DNA of 64,000 bases from Pseudoalteromonas rubra. GTDB lineage: Bacteria > Pseudomonadota > Gammaproteobacteria > Enterobacterales > Alteromonadaceae. The notes beneath the pieces are model-generated. The model was not told where the DNA came from and made no database searches. It saw only the letters and a list, made by a program, of their open reading frames with translations. Of the stretch, positions 1-64,000 are shown piece after piece; positions within the stretch are counted from its first letter, which is position 1; the number at the start of each line of letters is the position of its first letter. The stretch covers positions 186,001-250,000 of the forward strand of contig NZ_CP013612.1 in the NCBI RefSeq assembly GCF_001482385.1, given 5' to 3'. Made by a program: the position numbers and the translations under genes.

Positions 1-315
1 GATGATAGCCATGGTAATCGTGATGTGAAAGTCGTTCCGCTTGAACTGGATGGTGTCATTCCCCCTGTTACGCAGTTCAGCTATCAGTGTACTGGTTTGA
101 TCTGTGAGTTTAATTCCTCTGCTTCATACGATCCTGATGGTGAAATCGTAGAGCGTTTGTGGCGTATGGGGAACGAGCCTTATATATCGGGTGCTGAGAC
201 GGTTGTGCATACTTTCCCTGCACCAGGTGAATACATTGTGGTGTTTGTCGCGATAGATAATGATGGCCAATTCAGTCAGGTAGCGCAGACTATTCAAGTA
301 ACTAGCAATGAATAA
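1..315 (+). CDS. C-terminal end of a secreted PKD-domain protein (partial)
   Basis: The reading frame is open from base 1, so the gene starts outside the window; only about 104 residues remain. They form one PKD-type Ig-like domain: a Cys-flanked strand (CTGLICEF), the typical SSASYDPDGEI turn, a central Trp and the closing GEYIVVFVAIDNDGQ strand. In marine gammaproteobacteria such domains usually sit at the C-terminus of secreted proteases or chitinases and help substrate binding or stability. The catalytic part is not visible, so the enzyme class is unknown. A hairpin follows the stop codon. Confidence 0.75.
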   Translation, partial: DDSHGNRDVKVVPLELDGVIPPVTQFSYQCTGLICEFNSSASYDPDGEIVERLWRMGNEPYISGAETVVHTFPAPGEYIVVFVAIDNDGQFSQVAQTIQVTSNE

Positions 316-325
316 CTAAAACGCT

Positions 326-349
326 AAGAGCGTGCGCCAGCGCGCTCTT
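326..349 (+). terminator. Hairpin after the PKD-protein gene
   Basis: A 7-bp perfect stem (AAGAGCG / CGCTCTT) with a 10-base loop begins 11 bases after the stop codon. It is followed by only a short T run, so it is a weak candidate intrinsic terminator. The rest of the 316-675 interval is AT-rich. I see no supported gene in it, only the likely promoter of the next gene. Confidence 0.5.
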
Positions 350-675
350 TAACATGCCGTGTTAGCGCCAAAGTGACTATTGCGCTGAGGAGAGCACCTG
401 TTCATGCGGTTCCTTCTTGCAAGGTTTCATTTGACGGTATTGATGATGGTACTGCTGAACAAGGTGAATATTATTATTGAACTGCCCCCTCTATTTTACT
501 TACCCATAGGCACCCCATTGTGCAGAGGCAGTTTTAAATTGACTTATTACTTAATTACTCGGTATAAAGTTACAGTTTTAAATTAAACATAAACTTAACA
601 AAAGTGTCGTTAGATTGTTGTTTTCATATACTACTTTTGCCTGCGCTAATAACCAAAAAAACAAGGAAAAAGTAG

Positions 676-1734
676 ATGAAACAAAACTATAAATTAGCAC
701 TTTGCGTGGCCGCTGGTCTGGCTGCTCAATCGGCCAATGCGGGCGAAACAACGCTTAAACTGACTAAACCTTCAGGTAACCCTAATTCACCTCAAAAAGT
801 GCGTACTGTGAATCTGGGCTCTGTGGCAGATAGCTTGTTCTCAGACATGAGGCAGCTTGAGTTAGAAACTGAAGCGGATATTCGTCGCGATCTGAATAAC
901 ATGAGCGCTGTAAAATACATTTATAGTGTCGATCTTGATGCAAAAAATATCTCAGCAACCTTCACGGGTACAGATAACTATAAGATCCGTCTGACAGTAG
1001 GTAACCTTGGTTTTTATACAAAAGTGAAGTTTGATGGTGTTGGCGTATTTTGCCCAAGTGTCAAAGTTGCCGTTCGTCTTGAAAACCTCAGACCTACAGT
1101 TACTTACAACTACTATACCGGCGCATTGGAAAACATTGATGTTAACTATGGCCGCGATGTAGATGTAAGCTGCTCTGGTGGCATATTGTCTTTACCTGGT
1201 GTTAGCCAGTTTGTTAATTACTTTGCTTCTAATTATGCAACCGCGAAGGCGGATGATTTGATTAAGGCAAATCTAAGACAGTTCGCTTCACTGGAAAGAC
1301 CTGGTGCGCTATTTGGTATGCAGGAAATTCTGGCGGATAGTCGGGTACGCGGTAACGTTGACGCAGCAGAGCGTTATCTGGGTATTGATATCAACAATAT
1401 CATTGGCAATCTTGTAACTGGCATGAACCTGAATGTTAGCCTAAACAGAGACGCTAACGGTTATAATAAGCACCAGGCGCACATCGGCGTATACCAGAGT
1501 GCACCGACAATTACATCCGGCTGGCGTGGACAGTTTAATGCCAGTGCACCAGGTGCGAACCGTATCAGCAAATATGCACTTAGCGGAACATGGAGCAGCA
1601 GCAGCTGGACACCGGGTGTGTTGTATAACAACCAGTTTATAGGTGCTATTGCTTACAATCGAGTCTATGGTGTTCCAAGTTACCTTGCCCAGAAACAGGT
1701 GACACTTGGCAACTGTGGTAAGGCTTGCGAGTAA
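676..1734 (+). CDS. Orphan secreted protein, 352 aa
   Basis: I do not recognise the family. Residues 1-22 are a clear Sec signal peptide (MKQNYKLALCVAAGLAAQSANA), so the mature protein is exported to periplasm or medium. The mature chain is beta-rich, with no transmembrane segment after the leader and Cys pairs near residues 124/155 and at the very C-terminus (GNCGKACE) that could form disulfides. The ATG follows an AAGGAAAAAGTAG ribosome site, which supports the start. The gene stands alone between a PKD-protein gene and a convergent GGCT-like gene, with a strong hairpin after its stop. Nothing around it suggests a role. Confidence 0.75.
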   Translation: MKQNYKLALCVAAGLAAQSANAGETTLKLTKPSGNPNSPQKVRTVNLGSVADSLFSDMRQLELETEADIRRDLNNMSAVKYIYSVDLDAKNISATFTGTDNYKIRLTVGNLGFYTKVKFDGVGVFCPSVKVAVRLENLRPTVTYNYYTGALENIDVNYGRDVDVSCSGGILSLPGVSQFVNYFASNYATAKADDLIKANLRQFASLERPGALFGMQEILADSRVRGNVDAAERYLGIDINNIIGNLVTGMNLNVSLNRDANGYNKHQAHIGVYQSAPTITSGWRGQFNASAPGANRISKYALSGTWSSSSWTPGVLYNNQFIGAIAYNRVYGVPSYLAQKQVTLGNCGKACE

Positions 1735-1745
1735 TTTTATGTATG

Positions 1746-1770
1746 GAGTAGCAGGCTGAGCCTGTTACTC
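1746..1770. terminator. Convergent hairpin terminator
   Basis: An 11-bp stem (one G-T pair) with a 3-base loop lies just after the stop of the secreted-protein gene and overlaps the last codons of the convergent GGCT-like gene. It is followed by TTCT on the plus side. It probably ends transcription from the left. Confidence 0.65.
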
Positions 1771-2121
1771 TTCTATCAAGTTGGCACTATCACTTGCCGC
1801 ATAGATCCAACAGGTTTTTCCAGACTTCAGCTTAGCCTCCTGCCTGACATAATCTGCAACTTCATAGCTGTCAGCGCGTGCCAGCTCCTGCTGGGTGATA
1901 AAAAAGACGGAACCAGCTACCTGGTCGTCAGGATTGGCTGTATAGATCAAGATTGGATGGAGGGCTTTACCGCTACTTTTAAGCACCTCAGGATCTGTAA
2001 TTCTGACTCGCCCCAGCCGGTAACCAACCAGATAATCTGCCTCACCATCGAGTAGCCGGCCAAAATTATCTAACTGAACCTGAGACAGTTGTAATGTCCC
2101 GTATGAAAAAAGTGCTTCCAT
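1765..2121 (-). CDS. Gamma-glutamylcyclotransferase-like (AIG2/GGCT fold) protein
   Basis: The protein opens with the family signature FSYGTL, followed by a GYRLGRVRI strand and a YEVADYVRQ helix typical of the AIG2/GGCT-like fold. Members release 5-oxoproline from gamma-glutamyl compounds, or act as gamma-glutamylamine cyclotransferases, in the cytoplasm. I chose the Met at 2121 over the upstream in-frame Met at 2163 because AAGGA lies seven bases before it and because YGTL is normally within the first dozen residues. The resulting 118 residues are usual for the family. The exact substrate is not deducible. It converges on the upstream secreted-protein gene. Confidence 0.8.
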   Translation of the reverse strand: MEALFSYGTLQLSQVQLDNFGRLLDGEADYLVGYRLGRVRITDPEVLKSSGKALHPILIYTANPDDQVAGSVFFITQQELARADSYEVADYVRQEAKLKSGKTCWIYAASDSANLIEE

Positions 2122-2261
2122 TAGGAGTCCTTGCGTTTTTGTTTGTAACTTAATCAAATCCATTGGTGCTGTAAAGTGCCTGAGTAATCTTGCGTGGCGG
2201 ACTGGCCCAAATGAGTGCCCATATTCGGCAGTACAAGCAGTGCGGCTATGAGCAGTGCAAT

Positions 2262-4415
2262 TTACAGATCACTGGGTCTGCCAAGGTCTCGGCCGGTATA
2301 ATCACACACCCCTTCAGGAAAAGTTGCTTTAAGTGTTTCCACATGTGCACGCGCATTAAAAGGCAAGTACCAGCCTTTCTCGATGGCTGTTTCAACACTT
2401 ATGAGGGCGCATTTGAACAGATCGCCTCCCCAGCCTCCACCTGCCTGAATGCGACTTGTGCTAAACATGGGAAAGCGGCTCTGGCACAGACCCTGAGGTT
2501 TGTTATTCCATTGTCCGTCAAACACGCTTGAGCCCGAGGCATAGGTACTGCCGTCCTCGTTGAAGCAGGTATCCTGTAAAGACACTGGTTTGGCAGCGGC
2601 AGCACTGAGCTGCGGATTTTGCTTCATTTTGAGCAACCAGGCATCCATAGCGGCAAAGGCCGCCGTTGTTGGGTTGTGATCTTTATGTGCAACCCAGATA
2701 ACATGGTTGTCGCTGTGCCCCTTGTGCTGAGCGATTCGAATGCGGCTGTAAAATGAAGCAGACATGTGGTGCATGTCCAGCTCGTTTTCCAGGTAGTGGC
2801 GGGCATCAATAATCGGTAAGTTGACTTTACCAATGAAGACTTGCCCAGAGCGATAGGCTTGTTCCATTGCGGGAATTGAACCTCTATGCCTTGATGCCGG
2901 GCCGTCTGATGCTTTGGTGATATTATGGTTGCCCCATAAAGTGAGCCATATCGGTATACGTGTGCCCAGCGGCAGGGCAATTTCTTCCTGACGCATTTCT
3001 GGCTGAGGCTTCCAGCCACCAATGTGGTGATTGATGTGAATAAATTCGTCAAAGCTGATATGGCCCTCGCGCAAAGCATTTAATCCATACTGGACGCCGA
3101 CATTGTCCCAGGTACTTTCACCAAACCCTTGTTCGTCGGTACCAAAAATGTGTTTAAGATCTTGCCAGTAACTCCAGTGTGTTTGTGCAATCACTTCGTC
3201 AGAGAAAAAAGGGCGTAAAAAGCCTTGTCTGGGGTTGTTGATAAATGCAGACAGGCCAAAGTAACCATTGATGCATTCACTATTACCGTCCGGGAATGAG
3301 GGGGCAAAGCCCGCCATCAGCTGATTGAGAGGTTGTAAAAACCCGGCTTTTTGCGGGAACTCATTTATCGCGTTAAGACCTTCTATCAGCCTTCTTCGCT
3401 CCCAATCTCGCCATGCTTTCGGGTTGTTTGCGCGAAAGGTAAAATAGTTATTGAGTAGATCACAATCTAACGCATAGGTGGTCTGAGTGATCATGTCCGG
3501 GTAACTATATAGAGGGATTAGACCATCTAAAATGCCCTGGCTATTTTGACCAATCAGGTATTGTGCTAACCCACCTCCTGAGCCCCCAATGCCCACGGTA
3601 TAAAGAGGCTCGCCGTAGAGGCTGATAAACTGCTGTTTAACGCGTCTGGCCGTATCTTCTGCCAGTAGCATGTTGTATGTGTAGCTGGTTTTATTGCCAC
3701 TTGAGCTGACCACTGCATAGCCGTCCAGTAATTGCTGCGCCTGACGGGTCATCACCCGAGCGGCTTTTTGTCGGCCTTGTCGATAACCAATGCCTGAGCC
3801 GCCATTAAATTGATAAATTAATTTTTTGTTCCACTGAGACTGACCTTGCCTGTTGCCAACTTCCTGGCGGGAAATGGGCATGACCAGCGTGTAAATAAAA
3901 CGATTGATAGTGCCTTGTTCTACTCTGAACAGAGGCGACGAGTGGTGAGAGCGGGCTGTCTCTTCATTAAGCCTGACGGCAGAGAAACTGCCACCTTGTT
4001 CAATGAGGGTGAAATAAAACAACTGAGATGGCAGGGAACAATCTTTGCTGTACCCGATAACCTGCTCGCCATCATAGATTGGGATCCCCAGGCCCTGCTG
4101 ATTGTCTACCAGAGGTTGGCCAAGTTCTGACTCTTGCGTCATACAAAAAAAGGGGTATTGATTAGGACCTGAGTAGAGATTGGTCACGGGGCCCGTTTCG
4201 CCCAGCGCTATCGGAAACGCAAATGATTCTGCAGGCCTGGGCACATTAGACACATGGGGCGTAAAGTTCAGCAGCGTATTTGCATTAGGCTGCGCGATAG
4301 CTTTTATTTGTCGGGTGCTTGCTTCATCATAGTGTGGATAATATCGAAAGACTGCAACAAGGATTACGCCAAGGATCAAGGTGATCAGAAAAATGAAGCT
4401 CGTTTTTTTGCCCAT
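2262..4415 (-). CDS. Membrane-anchored alpha/beta hydrolase, probably DUF6351 family
   Basis: This is a 717-residue protein. Residues 5-22 form an N-terminal transmembrane or uncleaved signal segment, so the bulk lies in the periplasm. The centre carries GIGGSGGGLAQ, a nucleophile elbow of the GxSxG type, with downstream WGNHN, HHIGGW and DNHVIWVAHKDH segments that could supply the remaining catalytic residues. This arrangement and the length resemble the DUF6351 / hydroxybutyrate-oligomer-hydrolase-like group, which I name from memory and not from a search. The Met at 4415 has AGAGG six bases upstream and is preferred to the in-frame Met at 4436. The substrate is unknown; a secreted esterase or polyester hydrolase is possible. 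Confidence 0.65.
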   Translation of the reverse strand: MGKKTSFIFLITLILGVILVAVFRYYPHYDEASTRQIKAIAQPNANTLLNFTPHVSNVPRPAESFAFPIALGETGPVTNLYSGPNQYPFFCMTQESELGQPLVDNQQGLGIPIYDGEQVIGYSKDCSLPSQLFYFTLIEQGGSFSAVRLNEETARSHHSSPLFRVEQGTINRFIYTLVMPISRQEVGNRQGQSQWNKKLIYQFNGGSGIGYRQGRQKAARVMTRQAQQLLDGYAVVSSSGNKTSYTYNMLLAEDTARRVKQQFISLYGEPLYTVGIGGSGGGLAQYLIGQNSQGILDGLIPLYSYPDMITQTTYALDCDLLNNYFTFRANNPKAWRDWERRRLIEGLNAINEFPQKAGFLQPLNQLMAGFAPSFPDGNSECINGYFGLSAFINNPRQGFLRPFFSDEVIAQTHWSYWQDLKHIFGTDEQGFGESTWDNVGVQYGLNALREGHISFDEFIHINHHIGGWKPQPEMRQEEIALPLGTRIPIWLTLWGNHNITKASDGPASRHRGSIPAMEQAYRSGQVFIGKVNLPIIDARHYLENELDMHHMSASFYSRIRIAQHKGHSDNHVIWVAHKDHNPTTAAFAAMDAWLLKMKQNPQLSAAAAKPVSLQDTCFNEDGSTYASGSSVFDGQWNNKPQGLCQSRFPMFSTSRIQAGGGWGGDLFKCALISVETAIEKGWYLPFNARAHVETLKATFPEGVCDYTGRDLGRPSDL

Positions 4416-4498
4416 AACTACCTCTGCGGTGATCATTGCTGCTCATAGTATTAAGTGTAGGGCGAAAGTACCGGAGGCATTGTTGTTTATTTGTTATT

Positions 4499-4792
4499 TC
4501 AGTGGACAGGGTTGTTACTGCTCTGAACTTTATCGATGGCTTTAAGAGTGGCCAACTTGGTTGAGGGTTTGGTGATATATCCCGTTAAACCCAGACTTGC
4601 CCATTTACGAATGAGCTCTTTGTTGCGGTTGGTAGACAAAGCAATAGTCGGTAGTTTTTTGCAATGCTTAAAAGTGCGTATGTTTTTGGTGGTGTTGTAG
4701 CCGTTCAGTTCAGGCATAAACAGGTCCATAAACACCATATCAAATTTCTTTTTCCTCAGAAGCTTAATGGCATCAAGACTGATGGCGCGGGC
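4499..4792 (-). pseudogene. 5'-truncated response-regulator receiver domain
   Basis: The frame reads the second half of a CheY-like receiver: the phosphoacceptor strand FDMVFMDLFMPELNGY, the Thr/Ser strand LPTIALS, and the conserved Lys-Pro near the end (GYITKPST). The first beta strand and acidic pair are missing. Upstream the frame meets TGA at 4793-4795. About 40 residues have been lost, so the product cannot be a normal phosphoreceiver. In full-length form it was probably the C-terminal receiver of a hybrid histidine kinase or a single-domain regulator. It ends where the GAF fragment on the other strand begins. Confidence 0.65.
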
Positions 4793-5102
4793 TCATGCGC
4801 GTCCAAAGCGGACTTCCCTGATTTTGTCTGAGCTGCCACTGCACTGCGAGGGACTCGCTTTTCAGTCAGCAAGGACAATAGTTCTGAGAGAGAAACTTGC
4901 TTTTGATAACCCCCTGGTAACAGGAGAGCTGAGTATCCGCTTTTATGTGGGTTGTCCACTCAAGCATCCCAATGTCTGTCAGGTAGGAACTTTGTGCCTG
5001 ATAGATTTTGAGCCTCGGGAACTTAACGAGTTCGATGCCTCAATTTTGGCTCAGGTTGCTGCTGATGTGGTAGAGCGACTGATCAAATTAAGCCACGAAT
5101 AG
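4767..5102 (+). pseudogene. 5'-truncated GAF-domain fragment
   Basis: From about residue 45 the frame matches the back half of a GAF sensor domain as found before GGDEF or histidine-kinase modules: FDNPLVTGELSIRFYVGCPL, then GTLCLIDFEPREL and a closing VVERL helix. The N-terminal half (usually ending in an AHAI/VPDA-type segment) is missing or scrambled, and there is no output domain. The frame starts inside the neighbouring receiver fragment on the opposite strand. It is most likely a remnant of a longer sensor gene and not an active protein. Confidence 0.6.
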
Positions 5103-5121
5103 CGCATAAAAGGATGTGCTG

Positions 5122-5904
5122 TTAATATTGATATTGACTCTTAATAGATTGGATCAGGGGATCGGGCAGTGCTGCCATGGCTGCCTCAAGCTGACTGGCA
5201 AGACGAGCATTACTATGTCGATAACCTATGTACTGGGGTTCTGAGTGAAAGTCCTGCGCCAGTATCAGTACAGGTAAGTTAAACTTCTTAATCATATGCT
5301 GCGCCCATTGCTTATCGACCAATATGGCGTCGACGCGCGCTGTTGCCAGTATGCCAAAAAAGGTTTTTGCATGCTCGTCGTTTTCTTCATAGTAAGAACG
5401 CCTGACTAACCGGGCATTGAGTGCTTCTAATTTTCGATATACAGCTTTGGGATAAGGGTATTCTGTTGCCAGCATGATCCTGGGTGTATCAATACGATTG
5501 AAATCATTTGGATTTTTCAATCTGTCAGCGGATACAGCCAGACTCAGTTGCCATGATGTTGCAGAGTCTGAAAATGTTTCCAGTCCATCTGTTTTGTCCA
5601 CATGCAGCGAAAAGTCTGTACTGCCAAATTTAACATTGGCGATACAGCGTTTGAATGGAAGCTCAGTGAATTCGACGCTACGATTTATGGATTTAGCCGC
5701 AGCTTTGAGCAGGTCAACTTCCATACCACGGGCAACACCATTTTGATCGATAAAACTAAAGGGGCGCCAGCGTTCAAAGCAGACAGTGATGGGTATCGGG
5801 TGAATGTCACGTTCAGGTTGTAATGTCCTGGCGGTACTACTCATTGATAACCCAAATTGGGTGATCATAAAAGACGTAATCAGTATTGATTTAAAGCGTG
5901 TCAT
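5122..5904 (-). CDS. Periplasmic solute-binding protein, family 3
   Basis: The 260-residue protein has an N-terminal signal peptide (about residues 1-26) and the start of a family 3 solute-binding fold: ITVCFERWRPFSFIDQNGVARGMEVDLLKAAAK, then GSTDFSLHVDKT. Such proteins bind amino acids or similar small molecules in the periplasm. In marine gammaproteobacteria many occur without an ABC permease and feed sensory proteins or have no known partner. No permease or ATPase gene is nearby. It lies 18 bases after a second protein of the same fold on the same strand, so the two are probably co-transcribed. Confidence 0.75.
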   Translation of the reverse strand: MTRFKSILITSFMITQFGLSMSSTARTLQPERDIHPIPITVCFERWRPFSFIDQNGVARGMEVDLLKAAAKSINRSVEFTELPFKRCIANVKFGSTDFSLHVDKTDGLETFSDSATSWQLSLAVSADRLKNPNDFNRIDTPRIMLATEYPYPKAVYRKLEALNARLVRRSYYEENDEHAKTFFGILATARVDAILVDKQWAQHMIKKFNLPVLILAQDFHSEPQYIGYRHSNARLASQLEAAMAALPDPLIQSIKSQYQY

Positions 5905-5922
5905 TGGCTCCTCTGAAAAGCG

Positions 5923-6660
5923 CTAATATGATTGTGGCAAAAACAGTGACGGTGCATCTCGACGTAAACGTCGCAGTGCCTGATTCATACTGTGAACCCA
6001 CTGAGCATTTACTTGCTTGTTACAGGCAAACCCCAGGTAGGAACGAGCTAATGGGAGGACGACTCTGTAGTGTGACGGATCAATACCAGCCCGTTTAAAC
6101 TGAAAGCGGGCGATAATATCGCCATAAGCAATTAAGTCAATTCGTTTAAGTTTGAGCATTTGCACCAGTTCAAATCCTGAGGCCAGAAAAACAAGATTAT
6201 CGTTATTGACACCAGACTGGCGCAGTAGCTGGTGGCCAATGTCGTTTTTAACAACGCCAATTTTATAGTTTTTTAGATCTGAGAGGTTTGACACCTCGTA
6301 TTCGTTTTCTCTGTGACCAATCATGGCCACCTGATTGTCAATCGATGGACCGATAAACTGGAATAGTTTGGCCCGCTCCTGAGTGTAAGTAATAGAAAAA
6401 ATACAGGTTTTAGGTGAGATCATGGTCATGCGATAGGCTCTGGGCCAGGGCACCAGCACGATGTCTTTTTTGTCCAGAGTCCAGCCTAGTTCCCGGTAAA
6501 TGCCATCCAGAATGCGGATTGATAATCCTTCTATTTCCCCATTGATATGATAATTAAAAGGTGGGTAATCTTCAGTTACCCAGTCCAGATCGGGCGTATC
6601 ATAGGTTGCGCTGAAGCTTAGCAGTGGAAATAGAGCCAGTAAAAGTACTAACTGATGCAT
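5923..6660 (-). CDS. Periplasmic solute-binding protein, family 3 (paralogue)
   Basis: The protein has 245 residues with a short signal peptide (MHQLVLLLALFPLLSFSA) followed by the family 3 opening DLDWVTEDYPPFNYHINGEIEGLSIRIL and the later YKIGVVKND strand that begins lobe II. It is only distantly similar to the protein encoded just downstream, so this is an old pairing or independent recruitment and not a recent duplication. It is the first gene of a two-gene unit without transport partners. The ligand is unknown. The 142-base gap upstream holds its promoter region, and I see no operator there. Confidence 0.75.
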   Translation of the reverse strand: MHQLVLLLALFPLLSFSATYDTPDLDWVTEDYPPFNYHINGEIEGLSIRILDGIYRELGWTLDKKDIVLVPWPRAYRMTMISPKTCIFSITYTQERAKLFQFIGPSIDNQVAMIGHRENEYEVSNLSDLKNYKIGVVKNDIGHQLLRQSGVNNDNLVFLASGFELVQMLKLKRIDLIAYGDIIARFQFKRAGIDPSHYRVVLPLARSYLGFACNKQVNAQWVHSMNQALRRLRRDAPSLFLPQSY

Positions 6661-6802
6661 TGCAACTCACCTCATTGTCAGGCTGGTGCTGAATTTCAGC
6701 AGAGATCTGCAAAATTACATAATTTCAGTATAGTACGTTGAGCACAATTGCATGGCTTGTTGGCCTTGTGTTGTACAAATTGACTGCAATGCCACGCATG
6801 AT

Positions 6803-7420
6803 TTAAGTTGGTTGATATAATGAAAACACATCACTGGCGCTTCCACTTGGGTCGGCTTCTAATGGCTTGTCCTGACTGTCACCAAGCAGGTTGTCGATAG
6901 CCGCTTCCAGTCTGGCTTTGAGTTCATCGATTTTGTCTTTTAACTTGTCTTTTTCATAGCCCGGAAGCGTTTTATCATCGTGTATTTCTTGCTCTGTCAG
7001 GTCAAGCATCTCAATTCTAACAGTGAGCTCTTTGTAGGCCATAAAGTCAATGCCGAGGTTATTGAACAGCAAGGCTTCGTTGACTTCGTGGGGTTCGACT
7101 GTGACCTCGATTGGCATCGCCATGATTTCGTTCATGGTTTCCTGATAGAACTGGATTTGCTGCTGCTTTTCTGGCTGGCTTAAATCAACGCGTTTGTAGG
7201 CATTGTCTTTGGCAACCTGATAGTAATTTCTTGCCTGCTCAGAAATACTTTCATAATCAACCCCAACGGAAGCCGCAATATCGTTGTCCGGCTGTGTTCG
7301 CCAGGTTGCATTCAGAGCGCTGTTCAGTTGCAGTGTGAAGTGCGCCTGTTTGTTTAATTGTGCCTCATGCTGTGATGTGTACTGATTGGCGGAGAAGGCA
7401 GTTTGAGGGTTAATCTTCAT
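6803..7420 (-). CDS. Hypothetical cytoplasmic protein, 205 aa
   Basis: I do not recognise this family. There is no signal peptide or membrane helix. The middle and C-terminal parts are rich in Glu, Lys and Leu with heptad-like spacing (KDKLKDKIDELKARLEAAIDNLL), suggesting helices and perhaps a coiled coil. The start is supported by AAAGGAATAACTGA before the ATG. It is monocistronic between a solute-binding gene pair and the TonB receptor. Composition matches the neighbours, so there is no sign of recent transfer. Confidence 0.65.
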   Translation of the reverse strand: MKINPQTAFSANQYTSQHEAQLNKQAHFTLQLNSALNATWRTQPDNDIAASVGVDYESISEQARNYYQVAKDNAYKRVDLSQPEKQQQIQFYQETMNEIMAMPIEVTVEPHEVNEALLFNNLGIDFMAYKELTVRIEMLDLTEQEIHDDKTLPGYEKDKLKDKIDELKARLEAAIDNLLGDSQDKPLEADPSGSASDVFSLYQPT

Positions 7421-7510
7421 TCAGTTATTCCTTTGCAATGGTGAGAATAACAAAGCAAAGACTGTACCTAAATTTGTTTTTCTGGCGGGATTATCAAAGT
7501 TGAAACTAAA

Positions 7511-7540
7511 AAAGCGAAATGAGCAGGCCCATTTCGCTTT
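7511..7540 (-). terminator. Intrinsic terminator of the TonB receptor gene
   Basis: An 11-bp perfect stem (AAAGCGAAATG / CATTTCGCTTT) with an 8-base loop lies 38 bases past the receptor stop. Read on the minus strand it is followed by a T-rich run, which makes a textbook rho-independent terminator. Confidence 0.85.
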
Positions 7541-7577
7541 GTGATCTTACTGTGTATCGGGCACATGGCCCGGCGTA

Positions 7578-10013
7578 TTAGAACTGGTAGTTGACAGATA
7601 ACTTAACGTTACGTTCGTTACCCGGTAAGCCGCCCAGGAACAGGGCTTTGCTGTAATAGCGCTCGTCTGTCAGGTTCTCAATATTCAGCTGGATCTGATA
7701 TTTGTCACCCTGATAGCGTGCCGCAGCATCCCAGCGTGTATAGCTGTCAATGATAGCGGTAGGCAGACCGAACGATGCTGAGTTTACAGTACGCTCATCC
7801 ACATAGTTGACACCCAGGCTGACAGTCAGGTTATTAATCACAGTTGCAGGTAGTTGGTAGTTTACCCACGCACTGGCCATTTTCTCAGGTACACCTTTTT
7901 TCTGCTCAGAGCGCTCTTGCGCACGGATCTCGATTGCATCCTGCCAGGTAGCATTCAGGTTTAAGTCAACCGACTCTGCCAGCGCCAGGTTTAGATCGAT
8001 TTCTACGCCTTCTGACTCATCTTCATCGTCATAGAAGTATTGTGCGACACTGACGTTATACTCAGGATCTTTCGGATCATCGTTATATAACGGGTTGGTG
8101 TAACGCAGGTTAGTACGACTGGTTTCAAACCACACAATTGAACCCAGTAAGTCTTCGTCCAGCGCGGTGAAACGGATACCTAAGTCCAGTGATTCCGACT
8201 CAGAATCCGGGCGATTTGGTGAAGCAGTTTCATCAGACAAAGCGCCAAGAATACTGTAGGCTGTGCGACCTTTAGCAACATTTACAAATGCTGATAGTTG
8301 AGGGTGCACCTGGTAGTTAACGCCAAAGTTATAAGTCATGCCTGAGTCATCTGAGTCCAGCTCTTTACTGGCTTCTGGCGCACGGTCGCTGCCCTTATGC
8401 TGATACGCCTGCTCAATGGCAGAGTAGGCAAGGCCTGCACGTACAGTTAATTGCTCCGTCAGATACAAGACTTCCTGGAAGCTGATCCCATAAGCATCCA
8501 AAGACTTATCATAGTTGCTGCGCAATGACGGGTCATAATCCATGATATCGCCGGTTGCCCAGTTCGGGTTGCGAATATCCAAAATATACGGGATTGCATT
8601 GTCGCCTTTGGCGCTGTCGGCATCATAAACCGACCAGCTCTTTAGTGCCATTTCACGGTTTTCATAGTTAACGCTGACTAGGTGTTCACCCATGATGCCA
8701 CCCAGGCTCCAGCCCAGTTGCAGGTCGGCAAAGTATTGCCAGGTTTGCTCCTCAGCAACCTGACGGCGATATTCCTGACGGCGCGCGGCGAAGGGGTGTA
8801 GCTCGCCATCAACGACTAAAGGTGCGCGAGGGTCGGCGTTAATAACACCACGGCGATCCCAGTAAACATAGTTATATGCGCCTGTCTGACGGGCAAACTC
8901 TGAATCATAGCTGCGCCATAAAACTTGTTGTGTCAGGGTTGAATCGTTATTGATATGCCAGTCGTGACGAAGCTTGACTCTCAGCTCTTCACCTTCGTTA
9001 GGTTTAGAAAGTGGAGAGATCAAGTTACCATCGCCCAAATCGTAAGGTCTTAGGCCATCGGTAGCCAGGATTGAAGTTGCAAGCTGTTCGCGTTGCTGTG
9101 CAGTCAGTTGAACACCTAAGTATTTTTTGCCTTCTTCGTCCATTTGGGCATCGTTTGGTAAGTCTGCTGCACTGATCATACCCGGTGTACCAGAGGTGCT
9201 GTCCCAGTTCATGATGCGAACGGGGTCACCAATCGAATCAATTTGCAAAGCATCATCAATATAAGCGGTTGAAAGCAGGAGTTTATGACTGTCATTTACG
9301 TCGAAGCTCAGGCTGGCATAAATTTCGTCTCTGTCTGATTGCAGGTCGCGATAGCCGTCGCTGCGCTCATGATTAGTGACAAGGCGGTACGCCCATTGAT
9401 CATTCAGGCCACCAGTTGCATCAAAACCAATACCATAGCTGTTCCAGCTGCCAGCTTTAGCGCTGATCTCTAACGCGTCTTGTTGTTGTGGCTTTTTCTC
9501 AACTAAGTTGATTACACCACCGGCTGCACCGATGCCATATAAGCCGGTTGCCGGGCCCTTTAATACTTCAATACTTTCAACATTGGTCATTGAGCGGGTT
9601 GGGTTAAAGCTGTTACCCAAATCAGCACCGCCGTACATGCCATCATAAGTGTAATTCACACCCAGACCACGGACAGTTAGATTATCACCAATGCCGTAGT
9701 TGTTGCCTGCCTGTCCCAGACCACTGACGTTGCGTAGTGCTTCTTGCAAAGTCGTTGCATTTTGTGCTTTGAGCAACTCTTTATCAACAACCACAATGGC
9801 CGCCGGCGTTTGCATTAACGCCATGTTAGATTTGGTGGCTGTGCCTGATTCTAGAATTAGTTTGTTGTGTTTGCCGTACACACTAATTTTTTCGATGTTT
9901 TCGTCATCGTTTTGAGCAACAACGATTGTGCTGTTAACCGCGGCACCTAACAGGGCGACTTTAACGGCATTGGCCAATAGATTTGGTGAATTCTTTGAGC
10001 GAGAGAATTGCAT
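7578..10013 (-). CDS. TonB-dependent siderophore receptor
   Basis: This 811-residue outer-membrane receptor takes up a ferric siderophore using TonB energy. After a signal region (about residues 1-34) comes a short ISVYG segment that may be the TonB box, then the plug domain (IVVVDKELLKAQNATTLQEALRNVSG; LTVRGLGVNYTYDGMYGG; SIEVLKGPATGLYGIGAAGGVINLV). A 22-strand-type barrel follows, ending in the terminal aromatic NYQF. The siderophore-receptor subfamily, as opposed to vitamin B12 or sugar receptors, is suggested by the plug motifs and by the Fur box upstream. The Met at 10013 is preceded by GGAG at good spacing, while upstream in-frame Mets would add an atypical leader. No siderophore genes are in view. 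Confidence 0.9.
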   Translation of the reverse strand: MQFSRSKNSPNLLANAVKVALLGAAVNSTIVVAQNDDENIEKISVYGKHNKLILESGTATKSNMALMQTPAAIVVVDKELLKAQNATTLQEALRNVSGLGQAGNNYGIGDNLTVRGLGVNYTYDGMYGGADLGNSFNPTRSMTNVESIEVLKGPATGLYGIGAAGGVINLVEKKPQQQDALEISAKAGSWNSYGIGFDATGGLNDQWAYRLVTNHERSDGYRDLQSDRDEIYASLSFDVNDSHKLLLSTAYIDDALQIDSIGDPVRIMNWDSTSGTPGMISAADLPNDAQMDEEGKKYLGVQLTAQQREQLATSILATDGLRPYDLGDGNLISPLSKPNEGEELRVKLRHDWHINNDSTLTQQVLWRSYDSEFARQTGAYNYVYWDRRGVINADPRAPLVVDGELHPFAARRQEYRRQVAEEQTWQYFADLQLGWSLGGIMGEHLVSVNYENREMALKSWSVYDADSAKGDNAIPYILDIRNPNWATGDIMDYDPSLRSNYDKSLDAYGISFQEVLYLTEQLTVRAGLAYSAIEQAYQHKGSDRAPEASKELDSDDSGMTYNFGVNYQVHPQLSAFVNVAKGRTAYSILGALSDETASPNRPDSESESLDLGIRFTALDEDLLGSIVWFETSRTNLRYTNPLYNDDPKDPEYNVSVAQYFYDDEDESEGVEIDLNLALAESVDLNLNATWQDAIEIRAQERSEQKKGVPEKMASAWVNYQLPATVINNLTVSLGVNYVDERTVNSASFGLPTAIIDSYTRWDAAARYQGDKYQIQLNIENLTDERYYSKALFLGGLPGNERNVKLSVNYQF

Positions 10014-10085
10014 TTTACACTCCATACAACTAAGGAACCCGGCTTCGGGACTGCAGAGGGAGCGCATACTAACAGCGATTTTAAA

Positions 10086-10100
10086 TGATAACAACTCTCA
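10086..10100. promoter_or_regulatory. Fur box upstream of the TonB receptor
   Basis: The 15-mer TGATAACAACTCTCA matches the 7-1-7 Fur consensus TGATAATnATTATCA at 11 of 14 specified positions, with ATG-like flanks extending the dyad. It lies about 73 bases upstream of the receptor start, where Fe-Fur binding would block the promoter. Iron repression of the receptor follows from this by inference. Confidence 0.75.
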
Positions 10101-10272
10101 TTTGCGTTTAATAAATGTTGCTTGTGTGGCGAATTATTTGATCTGGTTGACTGGCTGAGAATGAATTATTGATAATTTATTAAATAAAAACAATCGAGTA
10201 AAAAAAGCACACAGATCAGATGAGTATTTACACTCGTTTGCTACTTAAACTGGATTGGATGGGCATCTGGGA

Positions 10273-10983
10273 TTAGAGGTCCGTCTGATCCGGGTCATCA
10301 GCATATTTGGCCTTAACCAGAGCGATATAGTGCTGCAGGTTCTTTTCTTTAGTGAGTTCAAACGGGTGCGTTAACAGGGAGATGTCACAGACCCGATCGA
10401 GTCGAAACTCACGGTAATCGTTGCGTAGAAGGCAATGACCGATAATGGTCCATTTACCACCCCAGTAGACCAGCCCGAGTGGCTCTATGTCGCGTTCGCT
10501 ATATGCCTCTTTGGCATCTTTATAGTGTAATCTGACCTGGCGTTTCTGAATCACAGCTTCACGTAATGTACTACTGAACCTCTGATGATCTTCGGTGTGG
10601 CCAAAACTGGCGGCAACATAGGGAAAGTCGTCCAGTTGTTGTTTTAGGTGGTCAGGAAGCGCCGCTTCAATTTTAGCCATTGCACTGCTGGCATGTTCCG
10701 ACAAGACAGGATCAGTCCAGGCACTGGCCATACGGGTGCCTAACAATAAAGACTGTAACTCCGCAACGGTAAACATCATGGGTGGCAAGTCACACTGGGC
10801 TATCAGGTAACCAATGCCAGCTTCGCCTTCGATAGGCACGCCAGAGCTTTGAAGGTGCTGAATGTCGCGGTAAATAGTGCGCTCAGACACATTCAGCCGC
10901 TCGGCAAGTTGCTTAGCTGTGATGGCCAGGCGCCGTCCTTTAAGCAGGTTAACCAGCTGAAATAATCGCTCAGATTTATGCAC
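10273..10983 (-). CDS. YafY-type HTH/WYL transcriptional regulator
   Basis: Residues 1-60 form a DeoR/HTH_11-type winged helix (RLFQLVNLLKGRR, then LAERLNVSERTIYRDIQHL). From about residue 140 a WYL domain follows (VRLHYKDAKEAYSERDIEPLGLVYWGGKWTIIGHC, then FRLDRV), a ligand-sensing module common in single-component regulators. The 236 residues are the usual length. It is 57 bases downstream of, and on the same strand as, a small monooxygenase-fold gene, an arrangement typical of YafY-like regulators that control the small enzyme and themselves. The ligand is unknown. Confidence 0.85.
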   Translation of the reverse strand: MHKSERLFQLVNLLKGRRLAITAKQLAERLNVSERTIYRDIQHLQSSGVPIEGEAGIGYLIAQCDLPPMMFTVAELQSLLLGTRMASAWTDPVLSEHASSAMAKIEAALPDHLKQQLDDFPYVAASFGHTEDHQRFSSTLREAVIQKRQVRLHYKDAKEAYSERDIEPLGLVYWGGKWTIIGHCLLRNDYREFRLDRVCDISLLTHPFELTKEKNLQHYIALVKAKYADDPDQTDL

Positions 10984-11040
10984 TATGTTACTCCGTGGAA
11001 AAGCCGGGAATTTATCCCGGCATTGGTAGGCTGAGTCAGG

Positions 11041-11358
11041 TTACTCACTGCAAGGGGTTTGCGCAACCACCTCTGTCAGGGTGAGTGACAGGCTCTCTTT
11101 GTCAATCACTGCCGCAAACTGCTGACACACTTTCTCATGCTCAAATGCTTCCTGTACGCGCTTGGCATCTTCTAGCGTATTCCAGTATACAATGTCAGTG
11201 TAAACACCGGTTTCAGCATGCTTTGACACAGAGCGGTACAGCAGTCCCGGTTGTGTTTTAATGTAAGCCATAAAGTGTTCATTTTGAATCAGAAAATCTG
11301 CTTCGGTGACGCCGTTAGCTAATTTGAAGGTAGCGATTTCTACGATATTTGTACTCAT
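11041..11358 (-). CDS. ABM/Dabb-fold small protein
   Basis: The protein has 105 residues with a ferredoxin-like dimeric alpha/beta-barrel pattern: NIVEIATFKLANGVTEADFL, then GLLYRSVSKHAETGVYTDIVYWNTLEDAKRV. This is typical of the antibiotic-biosynthesis-monooxygenase family of small oxygenases and heme-degrading enzymes, although many members have no known activity. AAGGAGACAAAAAC precedes the ATG at 11358, so I reject the longer frame starting at 11397. It is likely co-transcribed with the WYL regulator downstream, which probably controls it. Confidence 0.7.
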   Translation of the reverse strand: MSTNIVEIATFKLANGVTEADFLIQNEHFMAYIKTQPGLLYRSVSKHAETGVYTDIVYWNTLEDAKRVQEAFEHEKVCQQFAAVIDKESLSLTLTEVVAQTPCSE

Positions 11359-11404
11359 GTTTTTGTCTCCTTGTTTAAGTTGGTGACAGTAAAACACGCA
11401 GTTT

Positions 11405-11420
11405 TGTCAGGGAGTGTCAG
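11405..11420. promoter_or_regulatory. TGTCAG direct repeat, candidate WYL-regulator operator
   Basis: Two TGTCAG copies start exactly 10 bases apart (11405 and 11415), about 50 bases upstream of the ABM gene start, and a related GACAG lies at 11385. One-turn spacing suits a dimeric winged-helix regulator, so this is a candidate operator of the YafY-like protein encoded in the same operon. Assignment is by position only. Confidence 0.4.
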
Positions 11421-11609
11421 TAGGTTCTTTTTAGACTAACTACATTTGCTATCAATCTGTTGAGATGTAACATTATTTTTATTAGTGTATGATTTGAAAT
11501 AATTTAAGGAGCTTTATTGGTTTGTCTATACATAGGTCACTTGTCACCTTGCAAGGTAGCGAATCTTGCAATGGCTTACCAATAATCTGTTAGCTATTGA
11601 GGGAGTCAA

Positions 11610-12089
11610 ATGAAATATAAAATAGTACCTGTGAGAGCGGATTTCTTAGATAAAGTTAGAAATGTAGGTATAGACGATCAAAACCAACCTGTAGAAGTAT
11701 TGGAAGCTAAAGGTGGTGAACCATGTCGAGATGTGCTTCGTGGTGCAAAGGCTGGTGAAGAACTAATATTAGCCAGTTATTGCCCTTTCACTAAAACAGG
11801 CCCGTATAAAGAGTATGGTCCCATTTTTGTGTTGGCTAACTCGAAGAGTCAGGAATTTGATGTTAACAAACTGCCATTGCCAAATGGATCAGTAACCGAT
11901 TATTTAGGTCACACATTTGTATTAAAAGCATACTGTGAAAACGAGCGTATATTAGACGCGAAATTGACATCACCAGAACAAGCAGAGTCAGACCTTGAAG
12001 TGTTTTTAACCAATGAAAAGGTAAGCTTTGTAATTGCAAGGTATGCTGCTTATGGTTGTTACAGTTTCAGAGTTGAACGTGCGGCATAG
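11610..12089 (+). CDS. DUF1203 domain protein
   Basis: This 159-residue cytoplasmic protein carries the DUF1203 pattern: an early CRDVLRGAKAGEELILASYCPF block, a central YKEYGPIFV strand, YLGHTFVLKAYC, and the closing YAAYGCYSFRVE. The biochemical function of the family is not known. The ATG follows a GAGGGAG ribosome site. The upstream 200 bases are AT-rich and contain imperfect inverted pieces (ATTGGT ... ACCAAT) that may be part of its control region. It sits immediately left of a rearranged transposase locus. Confidence 0.8.
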   Translation: MKYKIVPVRADFLDKVRNVGIDDQNQPVEVLEAKGGEPCRDVLRGAKAGEELILASYCPFTKTGPYKEYGPIFVLANSKSQEFDVNKLPLPNGSVTDYLGHTFVLKAYCENERILDAKLTSPEQAESDLEVFLTNEKVSFVIARYAAYGCYSFRVERAA

Positions 12090-12242
12090 CTAATAATTTG
12101 ATTAATCGGAAAAGTTTACTGTGTCGCTTTATGCATTGCGCTTCGCTCGAACAGCCAAGCCCAGAAAAATTTGTAAATTATCAAAGCGCTGAGGGATCCC
12201 CTCATAATTGAGGCCTCCCAATCCGATGTATCAAGCGTGCGG

Positions 12243-12333
12243 AGTTGCAAGGACATCCACCAGAAAGTTGCAAGAGTGAAAAGTTGCAAGGACATTCACC
12301 AGAAGCCACAAGTTGCAAGGACATCCACAAGAA
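12243..12333 (+). repeat. Short 23-base repeats at the left edge of the transposase locus
   Basis: Three near-identical 23-base motifs starting AGTTGCAAGGACAT lie at 12243, 12282 and 12311, with a 9-base stub at 12266. The same motif recurs at 12702 and 13093, at the joints of the larger 391-base repeats. It may be a recognition or recombination site for the transposase. The preceding stretch, 12090-12242, shows no gene, only small palindromes. Confidence 0.75.
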
Positions 12334-12398
12334 ACTGGCGTATGTATGTTACACCGTCTACCTTTAGTTCAAACTCAATGGATTGAGGGTGACGGATT

Positions 12399-12758
12399 AT
12401 GCCAACCGCAAGGAAGAGACAGGTTAGCTTATCAGATACAAAGTATTACCACTGTATATCCCGGTGTGTTCGCCGGGCATTTCTGTGCGGCGTAGACCGC
12501 GTAACGGGCAAGTCTTTTGAACATCGTAGAGATTGGGTTGAGGAAAAACTGCTGACCCTTGCGAAGGTGTTTTGCATTGATGTGTGTGGCTACGCGGTTA
12601 TGAGCAATCATACGCATATTGTGTTGTATGTAGATGATAAGAAAGCACAAAGGTTAGCAGATAAAGCAATCGTTCTTCGCTGGCATAAGTTGTTTAAGCG
12701 GAGTTGCAAGGACATCCACAAGAAACTGGCGTATGTATGTTACACCGTCTACCTTTAG
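12399..12758 (+). pseudogene. Truncated copy of the RAYT transposase (copy 1)
   Basis: This frame has the first 100 residues of the intact transposase downstream, including the HUH-type HTH metal motif in MSNHTHIV. After the repeat joint it continues into 19 unrelated residues (RSCKDIHKKLAYVCYTVYL) and stops. The catalytic tyrosine region is absent, so it cannot be an active transposase. Its ribosome site is intact, so a 119-residue protein could still be made. Such an N-terminal fragment might bind DNA or dimerise with the full enzyme, but that is speculation. Confidence 0.8.
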
Positions 12759-12789
12759 TTCAAACTCAATGGATTGAGGGTGACGGATT

Positions 12790-13149
12790 ATGCCAACCGC
12801 AAGGAAGAGACAGGTTAGCTTATCAGATACAAAGTATTACCACTGTATATCCCGGTGTGTTCGCCGGGCATTTCTGTGCGGCGTAGACCGCGTAACGGGC
12901 AAGTCTTTTGAACATCGTAGAGATTGGGTTGAGGAAAAACTGCTGACCCTTGCGAAGGTGTTTTGCATTGATGTGTGTGGCTACGCGGTTATGAGCAATC
13001 ATACGCATATTGTGTTGTATGTAGATGATAAGAAAGCACAAAGGTTAGCAGATAAAGCAATCGTTCTTCGCTGGCATAAGTTGTTTAAGCGGAGTTGCAA
13101 GGACATCCACAAGAAACTGGCGTATGTATGTTACACCGTCTACCTTTAG
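12790..13149 (+). pseudogene. Truncated copy of the RAYT transposase (copy 2)
   Basis: This is an exact repeat of the preceding truncated copy, 391 bases downstream: residues 1-100 of the transposase followed by the same 19-residue joint-derived tail. It lacks the C-terminal two thirds of the enzyme. The absence of differences from copy 1 indicates very recent amplification, or a collapse or expansion error in assembly. Confidence 0.8.
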
Positions 13150-13180
13150 TTCAAACTCAATGGATTGAGGGTGACGGATT

Positions 13181-14152
13181 ATGCCAACCGCAAGGAAGAG
13201 ACAGGTTAGCTTATCAGATACAAAGTATTACCACTGTATATCCCGGTGTGTTCGCCGGGCATTTCTGTGCGGCGTAGACCGCGTAACGGGCAAGTCTTTT
13301 GAACATCGTAGAGATTGGGTTGAGGAAAAACTGCTGACCCTTGCGAAGGTGTTTTGCATTGATGTGTGTGGCTACGCGGTTATGAGCAATCATACGCATA
13401 TTGTGTTGTATGTAGATGATAAGAAAGCACAAAGGTTAGCAGATAAAGCAATCGTTCTTCGCTGGCATAAGTTGTTTAAGGGCAACTGGTTGACGCACAA
13501 ATTCATCAATGGTGATGAGTTGAGCGAGTCAGAGCGCAATATGCTTGATGGAGACATCAGTGAATTAAGAATACGCCTTGCGAGCATCAGTTGGTTCATG
13601 CGGGTTTTGAATGAAGATATTGCCCGCAAGGCCAATAAGGAAGATGCTTGTACGGGCCGGTTTTGGGAGGGGCGATTTAAGTCACAGGCTTTACTGGATG
13701 AAGCTGCACTGGCAGCGTGCCTGGCTTATGTTGACCTGAACCCAATCAGAGCCAAAATGGCAGAGACACCGGAAACGTCAGACTACACCAGCATTAAAAA
13801 GCGTATTGAGTATGCACAGCAAGGTAAGCAACCTAAGGGGTTGCTGCGCTTTGCAGGTAATCCAAGAAAACAAATGCCTAAGGGGCTGCCCTTTGAACTG
13901 ACCTATTACATACAGCTGGTTGAGCTAACAGGCCGGTGCATGCGTGCAGACAAGCGAGGTTACACCAGCGATAATCAGTCATTGCTGACACGATTGCAAA
14001 TAGAGCCGGATAACTGGCTCAAACTGACTAAGCAATTTACAAAGTTATTTCATGGTGCAGTCGGGCGAAAACAAGCGATGACAAATTACTGTGAGCACCT
14101 TCACAAAAGGCGACGAGCTAATATAACTCAGTGCGAGCGATTGCTGGGTTAA
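13181..14152 (+). CDS. REP-associated tyrosine transposase (RAYT-like, IS200/Y1 superfamily)
   Basis: This is the intact 323-residue member of the locus. It has the Y1 transposase core: KYYHCISRCVRRAFLCG at residues 14-30, the HUH metal site SNHTHIVLYVD at about 68-78, the GRFWEGRFKSQALLDEAALAACLAYVDLNPIRAKMA block at about 160-195, and a long C-terminal extension typical of the marine gammaproteobacterial RAYT group. Such enzymes cut and join single-stranded DNA at hairpin (REP-like) sequences and usually act as domesticated single-copy genes. GAGGGTGACGGATT precedes the ATG. Flanking duplications show recent rearrangement around it. Confidence 0.85.
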   Translation: MPTARKRQVSLSDTKYYHCISRCVRRAFLCGVDRVTGKSFEHRRDWVEEKLLTLAKVFCIDVCGYAVMSNHTHIVLYVDDKKAQRLADKAIVLRWHKLFKGNWLTHKFINGDELSESERNMLDGDISELRIRLASISWFMRVLNEDIARKANKEDACTGRFWEGRFKSQALLDEAALAACLAYVDLNPIRAKMAETPETSDYTSIKKRIEYAQQGKQPKGLLRFAGNPRKQMPKGLPFELTYYIQLVELTGRCMRADKRGYTSDNQSLLTRLQIEPDNWLKLTKQFTKLFHGAVGRKQAMTNYCEHLHKRRRANITQCERLLG

Positions 14153-14371
14153 CACCTTTCATTAAATACCATTTCGACTTATCCAAACTCAGGATTGGGT
14201 ATGTTCTCGTATTATCTGAGCTTGACTATTTTGTAGGGTTTCGTGCTTAAACTTACGACTTTCACTGCTCAGAGCTTAAAGGAAGTGCAACATTTGATAG
14301 TCTCGCATTTCTTTATTAAACCTGAACACAATTGGTCTGTGATTTTACCGGTGGGTGTCACAGAACAGCCT
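13794..14371 (+). repeat. 578-bp direct duplication, left copy
   Basis: Bases 13794-14371 are repeated at 14483-15060, offset 689, with one difference that I could see (T versus C in the GGGTAYGTTC stretch). The unit covers the last 120 codons of the transposase, its 3' flank and one ~112-base palindromic repeat. The pair is a sign of a recent tandem duplication with the joint inside the palindromic repeat array. Confidence 0.85.
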
Positions 14372-15124
14372 TTCTGCTCAGAGCTTGAAGGAAGTGCAAC
14401 ATTTGATGTCTCGCATTTCTTCATTAAACCTGCCCCACAATTGGTCTGTGATTTTACCGGTGGGTGTCACAGAACAGCCTTTTTAAAAAGCGTATTGAGT
14501 ATGCACAGCAAGGTAAGCAACCTAAGGGGTTGCTGCGCTTTGCAGGTAATCCAAGAAAACAAATGCCTAAGGGGCTGCCCTTTGAACTGACCTATTACAT
14601 ACAGCTGGTTGAGCTAACAGGCCGGTGCATGCGTGCAGACAAGCGAGGTTACACCAGCGATAATCAGTCATTGCTGACACGATTGCAAATAGAGCCGGAT
14701 AACTGGCTCAAACTGACTAAGCAATTTACAAAGTTATTTCATGGTGCAGTCGGGCGAAAACAAGCGATGACAAATTACTGTGAGCACCTTCACAAAAGGC
14801 GACGAGCTAATATAACTCAGTGCGAGCGATTGCTGGGTTAACACCTTTCATTAAATACCATTTCGACTTATCCAAACTCAGGATTGGGTACGTTCTCGTA
14901 TTATCTGAGCTTGACTATTTTGTAGGGTTTCGTGCTTAAACTTACGACTTTCACTGCTCAGAGCTTAAAGGAAGTGCAACATTTGATAGTCTCGCATTTC
15001 TTTATTAAACCTGAACACAATTGGTCTGTGATTTTACCGGTGGGTGTCACAGAACAGCCTCTGCTCAGAGCTTAAAGGAAGTGCAACATTTGATAGTCTC
15101 GCATTTCTTTATTAAACCTGCCCT
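14259..15124 (+). repeat. ~112-bp hairpin-bearing repeats, four copies
   Basis: A unit beginning CTGCTCAGAGCTT and ending TCACAGAACAGCCT occurs at about 14259-14371, 14372-14482, 14948-15060 and, truncated, 15061-15124. Each full unit contains a dyad TCTGTGA ... TCACAGA (for example 14336-14364) around an ACCGGT core. A transposase of the RAYT type would be expected to act on such hairpins, so these are candidate REP-like targets. Confidence 0.75.
14483..14841 (+). pseudogene. C-terminal fragment of the RAYT transposase
   Basis: The right copy of the 578-bp duplication carries the last 119 codons of the transposase (KKRIEYAQQGKQPKG to the end, identical on reading) with no N-terminal metal-binding or catalytic region. 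It is fused in frame to a few codons of the palindromic repeat upstream and has no evident ribosome site. It is best read as a dead fragment produced by duplication. Confidence 0.8.
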
Positions 15125-15215
15125 AGCTATGTAAAATGTTTAGGGCACCAGAGTAACCGACTAAAGTGGGCACTTTCTGGCGTGTTAGAGCACTTAATAC
15201 ACAATTGTGGCGAAA

Positions 15216-15707
15216 TTAAGTTTGATTTAGTGTGGGCAACAGCCTTTCGTCTACAGCTATGTCTATTCTCTTTGCTGCACCAGTGATTTCTGTGAACAGC
15301 GAATGCGCCGGGTTTAATACTATGTTCATGTCTTGTGGTACGACTGCACTAGGTACCAATATCGCTAGGTTTTCTTTGTTATTCAGCAACTGGTCTCCCA
15401 GTGCTTGGGTTACTGAATAGTCTTTTTTCTCCTTTTGCCATGTCTCTGGGAGTGACTCAGTGTTGAGCACAGAAACGAGTTGTTTGGGCACGGTTATCTC
15501 CCAAAGCTCAAGGTCACTTGGTAACAAGTCGATACTTGTTAAATGAACGAGTAACTCTAGTAGGCAGCCCGATACACATTCGGAGCAGTAAATTGCTTCT
15601 ACCCCTTTTGAGTTCCAGCGCCCCCCTAATTTGGCGGTGCCCGTCGGATCGAAGGGCCGCCTTGTCGCTTTAACAATGCGGTAAACACGATATTCATGAT
15701 TATCCAC
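15216..15707 (-). CDS. RES-domain toxin of a type II toxin-antitoxin pair
   Basis: This 163-residue protein has the RES fold signature: an early YRVYRI strand, Arg in RRPFDPTGTAKLGGRWNSKG at about 17-36, and the Glu-containing CLLELLVHL helix. Characterised RES toxins degrade or phosphorylyse NAD+ and stop growth until neutralised. The conserved Arg-Tyr/Glu-Ser type residues look present. The gene lies 19 bases downstream of an Xre/MbcA/ParS-type antitoxin on the same strand, the standard order for this system. The start follows AGGAGATCACAG. It borders the rearranged transposase locus, consistent with accessory DNA. Confidence 0.9.
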   Translation of the reverse strand: MDNHEYRVYRIVKATRRPFDPTGTAKLGGRWNSKGVEAIYCSECVSGCLLELLVHLTSIDLLPSDLELWEITVPKQLVSVLNTESLPETWQKEKKDYSVTQALGDQLLNNKENLAILVPSAVVPQDMNIVLNPAHSLFTEITGAAKRIDIAVDERLLPTLNQT

Positions 15708-15726
15708 TGTGATCTCCTAATATCTG

Positions 15727-16152
15727 TCATAAATACACTCCTTCATGGAGCCGTTCAATTAGTAATCGCACCTCTTCAAATCCTGCAGTGGTTTGAATTA
15801 ACTCGATTGGTTTTTTGCCCTCAAGAGCAAATGTCGGCCTATTTAGCCAGGCTTTAGCTTTTTCTTCGTCTGCGAAGTATTCATCAGCAAGTTTTATGAT
15901 CTGGACATATCGATAGATTTTGTCTGACTCCTCCTTACTGAAACGTGTGTGTGACTTGAGTTTCTTAGTGAGTGTACTTCTGTGTATATCAGTCCCCCTT
16001 ATGAATTCGGCTTGAGTTATGTTGAGCCGGTTCAATACCCTTTGATAAATTCCAACTTCAAAGCCATTCGTTACTTCTTCGAAAATTGTTGATTTTTCAA
16101 AGCCAACAGCCCTCCAAATAGGTTGGTTTGGCCTCTCACGAAGTTCAGCCAT
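15727..16152 (-). CDS. Xre/MbcA/ParS-type antitoxin
   Basis: The 141-residue protein has an N-terminal helix-turn-helix (LNITQAEFIRGTDIHRSTLTKKLKS) and a C-terminal toxin-binding domain of the MbcA/ParS/DUF2384 type (YFADEEKAKAWLNRPTFALEGKKPIELIQTTAGFEEVRLLIERLHEGVYL). Antitoxins of this class cover the RES active site with their C-terminus and repress their own promoter through the HTH. It is the first gene of the operon, and strong palindromes upstream (16241-16299) are its likely operators. Length and order are canonical. Confidence 0.9.
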   Translation of the reverse strand: MAELRERPNQPIWRAVGFEKSTIFEEVTNGFEVGIYQRVLNRLNITQAEFIRGTDIHRSTLTKKLKSHTRFSKEESDKIYRYVQIIKLADEYFADEEKAKAWLNRPTFALEGKKPIELIQTTAGFEEVRLLIERLHEGVYL

Positions 16153-16240
16153 AGTTGTTCTCCTAACAAGGTAAGACAGCTAATGAGCTGTCGAAAAAAA
16201 TGTCTAGTCCCAAACTGATGCGCCAGGCTAGACCGGATAA

Positions 16241-16299
16241 TATGTATACTAGTACACATACTGATGTATCACAATGTACATATGTATATTGTGATACAT
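16241..16299. promoter_or_regulatory. Double palindromic operator of the RES/Xre operon
   Basis: Two dyads lie about 90-150 bases upstream of the antitoxin start. The first is a 20-mer (16241-16260) with halves TATGTATACT and AGTACACATA. The second is a 36-base inverted repeat (16264-16299) with 12-base outer arms ATGTATCACAAT / ATTGTGATACAT and an inner TACATATGTA, with a single mismatched pair. Both share TGTAT-type half-sites. Autoregulation by the antitoxin is the natural reading. Confidence 0.75.
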
Positions 16300-16500
16300 T
16301 TGACTGAGTAATTTGGTGCATTTGTAATGTGCGTGAATTAAGAAGGTGTTTATGCACTAGGTCATTCCCAGTTTTTTGAGTTTGTCCCTAATAAATATAA
16401 TCAGTGGTGCAGGTTGTTGCGACTATAAGAATGATTAAAACATTGGCCCAGACTATGAGCTCGGTTAGACTATGCGCTTTTTGATGTACGGGATAATGTG

Positions 16501-17121
16501 ATGGAATTAACGGCTTGGTTGAGTTTGGCGTTTATATGTTGTGTGGGGGCTATGTCTCCGGGGCCAAGTTTGGCCGTTGTGTTGCGTTACAGCCTTTATC
16601 ACAGTGCTCAGCATGGGATTGTTGCGAGTTTGTCTCATGGCTTGGGGGTGGGGATTTACGCCAGCTTATCTTTACTGGGATTGGCGAGTTTGATTGAGCA
16701 GTTTCCTCTGGTCTATCAAGGTCTGGTATATGCTGGTGCTGCCTATCTTGCCTATATGGGTTACAAAATACTCACGAGTAAAAGCAGTGGCATTAAGGTT
16801 GCTAAAGAGCATGATGCGAAGAGCTATGTTGCAGCGGCAAAAGATGGTTTTGCCATTGCCTTTTTAAATCCTAAACTGGCAATTTTTTTCCTCGCGTTGT
16901 TTTCACAATTTATCGATCCCGAAGCGCTCACTCTTAAGATCGCAGTGATTATGTGTATGACTGTGTTGGTGATTGACGCGCTGTGGTATTTCTTTGTGTC
17001 TGTCGTCACAGCCTCTGCCAGGGAGCGATTCGACTTAACTGCAAAACAAGCCATCATTGATAAGCTACTAGGCTGCGCTTTTCTGCTATTGGCTGCCCGG
17101 GTTGTTTATCAAACCATCTAG
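16501..17121 (+). CDS. LysE/RhtB-family amino-acid exporter
   Basis: An integral inner-membrane protein of about 206 residues with six hydrophobic segments and the LysE-family opening SPGPSLAVVLRYSLYHSAQHGIVASLSHGLGVGIYASLSLLG. Members export amino acids or homoserine-lactone-like compounds by proton exchange. The substrate cannot be read from sequence. The start may be the ATG at 16501 or the adjacent GTG at 16498. It is monocistronic, and its stop is four bases from the stop of the convergent PilZ-like gene. Confidence 0.85.
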   Translation: MELTAWLSLAFICCVGAMSPGPSLAVVLRYSLYHSAQHGIVASLSHGLGVGIYASLSLLGLASLIEQFPLVYQGLVYAGAAYLAYMGYKILTSKSSGIKVAKEHDAKSYVAAAKDGFAIAFLNPKLAIFFLALFSQFIDPEALTLKIAVIMCMTVLVIDALWYFFVSVVTASARERFDLTAKQAIIDKLLGCAFLLLAARVVYQTI

Positions 17122-17124
17122 CGC

Positions 17125-17778
17125 TTAGTGCCAGCCATGCAACCGGACATAATTGCTGACCACAAAGACTTTTAGTGTTGGACTTACCACGGTGTAATGA
17201 TCGAATTTCAACGCCAGTCGATGTGACCCCCGGCTGGCGACTGATGCGATATCCACATGGATACATTGTCCGTTTGGTAGCACCAGACTTGCGCCGCGCA
17301 CAGTAAACATCTCTTCATACTGCGATGCGTTGAGCGGGAAAGTACAGATGCGGGCACCAGTGAGTGACAAAGAATCGACATGAAAAGATGCCCGGGGAAA
17401 GTTCAGCAATAACCGTACAGACGGATAGGGTGTAAATCGCCAACTGCGCGGCATGCCATGCCCTTCGACGATATGCGGCAGGTCGTCAATAATGGATAGC
17501 AGCGTTTGGTGATCCGGATGCCACTGACTGTTATTTTGACTAAACGCAGGGCTCATTGGTTGAGTTGGAAAGTCAACGATATTGGCTGTTTGCAAATGTG
17601 AATCGAGCAGACGCTCAGTTTGGGCGTAACTGGCCTCATGCTGGGCGAGTTCCTCAAGCAAGTCACTGGTAAAAGCCTTCAACTCATTACACAAATTGGC
17701 GTGTGCCTGAAATAAATCTAGCTGAGATGTTTCCACCACCAGGTGAATATAGTCCAGCTCATCCTGTGTCAGATCCAT
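17125..17778 (-). CDS. PilZ-like domain protein
   Basis: The N-terminal half (about 90 residues) is helical and acidic with no recognised domain. The C-terminal half has a PilZ-like pattern: an Arg-rich start (PRSWRFTPYPSVRLLL), then DSLSLTGARI, which fits the D/N-x-S-x-x-G signature of c-di-GMP-binding PilZ domains, followed by beta strands. The first signature (RxxxR) is only partly met, so binding of c-di-GMP is uncertain. The ATG at 17778 is a guess; a GTG four codons upstream is possible. It follows the MocR regulator on the same strand by 76 bases. Confidence 0.5.
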   Translation of the reverse strand: MDLTQDELDYIHLVVETSQLDLFQAHANLCNELKAFTSDLLEELAQHEASYAQTERLLDSHLQTANIVDFPTQPMSPAFSQNNSQWHPDHQTLLSIIDDLPHIVEGHGMPRSWRFTPYPSVRLLLNFPRASFHVDSLSLTGARICTFPLNASQYEEMFTVRGASLVLPNGQCIHVDIASVASRGSHRLALKFDHYTVVSPTLKVFVVSNYVRLHGWH

Positions 17779-17854
17779 GATAGTAATCACCGCATAATTC
17801 GTAGTTTAAAAATTAAGCAGGTTTTGTACCAGTTTTAGTTTCATCTTTGACTGA

Positions 17855-19243
17855 TTATTGACACCTATTCTGGATGGCGAGCTGAGCAAAACAAACAAGC
17901 TGTGATTCAATTTCTGAGCTCAGGCATTGACCAAAGTTAAGCCGAACATAGTTATGGTAGAGGTCAGTTGTCGAAAACGCATCGCCACAGAGGATATAAA
18001 TCTGTTCATCACGCAGTTGTGCCTGAAGTTGCTGAGTATCGACCTGCGGCAACTCAAACCACAATACCAGCCCACCCTGCGGACGGTTAAGTTTGATGTT
18101 CGCTGGCAGCAATTGTATCAAAATCTGGATGTATCGGTTGCATTGTAAGGCAAGCGACTGGTTGAGTTTTTTCAGATAGCGGGCGTAATGCCCCGCGCTG
18201 ATATAATCTGCCAGTGCCAGCTGGAGCGGTCGATTACACCCCAAAGAGCGAACCCGGATCAGGTCGCTATAGGTTTGGTGAAAACGTCCGGGTGCACACC
18301 AGCCAAGCCTGAACCCCGGCGCCAGTGTTTTGGAAATACTGCTGCACCAAATTATCCAGCCGTCTTCATCAAAATGCTTTACAGGCAGCGGCGTTGTGCC
18401 TGTGTGGCTGAGTTCCCGATAGACATCGTCTTCGATCACCGGGATTTGGTATTGCTTTGCCATCCATGCGAGAGACTGTTTTTGCTGTGTGCTGAGGCTG
18501 TGGCCAGTTGGGTTTTGAAAGTTAGCGCTGATCAGACAGGCCGCAATTTTTTGTCCGGCCATGGCGTTTTCTAACTGGACCAGATCTATGCCATCCTGGT
18601 TACTTGGGACTTCCAGCACTTGCCTGCCCATTACGCTCAGTGTATCCAGCAAGCCCGTGTAGCATGGTGAGGGTACTGCTATCACATCCTGTTCTTTGGT
18701 CGTGATCTCCAGCGCTGTTTTGACCGCATCCAGACAGCCCTGTGTGATGATCAACGCCTGTTCCTGCAACATAAAGCCTTGCATTTGGAGGTGCTCTGAC
18801 AGTGCGCGTCTCAATGTTGGCTCACCGAGTGGGTCGCCATAATTAAACATGCTGAGGTTGCCTCGCATCGTCCGGTTCAGTGAGGAACGCAGTTGTTGCG
18901 TATCTATCAGGCTGGTGTCGAGTTGTGCGGTGGCAAACCCCGACCTGAGTCGTCGTGGTGGGGTTTTAGGTAACGCACTGATTTGGGCATCAAATTGTGC
19001 GTGTTCAGTGAGTGGTACTGGCGTATGTTCTGAGCAGGGAAAAAAGCCGCGTTTGGGATCTGCGCGAATGTAGCCGAGAGACTCAAGATACCTATAACAC
19101 GCCAGTGCCGTGGTCATACTGACCTGATGCAGGGCACTGAGCTGACGTAATGAAGGCAATGGCTGATCTTGTGGATATTCCCCGTCGTCCATGGCGCAGA
19201 TAAACTGCGCTGCTAACACTTTGTATTTTGCCTGCTTGCTCAT
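17855..19243 (-). CDS. MocR-type regulator (GntR HTH plus aminotransferase fold)
   Basis: The 462-residue protein has a GntR winged helix at residues 1-70 (PLPSLRQLSALHQVSMTTALACYRYLESLGYI) joined to a fold-type I aminotransferase domain with the PLP lysine in SSISKTLAPGFRLGW. MocR proteins sense PLP or amino-compound imines and regulate nearby metabolic genes, often PLP enzymes or transporters. It is divergent from a PLP-dependent decarboxylase gene 86 bases away, the most likely target. Direct repeats in the gap support this. Confidence 0.85.
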   Translation of the reverse strand: MSKQAKYKVLAAQFICAMDDGEYPQDQPLPSLRQLSALHQVSMTTALACYRYLESLGYIRADPKRGFFPCSEHTPVPLTEHAQFDAQISALPKTPPRRLRSGFATAQLDTSLIDTQQLRSSLNRTMRGNLSMFNYGDPLGEPTLRRALSEHLQMQGFMLQEQALIITQGCLDAVKTALEITTKEQDVIAVPSPCYTGLLDTLSVMGRQVLEVPSNQDGIDLVQLENAMAGQKIAACLISANFQNPTGHSLSTQQKQSLAWMAKQYQIPVIEDDVYRELSHTGTTPLPVKHFDEDGWIIWCSSISKTLAPGFRLGWCAPGRFHQTYSDLIRVRSLGCNRPLQLALADYISAGHYARYLKKLNQSLALQCNRYIQILIQLLPANIKLNRPQGGLVLWFELPQVDTQQLQAQLRDEQIYILCGDAFSTTDLYHNYVRLNFGQCLSSEIESQLVCFAQLAIQNRCQ

Positions 19244-19282
19244 CTGTTATCTAAAAAATCATATTTTTTGTATCTGTTACCT
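19242..19282. promoter_or_regulatory. Direct repeats between MocR gene and decarboxylase gene
   Basis: ATCTGTTATCT (19242) and ATCTGTTACCT (19272) are direct repeats with a 30-base period, about three helical turns, flanking a perfect dyad AAAAAAT-CAT-ATTTTTT at 19253-19269. MocR proteins are known to bind spaced direct repeats, so this is a good operator candidate for the divergent pair. The first repeat overlaps the regulator start codon. Confidence 0.5.
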
Positions 19283-19329
19283 TTTTTCTATCACGTTACA
19301 GTGAGAGCGTAAAGTTAAAAGGAGCCATC

Positions 19330-20709
19330 ATGCATTCATTATTTTCTCAGCCGTTACCAACCTATACGCAGTTGCTTGCTGCGCTGGAGCAAGCATGCAA
19401 TGAGTTTAGGGACTCGCTTGATACCCGCAGGGTAAGTAATCCGAACGTTTGTCTGGAAGCACGAACGCTCGGCGAACAGCCTGCGGGATTCGAGGCATTC
19501 AGCCAGATTTTTAACGATGAAATCGCACCACAGCTTTCAGCCAGTAACGGCGGGCGTTACTGGGGCTTTGTCACTGGGGGTGCCAATCCTGTTGCGACTT
19601 ATGCTGACTGGCTGGTCACCTTGTATAACCAAAATGTATCGAAAGGTGGAGATTCGGTTGCAAGCCAGGTAGAACGTCAGACTATCAAGTGGTTAACTGA
19701 ACTATTTGAGCTTCCTGCGATGTTTGAGGGGGTGATGACCACAGGTGCGACAGCCGCGAATGTGTTGGGCGCAATGACTGCCAGACAGGAAGCCGGACTG
19801 AGACAAGGAATAGACGTTGCGAAAGTCGGAAGCAAAGATCTGGACTGTACTGTATTAGCCGCGACGCCGCATGCCAGTATGGTTAAAGCGCTTGGGCTGG
19901 CTGGGCTGGGCCAGGAAACCTGGGTCCAGATTGCCCGAGAACCCGGCACCGAAGCCATGGACATACACGACCTGGCCCGCAAGCTGAGTGAGTGTGATAG
20001 TCCGGGAAAAATCGTGATTGCCAGTGCTGCAACGGTGACAGGAACAGATTATGACGATCTTACTCAGGTAGCGCAGCTATGTCGCCGACATAAGGCCTGG
20101 TTACATGTGGATGGTGCATTTGGTATTTTCGAGCGACTACTTACGGGCCCAAATGGCAAAACACAGGGGATTGAACTGGCAGACAGCATAACACTGGACT
20201 GCCATAAATGGTTAAATGTGCCCTATGATTGCGGCGTATTTTTGACTCGCCATCCGCATACTTTGTTTGCAACTTGCAATGTGGATGCACCTTATCTGGC
20301 AAACAGTGAAGAGGCGTTTCCTTTTATGTCTTTGGGGATTGAAAACTCAAGACGCTTCAGAGCGTTGCCTGTCTGGGCTACTTTGCTCGCTTATGGCAAA
20401 CAAGGTATCAAGGTGCAGATCCAACGTAATGTGGCACAGGCTGCGACTTTGGCTAACTGGATTGACGCCTCACCAGCATATGAACTGGTGAAAGCCTGTG
20501 AGCTGAATGTGGTTGTGTTCTCGGCCAGCGCAGCAAATGCTCATGATACGGAGGCTCTGTTAGCACAGTTAAACGAAGCTGGTCAGGTGTTTATGACGCC
20601 TGGCAGATGGCAGGGAAGCCCTGTGATACGGTGTGCATTTAGTAACTGGCGTACTGAACAACGAGATGTCGAGTTAGCCATTGCTGAACTATCCAGGTTA
20701 GCAAAGTAA
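19330..20709 (+). CDS. PLP-dependent group II decarboxylase family protein
   Basis: The 459-residue cytoplasmic enzyme has the layout of the aromatic-amino-acid/glutamate decarboxylase family: GGRYWGFVTGGANPVA near residue 80, TTGATAANVLGAMTARQEAG near 140, LHVDGAFG with the PLP-pyridine Asp, and the PLP lysine in DCHKWLNVPYDCG at about residue 293. The substrate cannot be assigned. Such proteins next to a MocR regulator may decarboxylate or otherwise process an amino acid sensed by that regulator. AAAAGGAGCCATC precedes the ATG. Confidence 0.85.
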   Translation: MHSLFSQPLPTYTQLLAALEQACNEFRDSLDTRRVSNPNVCLEARTLGEQPAGFEAFSQIFNDEIAPQLSASNGGRYWGFVTGGANPVATYADWLVTLYNQNVSKGGDSVASQVERQTIKWLTELFELPAMFEGVMTTGATAANVLGAMTARQEAGLRQGIDVAKVGSKDLDCTVLAATPHASMVKALGLAGLGQETWVQIAREPGTEAMDIHDLARKLSECDSPGKIVIASAATVTGTDYDDLTQVAQLCRRHKAWLHVDGAFGIFERLLTGPNGKTQGIELADSITLDCHKWLNVPYDCGVFLTRHPHTLFATCNVDAPYLANSEEAFPFMSLGIENSRRFRALPVWATLLAYGKQGIKVQIQRNVAQAATLANWIDASPAYELVKACELNVVVFSASAANAHDTEALLAQLNEAGQVFMTPGRWQGSPVIRCAFSNWRTEQRDVELAIAELSRLAK

Positions 20710-20718
20710 AGGGAAATG

Positions 20719-20746
20719 GCGATCCCTTCAGATGTGAAGGGATCGC
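20719..20746. terminator. Convergent hairpin after the decarboxylase gene
   Basis: A 12-bp perfect stem (GCGATCCCTTCA / TGAAGGGATCGC) with a GATG loop lies between the decarboxylase stop and the convergent lipoprotein stop. There is no long T run, but the stem is strong and its position suits a bidirectional terminator. Confidence 0.7.
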
Positions 20747-20759
20747 ACATGGAGTCTAC

Positions 20760-23700
20760 TTAGCGGCGCATATCTGCATCAAATCGCATATATGAGCTGG
20801 TTGGGTCGTTTTCAGTGGCTGGGTCCGGTTCCATCATTTTCAGCACAGACACTTTCCAGCCATCATCGAGCATTGAGCTTGGCGAAATGACATAACCTTC
20901 AGCACTGAGTCCGGAAGCTGGGGTGTTTGCCATCAGCATCAGTTGCCCTTGATTCACAGACCAGGTAAAGGCACGTGTTTTACCCTCTGTGACCATCTCG
21001 GCTAAGTTCCCGCTATGGAACTCCACATACATAGTCTGATCGCCATTGATAAGCGCATAGCGTTCATACATCAGAGTGTGGCTATCGAACATAGGTTGAC
21101 CAGACATAGGTTTAACACGCTGTACTATGCCCAAGTCATTGCCATCTTTCCACTGGATCACATCGCCGTTCAGGAACATGGCGAATCGCGTGTCACTGTC
21201 TGCGAGCTGATTCAGTTCAAACGTTAACTCAGTTTGGCCCGTGCTGGCATCATAGCTAAAGCTACCATAGTTGATTCCAGCCATGGCTGAATCGGCGCTC
21301 TCATAGTCAGCCTCAAAAAACTTATTATCGGGCATAAATGCCGTTACCCAGATCCGACCCTGATCGAGCGGATACTCCACATAAGCACCCACCAAGGGGT
21401 TATTTGCGTCGGCCAGTCGGGTGAAGGTGAACGGGGGCTCACCCTCAACATCAACTGTCAGACTGTTACCATCGATCATCATGGTGTGTTTGAGCTCAGA
21501 ATCAAATCCATACGAGCCATTAGCGTCAAAAATCATATCGACCATAAATTCGCCAGTGCTGTCATTCCAGCTGGCATAACCGACTTCCAGACCTGCCATC
21601 GCATCAGGTGTATCATCTGATTTAAGTTCCATATGGACCCATTTACCGTCGCGGATCACGACCACAAAGTCGGGCTCGTTGGGGTCATACCAGGCGCCGT
21701 TAAGTGGGTCGGTTGAGTAAACTGGCACAGGGTGGGTTATCATATTGGCCTTACTCGCTGCCTGACCATTAAGGTAGTAGGTCATTTCCTCACCTTGCTC
21801 GCAGTTGGTATCTAATGGGTAATTACAGACCTTAATATAGTCGCGATCAAAGCCTTTCAGGTCACTCACAGTGACCGATCCAGACTCATCAGAATGTAGC
21901 TTGCCTGATTTAACAGAGTAAGTGCCTATTTCGCTAAAGTTACTGTCGCGGATTACCCGGGTAAAGGTGTCTTCGTCGCTGTAATTCAGGAAGTAGTATT
22001 TTATCTCAGCCTGAAAACCGCCGTTCAGGATGTGGAAAATACGGTTATCCATCCACATATAATCAAATTGGGTAAAGGTCGTACCAGTTTTCACGTACTT
22101 GAGCATGTAACTGGAACCCGGGCCCGGATCAAATGAATTAGTAAAGCTATGGCGTACATACCAGCTGCTGTTATCCATAGAGATAACCTCATAGTGATTA
22201 CTGCCAACGACTGAGCAGCTCTCGGGCGTTGCGCCTTCAGGGCACTGATGGACATTCCGCTGATTCATGCTGTCATAGTAGGTATTGAGCGACAAGGAGC
22301 GACCATCAATTTCCCAAACCTGAGTGTACTTGTTCAGCTGTAAATAGCTGACACCATTGACATAGTTGTCAAAGAAATAGTTTTGCGGCAGGTTTTCGCC
22401 ATAGTAAGGCACAAAGCGCCCTTGTGCCATCGCATTGTTCAGGGTGACACTTTGCTCAGGCATTATGATGCCTGTGCGGTGGCGGTGCGTCATTGACGCC
22501 ATTTTGTCTGGTTCAGTGGCCACAGCATCATCAGTGATGGCCCAGAATTGGAAGCCATTTTGCAGTGATTTTAACAACCAGTAAGTGAGCGTTTGTGCTT
22601 CCATAGTGTCAGTTTTGGCAAGCATCACAACCAGGTTATTGGCACTCACTTGCCAGCTAAAATCACGCTCGGTGCCATCTGGTAAGGTAGATTTGCCGGT
22701 GCCATCCTGGTTGAACATCATCTTGCCTGTTTGCGGTAGATAGTACTCGTTGCCGGTTTCACCCGCCATCAGGTAGTACATTTGGTCAAAGTGCCACACT
22801 CCTTGCATTTGCGCCGCTGTGGGGGTAATGGTGTTGCCACGCACAACCATAGTAAAGTCTTCAGTGTCAGATACATCCGCATTTAAAACAGTATCATCAT
22901 CGGCTTTGATCTCATCTCGCACGCCAGTCAGGCTGATTGCTTTGGCAAAGTCATTGTCATCGTAAATGCTAAAAGTTGCAGTTTTGTACCGTGAGTAGCA
23001 GGTATAGTTCATGCCTTCGGTATTTTTACAACTGTGCCTGGGGGAGAAAATACCGTCACCAAAAACAATACTCACTGCTCCGTCAGTCGCCTGTGTCCAG
23101 GTGATGGCACCGCTGGTATGATCGGTGAACGTACCTGTGCCGTCCTCGTTTAATGTCATTTCTGTAAAGTGGCTGCGGAAGTATCGTGTTGAACCAATCA
23201 GGTAGGAACCAACAATGGAGCCTTCACCATTATCAACAAGTTTGTCGTCGTTTTTGATCGACTCTTTGGTTGTCTCAATTAACGTTGGATCGGAGTCATT
23301 GATTGTATTCGTTAGCTCATCAATAGCACCTTGGTTTGAAACCAGTTCGAAGGTATTGTTTACCCCCGTGGGCAATGAGAATTTGGTATCGCCGCTGCCA
23401 TCGACAACCAGTTTTATCAGTGCTGATAAGGTCAGTTTTTCGTTGGCATCAACACCGACCAGGGCATTGTTCAGCTCGTCCGTGGTTTGCGGTACACCGC
23501 CCACTGAACGTGTAACCAATGCATACTCCGCAGTTGTTACATTGGTGATGTTCACACCAAAGTTTTCGCTGCTATTGACTATACCATCATCACCAGCCTG
23601 AGTAGCGACAGCTGCAAAACTCTCCAGCTGCGAATAGAATTCGACATTCTCCTGGTTGGTTCCACCATTGGCCTGGATGCGGATGAGTCGGTTAACGGCG

Positions 23701-24254
23701 GAATCATCAACATCAAGCTGAATGGTGTAAGTACCATCGTTACCTGCGGTCGCCGGGAAGGATTCATCGCCTACGTAGACCATCAAAGAGGCATTTGCGA
23801 CCGGTGCATCGGTCACTATACCGTTAAGTGTGACTGATCTCACCAAGCGTTTTACTGTGAAACTTTTCGTGGCTGTGGAAGTTGCCCCATCGTCATCTGT
23901 TACGGTCACCGCAATAGTCATAGCGGTATCTGTGGTTACTTCGGGCGTAGTGAAGCTGACATCGCTGGTGGTGCTGTTGTTTAATGTCGTTGTCGGGCCT
24001 GATGTGATACTCCAGCTGTAGCTGGCGATTTCGCCATCGCTGTCTGTCGCATTGGCTTTAAGCGATACTGCCGTTTGCTCAAGTGCTTCGCTATCGCCAG
24101 TAATACTGACCGAGGGCGCTTGGTTTTGTACACCAGGGTCTGGGTTAGGATCTGGGTTAGGGTTGGGTGATGGGCCGCTATCTGATGAGCCACCGCACCC
24201 AGCCAATATGGCTGTCAAGCCAGAGGCTATTAGTAATAATTTGAGACTTTTCAT
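20760..24254 (-). CDS. Large lipoprotein with PKD/Ig-like domain and repeated beta modules
   Basis: The 1164-residue protein starts with a lipoprotein signal peptide (MKSLKLLLIASGLTAILAGC, lipobox LAGC), then an Asn-Pro-Asp linker, a PKD/REJ-type Ig-like domain at about 45-140 (DSDGEIASYSW to VTVTDDDGAT), a carboxypeptidase-regulatory-like strand set (VTDAPVANASLMVYVGDE) and about 900 residues of beta-rich sequence. Within this are recurrent LNEDGTGTF / FNQDGTGKS-type strands followed by a TWTQ / FSWQ strand, suggesting several lipocalin-like modules. It is probably exposed on the cell surface. The Met at 24254 is chosen for the lipobox and AGGTG upstream. The function is unknown. It is divergent from a CadC-like regulator. 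Confidence 0.7.
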   Translation of the reverse strand: MKSLKLLLIASGLTAILAGCGGSSDSGPSPNPNPDPNPDPGVQNQAPSVSITGDSEALEQTAVSLKANATDSDGEIASYSWSITSGPTTTLNNSTTSDVSFTTPEVTTDTAMTIAVTVTDDDGATSTATKSFTVKRLVRSVTLNGIVTDAPVANASLMVYVGDESFPATAGNDGTYTIQLDVDDSAVNRLIRIQANGGTNQENVEFYSQLESFAAVATQAGDDGIVNSSENFGVNITNVTTAEYALVTRSVGGVPQTTDELNNALVGVDANEKLTLSALIKLVVDGSGDTKFSLPTGVNNTFELVSNQGAIDELTNTINDSDPTLIETTKESIKNDDKLVDNGEGSIVGSYLIGSTRYFRSHFTEMTLNEDGTGTFTDHTSGAITWTQATDGAVSIVFGDGIFSPRHSCKNTEGMNYTCYSRYKTATFSIYDDNDFAKAISLTGVRDEIKADDDTVLNADVSDTEDFTMVVRGNTITPTAAQMQGVWHFDQMYYLMAGETGNEYYLPQTGKMMFNQDGTGKSTLPDGTERDFSWQVSANNLVVMLAKTDTMEAQTLTYWLLKSLQNGFQFWAITDDAVATEPDKMASMTHRHRTGIIMPEQSVTLNNAMAQGRFVPYYGENLPQNYFFDNYVNGVSYLQLNKYTQVWEIDGRSLSLNTYYDSMNQRNVHQCPEGATPESCSVVGSNHYEVISMDNSSWYVRHSFTNSFDPGPGSSYMLKYVKTGTTFTQFDYMWMDNRIFHILNGGFQAEIKYYFLNYSDEDTFTRVIRDSNFSEIGTYSVKSGKLHSDESGSVTVSDLKGFDRDYIKVCNYPLDTNCEQGEEMTYYLNGQAASKANMITHPVPVYSTDPLNGAWYDPNEPDFVVVIRDGKWVHMELKSDDTPDAMAGLEVGYASWNDSTGEFMVDMIFDANGSYGFDSELKHTMMIDGNSLTVDVEGEPPFTFTRLADANNPLVGAYVEYPLDQGRIWVTAFMPDNKFFEADYESADSAMAGINYGSFSYDASTGQTELTFELNQLADSDTRFAMFLNGDVIQWKDGNDLGIVQRVKPMSGQPMFDSHTLMYERYALINGDQTMYVEFHSGNLAEMVTEGKTRAFTWSVNQGQLMLMANTPASGLSAEGYVISPSSMLDDGWKVSVLKMMEPDPATENDPTSSYMRFDADMRR

Positions 24255-24650
24255 AAACACACCTGTTTTATTTAGCGAAATGAACTCGCCTTTCCTTTGG
24301 TTATTTAGTGAGCAGGGTAAGCATAGTTTATAAGTCGAAAAAGTGAACTTTAAATGGCCAGAAATCTCAGTAATACCAGTGATACAGGCTATTGTATGCA
24401 ATTTCCTTCATAGGAATTGAGCTTTGACCGAATTTTGTTCAGGTGAGGTGGGTTTTTGCAATGATTTTTCACTGGCGGGTTGCAAAGCAATGAGATGATC
24501 ATAGACTAAACCCTAACGTGTTTCGTCATGGTTTCCCTCGCTGTCGGCGAGTGCAAAGACGTAATAGCAAAAGAATAATAACGAGCCCAAATTTGCCAGC
24601 TTTGAGCTACCTACTGGGTAGTGACATGGCAGAGGGTTGACGAGAAATCC

Positions 24651-26699
24651 ATGGATTTTATACAAATTGGCGAGTTTCGCCTTTACCAACACACCAATGA
24701 GCTGATTAATGATGAGCACCGCATTACACTGGATCCAAGGCTGCTCTCATTACTGACATTTTTTATCAACAATCCCAATCGAATTATCGGACGGGATGAA
24801 TTGCAAAACGCAATCTGGCAAGGCTCTATCGTAACGGATAATGCCATCAACAAGTTGGTGGCCAATCTCAGAAAAGTGTTTTGTGATGACCCTAAGGCGC
24901 CTCGATACATCCAAACCGTGCCTAAACAAGGTTATCGCTTTATTGCGCCCATCAATTCAGGTGTGGAGGACACTTCAGCTTCGTCGGTACACTCCGTTGC
25001 GCAAAAGCCTGCTCTATCGCGTTATTTGTTGCGGGGCATACTGGTGCTGGCTGGATTGCTGAGTAGTCTTGCCTGGATTTATGGTCGTTCACCGTCATTA
25101 CAATATGGCGAGAGTCAGGCGCTGAGCCGGGTTAGTGGCGGCAAGATGTTTCCTATTGTGCTGGCATCCCAGTCTCATGTAGCTTTTTTAAATGTCACTG
25201 CGGATCAAGGGCGCAGTTTGTGGGTGGCCGATTACGAACGTGACAATCGTGCTTTACCGCGGTCTGTTGATGCCCCGGGTTATCATTTACAACAATTGCT
25301 GGGTAGTCAGGGCGAGTATTTGGTTTTTAAAGGCTACTATCAGCAGCAGTGTGGTTGGTTTAAAGCCAGGCTGGACCTGGCAGCACAGAAACTCGCTCCC
25401 CCCTCAGAAGCCTTGTATAACTGTGACCTTATCTACCATGACAGCATTTATGTTGCAGGCGAAGACCGCATATACTCACTGGCTCATGAACGCCGTTTCG
25501 AGCATAAAAACGATTTATATACCTTTAATTTCTCTGGTGAAATCAGTAAGTTGGTAACCGAGCTGGAATCGACATGGCGTCTGGCCTACCTGGATGCTCA
25601 CCCGGAGACAAGTGAGCTGCTGCTGACAGCACACACCAATGACGGAAACAGCAGAGTGATCACTTATGATCCCGGATCGGCAGAGCAAGCCCTACAGATT
25701 GCCCGAACCGGCCTGATGCACGGCGCGATTTGGGACCACACCCACAGTGGGATTGTATTCTCCTCGTCTAGCCCGCGAACTCAGATGTATCATCAGTCTT
25801 TCACAGCTAGCCAGCCGACTTTGCTCAGTAGCCTCAGCGATAAAATCTGCTGCAACATTGCTCGCCATAGCAATGGTAAGGATTACATCTTCACAACTTA
25901 CGATAAAGACATTGAGCTCCAGTGGCTGGAAACAGGCTTTGTACTGGATAACAGTAACGGGCTGGATCGTTCGCCCCGTTTAGCACATACCGACACAGGT
26001 GTGTATTTTATTTCTGACCGTTCCGGCAGCTCACAGGTGTATTATCAGAAGCCACAGGAGCAGGCCAGACCGCTCCCCAGACTACCCGATCACGCGCGTC
26101 TGAGGGACATGGCTTTGTCACCTGATGATGAGTTTTTGCTGATCAATCACGATAACCACGCCATGTGGCTGATCCCCACCAATGAGGCACAGCAAGGTAA
26201 TACCTTATTTTTCGATGGCTATATTTATCAGCAAAGTTGGCTGAGTAATAGCTTGTTTGCGCTGTCTGTGAAGCAAAATGAGCTAAAACGCGTGCAAATT
26301 TACAATCGCCAGATGCAGCAAGTTGCGCAGCTGCCACAGGGTTGGATATCGGCATTTACGGATCCTGCAACGCCCGAGTATGTGTATGTGACAGACATAG
26401 AACATGTCCTGTATCGCTTTGCGTTTGCCAGTATTTTGAATGGCATTGATCAGGCGCAGGGAGAAAAAATAGGGGAGCTGGAGCCTTTCTCAAATCTGGA
26501 AATAGAAAATGGCATAGTGTATCTGATGACCAAAGAGTGGCACGAGCTGACCCGATATAAACTGAGCGATGAAGGGTTACATCCTTTGTCCCGCCAGGAC
26601 ATCGGCTCCTATATGGGATTTGATGTGCGTGACGGGCAAGTGATCTATGGTCGTAAAGCGGCTTTCAGAAGTGATGTTTACAAGACGGTAGCACGTTAA
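24651..26699 (+). CDS. CadC/ToxR-like membrane regulator with beta-propeller sensor
   Basis: Residues 1-100 are an OmpR-type winged helix (ITLDPRLLSLLTFFINNPNRIIGRDELQNAIWQGSIVTDNAINKLVANLRKVF; TVPKQGYRF). A linker, one transmembrane helix near 128-145 (LRGILVLAGLLSSLAWIYG) and about 530 residues of periplasmic WD/TolB-like propeller repeats (DRSGSSQVYYQ, LSPDDEFLLI) follow. Such proteins pass a periplasmic signal directly to DNA. The Met at 24651 is used because the family begins just before the first winged-helix strand. The 396-base gap to the divergent large lipoprotein gene holds both promoters, and that gene is a plausible target. Confidence 0.85.
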   Translation: MDFIQIGEFRLYQHTNELINDEHRITLDPRLLSLLTFFINNPNRIIGRDELQNAIWQGSIVTDNAINKLVANLRKVFCDDPKAPRYIQTVPKQGYRFIAPINSGVEDTSASSVHSVAQKPALSRYLLRGILVLAGLLSSLAWIYGRSPSLQYGESQALSRVSGGKMFPIVLASQSHVAFLNVTADQGRSLWVADYERDNRALPRSVDAPGYHLQQLLGSQGEYLVFKGYYQQQCGWFKARLDLAAQKLAPPSEALYNCDLIYHDSIYVAGEDRIYSLAHERRFEHKNDLYTFNFSGEISKLVTELESTWRLAYLDAHPETSELLLTAHTNDGNSRVITYDPGSAEQALQIARTGLMHGAIWDHTHSGIVFSSSSPRTQMYHQSFTASQPTLLSSLSDKICCNIARHSNGKDYIFTTYDKDIELQWLETGFVLDNSNGLDRSPRLAHTDTGVYFISDRSGSSQVYYQKPQEQARPLPRLPDHARLRDMALSPDDEFLLINHDNHAMWLIPTNEAQQGNTLFFDGYIYQQSWLSNSLFALSVKQNELKRVQIYNRQMQQVAQLPQGWISAFTDPATPEYVYVTDIEHVLYRFAFASILNGIDQAQGEKIGELEPFSNLEIENGIVYLMTKEWHELTRYKLSDEGLHPLSRQDIGSYMGFDVRDGQVIYGRKAAFRSDVYKTVAR

Positions 26700-26704
26700 C
26701 AGCA

Positions 26705-26736
26705 AAGCGCGTTGCCAGAAGTTGTGCAACGCGCTT
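26705..26736. terminator. Convergent hairpin terminator
   Basis: An 11-bp perfect stem (AAGCGCGTTGC / GCAACGCGCTT) with a 10-base loop begins five bases after the regulator stop and ends just before the convergent DUF5916 gene stop. It probably serves both genes. Confidence 0.8.
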
Positions 26737-26748
26737 GACGACCAATAT

Positions 26749-28935
26749 CTACCATCTATAGGTGTAATTCAGTTTCACGGCAGTTTCAGAAAATACGGCC
26801 TTTTTATCGTGCCAGCCATCTTCTAAGTCATAGCCTTTGTTAATACTCAACTGATACAACTCATCTGGCGCTGGTTCATAGCGTAGTCGGCTAAAGAGTG
26901 AGAAACTGTCCGACTGAGTATTATGCTGTAATAGTGAGTTCCAGGACCACTCGCTGTTAAAGGCAATATTCACTTTTAGCCGAGTATTGTACATGTTGCT
27001 TTTCTCGCCAGCGCGTTCGTAGTAGTACATATGACGACCAAGTTGCACATATAAGTGTTTATTCGGCCGGGCGTTCAGTGTCATGCTATAGCGTGTCAGG
27101 TCCGCATCAAAAAAGTCGCCTTTGACAATTCGGCCACTGGCAAAGACCGGCCGATCGCTGGCTGTTTCATAAAACACCGTCCACTGATTGTAATCATACT
27201 CACCCTGGGCAAACTGAATGTTGTCACGAAACTTGAACGGGTCTTTGAGCACTTTGTTGTACATGTCGTAGCTGATGTGAAAATAGTCATGAGATTTGGT
27301 TTGTATTATCAAAGGTTGCAAAAACAACTGCTGGCCTTTCTTTTCGCCATCAGTATTTTCCCAGCGTTTATAATAGGTTCTGAACTGATAAAGGTTGAGG
27401 TTGTTACCCAGCCAGCCTGTTTGTGGGCGCACCCGGTAGTGGCTGGTAAGGTGATAGTATTTCAGGTCTGTGCGATTCACAAATCCCAGTGCCGGGTTAA
27501 AGTCCTTACCGATATAGCGATACTTGGCGTCCAGATAAAATCGGTCATTCGGCATTTTGAACGCCAAACCATACGCTTTACTGTCACTGTCGGGCAGGTC
27601 ATTTGGCAGGTCAATAGACTGGTAAAAGGCGTTGGCAATCAATTGCTCCTCACCAAATATGATATCTTCAAATCGATAATCCATCCCACTGAGTGTTTGA
27701 CCGGCGCTGTCATCGGTAGTGCCATGGGTGATAATGGCACCTAGTTGATGGCGCTCGCCAATGTGTTGCTTGGCTCTGGCGACACTGAGTTGAGTGGTTT
27801 CAGCTATGTTTCCGTCGCGTTCCTGGTTGACGCTCAATACGCCCAGATCGGTATTGCCAATTCGGCCTGTGAGTTTCGTGCCCCAGTTAATATCCAGTAC
27901 ACCCGACTGTGGGCCCTGACCAATACGGCGAGAATAAAATGGCATGCCGTTAAAATCGTCATCGTCCATGCCACCAAAACGAAATATCTGACTGTCCTGT
28001 AAAAAGAAGTCGCGCTTTTCACTGTAGTACTGGCCAAACCGGGTCATGTTCATTTCTATTTCGTCGACATCTGTGCCGGAGAAGTCGGTATTGAGCGTCA
28101 ACTGACCGGTCAGGCTGGGGGTAAACCGGTAAGTGGCATCCAGCGAAGGCTCAAAACTGCTCTCCTCCAGTGAGTCTTTGTATGCCAGGCCGGGTTTTAC
28201 TTCAATGCCTTTGCCCTGATCTAATTCGCGCAGTCCGGAAATCGGCGCGGTTTGTGATGCATGCCAGCCTGATGAGTTGGGGTTATTAAGGTTCCAGTAT
28301 GATTGCACGTAGGGACTGGAGAGTTTATGGCGCAATTGTAACCCCCAGTTTGGGGCATCTGGGTCGAAAGACAATGACTGCATGGGAATGGCAATTTCTA
28401 CCGTCCAGCCATCGTCCTGCTGTTGGGTTTTGGCGTACCACAGTGTTTTCCATTCTGCGATGTATTCAGTGCCATTAACCAGGCCATCTTCTCGTACGCC
28501 CGAAGGGGTAACATGAAACAAATAGCCATCGGATTTATCATGGTTGGTGTCGAGGATCAGGCCAAAATAGTCTTCGTTCCAGACTCGCTCCCCCTGGGTA
28601 AGCACTCTGTCCGTGATCGTGTCAAAGGGCTGCGTAATTTTAGCGGCAACGTAAAAGAAGTGTTCATCATAAGCCACATATGCTGTGATCGGGTACCTTG
28701 GGGTGCCACCAACCGTGGGACGGAATTCAACAAAATCTGTGACTACTCGCGCATTTTGCCATTCTGTGGCAGTCAGTTCACCGTCTATATCAGGTGCCAC
28801 ACTGAGGCGTGGGATTGTGGTGTCGTTTTGCGTAAATTGCTGCCAGGGACTAATAGTCTGGGGCGATTGTTGTGCGTTACCGCAAGCTGCGTATAGAGAG
28901 CAAAGGGCTAAGCTTAGTGCGTTCAACTTGTTCAT
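26749..28935 (-). CDS. DUF5916 protein with N-terminal CBM9-like domain
   Basis: The 728-residue exported protein has a signal peptide (MNKLNALSLALCSLYAACGNA) and a CBM9-like beta-sandwich (SVAPDIDGELTATEWQNARVV at about 45-65, then VAYDEHFFYVAAKI). A DUF5916 region follows with the family hallmark YSEKRDFFLQDSQIFRFGG near residue 310, and repeated amphipathic strands to a terminal Tyr-Arg-Trp. Members are thought to form outer-membrane barrels, often near peptidase or sugar-processing genes, but no activity is established. The start at 28935 has GGA seven bases upstream and places the signal peptide at the N-terminus. Confidence 0.85.
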   Translation of the reverse strand: MNKLNALSLALCSLYAACGNAQQSPQTISPWQQFTQNDTTIPRLSVAPDIDGELTATEWQNARVVTDFVEFRPTVGGTPRYPITAYVAYDEHFFYVAAKITQPFDTITDRVLTQGERVWNEDYFGLILDTNHDKSDGYLFHVTPSGVREDGLVNGTEYIAEWKTLWYAKTQQQDDGWTVEIAIPMQSLSFDPDAPNWGLQLRHKLSSPYVQSYWNLNNPNSSGWHASQTAPISGLRELDQGKGIEVKPGLAYKDSLEESSFEPSLDATYRFTPSLTGQLTLNTDFSGTDVDEIEMNMTRFGQYYSEKRDFFLQDSQIFRFGGMDDDDFNGMPFYSRRIGQGPQSGVLDINWGTKLTGRIGNTDLGVLSVNQERDGNIAETTQLSVARAKQHIGERHQLGAIITHGTTDDSAGQTLSGMDYRFEDIIFGEEQLIANAFYQSIDLPNDLPDSDSKAYGLAFKMPNDRFYLDAKYRYIGKDFNPALGFVNRTDLKYYHLTSHYRVRPQTGWLGNNLNLYQFRTYYKRWENTDGEKKGQQLFLQPLIIQTKSHDYFHISYDMYNKVLKDPFKFRDNIQFAQGEYDYNQWTVFYETASDRPVFASGRIVKGDFFDADLTRYSMTLNARPNKHLYVQLGRHMYYYERAGEKSNMYNTRLKVNIAFNSEWSWNSLLQHNTQSDSFSLFSRLRYEPAPDELYQLSINKGYDLEDGWHDKKAVFSETAVKLNYTYRW

Positions 28936-29104
28936 TGTTTTATCCGTTTCGTAAAAAGCTGGCTCCATTGTTGTTGAGGCGAAAACAAAAAGCGTGAGAA
29001 AGGCGCGAAATAAGGTGACAAAGTGAGGAAATTATGTGACAAATACCTGCCTAACGTTATGAATTAAATGGTTTTAAATTTTAAGTATGTAAAAAGGACA
29101 GCTT

Positions 29105-30145
29105 ATGCACTATCCAGCTCCTCTTATCTCAGGAAGTACCATTGCGGTTACCGCATTTTCCAGCGGTGTTGCGACACCTTTGCACCCCCGACTTGACCTT
29201 GTTTTAGGTGATCTGGCACTGCGTGGTTTCAAGGTACTCGAAGGGCACTGCTTACGTGAAGATAAGTTACATGTGAGCGCGCCGGTGGAGAGACGTGTGG
29301 ATGAGTTGATGCGGTTTTTACTGGACGACCAGGTGGATGCGATTATGGCACCCTGGGGCGGAGAGATTGCGATGGATCTCTTGCCTTTGCTGGACTGGCA
29401 GGCCCTGCAACAGGCTCGACCTAAATGGTTGATGGGGTTTTCAGATATCAGTACTGTGCTCAGCGCGTTTTCCAGCAAACTGGGTTGGGCAACTTGTCAT
29501 TGCACTAACCTGATGCAGTTGTCTTTGGCACAAACCGATGCATTGACGGCAGATACTTTCACGCATCTGCAAACGTCAACGGGTGGGACATTTACACAGC
29601 GTAGCGCGCCTTTCTATGAATTAGGTTACAGCAACTATGCGCAAGACAGTGAGGCGGTTTTTAATCTGGCTGAGCCAAGCCGTTGGCAAGTACTGAATGA
29701 TAAAGCGCATCATGCCGGGCCTGTGTCGTTTCAGGGGCGTCTGATCGGAGGATGCCTGGATACACATATGTTGATGTTTGGCTCAGAGTATTTTGATCCT
29801 CAGGCGCTGCTCGAGAGGCACCCTGATGACAAACTGATCTTTTACTTTGAAAACGCCGAACAGTCTCCTACAGCCTACTATCGGGCTTTGCAGAGCCTGA
29901 AGTTACGCGGTGCATTTGATCATGCTGCGGGTATCCTCATTGGTCGCAATGCGGTAACGGACAATGCTGGTAAGGCATTTGATGGGAATACTGCGGTGAA
30001 AATGGCCTTGGGAGACCTGTCTGTGCCTGTTATTACGGGTGTTGATGTCTCCCATATTGCGCCTAACATGGTGCTGATCAATGGGGCACTGGGAGAGGTG
30101 AGTCGTGATGATGAACATTGGACCCTGGTTCAGCATTTGCGTTAA
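29105..30145 (+). CDS. S66-family peptidase (LD-carboxypeptidase / MccF-like)
   Basis: The 346-residue protein has the S66 serine peptidase pattern: an N-terminal SGSTIAVTAFSSG strand, MAPWGGE, the nucleophile motif MGFSDIST near residue 113, a Glu in YFENAEQSPTAYYRAL, and the late His in GVDVSHIAPNM. The family covers muramoyltetrapeptide LD-carboxypeptidases, which trim peptidoglycan stem peptides in recycling, and MccF-like enzymes that inactivate peptide-nucleotide antibiotics. Sequence alone does not separate the two. AAAAAGGACAGCTT precedes the ATG. It is divergent from the DUF5916 gene. Confidence 0.85.
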   Translation: MHYPAPLISGSTIAVTAFSSGVATPLHPRLDLVLGDLALRGFKVLEGHCLREDKLHVSAPVERRVDELMRFLLDDQVDAIMAPWGGEIAMDLLPLLDWQALQQARPKWLMGFSDISTVLSAFSSKLGWATCHCTNLMQLSLAQTDALTADTFTHLQTSTGGTFTQRSAPFYELGYSNYAQDSEAVFNLAEPSRWQVLNDKAHHAGPVSFQGRLIGGCLDTHMLMFGSEYFDPQALLERHPDDKLIFYFENAEQSPTAYYRALQSLKLRGAFDHAAGILIGRNAVTDNAGKAFDGNTAVKMALGDLSVPVITGVDVSHIAPNMVLINGALGEVSRDDEHWTLVQHLR

Positions 30146-30161
30146 ACAGACAGTGTCAGTC

Positions 30162-30184
30162 CGGGGCGAGTGTGGCTCGTCCCG
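30162..30184 (+). terminator. Hairpin after the S66 peptidase gene
   Basis: A GC-rich stem (CGGGGCGAG / CTCGTCCCG, one G-T pair) with a 5-base loop lies 16 bases after the stop. It lacks a clear T tract, so termination efficiency is uncertain. Confidence 0.5.
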
Positions 30185-30300
30185 AAAATATGTTGCTGGT
30201 CGAAAATCCCTCTTTTTTCGGCAAAAGGTCCTTCATTTCATTCATATTTTAGTTTTATTGTGCCCACGCTGATTTATTGTTTCAGGAACAAAAGGGTATC

Positions 30301-31515
30301 ATGATTAAACACGCGTTATCGGTTTTACTCCTCTTTATTACGCTTATGTCTACACTGGCCTTGGCCAAAGGGCAGGGAGCAGAGCAAAGTGTAGTGATGA
30401 TTTCACTGGATGGATTCCGCTGGGATTACATTGAAAAACACAAAGCAAAGAACCTTGCGACGATTGCTGCACAAGGCGTCAGAGCCGAATATCTTGAGCC
30501 TGTGTATCCGACCAAGACCTTTCCCAATCACCTTTCTATTATTACAGGCTTGTTGCCATCTAACCACGGCATTGTCGGCAACCATTTTTGCGATAAAAAC
30601 CGTAACCAGTGTTATAAAATGGGCTATGGTCAGGACGACAGCTCCTGGCTAAAGGGGATCCCGCTTTGGAACCTCGCTGAAATGCAGGGGCTTAAGGCTG
30701 CAACCTACTTCTGGCCTGAATCAGATGCTCGTATTAATGGCATGACGCCCAGCTATTTTTACCATTACTCACAGCACAGCGATTACCAGCAGCGTATTGA
30801 TCAGATAGTGCAATGGCTCAAGTTGCCTACGCAGAAACGCCCGCGCTTTGTTGCAGGCTACTTCTCGCTGGTGGATACCATGGGACATGAATTTGGCCCG
30901 GATGCACAGCAAACCTATCAGGCTGTCCAGAAGGTTGATAAGTTGGTTGGCCAGCTTGCAAGGCGCATTCAGCGTGAGGTAGAGCAGGACGTTAACCTGA
31001 TCATTGTGTCGGATCATGGTATGGCTCAGCTGGACCCGGACAAGAGTTTGCAATTGTCAGACTTGGGAGTGGATCTGAGTAACTTTATCGTTAAAAACAG
31101 TGGCACTCAGGTCTGGTTATATAAAAAGCCCAAAGCCCGTGTAAACCTGGATGCGATGCGTGCTCAGTTGCTGCGCAATGCCCGTGGTCGTTATGACATC
31201 ATCAATGAAGAAACACTCAAAAGCCGCGGTGTAACAATCAATGAAACGACTGCGGATATTGTGGTTGAAACTCAGGCGCCGCGTTATTTTGCTTATGATG
31301 AAAAAGACCAACACTATGGTACTCATGGTTTTGCCATCACGCAGGATATGCATGCAACCTTTGTTGCCATGGGCCCTGCCTTTAAACAGGGTACACAGAT
31401 TGGTCCGGTGAAAAACCTCGATATCTATCCTGTCGTGGCGCAGGTCCTGGGTCTTGAACTATTGTCTGACATAGACGGCACAGGTGCGTCTTTACTCCCC
31501 GCATTACGTCATTAA
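30301..31515 (+). CDS. ENPP-type alkaline-phosphatase-superfamily phosphodiesterase
   Basis: The exported 404-residue enzyme has a signal peptide (MIKHALSVLLLFITLMSTLALA) and the metal-site motifs of nucleotide pyrophosphatase/phosphodiesterases: VMISLDGFRWDY, the nucleophile Thr in YPTKTFPNHLSIITGLLPSNHGIVGN, DTMGHEFGPD, and VSDHGM, then a late HGF. These sites bind two zinc ions and cleave phosphodiester or pyrophosphate bonds of nucleotides, or choline-phospholipids, in the periplasm. The Met at 30301 is preceded by AAAAGGGTATC and places the leader at the N-terminus. It stands alone. Confidence 0.88.
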   Translation: MIKHALSVLLLFITLMSTLALAKGQGAEQSVVMISLDGFRWDYIEKHKAKNLATIAAQGVRAEYLEPVYPTKTFPNHLSIITGLLPSNHGIVGNHFCDKNRNQCYKMGYGQDDSSWLKGIPLWNLAEMQGLKAATYFWPESDARINGMTPSYFYHYSQHSDYQQRIDQIVQWLKLPTQKRPRFVAGYFSLVDTMGHEFGPDAQQTYQAVQKVDKLVGQLARRIQREVEQDVNLIIVSDHGMAQLDPDKSLQLSDLGVDLSNFIVKNSGTQVWLYKKPKARVNLDAMRAQLLRNARGRYDIINEETLKSRGVTINETTADIVVETQAPRYFAYDEKDQHYGTHGFAITQDMHATFVAMGPAFKQGTQIGPVKNLDIYPVVAQVLGLELLSDIDGTGASLLPALRH

Positions 31516-31652
31516 TGGGTATAAATGGAGGTGTCTGCGGTGGCGATTTTTGCCCTGACGTCACCTCTGTGCTGAATTTTAACGCGGATGGTGGAGCCTG
31601 GCTCCTTTATTCCTGAGTTACTAACAAGATAACCACAAAATCTGTGGGTAAG

Positions 31653-31937
31653 TTAATCAATGTTAGCTAAATCAATGGGATAGTCGCCTTCGGTTAGTGT
31701 GTTCAAGCCGCTTCTTGGCGCCAGACTTATCTCTCCTGAAGAAGATACAGCGATCACCTGCTGTTCAGTCATCAAATCTATTACGGTTTGGAGGGTCATA
31801 GTGTCTGTTTTGACACCCTGAAGCCTGAGCGACGATATGGGCAAAGGGGCTGGATGGCAGCTTAACAGGTCAGCGAGGATTAAGCGGTACAAAAGCTTTT
31901 CTGCGCGAGTCATAGCGTATAGCCCCATCAATATCAT
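31653..31937 (-). CDS. Small hypothetical protein, 94 aa
   Basis: I do not recognise this protein. It is short, soluble and Leu-rich, with a helical N-terminal half (AEKLLYRLILADLLS) and a later TDTMTLQTVIDLMTEQQVIAVSSSGEISL segment that could be a small winged-helix wing. The start may instead be the Met at 31913, which has GGGG upstream. Coding potential looks reasonable but is unproven. The gap to 32228 contains only the hut terminator. Confidence 0.4.
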   Translation of the reverse strand: MILMGLYAMTRAEKLLYRLILADLLSCHPAPLPISSLRLQGVKTDTMTLQTVIDLMTEQQVIAVSSSGEISLAPRSGLNTLTEGDYPIDLANID

Positions 31938-32180
31938 AACAAAGCTATGTTAGTTCATACCGTCAGCTTCTACCATCTGTATTGTATAAAAAAGAGCCAG
32001 AATCTGGCTGGTGGTCTGATAATACATGACATAATTGGATAATGTCGTTGCACATAATGTTTGCGCGATGTGGCAGTAAGATGCGTAAACAATGACAGTT
32101 AAAAGTCGCTATCAGGCCAGCTCCGCGCTGAGTGTTGATTGAAACGCATGTACTGCACTTGGTTAAGTGCAACGGATACA

Positions 32181-32208
32181 AAAATGGCTACCCAAGGGCA
32201 GCCATTTT
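32181..32208 (-). terminator. Intrinsic terminator of the hut operon
   Basis: A 9-bp perfect stem (AAAATGGCT / AGCCATTTT) with a 10-base loop lies 21 bases past the hutU stop. On the minus strand it ends in a T run, a typical rho-independent terminator. Confidence 0.85.
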
Positions 32209-32228
32209 TTCATACTGATCATCAGCGT

Positions 32229-34241
32229 TTAGAGCGACAGATTATTTAAAATTTCATCGTCCACACCATTTGGCAGTGTTACTTTAAGCTTAGGTGTGCG
32301 AGCCATTTCGCGTTTAATGGCGAAGTTAGCTTCTTCGTTGCGGGCCCAGCTACGACGTGCAATACCATTGTTCACATCGAACAGGAGCATAGACTTCAGG
32401 CGTCGCTCAGCATCACTGCTGCCGTCCAGCACCATACCAAATCCACCGTTGATCACTTCACCCCAGCCAACGCCACCGCCGTTGTGGATAGAGACCCAGG
32501 TTGCACCACGGAAGCTGTCGCCAATGACATTATGAATGGCCATGTCCGCTGTGAAGCGGCTACCGTCATAAATGTTCGAAGTTTCGCGGAATGGTGAATC
32601 AGTGCCACTCACATCGTGGTGGTCACGACCTAACACAACCGGACCAATCTCGCCGCGCTCGATGGCATCGTTAAAGGCCTTGGCGATTTCCATACGCCCT
32701 TGTGCGTCGGCGTACAGAATACGGGCCTGTGAGCCAACAACCAGTTTGTTCTGCTTGGCATCTTTGATCCAGGTGATGTTGTCCTGCATCTGCTGCTGGA
32801 TCTCTTCTGGAGATTCCGCCATGATCTTGTTCAGCACCTCTGCCGCGATGGCATCGGTTTTGTCCAGATCAGCCGGATTGCCTGAGGCACACACCCAACG
32901 GAATGGGCCAAAGCCGTAGTCAAAGCACATCGGGCCCAGAATATCCTGCACGTATGATGGATATTTGAAGTCGATGCCGTTTTCGGCCATCACGTCGCCA
33001 CCGGCACGAGATGATTCCAGCAAGAAGGCATTGCCGTAATCGAAGAAATACGTACCACGGGCAGTGTGCTTGTTCACCGCATCAGCGTGACGCTTAAGCG
33101 TTGCCTGTACTTTTTCTTTGAACACTTCAGGCTCTTCGCGGATCAGTCGGTTTGACTCTTCAAAGCTGATATCGACCGGGTAGTAGCCGCCTGACCAGGG
33201 GTTATGCAGCGACGTTTGGTCTGATCCCAGGTGAATGAAAATATCCTGCTCATAGAAGGTTTCCCAGACATCGACAATGTTGCCGATGTAGGCAATTGAT
33301 ACCACTTCTTCGTTCGCCTGTGCTGTTTTAACACGGGCAACCAGTTCATCCATGTTGTCGATGAGTTCATCTACCCAGCCTTGCTGGTGACGTTTGGTGG
33401 CAGCAGCGGGGTTAACCTCGGCGCAAACGGTAATACAGTTCGCAATGTTACCCGCTTTTGGTTGGGCGCCACTCATGCCGCCCAGACCAGCTGTCAGGAA
33501 GATCTTACCTTTCGGGCTGTCGCCTTTTTCGAGGACTTTACGGAACGCGTTCATTACTGTGATGGTGGTGCCATGAACAATACCCTGTGGGCCAATGTAC
33601 ATGAATGAACCTGCCGTCATCTGGCCGTACTGAGTGACACCCAGTGCATTGAACTTTTCCCAGTCATCAGGCTTTGAATAGTTCGGGATCATCATACCAT
33701 TGGTAACGACCACGCGTGGTGCGTCTTCGCTTGACGGGAACAAGCCCATAGGGTGACCAGAGTAAATGTGCAGTGTCTGGTCGCTTTCCATCTCGCTCAG
33801 GTATTTCATGGCCAGCAGGTATTGAGCCCAGTTTTGGAATACCGCGCCGTTACCACCGTAAGTGATCAGCTCTTCCGGGTGCTGAGCAACTGCCGGGTCC
33901 AGGTTGTTGTCGATCATCAGCATGATAGCCGCGGCTTGCTGACACTTCGCCGGATAATCGCTGACCGAGCGCGCTTTAAGGTCATAGTTAGGCTTAAAGC
34001 GGTACATGTAGATACGGCCAAAACTTTTTAGCTCTTCGGCAAATTCAGCCGCCAGCTCCTGATGCCATTCTTTCGGGAAATAGCGTAGCGCGTTACGCAG
34101 CGCCAGTTGTTTTTCGTCGGCTGATAAAATGTCTTTACGCTTCGGGGCGCGGTTGGCGTCAGCCGGGTAAGGCTTAGGCGCAGGCAACTCGCTGGGGATC
34201 CCTTGCTTGATTTGGTCCTGAAAACTCAGTGTGGTGGTCAT
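32229..34241 (-). CDS. hutU: Urocanate hydratase, long form
   Basis: The enzyme converts urocanate to imidazolone propionate using tightly bound NAD+, the second step of histidine degradation. Recognisable blocks include PEELITYGGNGAVFQNWAQYLLAMKYLSEM, SGHPMGLFP, GLGGMSGAQPKAGNIA near residue 250, LGSDQTSLHNPWSGGYYP, and DHHDVSGTDSPFRETSN with GGVGWGEVINGGFGMVLDG near the C-terminus. At 670 residues it belongs to the longer urocanase class (animal and Bacteroidetes-like) and not to the ~556-residue form common in proteobacteria such as Pseudomonas. It is 13 bases downstream of hutH in one operon. Confidence 0.95.
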   Translation of the reverse strand: MTTTLSFQDQIKQGIPSELPAPKPYPADANRAPKRKDILSADEKQLALRNALRYFPKEWHQELAAEFAEELKSFGRIYMYRFKPNYDLKARSVSDYPAKCQQAAAIMLMIDNNLDPAVAQHPEELITYGGNGAVFQNWAQYLLAMKYLSEMESDQTLHIYSGHPMGLFPSSEDAPRVVVTNGMMIPNYSKPDDWEKFNALGVTQYGQMTAGSFMYIGPQGIVHGTTITVMNAFRKVLEKGDSPKGKIFLTAGLGGMSGAQPKAGNIANCITVCAEVNPAAATKRHQQGWVDELIDNMDELVARVKTAQANEEVVSIAYIGNIVDVWETFYEQDIFIHLGSDQTSLHNPWSGGYYPVDISFEESNRLIREEPEVFKEKVQATLKRHADAVNKHTARGTYFFDYGNAFLLESSRAGGDVMAENGIDFKYPSYVQDILGPMCFDYGFGPFRWVCASGNPADLDKTDAIAAEVLNKIMAESPEEIQQQMQDNITWIKDAKQNKLVVGSQARILYADAQGRMEIAKAFNDAIERGEIGPVVLGRDHHDVSGTDSPFRETSNIYDGSRFTADMAIHNVIGDSFRGATWVSIHNGGGVGWGEVINGGFGMVLDGSSDAERRLKSMLLFDVNNGIARRSWARNEEANFAIKREMARTPKLKVTLPNGVDDEILNNLSL

Positions 34242-34254
34242 TGTTATTTTCCCC

Positions 34255-35748
34255 TTAGTTAACCGTAAATGCTTGTGACTTAACCAATGTTACCATGTGA
34301 TCAATGTCTGGCTTAAGCAGTCTGTCTTCTTCAAGTTTGGCGACTTTGCTGCGGATCAGCGCAAAGTTTTCTTCGATCAGGTCTGAGCAGGTATTAGGTC
34401 GTCTGAACTCAATGGCCTGGGCTGCATACATCAGCTCAATGGCAAAGATTTTATCCAGGTTACCCAGGATCTGGTTCAGTTTACGACCTGAAATACTACC
34501 CATAGATACGTGGTCTTCCTGGCCCATAGAGGTTGGTACACTGTCTGCCGATGGTGGGAAACACAGTGATTTGTTCTCGGTAACCAGGGCTGCGGTGGTG
34601 TACTGCGGGATCATCATGCCCGAGTTGAGGCCGCCAGAGGTCGTTAATAAGCGTGGCAGGCCATGCAAACCTTCAAGTAGCAAATAACAACGACGATCTG
34701 AAATATTGCCCAGTTCCGCAGCGGCGATTGACGCGTAATCCAGTACCATGGCCAGAGGCTGACCGTGGAAACTACCACCTGAGATAGCTTCTTCGCTGCT
34801 GATCACAATGGGGTTGTCAGTGACTGAGTTCATTTCAATTTCAGCCAGCTCTTTCAGGTGGTTGTAGGCGTTACGAGATGCACCATGTACTTGTGGAATA
34901 CAGCGTAGTGAGTACGGGTCCTGTACGCGGTCACATTCTTCGTGGTCCGCCATATTCTGAGAATCCTTAAAGAAGCGGCGCATGCGCTTGGCCACTTCCA
35001 GGTTACCAGCGAAAGCTCGGATCTGGTGCAGCTCTTCACGGAATGGCGACTGACTGCCCTGCATGCCTTCAATACTCATTGCACCGGCCAGATCTGCCAG
35101 GTCCAGCAAATAGCGCATTTTCGTAAGCGCTGTGATGGCATGTGACAGAATAAACTGAGTACCATTGATCAGGGCCAGACCTTCTTTTGCATGCAGCTCC
35201 ATTGGTTCAAGGCCGTGTTCTTTCAGCGCTTCGGCTGCGGGTACGATTTTGTCTCTCTGCCAGAATTCACCTTCGCCCAGTAAAGGCAGGAATAAGTGAG
35301 ACAGAGGCGCAAGGTCGCCTGATGCGCCTACGGAGCCTTGCTCTGGTACGACTGGGATTAGGTCCAGCTCAATGAACTTTAGCATCCGCTCGACGGTTTC
35401 CAGGCGGATACCTGAGAAACCCTGGCTCAGTGCATGGACTTTGGTGATCAGCATGAGTTTAGAGATCGGCTTAGCAATTGGTTCGCCAACCCCAACGGCA
35501 TGGGTGATAAGCAGGTTTTTTTGCAGCAGATTGGTTTCTTCTGGTGAGATTTGCGTGTCGCACAGCGGGCCAAAGCCTGTGTTAATACCGTACACAGCCT
35601 CGTCGGATGCGGCCATCACGTCAACATTGCTACGGCTGGTGTTGATTTTATCCAGCGCTTCCTGACACAGCTCGGCTTTAATGCTGCCATCGGCAATGCC
35701 GTTGACTGTGTCCAGGTCCAGACGATCGATACCATATCTAAACGTCAT
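34255..35748 (-). CDS. hutH: Histidine ammonia-lyase
   Basis: This enzyme deaminates L-histidine to urocanate in the cytoplasm, the first step of the hut pathway. The MIO cofactor is formed from Ala142-Ser143-Gly144 in GSVGASGDLAPLSH. Other family blocks are YGINTGFGPL, LINGTQ, QDPYSLRCIPQVHGA and NPIVI. The 497 residues are close to the usual 500-510. TAGGAGAATAAA precedes the ATG. It is the promoter-proximal gene of the hutH-hutU unit. hutI, hutG and a HutC-type repressor are not within view. Confidence 0.97.
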   Translation of the reverse strand: MTFRYGIDRLDLDTVNGIADGSIKAELCQEALDKINTSRSNVDVMAASDEAVYGINTGFGPLCDTQISPEETNLLQKNLLITHAVGVGEPIAKPISKLMLITKVHALSQGFSGIRLETVERMLKFIELDLIPVVPEQGSVGASGDLAPLSHLFLPLLGEGEFWQRDKIVPAAEALKEHGLEPMELHAKEGLALINGTQFILSHAITALTKMRYLLDLADLAGAMSIEGMQGSQSPFREELHQIRAFAGNLEVAKRMRRFFKDSQNMADHEECDRVQDPYSLRCIPQVHGASRNAYNHLKELAEIEMNSVTDNPIVISSEEAISGGSFHGQPLAMVLDYASIAAAELGNISDRRCYLLLEGLHGLPRLLTTSGGLNSGMMIPQYTTAALVTENKSLCFPPSADSVPTSMGQEDHVSMGSISGRKLNQILGNLDKIFAIELMYAAQAIEFRRPNTCSDLIEENFALIRSKVAKLEEDRLLKPDIDHMVTLVKSQAFTVN

Positions 35749-35838
35749 TTTATTCTCCTAAATATCATCTTGTTACATGCAGATGTTGTTTTTATCCCGC
35801 AATCCTAACTTGCTGTGGTAGTTTTATAAATGCATAAT

Positions 35839-35882
35839 TATCGTAATTCATTCCGGTATTATCGAACTAAAAGTATCGAACT
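35839..35882. promoter_or_regulatory. TATCG-type repeats between hutH and the LysR gene
   Basis: TATCGAACT occurs at 35860 and 35874 (14-base period), with a related TATCGTAAT at 35839, in the 152-base gap between divergent hutH and the LysR regulator. They may be regulator sites. They lack an obvious T-N11-A dyad, so the assignment is tentative. Confidence 0.35.
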
Positions 35883-35900
35883 CAATGAGGTGAGTATTTA

Positions 35901-36836
35901 ATGCAGGTACAAGACGTTGATTTAAGGCTGCTGCGGATCTTTGTCGCCATTGTGGAGTGTGGTGGCCTGTCGGCCGCTGAGTCGCGCCTGAATATAGGCC
36001 GTTCAACCATTAGTTCGCATCTATCGGACCTGGAAGTTCGTCTGGGTCTGAAACTATGCAAACGCGGGCGCAGTGGTTTTGAGTTGACCGAGCCGGGCAG
36101 GGTGACCTATCAGGCATCTTTAGAGCTGTTACAGCAATGCGAAGCGTTTGCCAGCACAGTGGCCAGTTCTAAAAACGAGCTTTCAGGACGGGTAACCATT
36201 GCCACCATAGATACTATGGTCAGCGATCCCCGTTGCGGCGTGGCACGGGCCATTTCGGCACTCAAGGCGCGTGGGGGTAATATCCAGTTTGATATCCATG
36301 TATGTGAAGCCCGTGAAGTTGAAACTTCTGTGGTGAACGGGCGCTCTCTGGTGGGGCTGGGTGTGAGCCGCCATCAGCTGCGTGGCCTGGATTATTACCC
36401 GCTGCATAATGAGTACAACTATTTATACTGTGCGCAGGGGCATCCCTTGTTTGATTTGATAGAAAGTGATTTGGTGGAAGGTAATGTGGCCAAAAGCGAC
36501 AGTGAAAAATTAGAGGCATTACTTGCCGAAGCTGAAGTGATCACCAGTAACTACCTGCGCGATAAAGAGGTGCGTAATGATGGCCTCAACTATCAAAACA
36601 GCGCCATTGCCTATCATGACGAAGGCATTGCCCATTTAATTCTCTCCGGCGAGTTTATCGGTTACCTGCCCGAGCACTACGCCAGCTACTGGGTTGATAA
36701 AGGTATATTCAGAGCCATACAGCCAGAAAAATACGCCTATCAGATCCCAGTGATGCTGATCACGTCAAAAAGCAATACGGCATCGCCCTTAGCCGAGGCT
36801 TTAATTGAAGAGATAAAGCGGGTGCATGCAAATTAG
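35901..36836 (+). CDS. LysR-family regulator, probably of hut genes
   Basis: Residues 1-65 are a LysR winged helix (DLRLLRIFVAIVECGGLSAAESRLNIGRSTISSHLSDLEVRLGLKLCKRGRSGFELTEPG), followed by a linker helix and a periplasmic-binding-protein-like effector domain. The 311 residues are standard. It is divergent from hutH with a shared control region, the usual place for a pathway-specific LysR activator, so it is a candidate regulator of histidine use. Many gammaproteobacteria instead use the GntR-type HutC. The effector is unknown; urocanate or histidine is a guess. Confidence 0.85.
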   Translation: MQVQDVDLRLLRIFVAIVECGGLSAAESRLNIGRSTISSHLSDLEVRLGLKLCKRGRSGFELTEPGRVTYQASLELLQQCEAFASTVASSKNELSGRVTIATIDTMVSDPRCGVARAISALKARGGNIQFDIHVCEAREVETSVVNGRSLVGLGVSRHQLRGLDYYPLHNEYNYLYCAQGHPLFDLIESDLVEGNVAKSDSEKLEALLAEAEVITSNYLRDKEVRNDGLNYQNSAIAYHDEGIAHLILSGEFIGYLPEHYASYWVDKGIFRAIQPEKYAYQIPVMLITSKSNTASPLAEALIEEIKRVHAN

Positions 36837-36854
36837 CATGCTTGCACAAAAAAT

Positions 36855-36883
36855 AATGCCAGTCAGTTTTGTTGACTGGCATT
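36855..36883 (+). terminator. Terminator after the LysR gene
   Basis: An 11-bp perfect stem (AATGCCAGTCA / TGACTGGCATT) with a 7-base loop lies 18 bases past the LysR stop and before the convergent membrane-protein gene. It is likely bidirectional. Confidence 0.75.
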
Positions 36884-36908
36884 TGGTGGTTGAATGTCTA
36901 AATCTGGT

Positions 36909-37508
36909 TTAAGATGCGCGGGATGCCTGAGTACCACCCTCTCTTGCGGACAGGATCATCATGGTCAGCAGTGCGCCACAACATAGTGCCCAGGCTATAT
37001 AAATTAGTCCCTCAAAATTATCATAGATAAAGGTCCAGGATTTCATTTCAAAGTAAGACCAGGCGATATTTTCTAATAGCGCAAGCAAATAAATGAACGA
37101 AGTGTACATATAGAGCCAGTGGAAAACACCATCGAAGTGAGTGAGCTGTATGTTAGGTGAATTGGATAATTTCCTGGAAAGTTGCACTCTGAAAATCAAT
37201 ACTATTACGATTGCTAAACTAATTAATAACTGAATCCCATAGATCATTGTTCCTTGTAATAGTTTGTTTTCTGCAGGTGTCATGTAGTCAATTAGTCCGG
37301 TTTCAAATATGACAGGTGAAAGCGCCGTCAAAATAAAGATAAAACTGGATATATGAGTCATATTTATATCTTTTTTATAGTGACCATATACAATTCCTGC
37401 ACCTAAAAGAATCAAGTACAGCGGTGTTACAATTGTGGGATTCCACAATTGAATATAGAAAATTGCCATTGCAGCTATGCTAATTAAAATTAGGTTTGAG
37501 AGTTTCAT
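36909..37508 (-). CDS. Membrane protein of the xKPPR-repeat operon
   Basis: The 199-residue protein has about five or six hydrophobic segments (for example residues 4-20, 26-42, 52-70, 86-106, 130-148 and 170-188) and no catalytic motif I recognise. It starts three bases after the stop of the repeat-peptide gene, so the two are almost certainly co-translated. The link suggests it handles the repeat protein, for instance as an exporter, immunity protein or anchor, but no known transporter signature is visible. Its AT content is higher than that of flanking hut genes, as is the whole three-gene unit. Confidence 0.7.
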   Translation of the reverse strand: MKLSNLILISIAAMAIFYIQLWNPTIVTPLYLILLGAGIVYGHYKKDINMTHISSFIFILTALSPVIFETGLIDYMTPAENKLLQGTMIYGIQLLISLAIVIVLIFRVQLSRKLSNSPNIQLTHFDGVFHWLYMYTSFIYLLALLENIAWSYFEMKSWTFIYDNFEGLIYIAWALCCGALLTMMILSAREGGTQASRAS

Positions 37509-37511
37509 TTA

Positions 37512-38216
37512 CTATCCTTGAGAACTTTCTACCGGAATAATGGGATCTGAGTCGATGTGTATTCGAGCAACTCTAGGAGGTTTGTATGCTCCGCTTCCAC
37601 CATATATACAATTACACATTTTTAGAGTCAGCTCTTGGCTAGCAGTAGAGTTTTTAGGAAAGGTTGGGGCAGATAACTCTCTCGCTACTCTTGGTGGTTT
37701 GTAGCCTGTAGTGCCTCCGGATATATAAGTGCAAATATCAGTCTCTATTCTGTTTGAATTTAGGCTTATTTTTGAATGGTCAGGCTTGGAGTTATTAGAT
37801 GAAAAACTAGCAATTTTTTCTCTGGGTGGCTTATATCCTGTACTGCCAGATATTGAGCTGCATGTGCGCTTAGAAAGCTCATGTATATTTTCTGTTTTAA
37901 GCGAAGACACCTGATATATACCTGCTGTCATAGAGCGAGGTGGTTTCTTCGCTGTAGTTCCACCCATTACTCCCATACTTAAATCTTCAGAAAGAACTTG
38001 CACGGCATTAACCTCACAAGCTCCAGGCCTGACCGGCTTATAAGGCCCTTTAGCACTTGGTTTATCAGACCGGTAGAGTCCGCAACCCGCCACAAACTTC
38101 TTTTGCCCACCAAGTAAACTCTTATCATTACTCAGGTCTCGACTCATTTTACGGTCAGTAAGTTTTACCAGAGAAGCCAATTTAGTTAGAAGTGTGAGTG
38201 GGCGTATCTTTTTCAT
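37512..38216 (-). CDS. Repeat protein with four G-rich xKPPR motifs; possible multi-core peptide precursor
   Basis: The 234-residue protein has no recognised domain. Four copies of a short motif occur at residues 82-94 (GVMGGTTAKKPPR), 119-132 (CSSISGSTGYKPPR), 162-176 (CTYISGGTTGYKPPR) and 201-215 (CNCIYGGSGAYKPPR). A diverged copy (GPYKPVRPG) lies near 57-65. Repeat spacing is 38-44 residues. The basic N-terminus MKKIRPLTLLTKLASL with a later LLGG at 34-37 recalls leader peptides of ribosomally made, modified peptides, and each repeat has GG or GS before its KPPR core. No modifying enzyme is nearby. The gene overlaps the upstream HTH gene by ATGA and precedes a membrane protein by three bases. 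Confidence 0.7.
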   Translation of the reverse strand: MKKIRPLTLLTKLASLVKLTDRKMSRDLSNDKSLLGGQKKFVAGCGLYRSDKPSAKGPYKPVRPGACEVNAVQVLSEDLSMGVMGGTTAKKPPRSMTAGIYQVSSLKTENIHELSKRTCSSISGSTGYKPPREKIASFSSNNSKPDHSKISLNSNRIETDICTYISGGTTGYKPPRVARELSAPTFPKNSTASQELTLKMCNCIYGGSGAYKPPRVARIHIDSDPIIPVESSQG

Positions 38217-38512
38217 TTTTCGTCATCCTGTAACTTTGACGCATCATGGCGGTTTAAACTGCCACTAATTTGTCTGATTTCATTGAGTAAAGATCGCGTA
38301 TCTATTTTGCATAGCATCAGCCAGCGAAAAAGCTGCCTGGATTTTATGTCACTGACACCCTGCTCATAGTTACTGATTGTTTTACGGTCGCACTCTAACT
38401 TTTTGGCCATCAGCTCCTGGGATATGCCGGCGTTTTTCCTCATTGCCTTTAAATCATCGCCATCAATCACGTCCTTTTTTCCTTTTTTATTGTAATGCGG
38501 AGACTTTTCCAC
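38213..38512 (-). CDS. Xre-family HTH regulator heading the repeat-peptide operon
   Basis: The protein has 99 residues with a clear Cro/CI-type helix-turn-helix (LKAMRKNAGISQELMAKKLECDRKTISNYEQGVSDI) at about 20-56. The frame has no ATG at its beginning; GTG at 38512 is the best start and no strong ribosome site is visible, so initiation could be leaderless or begin at an internal Met. Its stop overlaps the repeat-protein start (ATGA), giving translational coupling. It likely regulates its own operon. A second, divergent Xre gene lies 309 bases away. Confidence 0.75.
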   Translation of the reverse strand: MEKSPHYNKKGKKDVIDGDDLKAMRKNAGISQELMAKKLECDRKTISNYEQGVSDIKSRQLFRWLMLCKIDTRSLLNEIRQISGSLNRHDASKLQDDEK

Positions 38513-38589
38513 ATTCGAACGAACATAATCTTAACAAGAAAGTCGCAATGTTAATACAAAAAGGGAACATGTCAAACTGACGCAAGTTA

Positions 38590-38753
38590 GAGATATCAAG
38601 TTATCTCGTTGCAATAGCAACACTAACAGCCGTGCGGGACTGTGAGTTACACGATATTTCTTAACGTTAAAAAGGTCAACAGGGCGTTTACATTAGTTGC
38701 GATTTTTCTGACAGTTGAAACCAGGGATATACCTGAAACGGTATTTTTCAGGT
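38590..38753. promoter_or_regulatory. Intergenic region between divergent Xre genes, with two dyads
   Basis: The 309-base gap holds GAGATA-N6-TATCTC (38590-38607) and ACCTGAA-N9-TTCAGGT (38731-38753), plus a TTGC-N4-GCAA dyad near 38610. These are candidate operators for one or both flanking Xre proteins. The second could also act as a weak hairpin in the leader of the rightward gene. No gene is visible in the gap. Confidence 0.4.
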
Positions 38754-38821
38754 GTACTCTTTTAATAAATCAGGTCAGCATTTGGGCAAGCTGACACACA
38801 AACGTGTAAAAGGATTAGGCG

Positions 38822-39115
38822 ATGAAAAATGATGCGTTTGCCAGGAAACAGCGGATTGATAAACTGATGAGGCGATTGCAACGCAACCTGCGGCAATTAA
38901 GGTATAAAAATAAGCTCTCTCAGGCGCAGCTGGCTGCCAAGCTGAATGTTGATCAATCCACCATCAGCAATTTTGAATCGGGCCGCTCAGTGATGACCAT
39001 AGAGCTGGTATATGAGTTATACATACTGTTTGGCGATGACTTTTCCTGCCCAGATATGCTGTTTGCACAAGCCAAACCCGCTGAAACAACTGAGACGGAG
39101 CGGCTTCAGGATTAG
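38822..39115 (+). CDS. Small Xre-family HTH protein
   Basis: The 97-residue protein consists mainly of a Cro/CI-type HTH (LRQLRYKNKLSQAQLAAKLNVDQSTISNFESGRSVMTIELVYELYILFGDD) at about 22-75 with a short charged tail. It could be a standalone repressor. It is divergent from the operon with another Xre protein and the repeat peptide. The two regulators may control each other, like a phage-style switch, although no phage genes are present. AAAAGGATTAGGCG precedes the ATG. Confidence 0.8.
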   Translation: MKNDAFARKQRIDKLMRRLQRNLRQLRYKNKLSQAQLAAKLNVDQSTISNFESGRSVMTIELVYELYILFGDDFSCPDMLFAQAKPAETTETERLQD

Positions 39116-39226
39116 AGGCGATACCACAGCGCATCTTTAAACGAGTCAACTTAGCCCTGTATTTATATGCGTTATATGAGGTGCACTAAGTTGTGTGCTG
39201 TGCGAGCTCAACTAGAGAGCACGATA

Positions 39227-40333
39227 TTACCCAGCTCTCGCACTTTGCCTTGCCTCTGGCCTTGTGTTTTTAGTGTGTGCTCGCCAAAGCTGATCAAGCT
39301 TAGCCGGAAGTGCGAGCAACGCCACAAAGCAGGCACATATCAACAGATCCCAGTACCAATGTGCAGTGGTGTATTCATGGCTCCACGGCAGCAGAAAGTA
39401 AATCACTACGCAGTGAAAGGAAAAAACGGGCAGGGCATGCTGGCCGATAAATACCGGATATCTGAGCGTAAAGAACCACCGAAAACGACGCATCAAATGC
39501 ATTACCAGATACACGCTCAATAGCAGGTTAAACTGATAGAGCAAAGAGGCGCTGCCGTGGCCAGCATAATAGGGCCGCATTAATTGTGGATAGCCATGCT
39601 TGAGCAGTAAAAAGAAGCCTATACCGCTCAATAGCAACACCCGTACCGCAGGTGTAAATGTAAAGGTATGGCTTTTATCAAACTTCAGATAACTCAGCAC
39701 AACCCCCATAAAAAAGTATATCTGCCAGGCGAATGGGTCAAAGTGACTTACGTTTAACTTGATGTCATTAAACACCAGACTAAATGGGCTTGTTAAAAAT
39801 TCTGCGGTGACAAACTGGGCCAGCAACCAGACTAAAAACGAAACTTTCACGACATACATCAGTTTACCTTGTTTGAGGGCCACAATAGCCAAAGGTAGAA
39901 ATACCATAGGCACTAAATAGAGGATCAGGATATCGTGAAAGCCCGGGTGCTCGAGTAGTAAGATGGCCGACAAGGCGCTATGTAATGGATTGCTAAACCA
40001 GTTAGCAGCATTGAAAAACCCCGACCAGTGCGTGATATATAAAGGAAGTGAAAGGACCAGCGAAAAGCAAACCAGGATGGCACTCAAATGAAATCCATAA
40101 ATCACCAGACAACGCCGCCACACTTTACGCCGCAACTCGGTGCGATTGTTTTCCAGCCGACCATATACCAGATAAGCAACAAACCCGGATAAAAACACAA
40201 ACCCCTCGGCCGCTGAGACAAATCCCAGCGGCGTGCGGGTAAATTGCGTGACAAAACTGCCAAACAAGTGGTTGCAGGCAATAACGATAAGCAGCCAGCC
40301 TCTGAGGCCATCATAGCTTAAATCTCGGCTCAT
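39227..40333 (-). CDS. OpgC-like membrane acyltransferase
   Basis: The 368-residue inner-membrane protein has about ten hydrophobic segments and the OpgC opening SYDGLRGWLLIVIACNHLFG with the FVSAAEGFVFLSGFVAYLVYGR block. OpgC proteins transfer succinyl or related groups to periplasmic glucans. Relatives in marine bacteria act on unknown glycans. No opgG/opgH genes are in view. AGGAGAGAAC precedes the ATG. The 660-base gap downstream toward the metalloprotease gene holds no gene that I can support. It ends in a long inverted-repeat element. Confidence 0.85.
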   Translation of the reverse strand: MSRDLSYDGLRGWLLIVIACNHLFGSFVTQFTRTPLGFVSAAEGFVFLSGFVAYLVYGRLENNRTELRRKVWRRCLVIYGFHLSAILVCFSLVLSLPLYITHWSGFFNAANWFSNPLHSALSAILLLEHPGFHDILILYLVPMVFLPLAIVALKQGKLMYVVKVSFLVWLLAQFVTAEFLTSPFSLVFNDIKLNVSHFDPFAWQIYFFMGVVLSYLKFDKSHTFTFTPAVRVLLLSGIGFFLLLKHGYPQLMRPYYAGHGSASLLYQFNLLLSVYLVMHLMRRFRWFFTLRYPVFIGQHALPVFSFHCVVIYFLLPWSHEYTTAHWYWDLLICACFVALLALPAKLDQLWRAHTKNTRPEARQSARAG

Positions 40334-40834
40334 GTTCTCTCCTTAAACCTCAACGGCACAATGGGTAAATGGGGAGCTGATATTGCCGATTTACAGATTT
40401 AGGTACCATTGACCAGTGATATATTTATTATTAGGTACAAAACTTATCGTATAGGCTAGGGAAGCACAATTGAGATTCTTTAATTTGACTCACTGTGTAG
40501 CTGGTATTCGGGTGAGTACAGGCACCTGATAGCTTGGCAAATGCCCCGGTCTGACTTGAATATACTGGCGTTTACCATAGGTTTGAGCGGCTTGTGCGTG
40601 GTTACATATCCCAGAACGACCGGCGCGATACCAATAATTTGATGGTGTAACAGGAAAAAGTGCTCAAACCTGAATGCGGTTCACGCGCAGGTTGACAGTG
40701 AGATTGCCGGAGTAAAAACTCAAATGTGTGAAACAGGCTGGATACTAACTTGCGCTAGCATCCAGCTTTTGATTTCACTTTTGGCCCATCACCAGTTAAC
40801 ACTGGAAGTTGTCAGGCCAATCAGATTACGCGTT

Positions 40835-40996
40835 ATACCAATTTGCTTAATTAAGTGATCTATTTTGAGGCGAGAAAATAGGGTCGATAACAAGGCGAAA
40901 ATTTTGCTATTTAGTTGTTCTAAATGAGAAATTTTTAACACTGTTAGCGTCCTATTTGCTCCTTCAAATAGACCAGGTATTAAGTGAAATTGGTAT
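40835..40996. repeat. 162-bp inverted-repeat (MITE-like) intergenic element
   Basis: Ends read ATACCAATTT...CTTAAT on the left and ATTAAG...AAATTGGTAT on the right, an imperfect terminal inverted repeat of about 17 bases. Inner arms GATCTATTTTGAGG and CTTCAAATAGACC also pair. The whole can fold into one long hairpin. Its right end runs into the stop codon of the metalloprotease gene. Similar elements, as far as I recall, are abundant in Pseudoalteromonas genomes. The preceding stretch 40334-40834 shows nothing recognisable. Confidence 0.7.
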
Positions 40997-42309
40997 TATA
41001 TCATCGCTATAGTTGAAACCAGCGCTGCAATATTCAAACAACGCTCAGGGCGTATCAGGTTTGTATGTGTTTGCTCCAGTTCATCAAGCTGATGGCAGCT
41101 GGCAACATCATTGCCCTGTAAGTTGATTGTTGAGTCGGAAGATAACTGATACAAGGCGTCAAGGTTAACGATCCGGTTATCACTCAAATCAATAAACGGT
41201 GATTCAACGACTGGCCATCCTACCGGAGTTGGTCTGACGATGGTTGAGTGTAAACCTGTGATGCCCTCGAGGCCATCAATAGAGCCAATATCAGATGCCG
41301 CACAACTGATACTCGTAATGCGATTGATATCGTACAAACTACTACCAGGCGTGTAGGGGTAAGTCTGTGAGATACACGCGCGTAAATTTGAATCACTGTA
41401 ATTCAGCGTGTGTACGTCTGGTGTCGCGTGAGCGGCGAAATTAGTACGAAAATCTCTTATCGTTCTGGCTGCATTCCCCAGCAGCGCATTACCACAAGGG
41501 CTGGCGGAGCCATTTTCGCCGCAGGCAACATCGACTACGTCCGGGTTGGAAAAAATACCCACAAAGGTTGTCGCGTTGCGTCGACTCCAGTATTGCAAGT
41601 AGTTCCCGACCATGATGGTACCATATTCACCATCATCACGTACTTCGTCTTCGGAAGAGTCTCCAACAGAAGCCAGGGAGACAATTCGTCCCCATCCTTT
41701 AGAGTATGAATGGTAACTCGAATTATGACTTGTGCTGCCCAGTGCTTCGGCAACCTGAATACCGTGAGATAAGCCGAAAACATGGCCAAGTTCGTGGGCA
41801 AATGTATCTGTGCTACAGTCGTAGTCAACGATGACGGTAGAATCCATAAAGTCCACCGCATTAATTTCATTCATATTTGTGCTGACTGTATTGGCGATTC
41901 CGCAGTAAGCTTGTCTGTCGTCACCTGTCAGGCCATTGTCTAATCTCGGGACTACGGCAATGGTATAATCGGCACCAATCTCATCGGCTCTGTTTTCAAG
42001 GTTATTAAAACCATTGATTTCACGTCTCATATTGTTAAATATGACGCTTTCATCTGAGTCAGCAGCCATATCGCTCATGACTGTCTCAGCTGAGTATAAC
42101 CTCATGGCAATGTTTGAGTCGGAGAGCATTGTATTGGTCTCAAGAATCCATCGTTCCAGTTCGTCCCGAATGGTTTCTTCTGAGCGCCAGCTGGTGATCA
42201 GCGCGTCATCTACGACAAAGCGGACACCCACCTCTACATTTGCCAAAACGCTTGTGGAGGCTAAGCAGAGTCCTGAAATAACTGAGTTTATTATACTTTT
42301 TTTCATCAT
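40996..42309 (-). CDS. Secreted metzincin protease with C-terminal leucine-rich repeats
   Basis: The 437-residue exported protein has a signal peptide (residues 1-23), a metallopeptidase domain with the zinc motif HELGHVFGLSH at residues 172-182, and a Met-turn-like GTIMVGN. The end, from about residue 320, has a short LRR array of the internalin/SDS22 kind (ITSISCAASDIGSIDGLEGITGL; FIDLSDNRIVNLDALYQL). The catalytic part is a reprolysin/pappalysin-like metzincin that should cut proteins outside the cell. No N-terminal inhibitory prodomain is present, but a coupled upstream gene may provide it (ATGA overlap at 42306). The inverted-repeat element adjoins its stop. Confidence 0.85.
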   Translation of the reverse strand: MMKKSIINSVISGLCLASTSVLANVEVGVRFVVDDALITSWRSEETIRDELERWILETNTMLSDSNIAMRLYSAETVMSDMAADSDESVIFNNMRREINGFNNLENRADEIGADYTIAVVPRLDNGLTGDDRQAYCGIANTVSTNMNEINAVDFMDSTVIVDYDCSTDTFAHELGHVFGLSHGIQVAEALGSTSHNSSYHSYSKGWGRIVSLASVGDSSEDEVRDDGEYGTIMVGNYLQYWSRRNATTFVGIFSNPDVVDVACGENGSASPCGNALLGNAARTIRDFRTNFAAHATPDVHTLNYSDSNLRACISQTYPYTPGSSLYDINRITSISCAASDIGSIDGLEGITGLHSTIVRPTPVGWPVVESPFIDLSDNRIVNLDALYQLSSDSTINLQGNDVASCHQLDELEQTHTNLIRPERCLNIAALVSTIAMI

Positions 42310-43019
42310 TTTCTAATCTTTTCCTTATGGTTTTCAAGTCCGTATAGTTCTATATATTCCTTGTGAGACATCATCAGTATTTGATTATCGACTGACTGAA
42401 TATGGTATCGAGTGCCATCAATTGTAATTTTGCCCCGGATACCCGTATTACTGTAAGTAAGCATCATATTGGTCAAGTTACTGCCATTGTTGAGCTTAAA
42501 TGATAAATGTTGATTACCACTGCGGGCATGGTTTGCCGCTTTTAGAGTGGCTTCAATCTGCGTGTTTAACAGAGTCAGCTTTGCCTTTTCACCCACTTGT
42601 AAAGTGGTTAACGGCATTAAATCCCCAGAGTATCTTAACGCATGCGCACTGAAGGCTGGATCGATATTAGGCAGCGGGGTAATCGCATTTGAAGCAACGG
42701 TATTGATTTGCAAAGAGGGAGCTGATGCGCTGTCAAATTCATCATTAGCTGCATCGCTGTGCGCTGTTTCTGGCACATGATTAGATGACGCAGCGCTCTG
42801 TTCACTGACATCTTTGTCAGAGGCAACTGGCAAAGAAGCTGACTCGTTATTATGTAATTGGTTTGATGACATTTTGTCGGCTTGCAAAGCCGCTTGCCCA
42901 ATAACAGCAGACTCATCAACAGCAGGCTTATTGGTAGCATACTTTGACAGTGCAACCATGGCGAGCACCAATACTGCAAAAGCAGATAAAACAGTTTTTT
43001 TCACAATCCTTTTGTCCAA
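42306..43019 (-). CDS. Exported prodomain-like partner of the metzincin
   Basis: The 237-residue protein has an N-terminal signal or anchor segment (residues 8-24, VLSAFAVLVLAMVALSK), a low-complexity Ser/Ala/Asp linker (about 30-110), and a beta-rich C-terminal domain. The domain includes LNNGSNLTNMMLTYSNTGIRGKITIDGTRYHIQSV, which resembles the DGxxYxI strands in propeptides of secreted metalloproteases. Its stop overlaps the protease start. I infer a separate prodomain, inhibitor or secretion chaperone; no activity is shown by sequence. An N-terminal anchor would keep it at the membrane. Confidence 0.6.
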   Translation of the reverse strand: MDKRIVKKTVLSAFAVLVLAMVALSKYATNKPAVDESAVIGQAALQADKMSSNQLHNNESASLPVASDKDVSEQSAASSNHVPETAHSDAANDEFDSASAPSLQINTVASNAITPLPNIDPAFSAHALRYSGDLMPLTTLQVGEKAKLTLLNTQIEATLKAANHARSGNQHLSFKLNNGSNLTNMMLTYSNTGIRGKITIDGTRYHIQSVDNQILMMSHKEYIELYGLENHKEKIRK

Positions 43020-43134
43020 CTCTGGTAAGTAAATGCTAATTTTAGTAAGGCGTAATTATCGGGATCTTAATGGTAACACTGTAGACCGATTTTTGGAACG
43101 GCCTTTGATTTAACGTATATAAATGGATGCCCTG

Positions 43135-44550
43135 CTATCTCAAAACATACTTACGGAGCACTTTTAACACCCAATCCCGGTGCTTGAGTACAAAGCGATT
43201 TTTAGGTAGCCAGCTGCTAGAATACAGAACCGTTTTAGCCTTGGAAAAGGTTAAAAATCCTTCGTAACCATGGTAATGGCCCATCCCTGAATGGCCCACA
43301 CCACCAAAGGGCGCGTCGTCGGCAACTACATGCATGGTGGTATCATTAATACTAATTCCACCGCTGTGGGTATGGCTGATCAGGCGTTCAATCAGTGCTG
43401 AATTATTTGACATAATATAGAGCGCCAGTGGACGCGGCCGGGCCGTGATGTAGGCTATGACCTCATCCACTGTGTCGTAGGTCATCACAGGCAGCAAGGA
43501 ACCAAATATCTCTTCTTTTAAGACTGCCATATCCTCAGTAAGGTTGGTCAGCAGGTGCGGGTAAAAGCGTTTGCCATCTCCGGGCTCAGCTGCTTTGACG
43601 GTATGTACAGTCGCGCCTTTGGCTTTAGCATCGTCCAGCAGTTGCAACAGGCGGGTATGCTGACGCTCGGTAATGATATGGCTTTGTTGATTGCTGTTGT
43701 TGCTCTGCAGATGATATTCCCTATAGCGGGCAATAAAAGTATCGATGAACGAATCAAGGCGCGCGGCGGGCACAAAAATGTAATCCGGGGCCACGCAGAT
43801 CTGCCCGGAATTGATAGACTTGCCCATAATCACCGCATCCACGGCAACCTTCATATCTATGTCCTGGTCAATGATGGTAGGCGATTTTCCCCCCAGCTCG
43901 AGTGTTATTGGGGTCAGGTTGTCTGCGGCCACTTTTGCGACCAGCTTGCCCACTGCGGTTGAACCGGTAAAGATCAGATGGTCGAATGGCAGGGCGGTGA
44001 AAGCCGCACCAATGTCTGCATCCCCTTCTACCAGGTGAACATGATCGCTGATGTCCTCCAGTATGGTGCGCAGTACCTGATTTGCGGCAGGCGTATACTC
44101 ACTCATTTTGATCATCACACGATTTCCCGCGGCCAATGCCTGAACTGTCGGGCCCAGCGCAAGGTAAAGAGGAAAGTTCCAGGGGGTGACAACACCCACC
44201 ACACCTAGTGGTTGATAGTGCACTTTCACTTTGGAGGGAGCGAGCATGAGTCCGGCATGACGTTTTGAAGGCTGCATCCATTTTTTCAGATGTTTAATGG
44301 CATATTTAATGGTTGCTATGGTTGGCATTAGGTCGGCAAAAAACGTATCGAACTCACTGCGATAGCCATAATCCTTTGACAAAGCCTGATAGATCTGTTG
44401 TTCATGATTGATGAGTGCACGTTTTAGCTTTTTGAGTACAGCTATACGCTGCGCATAGTCAGGTGCCGGATCGCGGCTATAGGCAGACTGCATTGCCTGA
44501 AAGTTCATTTCCAGCAATGTGTGTCCAGATACTGTGCTCATATTCGTCAT
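43135..44550 (-). CDS. Coniferyl-aldehyde-type aldehyde dehydrogenase
   Basis: The 471-residue NAD(P)-dependent enzyme has the Rossmann and catalytic blocks of the ALDH superfamily: VTPWNFPLYLALGPTVQALAAGNRVMIK, FTGSTAVGKLVAKVAADNLTPITLELGGKSP with the general-base Glu, and the nucleophile Cys in NSGQICVAPDY. The N-terminal layout and the PFGGVGHSGMGHYHG ending match the coniferyl-aldehyde dehydrogenase group, which oxidises aromatic or long-chain aldehydes to acids. A hydrophobic/basic C-terminal tail could associate with the membrane. The substrate is not certain. It stands alone between the protease pair and an IS element. Confidence 0.88.
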   Translation of the reverse strand: MTNMSTVSGHTLLEMNFQAMQSAYSRDPAPDYAQRIAVLKKLKRALINHEQQIYQALSKDYGYRSEFDTFFADLMPTIATIKYAIKHLKKWMQPSKRHAGLMLAPSKVKVHYQPLGVVGVVTPWNFPLYLALGPTVQALAAGNRVMIKMSEYTPAANQVLRTILEDISDHVHLVEGDADIGAAFTALPFDHLIFTGSTAVGKLVAKVAADNLTPITLELGGKSPTIIDQDIDMKVAVDAVIMGKSINSGQICVAPDYIFVPAARLDSFIDTFIARYREYHLQSNNSNQQSHIITERQHTRLLQLLDDAKAKGATVHTVKAAEPGDGKRFYPHLLTNLTEDMAVLKEEIFGSLLPVMTYDTVDEVIAYITARPRPLALYIMSNNSALIERLISHTHSGGISINDTTMHVVADDAPFGGVGHSGMGHYHGYEGFLTFSKAKTVLYSSSWLPKNRFVLKHRDWVLKVLRKYVLR

Positions 44551-44749
44551 GGGTGCAGGCCTTGTTTTGGCGAGTTTTGCAAAGTGATTTACACGATAAT
44601 AACGCCGTTACGAAGATGTGGAAATAAAAGTACTAAAATTGAACAAAAAATCATTTCGGCTTTTTAGGGTATTTGTATGCCTAAAGAGACAAGCGAGATC
44701 GCGCCGGGTATAGGTTTAATACGGCGTTCACGAATTGGTGCAAGTGTAT

Positions 44750-45752
44750 GGCCTTGTTGATCAAATCCAGATAACTTAGGTAACACCGAGATTTCAACTG
44801 CTTCCCTGATATTCAGGCATACCTAGCCTAGTCATTCTATTGAGTACTTTCACTTTGATCATCGCTTCAGTGTGTTGCTGATTGAATCCACGACTGACCA
44901 GCTTGTCACCCATTAGCTGTTTGTATCGGTACATTGCCGTTTCCGCCAGTGAACGTTGATGGTAGTTCACACATTTTTTCCACTCACTGCTGCCTATATG
45001 CTTTGTTAAAATGACCGCGCTGTTGCGAGCATGTCCATCCTCCCACAACTGTGCGTTACTCCTTGGTGGGATCACTGCTTCGGCCTTTTTAGCTGCTACT
45101 TCGGCATAACAGCCTCTGGTATCATAGGCACCATCTGCTTTAACTGAGCTGATCTTCCTGCGCAATGGTCTGAGTAGGTCACCCAAAACTTCTGAATCAG
45201 CTACAGACACTGTGGACAACTCAGCGCCTACGATTTGGTGTGTATCTGGATCAACTGCCAGGTGTAGCTTTCGCCATGTTCGGCGCTTGTTTGCACCATG
45301 TTTTCTTGCATGCCACTCACCATTTCCGTACACCTTCAAACCAGTGCTATCAACCACAATATCAATGCCTCCGGATGCACTGGAGTGTGGCCTATAGCGA
45401 ACTGCCAGCTCTGCACTACGCTTGCACAAACAACTATAAGTTGGCGTATCCAAATCAAGCTTCATCATTGATATTAGTGACGAAACAAAACCCTGTGCAG
45501 CTCGAAGAGACAAGCGAAATACAGCCCGCAAAGTCAGGCAGGTCTCAATTGCCAGTTCAGAGAAATGATTAGCCCGGCCTTTACCGCCGTGATGTTGCGT
45601 GTTGTTCCACTGTTCAATCGCGTCCTCGGAAAACCAAAGTTGGATGTTACCTCTGGCGATAAGGGCTTTGTTGTATTCGCGCCAGTTGGTGATACGCTTT
45701 TCTTTCAAAGTTCAGCCTCTGTGTTTGCTTTCGAGATCTGATCACATAAGGC
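44750..45752 (-). mobile_element. IS5-family insertion sequence
   Basis: The transposase gene is flanked by imperfect inverted ends: GCCTTGTTGATCAAATC on the left (from about 44751) and, on the complementary strand at the right, GCCTTATGTGATCAGATC (from 45752). I see no target duplication at these limits, so the borders are approximate or the insertion is old. Size, about 1.0 kb, fits the family. Confidence 0.65.
44794..45708 (-). CDS. IS5-family DDE transposase
   Basis: The 304-residue protein is complete and shows the IS5/IS4 DDE layout: IVVDSTGLKVYG with the first Asp near residue 118, VKADGAYDTR with the second Asp, and the Glu in RSLAETAMYRYKQLMGDKL near the C-terminus. It cuts and joins the IS ends. 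No frameshift or internal stop is seen, so it could be active. It lies within approximate inverted ends and near a decayed VOC gene. Confidence 0.92.
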   Translation of the reverse strand: MKEKRITNWREYNKALIARGNIQLWFSEDAIEQWNNTQHHGGKGRANHFSELAIETCLTLRAVFRLSLRAAQGFVSSLISMMKLDLDTPTYSCLCKRSAELAVRYRPHSSASGGIDIVVDSTGLKVYGNGEWHARKHGANKRRTWRKLHLAVDPDTHQIVGAELSTVSVADSEVLGDLLRPLRRKISSVKADGAYDTRGCYAEVAAKKAEAVIPPRSNAQLWEDGHARNSAVILTKHIGSSEWKKCVNYHQRSLAETAMYRYKQLMGDKLVSRGFNQQHTEAMIKVKVLNRMTRLGMPEYQGSS

Positions 45753-45867
45753 TAAATTAGTTCAATGATTTAGGAAACAACGCCCAAGTGTATGTGTGAC
45801 AGGCCCATCTGTAAACCATGCGCTGAGTGAGGGAAAATGACGATATACTAACGTCTGTACAACCAAC

Positions 45868-46206
45868 ATGACCGAATCCCGTGATTTTTACACATCGTTG
45901 TTCGCGTTTGATGTCAGGTATGATAGTGACTAGTTTATTCATCTGGTTTCACAGGAATCGGGCCTTGAGCTCGGGATTATTTTAAAGTCTTACCCCATCG
46001 TGCCCGAGCAGGCACGACAAAGCTCGCCTGGCATGTATCTGACTTTTGTCGTCGACATGGTTAACCCCATCTATGATAGAGCAAAAGAGCTTGGCTATGA
46101 GGTAGTTCAAGCTCCCGAGGCGACAGAGTATGGACAAATGCGATTGTTACTTTTAGCCCCTGAAGGGACGCTCTGTGATATCTCATCACCCATCGAAGCG
46201 CGATAG
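45868..46206 (+). pseudogene. VOC-family (glyoxalase-like) gene with in-frame amber stop
   Basis: A continuous VOC-fold reading can be followed: NMTESRDFYTSLFAFDVRYDSD, then TAG at 45931-45933, then FIHLVSQESGLELGIIL. Later come YLTFVVDMVNPIYDRAKELGYEVVQAP and the closing LLLAPEGTLCDISS. Family members usually have Trp at the stop position, so TGG to TAG is the likely lesion. Upstream of 45868 the start region also looks shifted (an ATG at 45837 is out of frame). A 68-residue remnant starting at GTG 46000 is unlikely to fold. The IS5 element lies about 115 bases upstream. Confidence 0.75.
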
Positions 46207-46299
46207 GAATATCAACAAATAGGCCGATTTTGCCTGCTATCCTGAACGAAATGGGTAAACTGTGCGTATTGTAAGGATAAATCCAAATACAGGGGTAGC

Positions 46300-47613
46300 G
46301 TGTTGAACAACAAATCGCGTCGAGTTCCGTCCAGTCGTCTGAGCAGGTTGGCTCACTTTGGCGGGCTGGCAGGGAAAGTGGCATCCAATGTCATGATTGC
46401 TGGTGCTAGGCAGGCTTTGAGTGGCCAAAAAGCTAGCCGATCAGAATTGTTACTCCAGCCGGGCAACATACAGGCCGTTGCTGATAAACTCTCCCATTTG
46501 CGTGGTGCGGCTATGAAGCTTGGGCAGCTGCTGTCAATGGATGCCGGGGAACTGTTACCTGCTGAGTTAGCTGCTTTGCTGGAACGGCTCAGAGCGGATG
46601 CTGCGCCTATGCCACATAAACAGTTGGTTGCGACGTTTGAAAAGGAGCTCGGCTCAGGTTGGCTGGACAAATTCAGTCATCTTGATTTGAATAGTTTCGC
46701 CCGAGCTTCAATAGGACAAGTACATAAGGCGACCTCTGAGCAGGGTCAGGCACTGGCCATTAAAGTGCAATATCCCGGTGTTGCCGACAGCATTCATAGC
46801 GATGTTGATAATGTTGTGAGCCTGATTAAACTGTCTGGTTTGTTGCCAAAAACCCTAAACATAACGCCTTTAGTTGAAGAAGCCAAAGTACAGCTGCTGG
46901 CTGAGACTGACTACCTGCAAGAAGCCAATTCACTCGCGGCGTTTGCAAAGGCGCTGGCAGGTAATCCTCACTTTAAGGTACCACACAGCTATCCAGCTCT
47001 GAGTACTCAGCATTTACTGACCATGGAGTTTGTTGAGGGTAAACCCCTTGAAGACATGGTATCCCTGCCTCAGAACACCCGTGATGAGCTGGCATTTCGT
47101 TTAATTGAGCTGTTTTTCACTGAGATGTTTGAGTTGGGTATGATCCAGACCGATCCGAACCTGGCAAATTACCAGTACAACCCAGACACTGGGCAGATTA
47201 TTTTGCTCGATTTTGGTGCAACCAGAGTCATTTCACCGGCATTAAGTCAGAGTTACAAAGCTTTGCTTCTGGCTGGTGCTGAAGGCAACCTTCAGGCTTT
47301 AAAGCAAGCAGCCTGTGAGATCGGGTATTTTTCTCAGGACATAGATCCGGCCTACCAGCAAGCCGTATTGTCTTTGTTTGAGCTGGCAATTTCACCATTG
47401 CGAGCCGAAGCTCCGTTCGACTTTGCAGCCAGTGGATTGGCAAAGCAGATAAGTGAACAGGGCAGACAATTGAGTATGCAGTCCAGGCAGTGGCATACGC
47501 CGCCAGTAGATGCTTTGTTTATTCATCGCAAGCTTGCGGGATTGTATCTGATAGCTGCCAGGTTGAAGGCGAGAGTTGATCTTCGGCCTTTGCTGAGTGT
47601 GTTGAGTCGCTAA
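46300..47613 (+). CDS. ABC1/UbiB-family atypical kinase
   Basis: The 437-residue protein has the ABC1 signature: RGAAMKLGQLLSMD (the KxGQ motif) near residues 66-80, ARASIGQVHKA, IKVQYPG with the ATP-binding Lys, LLTMEFVEGKPL, QTDPNLANYQYNPDTGQIILLDFGATR. Members regulate ubiquinone synthesis or lipid handling at the membrane through ATPase or kinase activity. This one resembles the soluble AarF-like subgroup and not UbiB, since no C-terminal membrane helices are seen. The start is GTG with AGGGG five bases upstream. It stands alone. Confidence 0.88.
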   Translation: MLNNKSRRVPSSRLSRLAHFGGLAGKVASNVMIAGARQALSGQKASRSELLLQPGNIQAVADKLSHLRGAAMKLGQLLSMDAGELLPAELAALLERLRADAAPMPHKQLVATFEKELGSGWLDKFSHLDLNSFARASIGQVHKATSEQGQALAIKVQYPGVADSIHSDVDNVVSLIKLSGLLPKTLNITPLVEEAKVQLLAETDYLQEANSLAAFAKALAGNPHFKVPHSYPALSTQHLLTMEFVEGKPLEDMVSLPQNTRDELAFRLIELFFTEMFELGMIQTDPNLANYQYNPDTGQIILLDFGATRVISPALSQSYKALLLAGAEGNLQALKQAACEIGYFSQDIDPAYQQAVLSLFELAISPLRAEAPFDFAASGLAKQISEQGRQLSMQSRQWHTPPVDALFIHRKLAGLYLIAARLKARVDLRPLLSVLSR

Positions 47614-47716
47614 CATACCCCGGTGTATTGTTTAAGGGTTGTTTGTAATAAAGAAACAATTGAGTCCATTCTGTAGATATTTTATAGTTTACACTTTAAC
47701 AACAAAGAGAATGATT

Positions 47717-48052
47717 ATGATCAAACGGATGTTGGGAGCGACCCTGCTGGTTGCCTCATTTGCTTCTTCTGCGGTCACTGATATTGGGCTTGGTACATTA
47801 CAAGGCGTTAAGGTATATGACTTTGCCAGCAGTAAAGAGATTCGATTGTATTTTGGCAACGATGTACAGTACGAGATGGCTGGTTGTAACAAAACCGCAA
47901 CAATAACGTACAGCAAGCACAGCGCGGATAAAATGGATCACTTTTTGAGCCTGGCTTTAGCTGCTTACATGTCTGGTAAAAAAGTACGTTTAACATCGGC
48001 TTCAGATACCTGTGAAGTGAGCCTGATGTCACTTCAGGAATCGCGTTTCTAG
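47717..48052 (+). CDS. Small exported protein of unknown function
   Basis: The protein has 111 residues with a Sec signal peptide (MIKRMLGATLLVASFASSA) and a mature part of about 92 residues with two Cys (in MAGCNK and DTCEVS) that may pair. I do not recognise the family. AGAGA six bases before the ATG at 47717 supports this start over the longer frame from 47639. It lies between the ABC1 kinase and an ABC transporter pair with its own spacing, so it is probably monocistronic. Confidence 0.6.
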   Translation: MIKRMLGATLLVASFASSAVTDIGLGTLQGVKVYDFASSKEIRLYFGNDVQYEMAGCNKTATITYSKHSADKMDHFLSLALAAYMSGKKVRLTSASDTCEVSLMSLQESRF

Positions 48053-48209
48053 CGCACCAACGCTAAGCCGTTCACTGTAAATTAGTGGGTGGCTTTTACT
48101 AATAATGTCTTAAAAATCAATTCTGGCTTGGTGTCTTCTTCTCTTTCACATCCCCTTCACAGTTTGTAGAACATGCTGAACTCTCGATAATTCACTGAGG
48201 GATCCAGAT

Positions 48210-48872
48210 ATGGCTCTGTCACTCGAGGTCAGTGACCTTAATCACAGTATAAAACTGCACAATGGTACACAGCTGGCATTAATAGAAGCTCTGTCGCTGC
48301 ACATTGAAGCCGGCGAGCACATTGCGATAGTGGGGGCTTCCGGGTGCGGTAAATCAACATTGCTATCTTTATTAGCTGGCCTGACACCTGTGCAGTCAGG
48401 GCAAGTAACTTATCGCGCTAAAAACCTGATGCTGAATTCCAGCGAAATACTCGCACACAGCGGCTTTGTATTTCAACAGTTTCATTTGTTACCTGAGCTC
48501 AATGCGCTTGAGAATGTTGCACTGCCTTTACAGCTCCGAGGCCATCGTGATGCGGCTCAGCAAGCAACACACTGGCTGACGCAAATGGGGCTGGAGCAGC
48601 GGCTCACGCACAACGTGACTCAGTTAAGTGGCGGAGAACAACAAAGAGTGGCCATTGCCCGTGCCTTATGCGTCAGGCCACAGGTGCTGTTTGCGGATGA
48701 ACCCACCGGCAATCTGGATGAAACCACCGCGGAGCACGTGATTGATTTGATGCTGAGTGGCGCCAGACAAAGCGGCACCTCACTGCTGTTGGTAACGCAT
48801 GATATGGCGTTGGCAAAGCGGGTAGATAAAGCGTTTCGTCTTAGTCACGGGAGGCTTATGTTATGTCAATAG
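48210..48872 (+). CDS. ABC transporter ATPase, YbbA/LolD-like
   Basis: The 220-residue ATPase has Walker A (GASGCGKST) near residues 42-50, Q-loop, the signature LSGGEQQRVAIARAL, Walker B (VLFADEPTGNLD) and the switch His (LLVTHD). The LSGGEQQRV form and short length are typical of MacB/LolD/YbbA-type ATPases that work with FtsX-fold permeases. It overlaps the permease gene by 10 bases, so the two form one transporter. In E. coli the equivalent pair is YbbA-YbbP, whose substrate is not established. Confidence 0.9.
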   Translation: MALSLEVSDLNHSIKLHNGTQLALIEALSLHIEAGEHIAIVGASGCGKSTLLSLLAGLTPVQSGQVTYRAKNLMLNSSEILAHSGFVFQQFHLLPELNALENVALPLQLRGHRDAAQQATHWLTQMGLEQRLTHNVTQLSGGEQQRVAIARALCVRPQVLFADEPTGNLDETTAEHVIDLMLSGARQSGTSLLLVTHDMALAKRVDKAFRLSHGRLMLCQ

Positions 48873-51391
48873 AGCAGGCAGCAACAAGTTACCCCCTCAG
48901 GCAGCAAAAAGTCTCGCCCGGTTATGCTGTGTTTGCATTTGCCCTGGTGCTTTGGCGGCAGGTATTGCAAGGCAAATACTGGCTCACGTTGGGCGCCCTG
49001 AGTATATTGTTTTTTTACTTGCTACTCAGCAGTTTACTGGGTCAGGGCGTTGAGCGGTTTTTGGCATACAACCTCCAGGCTACTTTGGGTGCCGATACAC
49101 AAGTGACGGTGCGACGAACCTGGCAGGAGCCGGAGCTAACCTGGGTAAGGGCACACAGCGACTCCCACAGTTTGCAGTCTCAATACCGTGTTACTCTGAG
49201 TCATCAGTCGCATCATCAGCCTGTGCTTCTCAAAGCCGTTGATAGCAATTACCCGCTTCAGGGCGACATTCATATAAGTCTGAGTAAAGCGCTCAATACA
49301 CAGCGTGTGCAACAGGGGCCGTCACGCGGAGAAGTTTGGTTGGAACCCAGGCTGGCGGTGGCTCTGGCGGTTGAGTTGGGTGATACCATCATGCTGGGGG
49401 CGACGCAATTACGTGTCTCTGCGCTGTTGCAGCTTGAGCCCGACCGAATATTAGAAGGCTTTGGCAGCGATATGCGTGCCATGGTATCTGACGCCAGTTT
49501 GCGCCCCGAACAACTTACTCCTCATTTCAGCAGAGCGTTAATGTTACACACCAGGTTGTCTGATGAGGAAATTACCCGATTTCAATCCAGTTCTCCCACC
49601 GCGCAAATAGTCAGTAAGTCGCTCAACAATTACCCACTGGCAAAAGTCTGGGAGCGGGTGCAGAATTTTCTCGGACTGCTGAGCTTGATCATTGTCTTAT
49701 TGAGCGTGTTGATCCTGTGGCTGTGTAGCCAGGTACAAATTCAGCCACTGAAGAAAAGCGTATCGGTTTTACTGGCCTGTGGCATGTCACGGCGTATGTT
49801 GCCGGTGCTGGCGGTCATCGCAGGCGCGATGATCTTAATGTTGAGTTTACTGCCTGCGCTTATCTTGTCGTTACTGGCAAGTCATGGGGTCAGCCATATT
49901 GCGCACGCATACATTGACGGGTTTAGCCTGCAATGGCAGTGGCAAGATTTACTGGCTGCCTGCGCATTGGCCACTGTTGTGTATGTTTTCATCGCATTAC
50001 CTGTGTGGCTGTCTTTGCTTCAGGGAGACATTCGTTTGCTTCTGGAGCAACGGACCGAGCCTAAGCGCTGGCGTTGGCTGGCCATGCTAAGCCCTGTGGG
50101 GCTGCTGGCAGCCCTGGTGGTCAATTACACCGACAACTGGTTGCTCAGTGGCATGTTGCTGAGTGGGCTGGGTGTGTGTGTGCTATTGGTGCTTTTCGTG
50201 ACCTGGCTGGTGCTGCGGTTTGGTGGTTATCTGTTGCCAAGTTCCTGGGTGCTGTCAAAGTTCAGTCTGTTGCTGTTACGTAAGCGTATGTCGGTCAAGC
50301 TGGTGCAAATCACAGCGCTGGGCCTGAGCGTCACTTTATTACTGCTGTGTTTCAACATGGGGCGAGATGTGACCAGCATGCTGTCACTGTATCTCTATCA
50401 GAATCAGGGCAATGTGTTTGTCAGCCGCGCAGATGATGAGCAAAAAGCAGCGCTGGAATCTTTTGTAGGTCGATATCAGGGTCACATTAAAGAGATGAAG
50501 CCCTTTCAGTTGGCGCAGGTAACGCACATCAATGGCATAGCAATATTAGCGAGGGATGTTCAGCCCAGTGATACTTTGCGTCGTCTGGAGCAACCTGTAA
50601 ACCTGCATTGGCGGGCACAAACACCTGAAAATGTGCAGATCACACAGGGGGCATGGACTGATGCCCCTGCCCAGACGGGGGTTTCTGTCGATCAGGAGGT
50701 GTTTGAAGATTTGTCGCTCTCAATGGGTGACAGGATACAGCTTGTCGTTGGTAGTGAGTCCGTTGAAGCCAGTGTCACTGCCGTTCATCGGCATAAGCCC
50801 GGTGGCAGCTCAGTAACATTTTGGTTTGTATTGCAGCAAAGCCGGCCGCCCAGTGCCGCAGAGCCCATCTATCATATGGGCGGTGTCGAGCTAAATGCGC
50901 AGGGCGTAGCGGCAATCGGCGCGTTGTGGCGTGCACATCCGCAGTTGCGCCTTGTTACGGTGGACGCTTTGTTGGAGAAGATCCGGGCGCAGGTTCAGGC
51001 ATTGATAACACTGGTTCTGAGTTACGCTGCGTTTATTGTGTTGCTTAGTAACCTGCTGCTGGTGGCTGCTATTCAGACCCATATGGAAAAAGACCAGATA
51101 CGCAACGGACTGCTGCTTAGCTTTGGGTTGTCACCAACACAAGGCCTGAAGATCCTCCTGTTTGAGTGGCTGACGGTGACCTTGATCCCCGCTTTATGCG
51201 CTGTTGGCGCAATCTACAGTTTTATAGACGCATTTTATCAACAGAATTTGGCAATGCCTTATCAGGGCAGTCTGATAATGATGCTGGCTGAGGCCTTCGC
51301 TATTGCGTTGGTGGTCGCCGTTAGTGGTATTTTACTCAGTCGTAAGCAATTGCGTAGCAGCGCCATGGAATTACTAAATGAAGGCGGTTAA
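48863..51391 (+). CDS. ABC transporter permease, FtsX fold (YbbP-like)
   Basis: The 842-residue inner-membrane protein has an N-terminal transmembrane helix (about 38-58), a periplasmic domain (60-260), clustered helices near 265-420, more helices and a second periplasmic domain (about 510-700), and a final three-helix FtsX bundle (about 705-830). This duplicated MacB/FtsX layout and the length (E. coli YbbP is about 800 residues) support a YbbP-like role with the overlapping ATPase. Such systems move lipids or lipoproteins by a mechanical mechanism and not by import. The substrate is unknown. Confidence 0.87.
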   Translation: MSIEQAATSYPLRQQKVSPGYAVFAFALVLWRQVLQGKYWLTLGALSILFFYLLLSSLLGQGVERFLAYNLQATLGADTQVTVRRTWQEPELTWVRAHSDSHSLQSQYRVTLSHQSHHQPVLLKAVDSNYPLQGDIHISLSKALNTQRVQQGPSRGEVWLEPRLAVALAVELGDTIMLGATQLRVSALLQLEPDRILEGFGSDMRAMVSDASLRPEQLTPHFSRALMLHTRLSDEEITRFQSSSPTAQIVSKSLNNYPLAKVWERVQNFLGLLSLIIVLLSVLILWLCSQVQIQPLKKSVSVLLACGMSRRMLPVLAVIAGAMILMLSLLPALILSLLASHGVSHIAHAYIDGFSLQWQWQDLLAACALATVVYVFIALPVWLSLLQGDIRLLLEQRTEPKRWRWLAMLSPVGLLAALVVNYTDNWLLSGMLLSGLGVCVLLVLFVTWLVLRFGGYLLPSSWVLSKFSLLLLRKRMSVKLVQITALGLSVTLLLLCFNMGRDVTSMLSLYLYQNQGNVFVSRADDEQKAALESFVGRYQGHIKEMKPFQLAQVTHINGIAILARDVQPSDTLRRLEQPVNLHWRAQTPENVQITQGAWTDAPAQTGVSVDQEVFEDLSLSMGDRIQLVVGSESVEASVTAVHRHKPGGSSVTFWFVLQQSRPPSAAEPIYHMGGVELNAQGVAAIGALWRAHPQLRLVTVDALLEKIRAQVQALITLVLSYAAFIVLLSNLLLVAAIQTHMEKDQIRNGLLLSFGLSPTQGLKILLFEWLTVTLIPALCAVGAIYSFIDAFYQQNLAMPYQGSLIMMLAEAFAIALVVAVSGILLSRKQLRSSAMELLNEGG

Positions 51392-51627
51392 CTCCTGGGC
51401 TAACAGCGGCTATGACAACAAGATGAACGATGCGTGAAGAAATGCAAGCAAACCAGGGGAAGCACCACATTTAGGTACACTTACTGACAGTTCGCAACAG
51501 GGTTAAACATCCTTGGATAAGCATTCTACAGAATCGAGCAACGCATTCATCTAGCCTTAAGTCTCCTCATAAGGACTGGCCCGGATTGTCTGGGCTGGAA
51601 GGCAATCAAATGGAAAAGGACGAAGGT

Positions 51628-54234
51628 ATGCTTGACTTGATGGGTAAGAAAATGGCGGGGTGGAAACCGCTGAGCGTGGTGAGTGCAGCTTTACTTATGG
51701 CTGGTTGTGGTAATAGTAATGATGATCATGCGCTTGCTAAGCATCGGGGTGTATGGGTGCAGCAGGGTACTGGTAATCTGTGGCAGTTTGATACAGATAA
51801 TTTAAGGCGTTTTCAATACAACAACTATGGATGTGTGCTGATTGAGACGCATCCATACAAAGATCTGAATGACCTGGATAAGTATCTTAAAAGTGATAAG
51901 AGTACTCTGACGCTGACTACTCATGCGACAAATGACTGGGTGTTTGCAAAGCAATCTGAAATGCGTGAGCAGTGCAATCCGAAGCAACGGCTCAGCGGTG
52001 ACGACCCCATTGCCAACTTTGAGTACTTCTGGCACACATTTAATGATTACTATGCGTTTTTTGAACTCAGAGAAATAGACTGGCAGGCGGCGTATTCGGC
52101 ATATCGGTCACAGATTAATGCTGATACCACGCCAGATCAGCTTGCAAACGTGTTTGAAGCTATGCTCGAAGACTTCGATGATGCGCATGTGTCACTGACT
52201 GATGACAAGCGCTTTGAGATCTCAGGTGAGGGCGATACAGAGTTGTATGAAGATTTAGCCTGGCTTATGCAGCAACACCATGGGGATGACTGGGAGGCGC
52301 ACATTGATCTGGCCTACAACAATCAGTTAAGTGCATTTTCTGAAATGACTAATTTGTATCTGTCGGGCAAACAACTAACCCGATATGAAAACAGCAATGC
52401 GCTGGGCTGGGGGAAACTGGATGGTAACCTCGGCTATATTCGCATAGACCGTGAGTCAGCTATGCTGGCCAGTGAAGAAACCGATGCAGACAGCTTCTTT
52501 GATGTCATTTCACAGGCAAAGCAGGATATCGAAGACACCCAAACGTTAATGCGTGAAGTGATGGAAGACCTGGCTGACAGCGATGGTATCATCATTGACC
52601 TGCGGGTTAACGATGGGGGATTTGATGGCGTGTCATTGGAAATCGCACGCTTCTTTAATGCTAAAGAGCAGACAGTGGCATATAAGCAGATCCTCAATGC
52701 TGATCATCAGCAGGATAAACAGGCGCTAACACTTAAAGCCGCACCCGAGCAGGCATATACTAAGCCCGTTTATGTACTGACTGGCGAATTGGCTTACAGC
52801 GCAGGTGAAGTGTTAACTCAAACTCTCAAATCCTTAGAGCATGTAACGCTAGTCGGCGGGGCAACTAACGGCGCGGTATCTGATGCGTTGGATTTTACAT
52901 TGCCAAATGGGTGGACTGGGTCGTTGAGCCACCAAACCTATTCTGACCTCAATAACCAGGTACTTGAAGCCGCTGGGGTAGTGCCGGATATCGCGGTGCC
53001 CGTCTATACGACAAAAGAAGTTGAATGGTCGTCGGATAACGTGCTCGATTACGCCATTCAGGCAATGGGCGCGACGCCAGGCCGGGATTTCGATTTCACC
53101 TCAGTTGACCAGGCGTTTACGCAGGGCCTGGCGGATATGGACATTCCAGGGGTTGCTGTGGCGGTCATTAAAGACGGCCAGATCATTTTTGAAAAAGGCT
53201 ACGGTATCGCAAATTTAGAGACCAATCAGCCAATGACCGTTCATGCGCCAATGAATGTAGGCTCAGCCAGTAAAGCGGTAATGGGGACAGGCTTCATGCA
53301 GTTGATAGAGCAAGGTCAGCTCAGTCTGGACACGCCGCTGGCGCAAATGAATTTGCCATTTGATATCACACATCCGAATACAGGACGCGATATCACTCTG
53401 CGCCACTTAGTGACACATACCTCAGGCATTAGTGATACACAGCTATACAATTGCAGCTACTACATCCACGGCACCAACCTGTCTTTGTATGCTCAGGGCG
53501 GACATGAGCTATGTGAAGACACCACGCTGACAGATTCGACTGAGTTCTACCAGGCATATTTACTGCCAGGTGGCCAGTATTTTACGGAGGATGTCTATCT
53601 TGGTGAAGGCAGTGTGCCGGCGGGCAGCATTCATAGCTACAGCAATGTAGGCGCAGGTCTGGCTGGATATGCGGTCGAACATTTGCTTAATATCAGCCTG
53701 GTTGACCAAATGAAGCTGAACTTATTTGCGCCTTTGGGCATGAATAATACCCATTGGGATTACACGCAGTTGCCAGAAGAAAACCCTAAAACGCCTCAGT
53801 ATACGATAGATGGCGATGGGGTTGCGCAGTACGTGCCTGAGTTCAGCTATCCGACCTTCTTTGACGGAGATCTGAATTCGTCTGCTCACGACCTGGCACG
53901 CTTGTTAATTGCTATCAGTCAGGGCGGCACACTGGATAATGTCAGGGTGTTGAGTGAGCAAAGTGTTACGGCTATGCTGTCTGTGCAAACAGAAGTACCG
54001 ACGTACTGGATGGACACACAAGGGCTCTTTTGGTTCTGGCAAGGCCCATTTGTGGGTCATGACGGAGGAGATCCGGGCACCCATACAATCATGACCTATA
54101 ACCCCTACACTAAAACGGGGATTGTGGCGCTGTCGAATGCTGAAGACGGCCACTATGGAGATGGCTCAAATATGTTGCGTTTACAGACTCACCTGGCTGC
54201 GTTTTACCGTGCCGGCGTGGCACATCAGGAGTAA
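51628..54234 (+). CDS. Lipoprotein fusing an S41 peptidase and a serine beta-lactamase-fold domain
   Basis: The 868-residue lipoprotein (lipobox LMAGC, Cys27) contains two hydrolase domains. Residues about 120-510 form an S41/C-terminal-processing-peptidase-like domain (GNLGYIRI, IIDLRVNDGGFDG, nucleophile Ser391 in LAYSAGEV). Residues about 520-868 form a beta-lactamase/PBP-like domain with Ser546-x-x-Lys549, Tyr671-Ser-Asn673 and a His811-x-Gly motif. Both active sites look complete. The Met at 51628 has AAGGA-type bases upstream, and a Met at 51610 or 51643 is possible. It is probably exposed at the outer membrane or in the periplasm. Substrates are unknown. Confidence 0.85.
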   Translation: MLDLMGKKMAGWKPLSVVSAALLMAGCGNSNDDHALAKHRGVWVQQGTGNLWQFDTDNLRRFQYNNYGCVLIETHPYKDLNDLDKYLKSDKSTLTLTTHATNDWVFAKQSEMREQCNPKQRLSGDDPIANFEYFWHTFNDYYAFFELREIDWQAAYSAYRSQINADTTPDQLANVFEAMLEDFDDAHVSLTDDKRFEISGEGDTELYEDLAWLMQQHHGDDWEAHIDLAYNNQLSAFSEMTNLYLSGKQLTRYENSNALGWGKLDGNLGYIRIDRESAMLASEETDADSFFDVISQAKQDIEDTQTLMREVMEDLADSDGIIIDLRVNDGGFDGVSLEIARFFNAKEQTVAYKQILNADHQQDKQALTLKAAPEQAYTKPVYVLTGELAYSAGEVLTQTLKSLEHVTLVGGATNGAVSDALDFTLPNGWTGSLSHQTYSDLNNQVLEAAGVVPDIAVPVYTTKEVEWSSDNVLDYAIQAMGATPGRDFDFTSVDQAFTQGLADMDIPGVAVAVIKDGQIIFEKGYGIANLETNQPMTVHAPMNVGSASKAVMGTGFMQLIEQGQLSLDTPLAQMNLPFDITHPNTGRDITLRHLVTHTSGISDTQLYNCSYYIHGTNLSLYAQGGHELCEDTTLTDSTEFYQAYLLPGGQYFTEDVYLGEGSVPAGSIHSYSNVGAGLAGYAVEHLLNISLVDQMKLNLFAPLGMNNTHWDYTQLPEENPKTPQYTIDGDGVAQYVPEFSYPTFFDGDLNSSAHDLARLLIAISQGGTLDNVRVLSEQSVTAMLSVQTEVPTYWMDTQGLFWFWQGPFVGHDGGDPGTHTIMTYNPYTKTGIVALSNAEDGHYGDGSNMLRLQTHLAAFYRAGVAHQE

Positions 54235-54255
54235 CACACAATAGTGATACCTAAG

Positions 54256-54279
54256 TAAGGAGGGCTTATGCCCTCCTTA
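54256..54279. terminator. Bidirectional terminator
   Basis: A 10-bp perfect stem (TAAGGAGGGC / GCCCTCCTTA) with a TTAT loop lies between the fused hydrolase stop and the convergent lipoprotein stop. A/T-rich flanks on both sides suit termination in both directions. Confidence 0.85.
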
Positions 54280-54684
54280 TTATAACAGGGTAAACCCTTG
54301 GGGGGCTTTTGGCGCTTCAAACTGATACAGGTTGACATAAATGGTCACCGGCTTTTTCTGACCTTGATAGCTGAGTTCATACTTATCCAACATACCACCG
54401 CCAAATGGCATAGATTTATCTTCAAACGGACAACAGCTGCCAAGCCGCTTTACCTGCACAAGCTCGCCATTGGGGCCCGAGAGGCTCTGAAAATACTCTA
54501 TATGGCTGCCTTCATACATAGAACCACGTAAAAAGCCGCCAAGTTTGACAGGTTTATGGGCGACATAGCCATATTGAGGATCGCTTGCGGTAAATGCAGC
54601 CTCTCCCTTGATGCCAGGATAGCGTGAAGTGCTCTGACAACCGCTTAACAGCGCTAAAAATATGACGAGGAATGCGTGTTTCAT
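54280..54684 (-). CDS. Small lipoprotein with GSCC motif
   Basis: The 134-residue lipoprotein (MKHAFLVIFLALLSGC, lipobox LSGC) has a mature part with YGYVAHKPVKLGGF, SLSGPNGELVQVKRLGSCCPFE and GGGMLDKYEL blocks. I recall this architecture from conserved gammaproteobacterial lipoproteins that are often misnamed after an aldolase; no enzymatic activity is evident here. The adjacent Cys pair may be redox-active or form disulfides. It is the last gene of a three-gene unit with 4-base overlaps. Confidence 0.7.
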   Translation of the reverse strand: MKHAFLVIFLALLSGCQSTSRYPGIKGEAAFTASDPQYGYVAHKPVKLGGFLRGSMYEGSHIEYFQSLSGPNGELVQVKRLGSCCPFEDKSMPFGGGMLDKYELSYQGQKKPVTIYVNLYQFEAPKAPQGFTLL

Positions 54685-55205
54685 ATCAGATTTCCTGTGG
54701 TGAATTTATAGACGTTATTATTGATTGTATTGCCAAATGCTTCAAAACTGAGAGTACCTATTTGTTTTGCGCCAAGCCGATGGTAAAACTGGTTCGCGGC
54801 GTTTTCTGTCCAGGTGTAAAGCCACACAGGCGTACCAAATTTCCTGGCGGTCTCCTTTAATAAGGCACGCCCTACACCTGTGCCCTGACATGACTTGAGC
54901 ACATAAAGCGTGTCAATTTCATAGCCATTGTGCGGCGTCTGATAGTGGCTGGCCAGGTTAAGCAGAATATAGCCTTGTAACAGGCCACTTTTTTCTCCAA
55001 CAAGTAGTTGATAATCAGGCTGTTCGAGTAATGACTGAAAATAGGACACTTTGAAAGTGCTGTTTACGTATTCAAGGTACTCTGAACGGAGCCCGTCTAT
55101 GGCGTATGTGTCCAGCCAAACCTCAGCAGACAGCTGGGCCAGGTTCTGACAGTCCTGCACTGTAGCATTGCGGATCATCAGGGCAGCTTTGTTGTCTTTA
55201 TTCAT
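54681..55205 (-). CDS. GNAT-family N-acetyltransferase
   Basis: The 174-residue protein has the GNAT fold: IRNATVQDCQNLAQLSAEVW at the start and the acetyl-CoA pyrophosphate loop CQGTGVGRALLKETA near residue 105-120, followed by VWLYTWTENAANQFYHRLGAKQIG. It acetylates a small molecule or protein N-terminus or side chain in the cytoplasm. The substrate is unknown. It overlaps both neighbours by four bases (ATGA), so expression is coupled to the DoxX-like membrane protein and the small lipoprotein. Confidence 0.88.
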   Translation of the reverse strand: MNKDNKAALMIRNATVQDCQNLAQLSAEVWLDTYAIDGLRSEYLEYVNSTFKVSYFQSLLEQPDYQLLVGEKSGLLQGYILLNLASHYQTPHNGYEIDTLYVLKSCQGTGVGRALLKETARKFGTPVWLYTWTENAANQFYHRLGAKQIGTLSFEAFGNTINNNVYKFTTGNLI

Positions 55206-55585
55206 CGCTCCTTGACCTGTTTCGACGGATGGGTAGGTAGTAATAAAGCGCTCAGCACAATCAGGGACAGGTTAGTGGTTACCGGATTAAATGCTTGGAA
55301 CAAAACTACAGGTTGTAGTACTGCAACCGCCAGTAGTAATCCAACTAATACTAGAATATTGAGGTAGATAATGGCTGGTGTTCGATACCAGATGTAGAAC
55401 ACAGCGGCCCAGATTATTTCTCCAATGCCCGCAAAGCGTATCAACAGATGCGTTAAATCGTCTTCCAGGCCCAGGCTGGAAGAAATCTGCCATTCAAGTG
55501 GCGCAATATGGAGTAATTTGGGAACTAAGCCGTGATAAAACCAGGCGAAAGCGATTGTTAAACGGGCTAATAGAGTAATGGGCAT
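55202..55585 (-). CDS. DoxX-like membrane protein
   Basis: The 127-residue protein has four hydrophobic segments and the DoxX-like opening LLARLTIAFAWFYHGLVPKLLHI, with GIGEIIWAAVFYIWYRTPAI in the middle. DoxX-like proteins are small inner-membrane proteins of quinone or thiosulfate-linked metabolism in some organisms, and mostly of unknown role. It is the first gene of the three-gene unit. The 105-base gap upstream to the divergent beta-lactamase-fold gene holds both promoters. Confidence 0.75.
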   Translation of the reverse strand: MPITLLARLTIAFAWFYHGLVPKLLHIAPLEWQISSSLGLEDDLTHLLIRFAGIGEIIWAAVFYIWYRTPAIIYLNILVLVGLLLAVAVLQPVVLFQAFNPVTTNLSLIVLSALLLPTHPSKQVKER

Positions 55586-55690
55586 AGGGAGTAACGTATA
55601 AAATTCATATAGATATATTACCCAGTGTATGTATTTGTTCCGGAATTTAAAGTAATTTGAACAAACTTTACTACGCAGGGAGCCAAATAA

Positions 55691-56908
55691 ATGGATATTA
55701 GGAAGTTACAAATCAGCGTCTGGCTTGTCGTACTGCTCCTGTTAGTCAGTGGTTGCAGCAGGGGTCAGACGATAGACCCTGTTAAAGCAGAATATGCTGA
55801 CAGTGACTTACATCAACACATGGATCTTTTGCTCGCGGGTTTAGTATCGGACTTTATTCCCGGCGTGAGTGTTTATATTGAAACGCCGAATGGCGAATAC
55901 GCTGCCAGTGCAGGATATGCAGATCTGGATACACTGGCGCCTATGACCAGCCAGAGCCGGATCCCTAATGGGAGTGCGGGAAAAAAGCTGATTGGATTAC
56001 TGGGGGCCATACTGGACGATAAGCAGTTATTTAGTCTCGATGAGCCGGTATTACCCTGGGTGCCCAAAGATATGACAGGCCGCATTCAGAATCTTGAACT
56101 CATGACATTGCGTCGGCTGCTTAATCACAGCTCTGGAATCTATGAGTACAATGATGTGGGGGAGCTGGATTTTATTCGGGCGCAACTTGCAGACAAAGTA
56201 CATCGCAAAGGCAACCGGTTTGCACTGCAGTTTGTTCTGGATCAGTCACCTTATTTTGAACCAGGTGAGGGTTTTGCCTATTCAAATTCCGGCTATGTAC
56301 TGGCAGGCATGGTGATCGAAAACAAGTTAAAACAGCCTCTTGGTCGACTATTGCACGAGCATGTACTTGAGCCGCTGGGTTTAACTGAAACCTTTATTAA
56401 AGGGTATGACAGTGCGGCTGATGACGTAGCATCTGGTTATTTTTTCAATATGAGTGAGCCTGACTTTGTGCTGCCATACCGTCAGCGATACAACACCAGG
56501 CAATTGATTGTGAATACGGCATTGGCAGATGCGCCGGTTGCATCCAGTGCGCAGGATATGGCAAAGCTACTCAAATCCATTATTGTCAAAAAGCAGCCTG
56601 TTAACGAACGTATTTATCGCAATATGGTCGGTGACAGGCATCTACAAACGGCCCGTTGGTTGCCTATTTTTATGGATGGGGCTTTGTATTATGGTTTAGG
56701 AGTGATGGTTGAAAAGCATGAAGACGGCGTTTTATACCATCATGGCGGCAATGAGTTTGGTTATATCACACAAAGTGTTTATCTGGCCGAGCAGGACGTG
56801 GCGATTGGGCTGATCGCCAATTGCGGTGCGCAGGATGAGTGCGATGAACCGGTTATTACGCTGACTCAGGCACTGATCACGCATTTTATCGCTAATAATA
56901 GCGACTAA
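55691..56908 (+). CDS. Beta-lactamase/PBP-fold serine hydrolase lipoprotein
   Basis: The 405-residue lipoprotein (LLLVSGC, Cys22) has class C/DD-peptidase-like motifs: Ser95-x-x-Lys98 in NGSAGKKL, YSNSGYVL, and HHGGNEFG in place of KTG. Members act as DD-carboxypeptidases, esterases or, less often, beta-lactamases. The family member cannot be placed more precisely. Its 3' end overlaps the convergent PaiB-like gene by 17 bases. It is unrelated in sequence to the larger S41-fusion except in the shared fold. Confidence 0.85.
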   Translation: MDIRKLQISVWLVVLLLLVSGCSRGQTIDPVKAEYADSDLHQHMDLLLAGLVSDFIPGVSVYIETPNGEYAASAGYADLDTLAPMTSQSRIPNGSAGKKLIGLLGAILDDKQLFSLDEPVLPWVPKDMTGRIQNLELMTLRRLLNHSSGIYEYNDVGELDFIRAQLADKVHRKGNRFALQFVLDQSPYFEPGEGFAYSNSGYVLAGMVIENKLKQPLGRLLHEHVLEPLGLTETFIKGYDSAADDVASGYFFNMSEPDFVLPYRQRYNTRQLIVNTALADAPVASSAQDMAKLLKSIIVKKQPVNERIYRNMVGDRHLQTARWLPIFMDGALYYGLGVMVEKHEDGVLYHHGGNEFGYITQSVYLAEQDVAIGLIANCGAQDECDEPVITLTQALITHFIANNSD

Positions 56909-57467
56909 GTGGGTTCCCCTGAGTTTCTAGCAGGTGTGCTATGTTCTGTCGGGTTTCGTCACTTTTATTCTGGCTCAGCTTAAATGTGCCTGTGATTGAC
57001 TCAATCTCAATTTTGAAAAAAAACAGCTGCGAAAATAACTTCGTGATTTGATTTTCACTGAGCATGGACATATCCCAGGGGTTAACGGGCGACTCAAATT
57101 GTTTTAGCTGTTGGCGTATTGCTGAGCGTTTCTCCTCTGGGTTTGTGATTTGTGTGAGTTGTCCTCTAATATGCGCTGTGGCGTAGTCCCAGGTTGGCAG
57201 CGGCAGGCCTTTTACCTGACCGGGAGATAAGTATGCATCCGGCCCTCTGAACAACACCTGTAGATGGACTTTATCCTGTTGTGTAAGCGGGTTCGCTGGA
57301 TTTGAATGCCCTAACAGGTGGGTTTTGTCATGGTTTAGGCTCAAAGACATGTGAACAAAAGGGGTGTCTGAGTTTGGGATAACTAAGGTTGCCAGTGGAT
57401 GTTCATCTATCAGTTGCCAAAGGCGTTCGGTATTTTGCTCTGCAAAAGCGTTGCGTGGATAACTCAT
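56892..57467 (-). CDS. PaiB-type FMN-binding protein
   Basis: The 191-residue protein has the PaiB/FMN-binding split-barrel signature: ERLWQLIDEHPLATLVIP, HLLGHSNPANPLTQQ, VLFRGPDAYLSPGQV and LPTWDYATAHIRGQL. B. subtilis PaiB is annotated as a negative regulator of sporulation and protease genes, and in other bacteria the protein is an FMN-binding protein of uncertain role. It overlaps the upstream GNAT gene by four bases, echoing the paiA-paiB acetyltransferase pairing known in Bacillus. Confidence 0.88.
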   Translation of the reverse strand: MSYPRNAFAEQNTERLWQLIDEHPLATLVIPNSDTPFVHMSLSLNHDKTHLLGHSNPANPLTQQDKVHLQVLFRGPDAYLSPGQVKGLPLPTWDYATAHIRGQLTQITNPEEKRSAIRQQLKQFESPVNPWDMSMLSENQITKLFSQLFFFKIEIESITGTFKLSQNKSDETRQNIAHLLETQGNPLSRYY

Positions 57468-58039
57468 AACCAGCCCTCCAGTTTACTTTTTACGTCAGGC
57501 CACATGTCATCAGTGATCACAAACTGGGCGGTGTTACGAAAGGCATCAGGTGCGACACGCTGATCTTTGAGTATAATTCCTTCAAATTGTGCGCCCAGGC
57601 GGGAAATTGCTGAACGCGATGTCTGATTGTGTTCGTGTGTGCGCAGTTGCACGCGCACCAGACCCAATGTTTCAAAGGCATGTTTCAGTAACAGATATTT
57701 TGCATGGGTATTGATATGGCTACGTTGCCATTGTTCGCCAATAAAGGTGTGGCCTATTTCAGCACTGAGGTTGGTTTTGTGTAACCTGAATAAGCGGGTG
57801 CTGCCTGCTACCTGGTTGCTGTGTTTGTCGATGATCACCAGAGGCAACTGAACATCTGGGTCAAATTGCGCTGAGTGTTCAAACCAGTGTGTTAGCGCTT
57901 CATCCGACTTGCAGTAATTGTCTAGTACCCAAGTCCATAACTTGGTCTGCTCAGCGAAGCCACGTAAATGTGGCAGATGTTCACGAGAAAGTGGCTCTAG
58001 TCGTACTTTGTCTGATCCCAGCGTAATTTGCTTCAACAT
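57464..58039 (-). CDS. RimJ/RimL-type GNAT acetyltransferase
   Basis: The 191-residue protein has the RimJ/RimL-like GNAT pattern: VRLEPLSREHLPHLRGFAEQ at the start, IGHTFIGEQWQRSHINTHAKYLLLKHAFE with the pyrophosphate-loop region, and LGLVRVQLRTHEHNQTSRSAISRLGAQFEG. It likely acetylates a small molecule or protein. It is the first gene of the GNAT-PaiB pair and is divergent from a MocR regulator 130 bases away, which probably controls it. Confidence 0.85.
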   Translation of the reverse strand: MLKQITLGSDKVRLEPLSREHLPHLRGFAEQTKLWTWVLDNYCKSDEALTHWFEHSAQFDPDVQLPLVIIDKHSNQVAGSTRLFRLHKTNLSAEIGHTFIGEQWQRSHINTHAKYLLLKHAFETLGLVRVQLRTHEHNQTSRSAISRLGAQFEGIILKDQRVAPDAFRNTAQFVITDDMWPDVKSKLEGWL

Positions 58040-58107
58040 AAGTCTTTACTCCAATAACTGTGTTTCAACTAGGCTCAGCTTAGTCTTTTCTGGTAGGTTA
58101 TAAACAA

Positions 58108-58157
58108 CCAGAATTCTATTTTTAACTAGACCAGATTGGTTTATTCCAGACTTGGTT
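58108..58157. promoter_or_regulatory. CCAGA-type repeats in the divergent MocR/GNAT control region
   Basis: CCAGA starts at 58108, 58131 and 58146. The last two are part of longer related strings CCAGATTGGTT and CCAGACTTGGTT. They lie between the divergent GNAT-PaiB unit and the MocR gene, so they are candidate MocR sites, which are typically direct repeats. Confidence 0.4.
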
Positions 58158-58169
58158 GGGAGAAAAAGC

Positions 58170-59609
58170 ATGTTGACCGGTGTACCACTGACTCAGGATT
58201 CACCCAAGCACATACAATTGGCCGAACAGATCTGTGTTGCAATTAAGCTGGGGCATCTGCGGCCTAACGATCCGCTGCCATCGGCCAGAAAGCTTGCGCA
58301 GTTATATGGCATTAATCGCCATACAGTGATGACCGCATTGCAAAATTTGGTGGCTCAGGGTTGGCTGTCCTCCGAGCAAAGGCGCGGTTACCGGGTTAAT
58401 CAGGCCTTGCCGATTGAGTCCAGTCAGCACATTGCAAAGCCAAGCGCGCAGGCCAGGGACATACAAGCTGATTTTGCGTTATCGCTGTCGGCAGGCGAGC
58501 TAAGTGAAAGAGAAAATACTCAGTATGAGTATAGTTTTGCCGGAGGCCTGGCTGATCTGATGGAATTTCCCTACGATGAATTTCGCCGTCATCTTGGTCA
58601 GGCTTGCCGTGCCGTAAATGTTGCGCAACTGCACTACGGTAATTGCAGCGGTGAGCCGGCTTTGAAGCAACAGCTGCGCCACTATCTGCGCCGTGCTCGC
58701 GGCTTAGAATGTGATGATCTGCTGGTGTGTAATGGCTCTCAGGAGGCGTTGTTTTTGATTGCCAAAGCCTTTATCAGAAGCGGCGAGGGCGTAGCGGTGG
58801 AATCACTGGGCTACCCGCCGGCACATCGTGCGTTTGAGGCATGCGGTGCGACATTGCACGGTATTGCCCAGGATAAAGAAGGGCTGAGTGTCGACAGCCT
58901 GCGCACCTGCTTCGAACAGAATCGGATTAAACTGCTGTATTTAACGCCCTTGCACCAGTACCCGACTATGGTGACCTTATCCATTGGACGCCGGATGGCG
59001 ATTTACCAGCTATGTGCAGAATATGGTGTGTTTATCATTGAGGACGATTATGACCATGAGTTTCATTATCGCTGCCCACCGTTGCAGCCAATGGCTGCGA
59101 GTGATCCTCATGGGATTGTGATTTATGTCTCGACGTTTTCGAAAATCATGTTTGCCGGCGCCAGAATGGGCTATTTGGTGGCCAGAGCGGACGTACTGAG
59201 TGAATTGATATCACTAAAGCAATTGATGAATCACAAAAACGATATCCTATTGCAAATGGCTTTAGCAAACTGGATGGCCAGCGGTGAGTTTGAACGTCAT
59301 TTAAGACGTATGACCAAGCGCTATCAGGCTCGATGTGATGCATTGGCGTCTGAGCTACAACGCTATCAGCAGTCCGGGTATCCATTGACCTTTACTGTGC
59401 CAGATGGCGGTATGGCATTTTGGGTGAATACACATCAGGATGTATCTCGTTTGAGTGCCCGTGCCGCTGAGTTGGGGGTTTATGTTCAGACCGAAGCTGA
59501 ATTCTGGCGGTTTCCACAACAACACTATACCCATATTCGTCTTGGTTTTGCCGGACAAAATGAAGACAAAATGCGAACAGGGTTATCGCGCATCATCTCG
59601 TTACTTTGA
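58170..59609 (+). CDS. MocR-type regulator, divergent from GNAT-PaiB
   Basis: The 479-residue protein has an N-terminal GntR winged helix (SPKHIQLAEQICVAIKLGHLRPNDPLPSARKLAQLYGINRHTVMTALQNL) and a C-terminal aminotransferase-like domain with PLP Lys in VSTFSKIMFAGARMGYL and EDDYDHEF. MocR regulators bind PLP and control adjacent genes, frequently with GNAT or PaiB-like proteins as neighbours. GGGAG at eight bases supports the Met at 58170 over the TTG at 58152. The 327 bases after its stop show no other gene. Confidence 0.87.
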   Translation: MLTGVPLTQDSPKHIQLAEQICVAIKLGHLRPNDPLPSARKLAQLYGINRHTVMTALQNLVAQGWLSSEQRRGYRVNQALPIESSQHIAKPSAQARDIQADFALSLSAGELSERENTQYEYSFAGGLADLMEFPYDEFRRHLGQACRAVNVAQLHYGNCSGEPALKQQLRHYLRRARGLECDDLLVCNGSQEALFLIAKAFIRSGEGVAVESLGYPPAHRAFEACGATLHGIAQDKEGLSVDSLRTCFEQNRIKLLYLTPLHQYPTMVTLSIGRRMAIYQLCAEYGVFIIEDDYDHEFHYRCPPLQPMAASDPHGIVIYVSTFSKIMFAGARMGYLVARADVLSELISLKQLMNHKNDILLQMALANWMASGEFERHLRRMTKRYQARCDALASELQRYQQSGYPLTFTVPDGGMAFWVNTHQDVSRLSARAAELGVYVQTEAEFWRFPQQHYTHIRLGFAGQNEDKMRTGLSRIISLL

Positions 59610-59936
59610 ATGCTGAATGACGTTCAATAAATCGCTGGCATATGAAATTCAGACCCGATTATAACCCGGAGTGCTCAATTATTAGTGCAATGAATAATAT
59701 ATTCATGCCAAGCAATAATTTAATGAAAAATATTTCCGTTAATCGTAAGTGTTTGAGGGGGTGCAATTGATGAGTGAAAATATAACCAAAGTGTAACCAA
59801 TTTGTTTTTATTGTGTCCTTTGGTTTTTTAAATGTTGACTTTTGCGCGTTGTTGCAGCTATTTTCATTAACGAATGTTGAAATTATTGTTTCATTTCAAT
59901 GTCAAATGGTTCACAACAATGATAAGGATAATAACT

Positions 59937-60308
59937 ATGAAGACAACAATAAAAGCTTTCGCGCTCGTCGCAGGTACTCTGTTTGCGGGTTCTGCCTTTT
60001 CTGCACAGGTTGTATGTGACGTCTACCCAAAATCTAATGGCAGCAGTTGGGGTAATGGTACGGCTAACTGCTCTGGCTTTGATTATTCATTCGGCAGTTC
60101 AACCAATGGTCGTTATTACTTGAAAGACGTAACTAAGTCTATCCAGGAAGTACGCTGGGAAGGCGATGCGCGATGCACCGGTGGTACTAGCTGCAACGCG
60201 ACGATTCGGGCGTACGCTAATAATAGCGCATCAGCACTGATCCTATATAAAGACGGCACCTGGGAAAGAACTAACTCGGCAAATGCGTTTTACGAAACGG
60301 GTCGCTAG
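59937..60308 (+). CDS. Small exported protein, tandem paralogue A
   Basis: The 123-residue protein has a signal peptide (MKTTIKAFALVAGTLFAGSAFSA) followed by a beta-rich mature part of about 100 residues with four Cys (VVCDV, TANCSG, ARCTG, SCNAT) and the closing ILYKDGTWERTN. I do not recognise the family. It is followed 468 bases downstream (start to start) by a close paralogue. The long frame from 59874 is rejected because AAGGATAATAACT precedes the Met at 59937 and the leader fits the signal peptide. A small secreted disulfide protein, possibly a toxin, inhibitor or adhesin, is only a guess. Confidence 0.75.
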   Translation: MKTTIKAFALVAGTLFAGSAFSAQVVCDVYPKSNGSSWGNGTANCSGFDYSFGSSTNGRYYLKDVTKSIQEVRWEGDARCTGGTSCNATIRAYANNSASALILYKDGTWERTNSANAFYETGR

Positions 60309-60404
60309 GATATTGCCTGACATTGTCGCAATGACGTGGTGAGCGCCTATTAGCGCGGCAATGAATAGCTTTGTCTCATTCTACTATCAATAAGGAATAT
60401 ATCT

Positions 60405-60776
60405 ATGAAAACAACAATAAAAGCGTTTGCCCTGGTAGCAGGAACATTTTTTGCGGGTTCTGCATTCTCTGCACAGTTGGTATGTGATGTTAACCCTAAA
60501 AGCGGCGGCCACAGCTGGGGTAACGGCACAGCAAACTGCTCTGCTATTGATTTCTCGTTCGGCAGCTCTACGGGTGGAAGTTTCTATCTGAAAAATGTCA
60601 CTAAGCCTATCGAACAAGTAAGCTGGAGTGGAGATGCCCGTTGTTCTGGAGGCACAAATTGTAATGTCACAATCCGTGCATACAGCAACACGTCTGCTTC
60701 GGCATTGATCCTCTACAAAGATGGTACCTGGGAGCGCACCAATACTGCCAGTGCGTACTACGAAACAGGTCATTAA
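60405..60776 (+). CDS. Small exported protein, tandem paralogue B
   Basis: The 123-residue protein is very similar to the upstream protein: the same signal peptide almost letter for letter, the same four Cys positions and the same ILYKDGTWERTN ending. Differences concentrate in surface-like stretches (PKSGGHSWGNG, SSTGGSFYLKNV, VSWSGDARC), consistent with divergence after duplication. An AAGGAATATATCT site precedes the ATG. The hairpin at 60787 lies after its stop. Function unknown. Confidence 0.75.
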   Translation: MKTTIKAFALVAGTFFAGSAFSAQLVCDVNPKSGGHSWGNGTANCSAIDFSFGSSTGGSFYLKNVTKPIEQVSWSGDARCSGGTNCNVTIRAYSNTSASALILYKDGTWERTNTASAYYETGH

Positions 60777-60786
60777 CCTCTGATAA

Positions 60787-60809
60787 GAGGCCCAGTGCTA
60801 CTGGGTCTC
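60787..60809. terminator. Hairpin after the paralogue pair
   Basis: A 10-bp stem (GAGGCCCAGT / ACTGGGTCTC, one G-T pair) with a GCT loop lies between the second paralogue and the convergent histidine-phosphatase gene. It is probably a shared terminator. Confidence 0.7.
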
Positions 60810-61281
60810 ACTCATTTGAATCTTGCTCTTCCAATACGGCTTTATCATCGTGCCAGCTCACGATAAACACCTTATGAAATTCATCCTCGCGAATACTGAC
60901 AGCCTGTCCACTCAGTAACTTTACCAGCTCCGGTGTGGTGTTACTGTGACCCGCAACCACAATGGTCCCCGAGTAGGTTTTGAGTTGCGTAGCAAAATCA
61001 GCCAATGCCCGTGGGTCATACAATTGCACTGGTACTGAGGTCGCAGTGCTCAACGGCGCCAGAGTCAGTTTTGTCCGGTTGTAATCGGTTGAAAATAAAT
61101 GGTCCGGGTTCAAAGGGGTCAGCAAGGTGGCGAGTCGTTGTGCCCTTTGTTGGCCCTGCGGCGTGAGTACAGGATCCTTGCCTTTCATTTTTTCTGCGTG
61201 GCGTATTAAAACAATCTGCTCTGGTTGCGCATATACAGTAACCGAAGCGAGCGTTATCAGTATCAGGAGTAGGGTTTTCAT
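60808..61281 (-). CDS. Exported histidine-phosphatase-family protein
   Basis: The 157-residue protein has a signal peptide (MKTLLLILITLASVTVYA) and the catalytic LIRHAEK motif with the phospho-His, a later GHSNTTPEL block with the second conserved His, and LTPQGQQRAQRLA. These are typical of secreted phosphoglycerate-mutase-like phosphatases such as SixA-like proteins. The periplasmic substrate is unknown. AAGGATAATAAATCTA precedes the Met at 61281. The longer frame from 61341 is rejected for lack of a ribosome site and a poor leader. Confidence 0.8.
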   Translation of the reverse strand: MKTLLLILITLASVTVYAQPEQIVLIRHAEKMKGKDPVLTPQGQQRAQRLATLLTPLNPDHLFSTDYNRTKLTLAPLSTATSVPVQLYDPRALADFATQLKTYSGTIVVAGHSNTTPELVKLLSGQAVSIREDEFHKVFIVSWHDDKAVLEEQDSNE

Positions 61282-61363
61282 TAGATTTATTATCCTTAAA
61301 ACTAAAGTCGACAGTGTGTCTAATTTTGTCCCTGATAGCAAATTGCGTCAGTCTGGGTCGTCC

Positions 61364-61427
61364 TGTCCGCTTTAGTTGATCTGTCCGATTTTGCTTAAAA
61401 TAGCGGACACTTTTTCCGTCCGCGGAC
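61364..61427. promoter_or_regulatory. TGTCCGC-type site cluster upstream of the efflux operon
   Basis: TGTCCGC (61364), TGTCCGA (61382), GCGGACA (61403) and the perfect palindrome GTCCGCGGAC (61418-61427) form a cluster of half-sites in both orientations. They lie about 80-145 bases upstream of a sigma-54-like start, a typical distance for enhancer-binding activators. No activator gene is in view; it may follow beyond base 64000. Confidence 0.55.
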
Positions 61428-61481
61428 ACATTTCTTCATGTATAAAATTCATCAAATCATTTAAAAACAATGGGTTAAAAG

Positions 61482-61498
61482 TTGGTACAACTCTGGTA
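61482..61498 (+). promoter_or_regulatory. Candidate sigma-54 promoter of the efflux operon
   Basis: TTGGTACAACTCTGGTA matches the -24/-12 spacing of sigma-54 promoters (GG at 61484, then G at 61496, 12 bases apart), with the -12 element degenerate (GT instead of GC). The start would be near 61509, about 109 bases before the HlyD gene. It is supported mainly by the site cluster upstream. Confidence 0.4.
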
Positions 61499-61617
61499 TT
61501 CATTTTACCAAACCGATGACAGGACACTTCGACATGCACAGGGGTATGGTTTGGCCACTGAGCAATGTTGAAAGCAGAGCCTGGCAGTGACGAAGTGAAT
61601 AAGATTAAGGAGTACCC

Positions 61618-62874
61618 ATGATTAAAGACACCAGTCAACAGGATTTAGTGGTGAAGCCCGCAAGAGTGAGCTGGAAAAAGGCCGTTGGTGCGATTGTGCT
61701 GATTGGTGCTTTAGGCGCCACCGCACGTGCCATTTCTATGGCTGATACCTCAGGTCGCTCATTTGAACTCAGTGCTTTGCAGGTAGCAACGGTATCGCAA
61801 GGAGAGTTTGTACGCGATATCCTGGCCAGTGGCAGAATTGTTGCTGCGAATGCACCGCAAGTTTATAGCCCCGAAGAAGGCTTTGTTGATTTACTGGTAA
61901 AAGCGGGTGATACCGTAGCTGCCGGTGACGTCATTGCCAGGGTAGTCAGTCCGACGCTGACTAATGAACTAAAACAACAGCAGGCTGAGCTGGCTCGTTT
62001 GAGCGATGGTCTGGCACGGGAGCAATTGGAGGTCAGACGCGAGACTTTGGCACTTAATCGCAGTCTGGAATTGGCTAAGGTGACACTGGATGCTGCCGAG
62101 CGAGAGAACCGTCGGGCCCAGCTTTCCATAAAGAAAAACCTGATCAGCCAAATTGACCTTGAAGAAGCGGTAGATGATTTAGCACGTGCCAGGCTGAATT
62201 ACCGTCATGCTCAGCAGGAGGTTGCGCTGGGTAAAGATACCCTGGCGTTTGAGCTGGCCGCGGCGAGTAACCTGGTAGAGCGACAGCAACTGGTTGTGGA
62301 TGAACTACAGCGTAAGGTGAATGCATTGGATATCAATGCTCCGGTAAGTGGATTGGTTGGCAATTTGTTGGTTCAGACTAAGGCTGCGGTCTCAGCCCAG
62401 CAGGCGCTGATGACCTTAGTTGATTTATCCGCCTATGAAGCGCAACTACAAGTGCCTGAAAGTTATGCTAATGAGCTCGGTCTGGGCATGAGTGTGGTAC
62501 TGCAAGTTGGTGCCAGTGAAGTGTATGGTAAGCTCTCTGCGATTTCTCCGGAGGTCAGCAATCGGGAAGTGACGACCAGAGTACGTTTTGATCAAAGCGA
62601 TATTGGTGGGATCCGTCAGAATCAACGTTTGTCTGCTCGCATTCTGTTGGATCACAAAGAAGATGTAATGAAAGTGCGCCGGGGTTCATTTATGAATGCA
62701 GGAGGAAACGTTGTTTACCGCATTGAAGGTGAAGTCGCGACGCGTCTGGATGTGCGTACTGGTGCATCCAGTGTCAATGAAGTAGAAATTTTGGATGGCC
62801 TGAAACCGGGCGATCAAATCATAGTGTCTAATTACGAACAATTTGAACAAGCACCTTTAGTGCAACTGAGATAA
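61618..62874 (+). CDS. HlyD-family periplasmic adaptor of an ABC efflux system
   Basis: The 418-residue protein has an N-terminal membrane anchor (about 20-38, AVGAIVLIGALGATARAI), a first biotinyl-lipoyl half (VYSPEEGFVDLLVKAGDTVAAGDVIARV) and a long helical hairpin with heptads (about 118-235). The second lipoyl half (INAPVSGLVGNLLV) and a C-terminal beta-barrel and membrane-proximal domain follow. It should connect an inner-membrane MacB-type permease to an outer-membrane TolC channel. It is the first gene of an operon with the ATPase 14 bases downstream. AAGGAGTACCC precedes the ATG. Confidence 0.9.
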   Translation: MIKDTSQQDLVVKPARVSWKKAVGAIVLIGALGATARAISMADTSGRSFELSALQVATVSQGEFVRDILASGRIVAANAPQVYSPEEGFVDLLVKAGDTVAAGDVIARVVSPTLTNELKQQQAELARLSDGLAREQLEVRRETLALNRSLELAKVTLDAAERENRRAQLSIKKNLISQIDLEEAVDDLARARLNYRHAQQEVALGKDTLAFELAAASNLVERQQLVVDELQRKVNALDINAPVSGLVGNLLVQTKAAVSAQQALMTLVDLSAYEAQLQVPESYANELGLGMSVVLQVGASEVYGKLSAISPEVSNREVTTRVRFDQSDIGGIRQNQRLSARILLDHKEDVMKVRRGSFMNAGGNVVYRIEGEVATRLDVRTGASSVNEVEILDGLKPGDQIIVSNYEQFEQAPLVQLR

Positions 62875-62888
62875 AAAGGATAACAACA

Positions 62889-63602
62889 ATGCTAGATATG
62901 AAAGCGATCAGTAAAGTTTACCAAACTGACATGGTACAGACTCATGCACTTCGGGATTTTAATCTGCATGTGGCTGAAGGAGAGTTCGTGGCTGTGACCG
63001 GTCCGTCGGGCTCAGGCAAAACCACTTTTTTAAATATTGCGGGGATGCTGGAGCCTTTTAGTGGCGGGCAGTATTGTCTGGACGGCGTCGATATCGGCAA
63101 GCTTAACGATAACGCCAGAGCTGATCTAAGAAACCAGAAAATTGGCTTTATTTTCCAAGGCTTCAACCTTATTCCAGACCTTAACCTGTACGAAAATGTA
63201 GAAGTACCTTTGCGATACCGTGGTATCAAGTCGGCAGAACGTAAACGTCGGGTAGAGGAGTGTCTTGAGCTGGTAGGCCTGGCTGGGCGGGCCAAGCATT
63301 TACCTCAACAATTATCAGGGGGTCAGCAACAACGTGTTGCAATTGCCAGAGCGTTGGCAGGGCGACCGCGCTTTTTACTAGCGGATGAGCCGACCGGTAA
63401 TCTCGACAGTTTGATGGCACGCCAGGTCATGGAGCTACTGGAGCAAATCAACCGCGAGGGCGCAACCATTGTGATGGTAACCCATGATCCTGAACTGGCA
63501 CGTCGGGCACCGCGCAATATTCAGATTGTTGATGGTCGGGTGACAGACTTTACCCTATATCAGGGCCGTTCATCTGAAGCGCCGATAGCAGCAGGAGGTT
63601 AA
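62889..63602 (+). CDS. MacB-type ABC transporter ATPase
   Basis: The 237-residue ATPase has Walker A (GPSGSGKTT) near residue 38-46, signature LSGGQQQRVAIARAL, Walker B (FLLADEPTGNLD) and switch His (MVTHD). The type is that of MacB/LolD ATPases that pair with FtsX-fold permeases. It follows the HlyD-like gene by 14 bases, and the permease starts one base after its stop. Together they form a tripartite efflux pump, probably for an antibiotic, peptide or lipid. The substrate is unknown. Confidence 0.92.
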   Translation: MLDMKAISKVYQTDMVQTHALRDFNLHVAEGEFVAVTGPSGSGKTTFLNIAGMLEPFSGGQYCLDGVDIGKLNDNARADLRNQKIGFIFQGFNLIPDLNLYENVEVPLRYRGIKSAERKRRVEECLELVGLAGRAKHLPQQLSGGQQQRVAIARALAGRPRFLLADEPTGNLDSLMARQVMELLEQINREGATIVMVTHDPELARRAPRNIQIVDGRVTDFTLYQGRSSEAPIAAGG

Positions 63603-63603
63603 T

Positions 63604-64000
63604 ATGTTTGTTCATTATATTGATCTGGCCTGGCGCAGTTTGCGCCAAACGCCCATGGTGACCTTCTTGATGATATTAGCCATCGCAATTGGTATTGGGG
63701 TGACGATGACGACTTTGTCTGTTTGTCACATGATGTCCACGGACCCGATCCCACATAAGAGCGATCGTTTATTTGCGGTGCAAATGCAAACGATGGATGA
63801 CGGTGAAACATGGCGAACAGACGACGATATTCCTTATCAGTTAACTTATCCGGATGCCATTAATCTAGCGGCGTTGCCAGGTGACTTTGCGCGTGCGGCG
63901 ATGATCCGCTCAGGCTTTTCTGTTCATCTCAATACAGCAAGGAGTAAGCCCTTTATTGAAAACGCACGGCTGACCGGACGTGATTTCTTTAGCATGTTTG
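63604..64000 (+). CDS. MacB/FtsX-fold permease, N-terminal part (runs off the window)
   Basis: The frame is open from ATG 63604 to the window end, giving 132 residues. Residues about 17-37 (TPMVTFLMILAIAIGIGVTMT) are a transmembrane helix, and the start MFVHYIDLAWRSLRQTP is typical of MacB-type permeases. The periplasmic MacB_PCD domain begins after it. AGCAGGAGGTTAAT precedes the ATG. It is the third gene of the efflux operon. A second permease and a sigma-54 activator/kinase pair may follow outside the window; this is a guess from similar operons. Confidence 0.88.
   Translation, partial: MFVHYIDLAWRSLRQTPMVTFLMILAIAIGIGVTMTTLSVCHMMSTDPIPHKSDRLFAVQMQTMDDGETWRTDDDIPYQLTYPDAINLAALPGDFARAAMIRSGFSVHLNTARSKPFIENARLTGRDFFSMF

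Follow-up and report, generated by a model that had tools for sequence, protein, structure and literature searches.

Peptides with a double-glycine leader and the PCATs that handle them are already known, and signalling by such peptides is well studied in Gram-positive bacteria; to our knowledge, little of it has been shown in Gram-negative bacteria. RiPP precursors holding several cores are also familiar, the cyanobactins being one case. According to the accessible part of one account, the C39 peptidases of PCATs read leader positions -4, -7 and -12, with GG, GA or GS at the cut (PMC10885120). The nearest described logic to that of the locus presented here may be that of CylR1/CylR2 together with the cytolysin small subunit, as far as the available text of PMC3709268 describes it, the likeness being one of working principle and not of descent.

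In the window (the whole 64,000-nucleotide stretch of Pseudoalteromonas rubra DNA that was analysed), the list of open reading frames gives the minus-strand gene order Xre, 234-residue repeat protein, 199-residue membrane protein. We propose that this unit is a self-regulated secreted-peptide cassette, whose polyprotein a C39 transporter would cut and export in trans and whose peptides the membrane protein would sense together with the Xre regulator, a reading that we hold with evenly divided confidence. The features concerned are as follows:

36909..37508, minus strand, six-helix membrane protein of 199 residues, candidate peptide receptor or immunity partner
37512..38216, minus strand, putative pro-peptide of 234 residues, in which four KPPR units of leader and core are accompanied by a degenerate fifth
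37515..37519, minus strand, AAGGA within the C-terminal QG codons of the peptide, ribosome-binding site for the membrane-protein gene
38213..38470, minus strand, Xre1, a Cro/C1-type regulator of 85 residues with HTH_19 and HTH_3 matches (probable GTG start at 38468-38470)
38495..38514, minus strand, conserved 5' element ATGTGGAAAAGTCTCCGCAT ahead of Xre1, forming an imperfect inverted repeat
38822..39115, plus strand, Xre2, a second regulator of 97 residues, divergent from the Xre1-peptide-membrane unit

The tight coupling reported in the initial annotation was found again: the Xre stop and the ATG of the peptide gene overlap by 4 bases (ATGA), and 3 bases separate the peptide stop from the ATG of the membrane-protein gene. 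Two of its details on the gene layout had to be corrected. The Xre1 start, placed there at GTG 38512, is probably the GTG at 38470 (giving 85 residues), because relatives are conserved from V/M-I-x-GDDL, a start that sits behind an AGGA-type site; and the second Xre gene, said to face the unit, is in fact divergent, head to head with it. A relative of Xre2, found by pattern, is present in 22 of 39 loci, either divergent or downstream. In many relatives, too, the 5' element stands before Xre1 at this position, and its pattern ATGYGGAAAARTCTYC matches 38 of 152 loci; several of these overlap, being copies of a single place. An RNA hairpin, an operator and a short ORF (MWK...) that runs into the start of Xre are conceivable readings of the element. 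The idea that the conserved C-terminal SQG of the peptide is a functional tail was rejected; the best explanation is that the ribosome-binding site of the next gene is translated here, since CAAGGA upstream of the membrane gene is retained in loci whose peptide terminates in a different frame (L040, L041, L050 and L052). Two ordinary neighbours lie at window positions 39227-40333 (an OpgC-type membrane protein) and 40996-42309 (a reprolysin-like M12B metallopeptidase).

As first noted, the repeat protein carries four G[GS]x(2-4)KPPR motifs, which start at residues 85, 124, 167 and 206 (spacing 39, 43 and 39). Among 200,000 composition-preserving shuffles, 198,592 contained no KPPR, 1,407 contained one, a single shuffle contained two and none exceeded two. 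The protein divides into the following segments:

38118..38216, minus strand, N-terminal segment, residues 1-33, in which a Sec signal is not evident by eye
38058..38117, minus strand, unit 0, residues 34-53, core GLYRSDKP preceded by a degenerate leader with a GC pair
37935..37994, minus strand, unit 1, residues 75-94, LSEDLSMGVMGG-TTAKKPPR, with Ser at -7 and Leu at -8
37821..37877, minus strand, unit 2, residues 114-132, LSKRTCSSISGS-TGYKPPR
37689..37748, minus strand, unit 3, residues 157-176, IETDICTYISGG-TTGYKPPR
37572..37631, minus strand, unit 4, residues 196-215, LTLKMCNCIYGG-SGAYKPPR

Unit 0 was assigned by the position of LSGGQELLVTGC-GPYRPDKP in relatives, the motif script having registered it one residue off. 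Against the double-glycine leader pattern, units 2-4 fit with Cys at -7 and unit 0 fits poorly; several further units depart from the leader motif as well. The cysteine originally seen before most motifs does precede motifs 2-4, at -7 from the glycine pair, and is absent before motif 1. The suggestion of a RiPP-like leader at the N-terminus survives in altered form: leader-like sequence exists, but within the repeats themselves, as the two motif tests described below indicate, and comparison with relatives speaks against LLGG (residues 34-37) as the cut site, a fifth, degenerate unit apparently ending at G44-C45 instead.

No known domain covers the repeats, such a candidate being rejected after the protein gave no match in Pfam or NCBIfam at E <= 1 and none in PADLOC. 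The alternative of a repeat-display surface protein, also raised initially, has found no clear support: there is no Pfam or NCBIfam domain, the AF2 model is uninformative (pLDDT 41 from five sequences, with a sole helix at residues 9-17), and minimal relatives are of only 33-43 residues. In a search of 5.8 billion sequences at E <= 1, the protein matched itself and four others, all four labelled Pseudoalteromonas rubra, and a 74-residue single-motif paralogue in the source genome matched itself alone in the same kind of search.

A scan of named genomes with the membrane protein gave 38 loci, all from Pseudoalteromonas. In 35 of the 38 a peptide gene lies ahead of the membrane gene, and 31 have all three genes, for Xre, peptide and membrane protein; among the others, four have the peptide with no intact Xre detected (L042, L044, L046 and L047), L056 is an Xre-membrane fusion without a peptide, and L066 and L067 are membrane-gene fragments only. 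Across the genus the membrane family is present in 44 of 108 genomes, with up to 11 matches, fragments included, in one of them. In 23 complete cassettes the membrane protein has 195-201 residues and the peptide 74-234, the shortest peptides elsewhere having 33. Two clade-B cassettes show no Xre within a few hundred bases upstream; a clade-B cassette of the source genome (L073:7913-9343) comprises a 40-residue peptide, whose pair reads AAG, and a tandem of two membrane proteins, with no Xre seen and a solute-binding protein gene adjoining. A family of 118-146 residue proteins (core YIKHVF or YIKYYF) lies near cassettes, with 10 genes in 9 of 39 loci (L036, L039, L040, L041, L043, L045, L048, L049 and L054); its copy at L029:6881-7249 has no Pfam match at E <= 0.001.

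Neither of the outcomes that the initial annotation named as counter-evidence was obtained, since no known domain spans the repeats and these relatives keep the motif. Its number varies: P0002 is without the last unit of the window protein, L051 has two nearly identical units, and the script found between one and five units per peptide (none in L059). Judging from such sequences, unit number changes through gain and loss. We consider it highly probable that each repeat in the relatives consists of a double-glycine leader (hydrophobic residues or Cys at -12, -7 and -4, then a GG-like pair) and a short proline-containing core. Registration of the units relied on the glycine-like pair together with the basic proline core, residues further upstream being left unused. 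The test within the genus covered 36 peptides, of which all except L059 yielded units (66 in total, 64 of them unique); L044, L058, L063, L064 and L068 were excluded because they nearly duplicate others, and P0002 was also omitted. At least four spurious and several misregistered units were retained, a bias that works against the result. One of L, I, V, M, F or C stands at -12 in 55 of the 64 unique units, at -7 in 44 (Cys in 35) and at -4 in 55; position -5 follows with 34 (24 Leu) and -8 with 22, the remainder being lower. The sum over -12, -7 and -4 is 154; 10,000 shuffles averaged 71 and did not exceed 92. The frequent cysteine is that of leader position -7, and cysteine in the core is not conserved. 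Positions -12, -7 and -4 are those of the PCAT requirements given in the accessible part of PMC10885120.

The 33-residue form in L062 has the layout of classic double-glycine peptides. An alignment of 25 short forms, for which inner Met starts were chosen in clade-B peptides (as also in the model scans), gives a consensus sharing L, C/L, V/I, GG and P..P. In scans against NCBIfam and Pfam, some of the 25 match double-glycine models, namely EntF induction factor (three peptides, the best of which, at E 0.0011, scores 19.2 bits where the cut-off is 35), lactococcin G-alpha (two), and bacteriocin_sig, ComC and Bacteriocin_IIc (one each). Wherever bits were printed, the short relatives fall under the curated cut-off (TIGR01847 13.3/15.7, NF033383 12.3 and 19.2/35, PF10439 12.5/27.1), and four models of unrelated proteins (homoserine kinase, HMW1 and others) match similarly weakly, at E 0.022-0.23. 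Peptides collected later (for example L085, L091, L104, L105, L109 and L133-L152) stand outside both motif tests, some of L133-L152 being included in the alignment of short forms A5.

An early view, drawn from samples, that the family is confined to one genus proved wrong. With a broader profile (A4), 23 of 395 genomes sampled from the taxonomic family proved to have the membrane family, and ten of these belong to six other genera. Among 20 listed copies from four genomes of one such genus, Xre is present in 19 and a GG-type peptide upstream of the membrane gene in 17. Leaders there are canonical (LTTDELKNITGG and similar) and the core differs (SGGYKGVDP and similar), which argues that the tandem leader-core plan is independent of the KPPR sequence; one precursor (L187) holds five leader-core units at an exact 23-residue period. 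A second motif test took 21 peptides of that genus and a single one of a further genus, 22 in total, with L168 and L171 yielding no unit; it omitted L173-L177, L197, L202 and L203, where no such leader or no GG peptide was seen, L176 among them having GG pairs that are not anchored. In the resulting 32 unique units, a few of which are duplicates one residue off register, hydrophobic residues occupy -12, -7 and -4 in 28, 29 and 30 cases, a total of 87 out of 96 against a shuffle mean of 32 and maximum of 48.

The membrane protein is predicted by AlphaFold2 to form six long helices (pLDDT 82.9). A Foldseek comparison with the PDB gave 557 matches at E <= 10, none of them at E <= 0.001; the window copy has no Pfam match at E <= 1 and no PDB sequence match at E <= 10, and 21 relatives gave weak, scattered Pfam matches (best E 0.013), leaving the family with no credible match in Pfam, NCBIfam or PDB. 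A PADLOC match to KwaA (E 0.0095) was judged to be chance, and a mobile-element origin was rejected, the protein having no match in plasmid or phage collections. Of 66 proteins listed by its search, own entry included, 13 carry an HTH domain. Such fusions suggest that the N-terminus of the membrane protein is cytoplasmic and that the protein is tied to regulation. In L145 and L151, a peptide and a membrane protein are followed by three and four Xre-membrane fusions in a row. The sole match of Xre1 among PDB sequences at E <= 0.01 is the ICEBs1 Xre (7t8i, E 0.003), with no CylR2 structure found.

Over 162 pairs whose membrane proteins are 60-75% identical, median identity is 0.71 for Xre, 0.64 for the membrane protein and 0.32 for the peptide (over the shorter sequence). 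With four spurious units dropped, core distance follows the distance between membrane proteins once that between Xre proteins is accounted for (partial r 0.44, permutation p 0.0006, n 23) and does not follow Xre distance given the membrane protein (partial r -0.03, p 0.63, n 23). This co-divergence is what a peptide-binding partner predicts, be it a receptor or an immunity protein, and it is here that a bacteriocin cassette has to be weighed, in which the cores would be antibacterial, the six-helix protein immunity, Xre the regulator and the tandem Xre-membrane copies orphan immunity genes. Fast-varying peptides, a core that changes with its presumed immunity protein, the tandem arrays and the sub-threshold model matches would all suit it, as would the leader type, common in bacteriocins according to the available part of PMC10885120; most of this evidence is shared with a signalling role. 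Three arguments make us think it rather unlikely nonetheless: an HTH-membrane fusion would be more natural in a sensor than in a plain immunity protein, the conserved core is hydrophilic and short, with about 8 residues, and similar cores within one precursor would be redundant. The signalling role itself we regard as evenly poised between right and wrong, and the peptides may serve either signalling or competition between cells.

Turning to how the proposed secreted peptides would leave the cell, the initial annotation had offered the 199-residue protein as a possible exporter. The Xre-membrane fusions speak against such a role, as does the co-occurrence of the family with a C39 transporter encoded at a distance. 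All 44 genomes of the genus that have the membrane family also have a strong C39 match (E <= 1e-20), compared with 21 of the 64 that lack it (Fisher p 1.7e-14, a value that ignores phylogeny). The same holds for all five genomes of other genera whose GG peptides entered the motif test. C39 is absent or weak in G870 and G933, whose peptides are without such a leader, and in G890, where no peptide was seen; G911 has GG pairs (not anchored) and strong C39, and G918 (L174) is an exception, with strong C39 and a peptide in which no GG leader was seen. The leader is therefore not universal in the wider membrane family. The peptides of L174 and L175 have a G-rich GTRPK or GGKPK tail and a Q/S-rich body with SISIEA or VTISDEA, with no GG leader, and possibly take a different export route.

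The source genome has two C39 proteins, the stronger of them in a LanB-LanC-PCAT-HlyD cluster (L083:2139-10113; Lant_dehydr, LANC_like, C39-ABC and HlyD genes), beside which lies a gene that, by eye, we take to be glmU. A 49-residue GG peptide without Cys is encoded about 3.6 kb from this cluster (L083:13703-13852). In 21 PCAT loci (that of the source genome, 18 from others with the membrane family and 2 from genomes without it), an HlyD relative adjoins in all 21 and LanB and LanC in 15, which makes PCAT-HlyD the common part. The six loci without LanB/LanC are L115, on a short contig, L118, L122 and L124, with the membrane family, and L131 and L132, without it. Shared regulation of cassette and PCAT through the 5' element was rejected, its exact pattern not being found at the PCAT loci examined.

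The cluster in the source genome and the 15 loci with LanB/LanC relatives could point to a lanthipeptide or other modified RiPP, the cassette peptides being substrates of the enzymes beside the PCAT. We find this improbable: the genomes of L118, L122 and L124 have the membrane family and PCAT-HlyD without LanB/LanC alongside, the cores have no conserved Cys for thioether rings, and the Cys-rich GG peptides found beside PCAT in several relatives would suit LanBC better. Nor does a modified RiPP in the strict sense, as first envisaged, agree with the cassette surroundings, since no modifying-enzyme-like family was recognised, by eye and from ORF starts, among neighbours common to at least 4 of 41 loci (flanks of up to 5 kb, longer for L023 and L073), and no PCAT was seen among the same families. 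The part of that first reading which the data support is a precursor of several peptide cores, accompanied by a regulator and by a partner in the membrane, its repeats carrying their own double-glycine leaders. That the repeat protein is never exported and that its motifs bind and tune the membrane protein or Xre from the cytoplasm, as tight gene coupling and the lack of a visible exporter in the cassette might suggest, is likewise improbable, as it leaves unexplained both the export-protease motif in two sets and the C39 co-occurrence of 44 in 44.

For the self-regulated secreted-peptide cassette, we infer the following steps of cutting, export, binding and regulation: 1) the pro-peptide would be a string of leaders and cores, in which a PCAT and its HlyD partner encoded elsewhere would read -12, -7 and -4 and cut after each GG-like pair, releasing several short, basic, proline-rich peptides that start TTGYKPPR, TGYKPPR and so on; 2) the cognate six-helix membrane protein would bind the mature peptide; 3) the membrane protein would, as the Xre-membrane fusions suggest, pass the signal to the co-encoded Xre, which would control the cassette and perhaps other genes. 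More tentatively, and with somewhat less than even confidence, we suggest a family of Gram-negative peptide communication in which tandem leader-core polyproteins, every unit bearing an address of its own for the protease-transporter, give rise to many related short peptides, read by a six-helix receptor wired or fused to Xre, the several copies acting as parallel private channels. If true, this would be a signalling system spread over a genus and present in six more genera, and test objects are at hand in the 33-43 residue single-core forms, the five-unit tandem form, the candidate exporter and a candidate receptor per cassette. A precursor with its own leader for each core could also serve as a tool where a single gene is to yield several peptides.

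Searches of the literature (titles and abstract openings) found no precursor with a leader for each core accompanied by this Xre and six-helix family. Among known systems, a close likeness is to the double-glycine peptides exported by C39 PCATs, such as ComC, class II bacteriocins and EntF-type factors, which have the same leader (hydrophobic -4, -7 and -12 with a GG, GA or GS pair) and with which the cassettes also share short forms of 33-43 residues and a C39 protein in the same genome (44/44); here, however, the leader is repeated before cores in one polyprotein, Cys is usual at -7 in Pseudoalteromonas and a PCAT is not seen in the cassette. Microviridin, as described in the accessible part of PMC5934393, likewise has several cores per precursor, whereas here no modifying enzyme is seen linked and, unlike in multi-core RiPP precursors, each unit has its own double-glycine leader. 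CylR1/CylR2 of the Enterococcus faecalis cytolysin pair a small HTH regulator with a co-encoded membrane protein, as the present cassettes do, and go with a PCAT-exported peptide, as is proposed here, according to the available text of PMC3709268; that text predicts three helices for CylR1 rather than the six of the present family, in which, moreover, the peptide gene lies between the regulator and membrane genes and Xre-membrane fusions occur.
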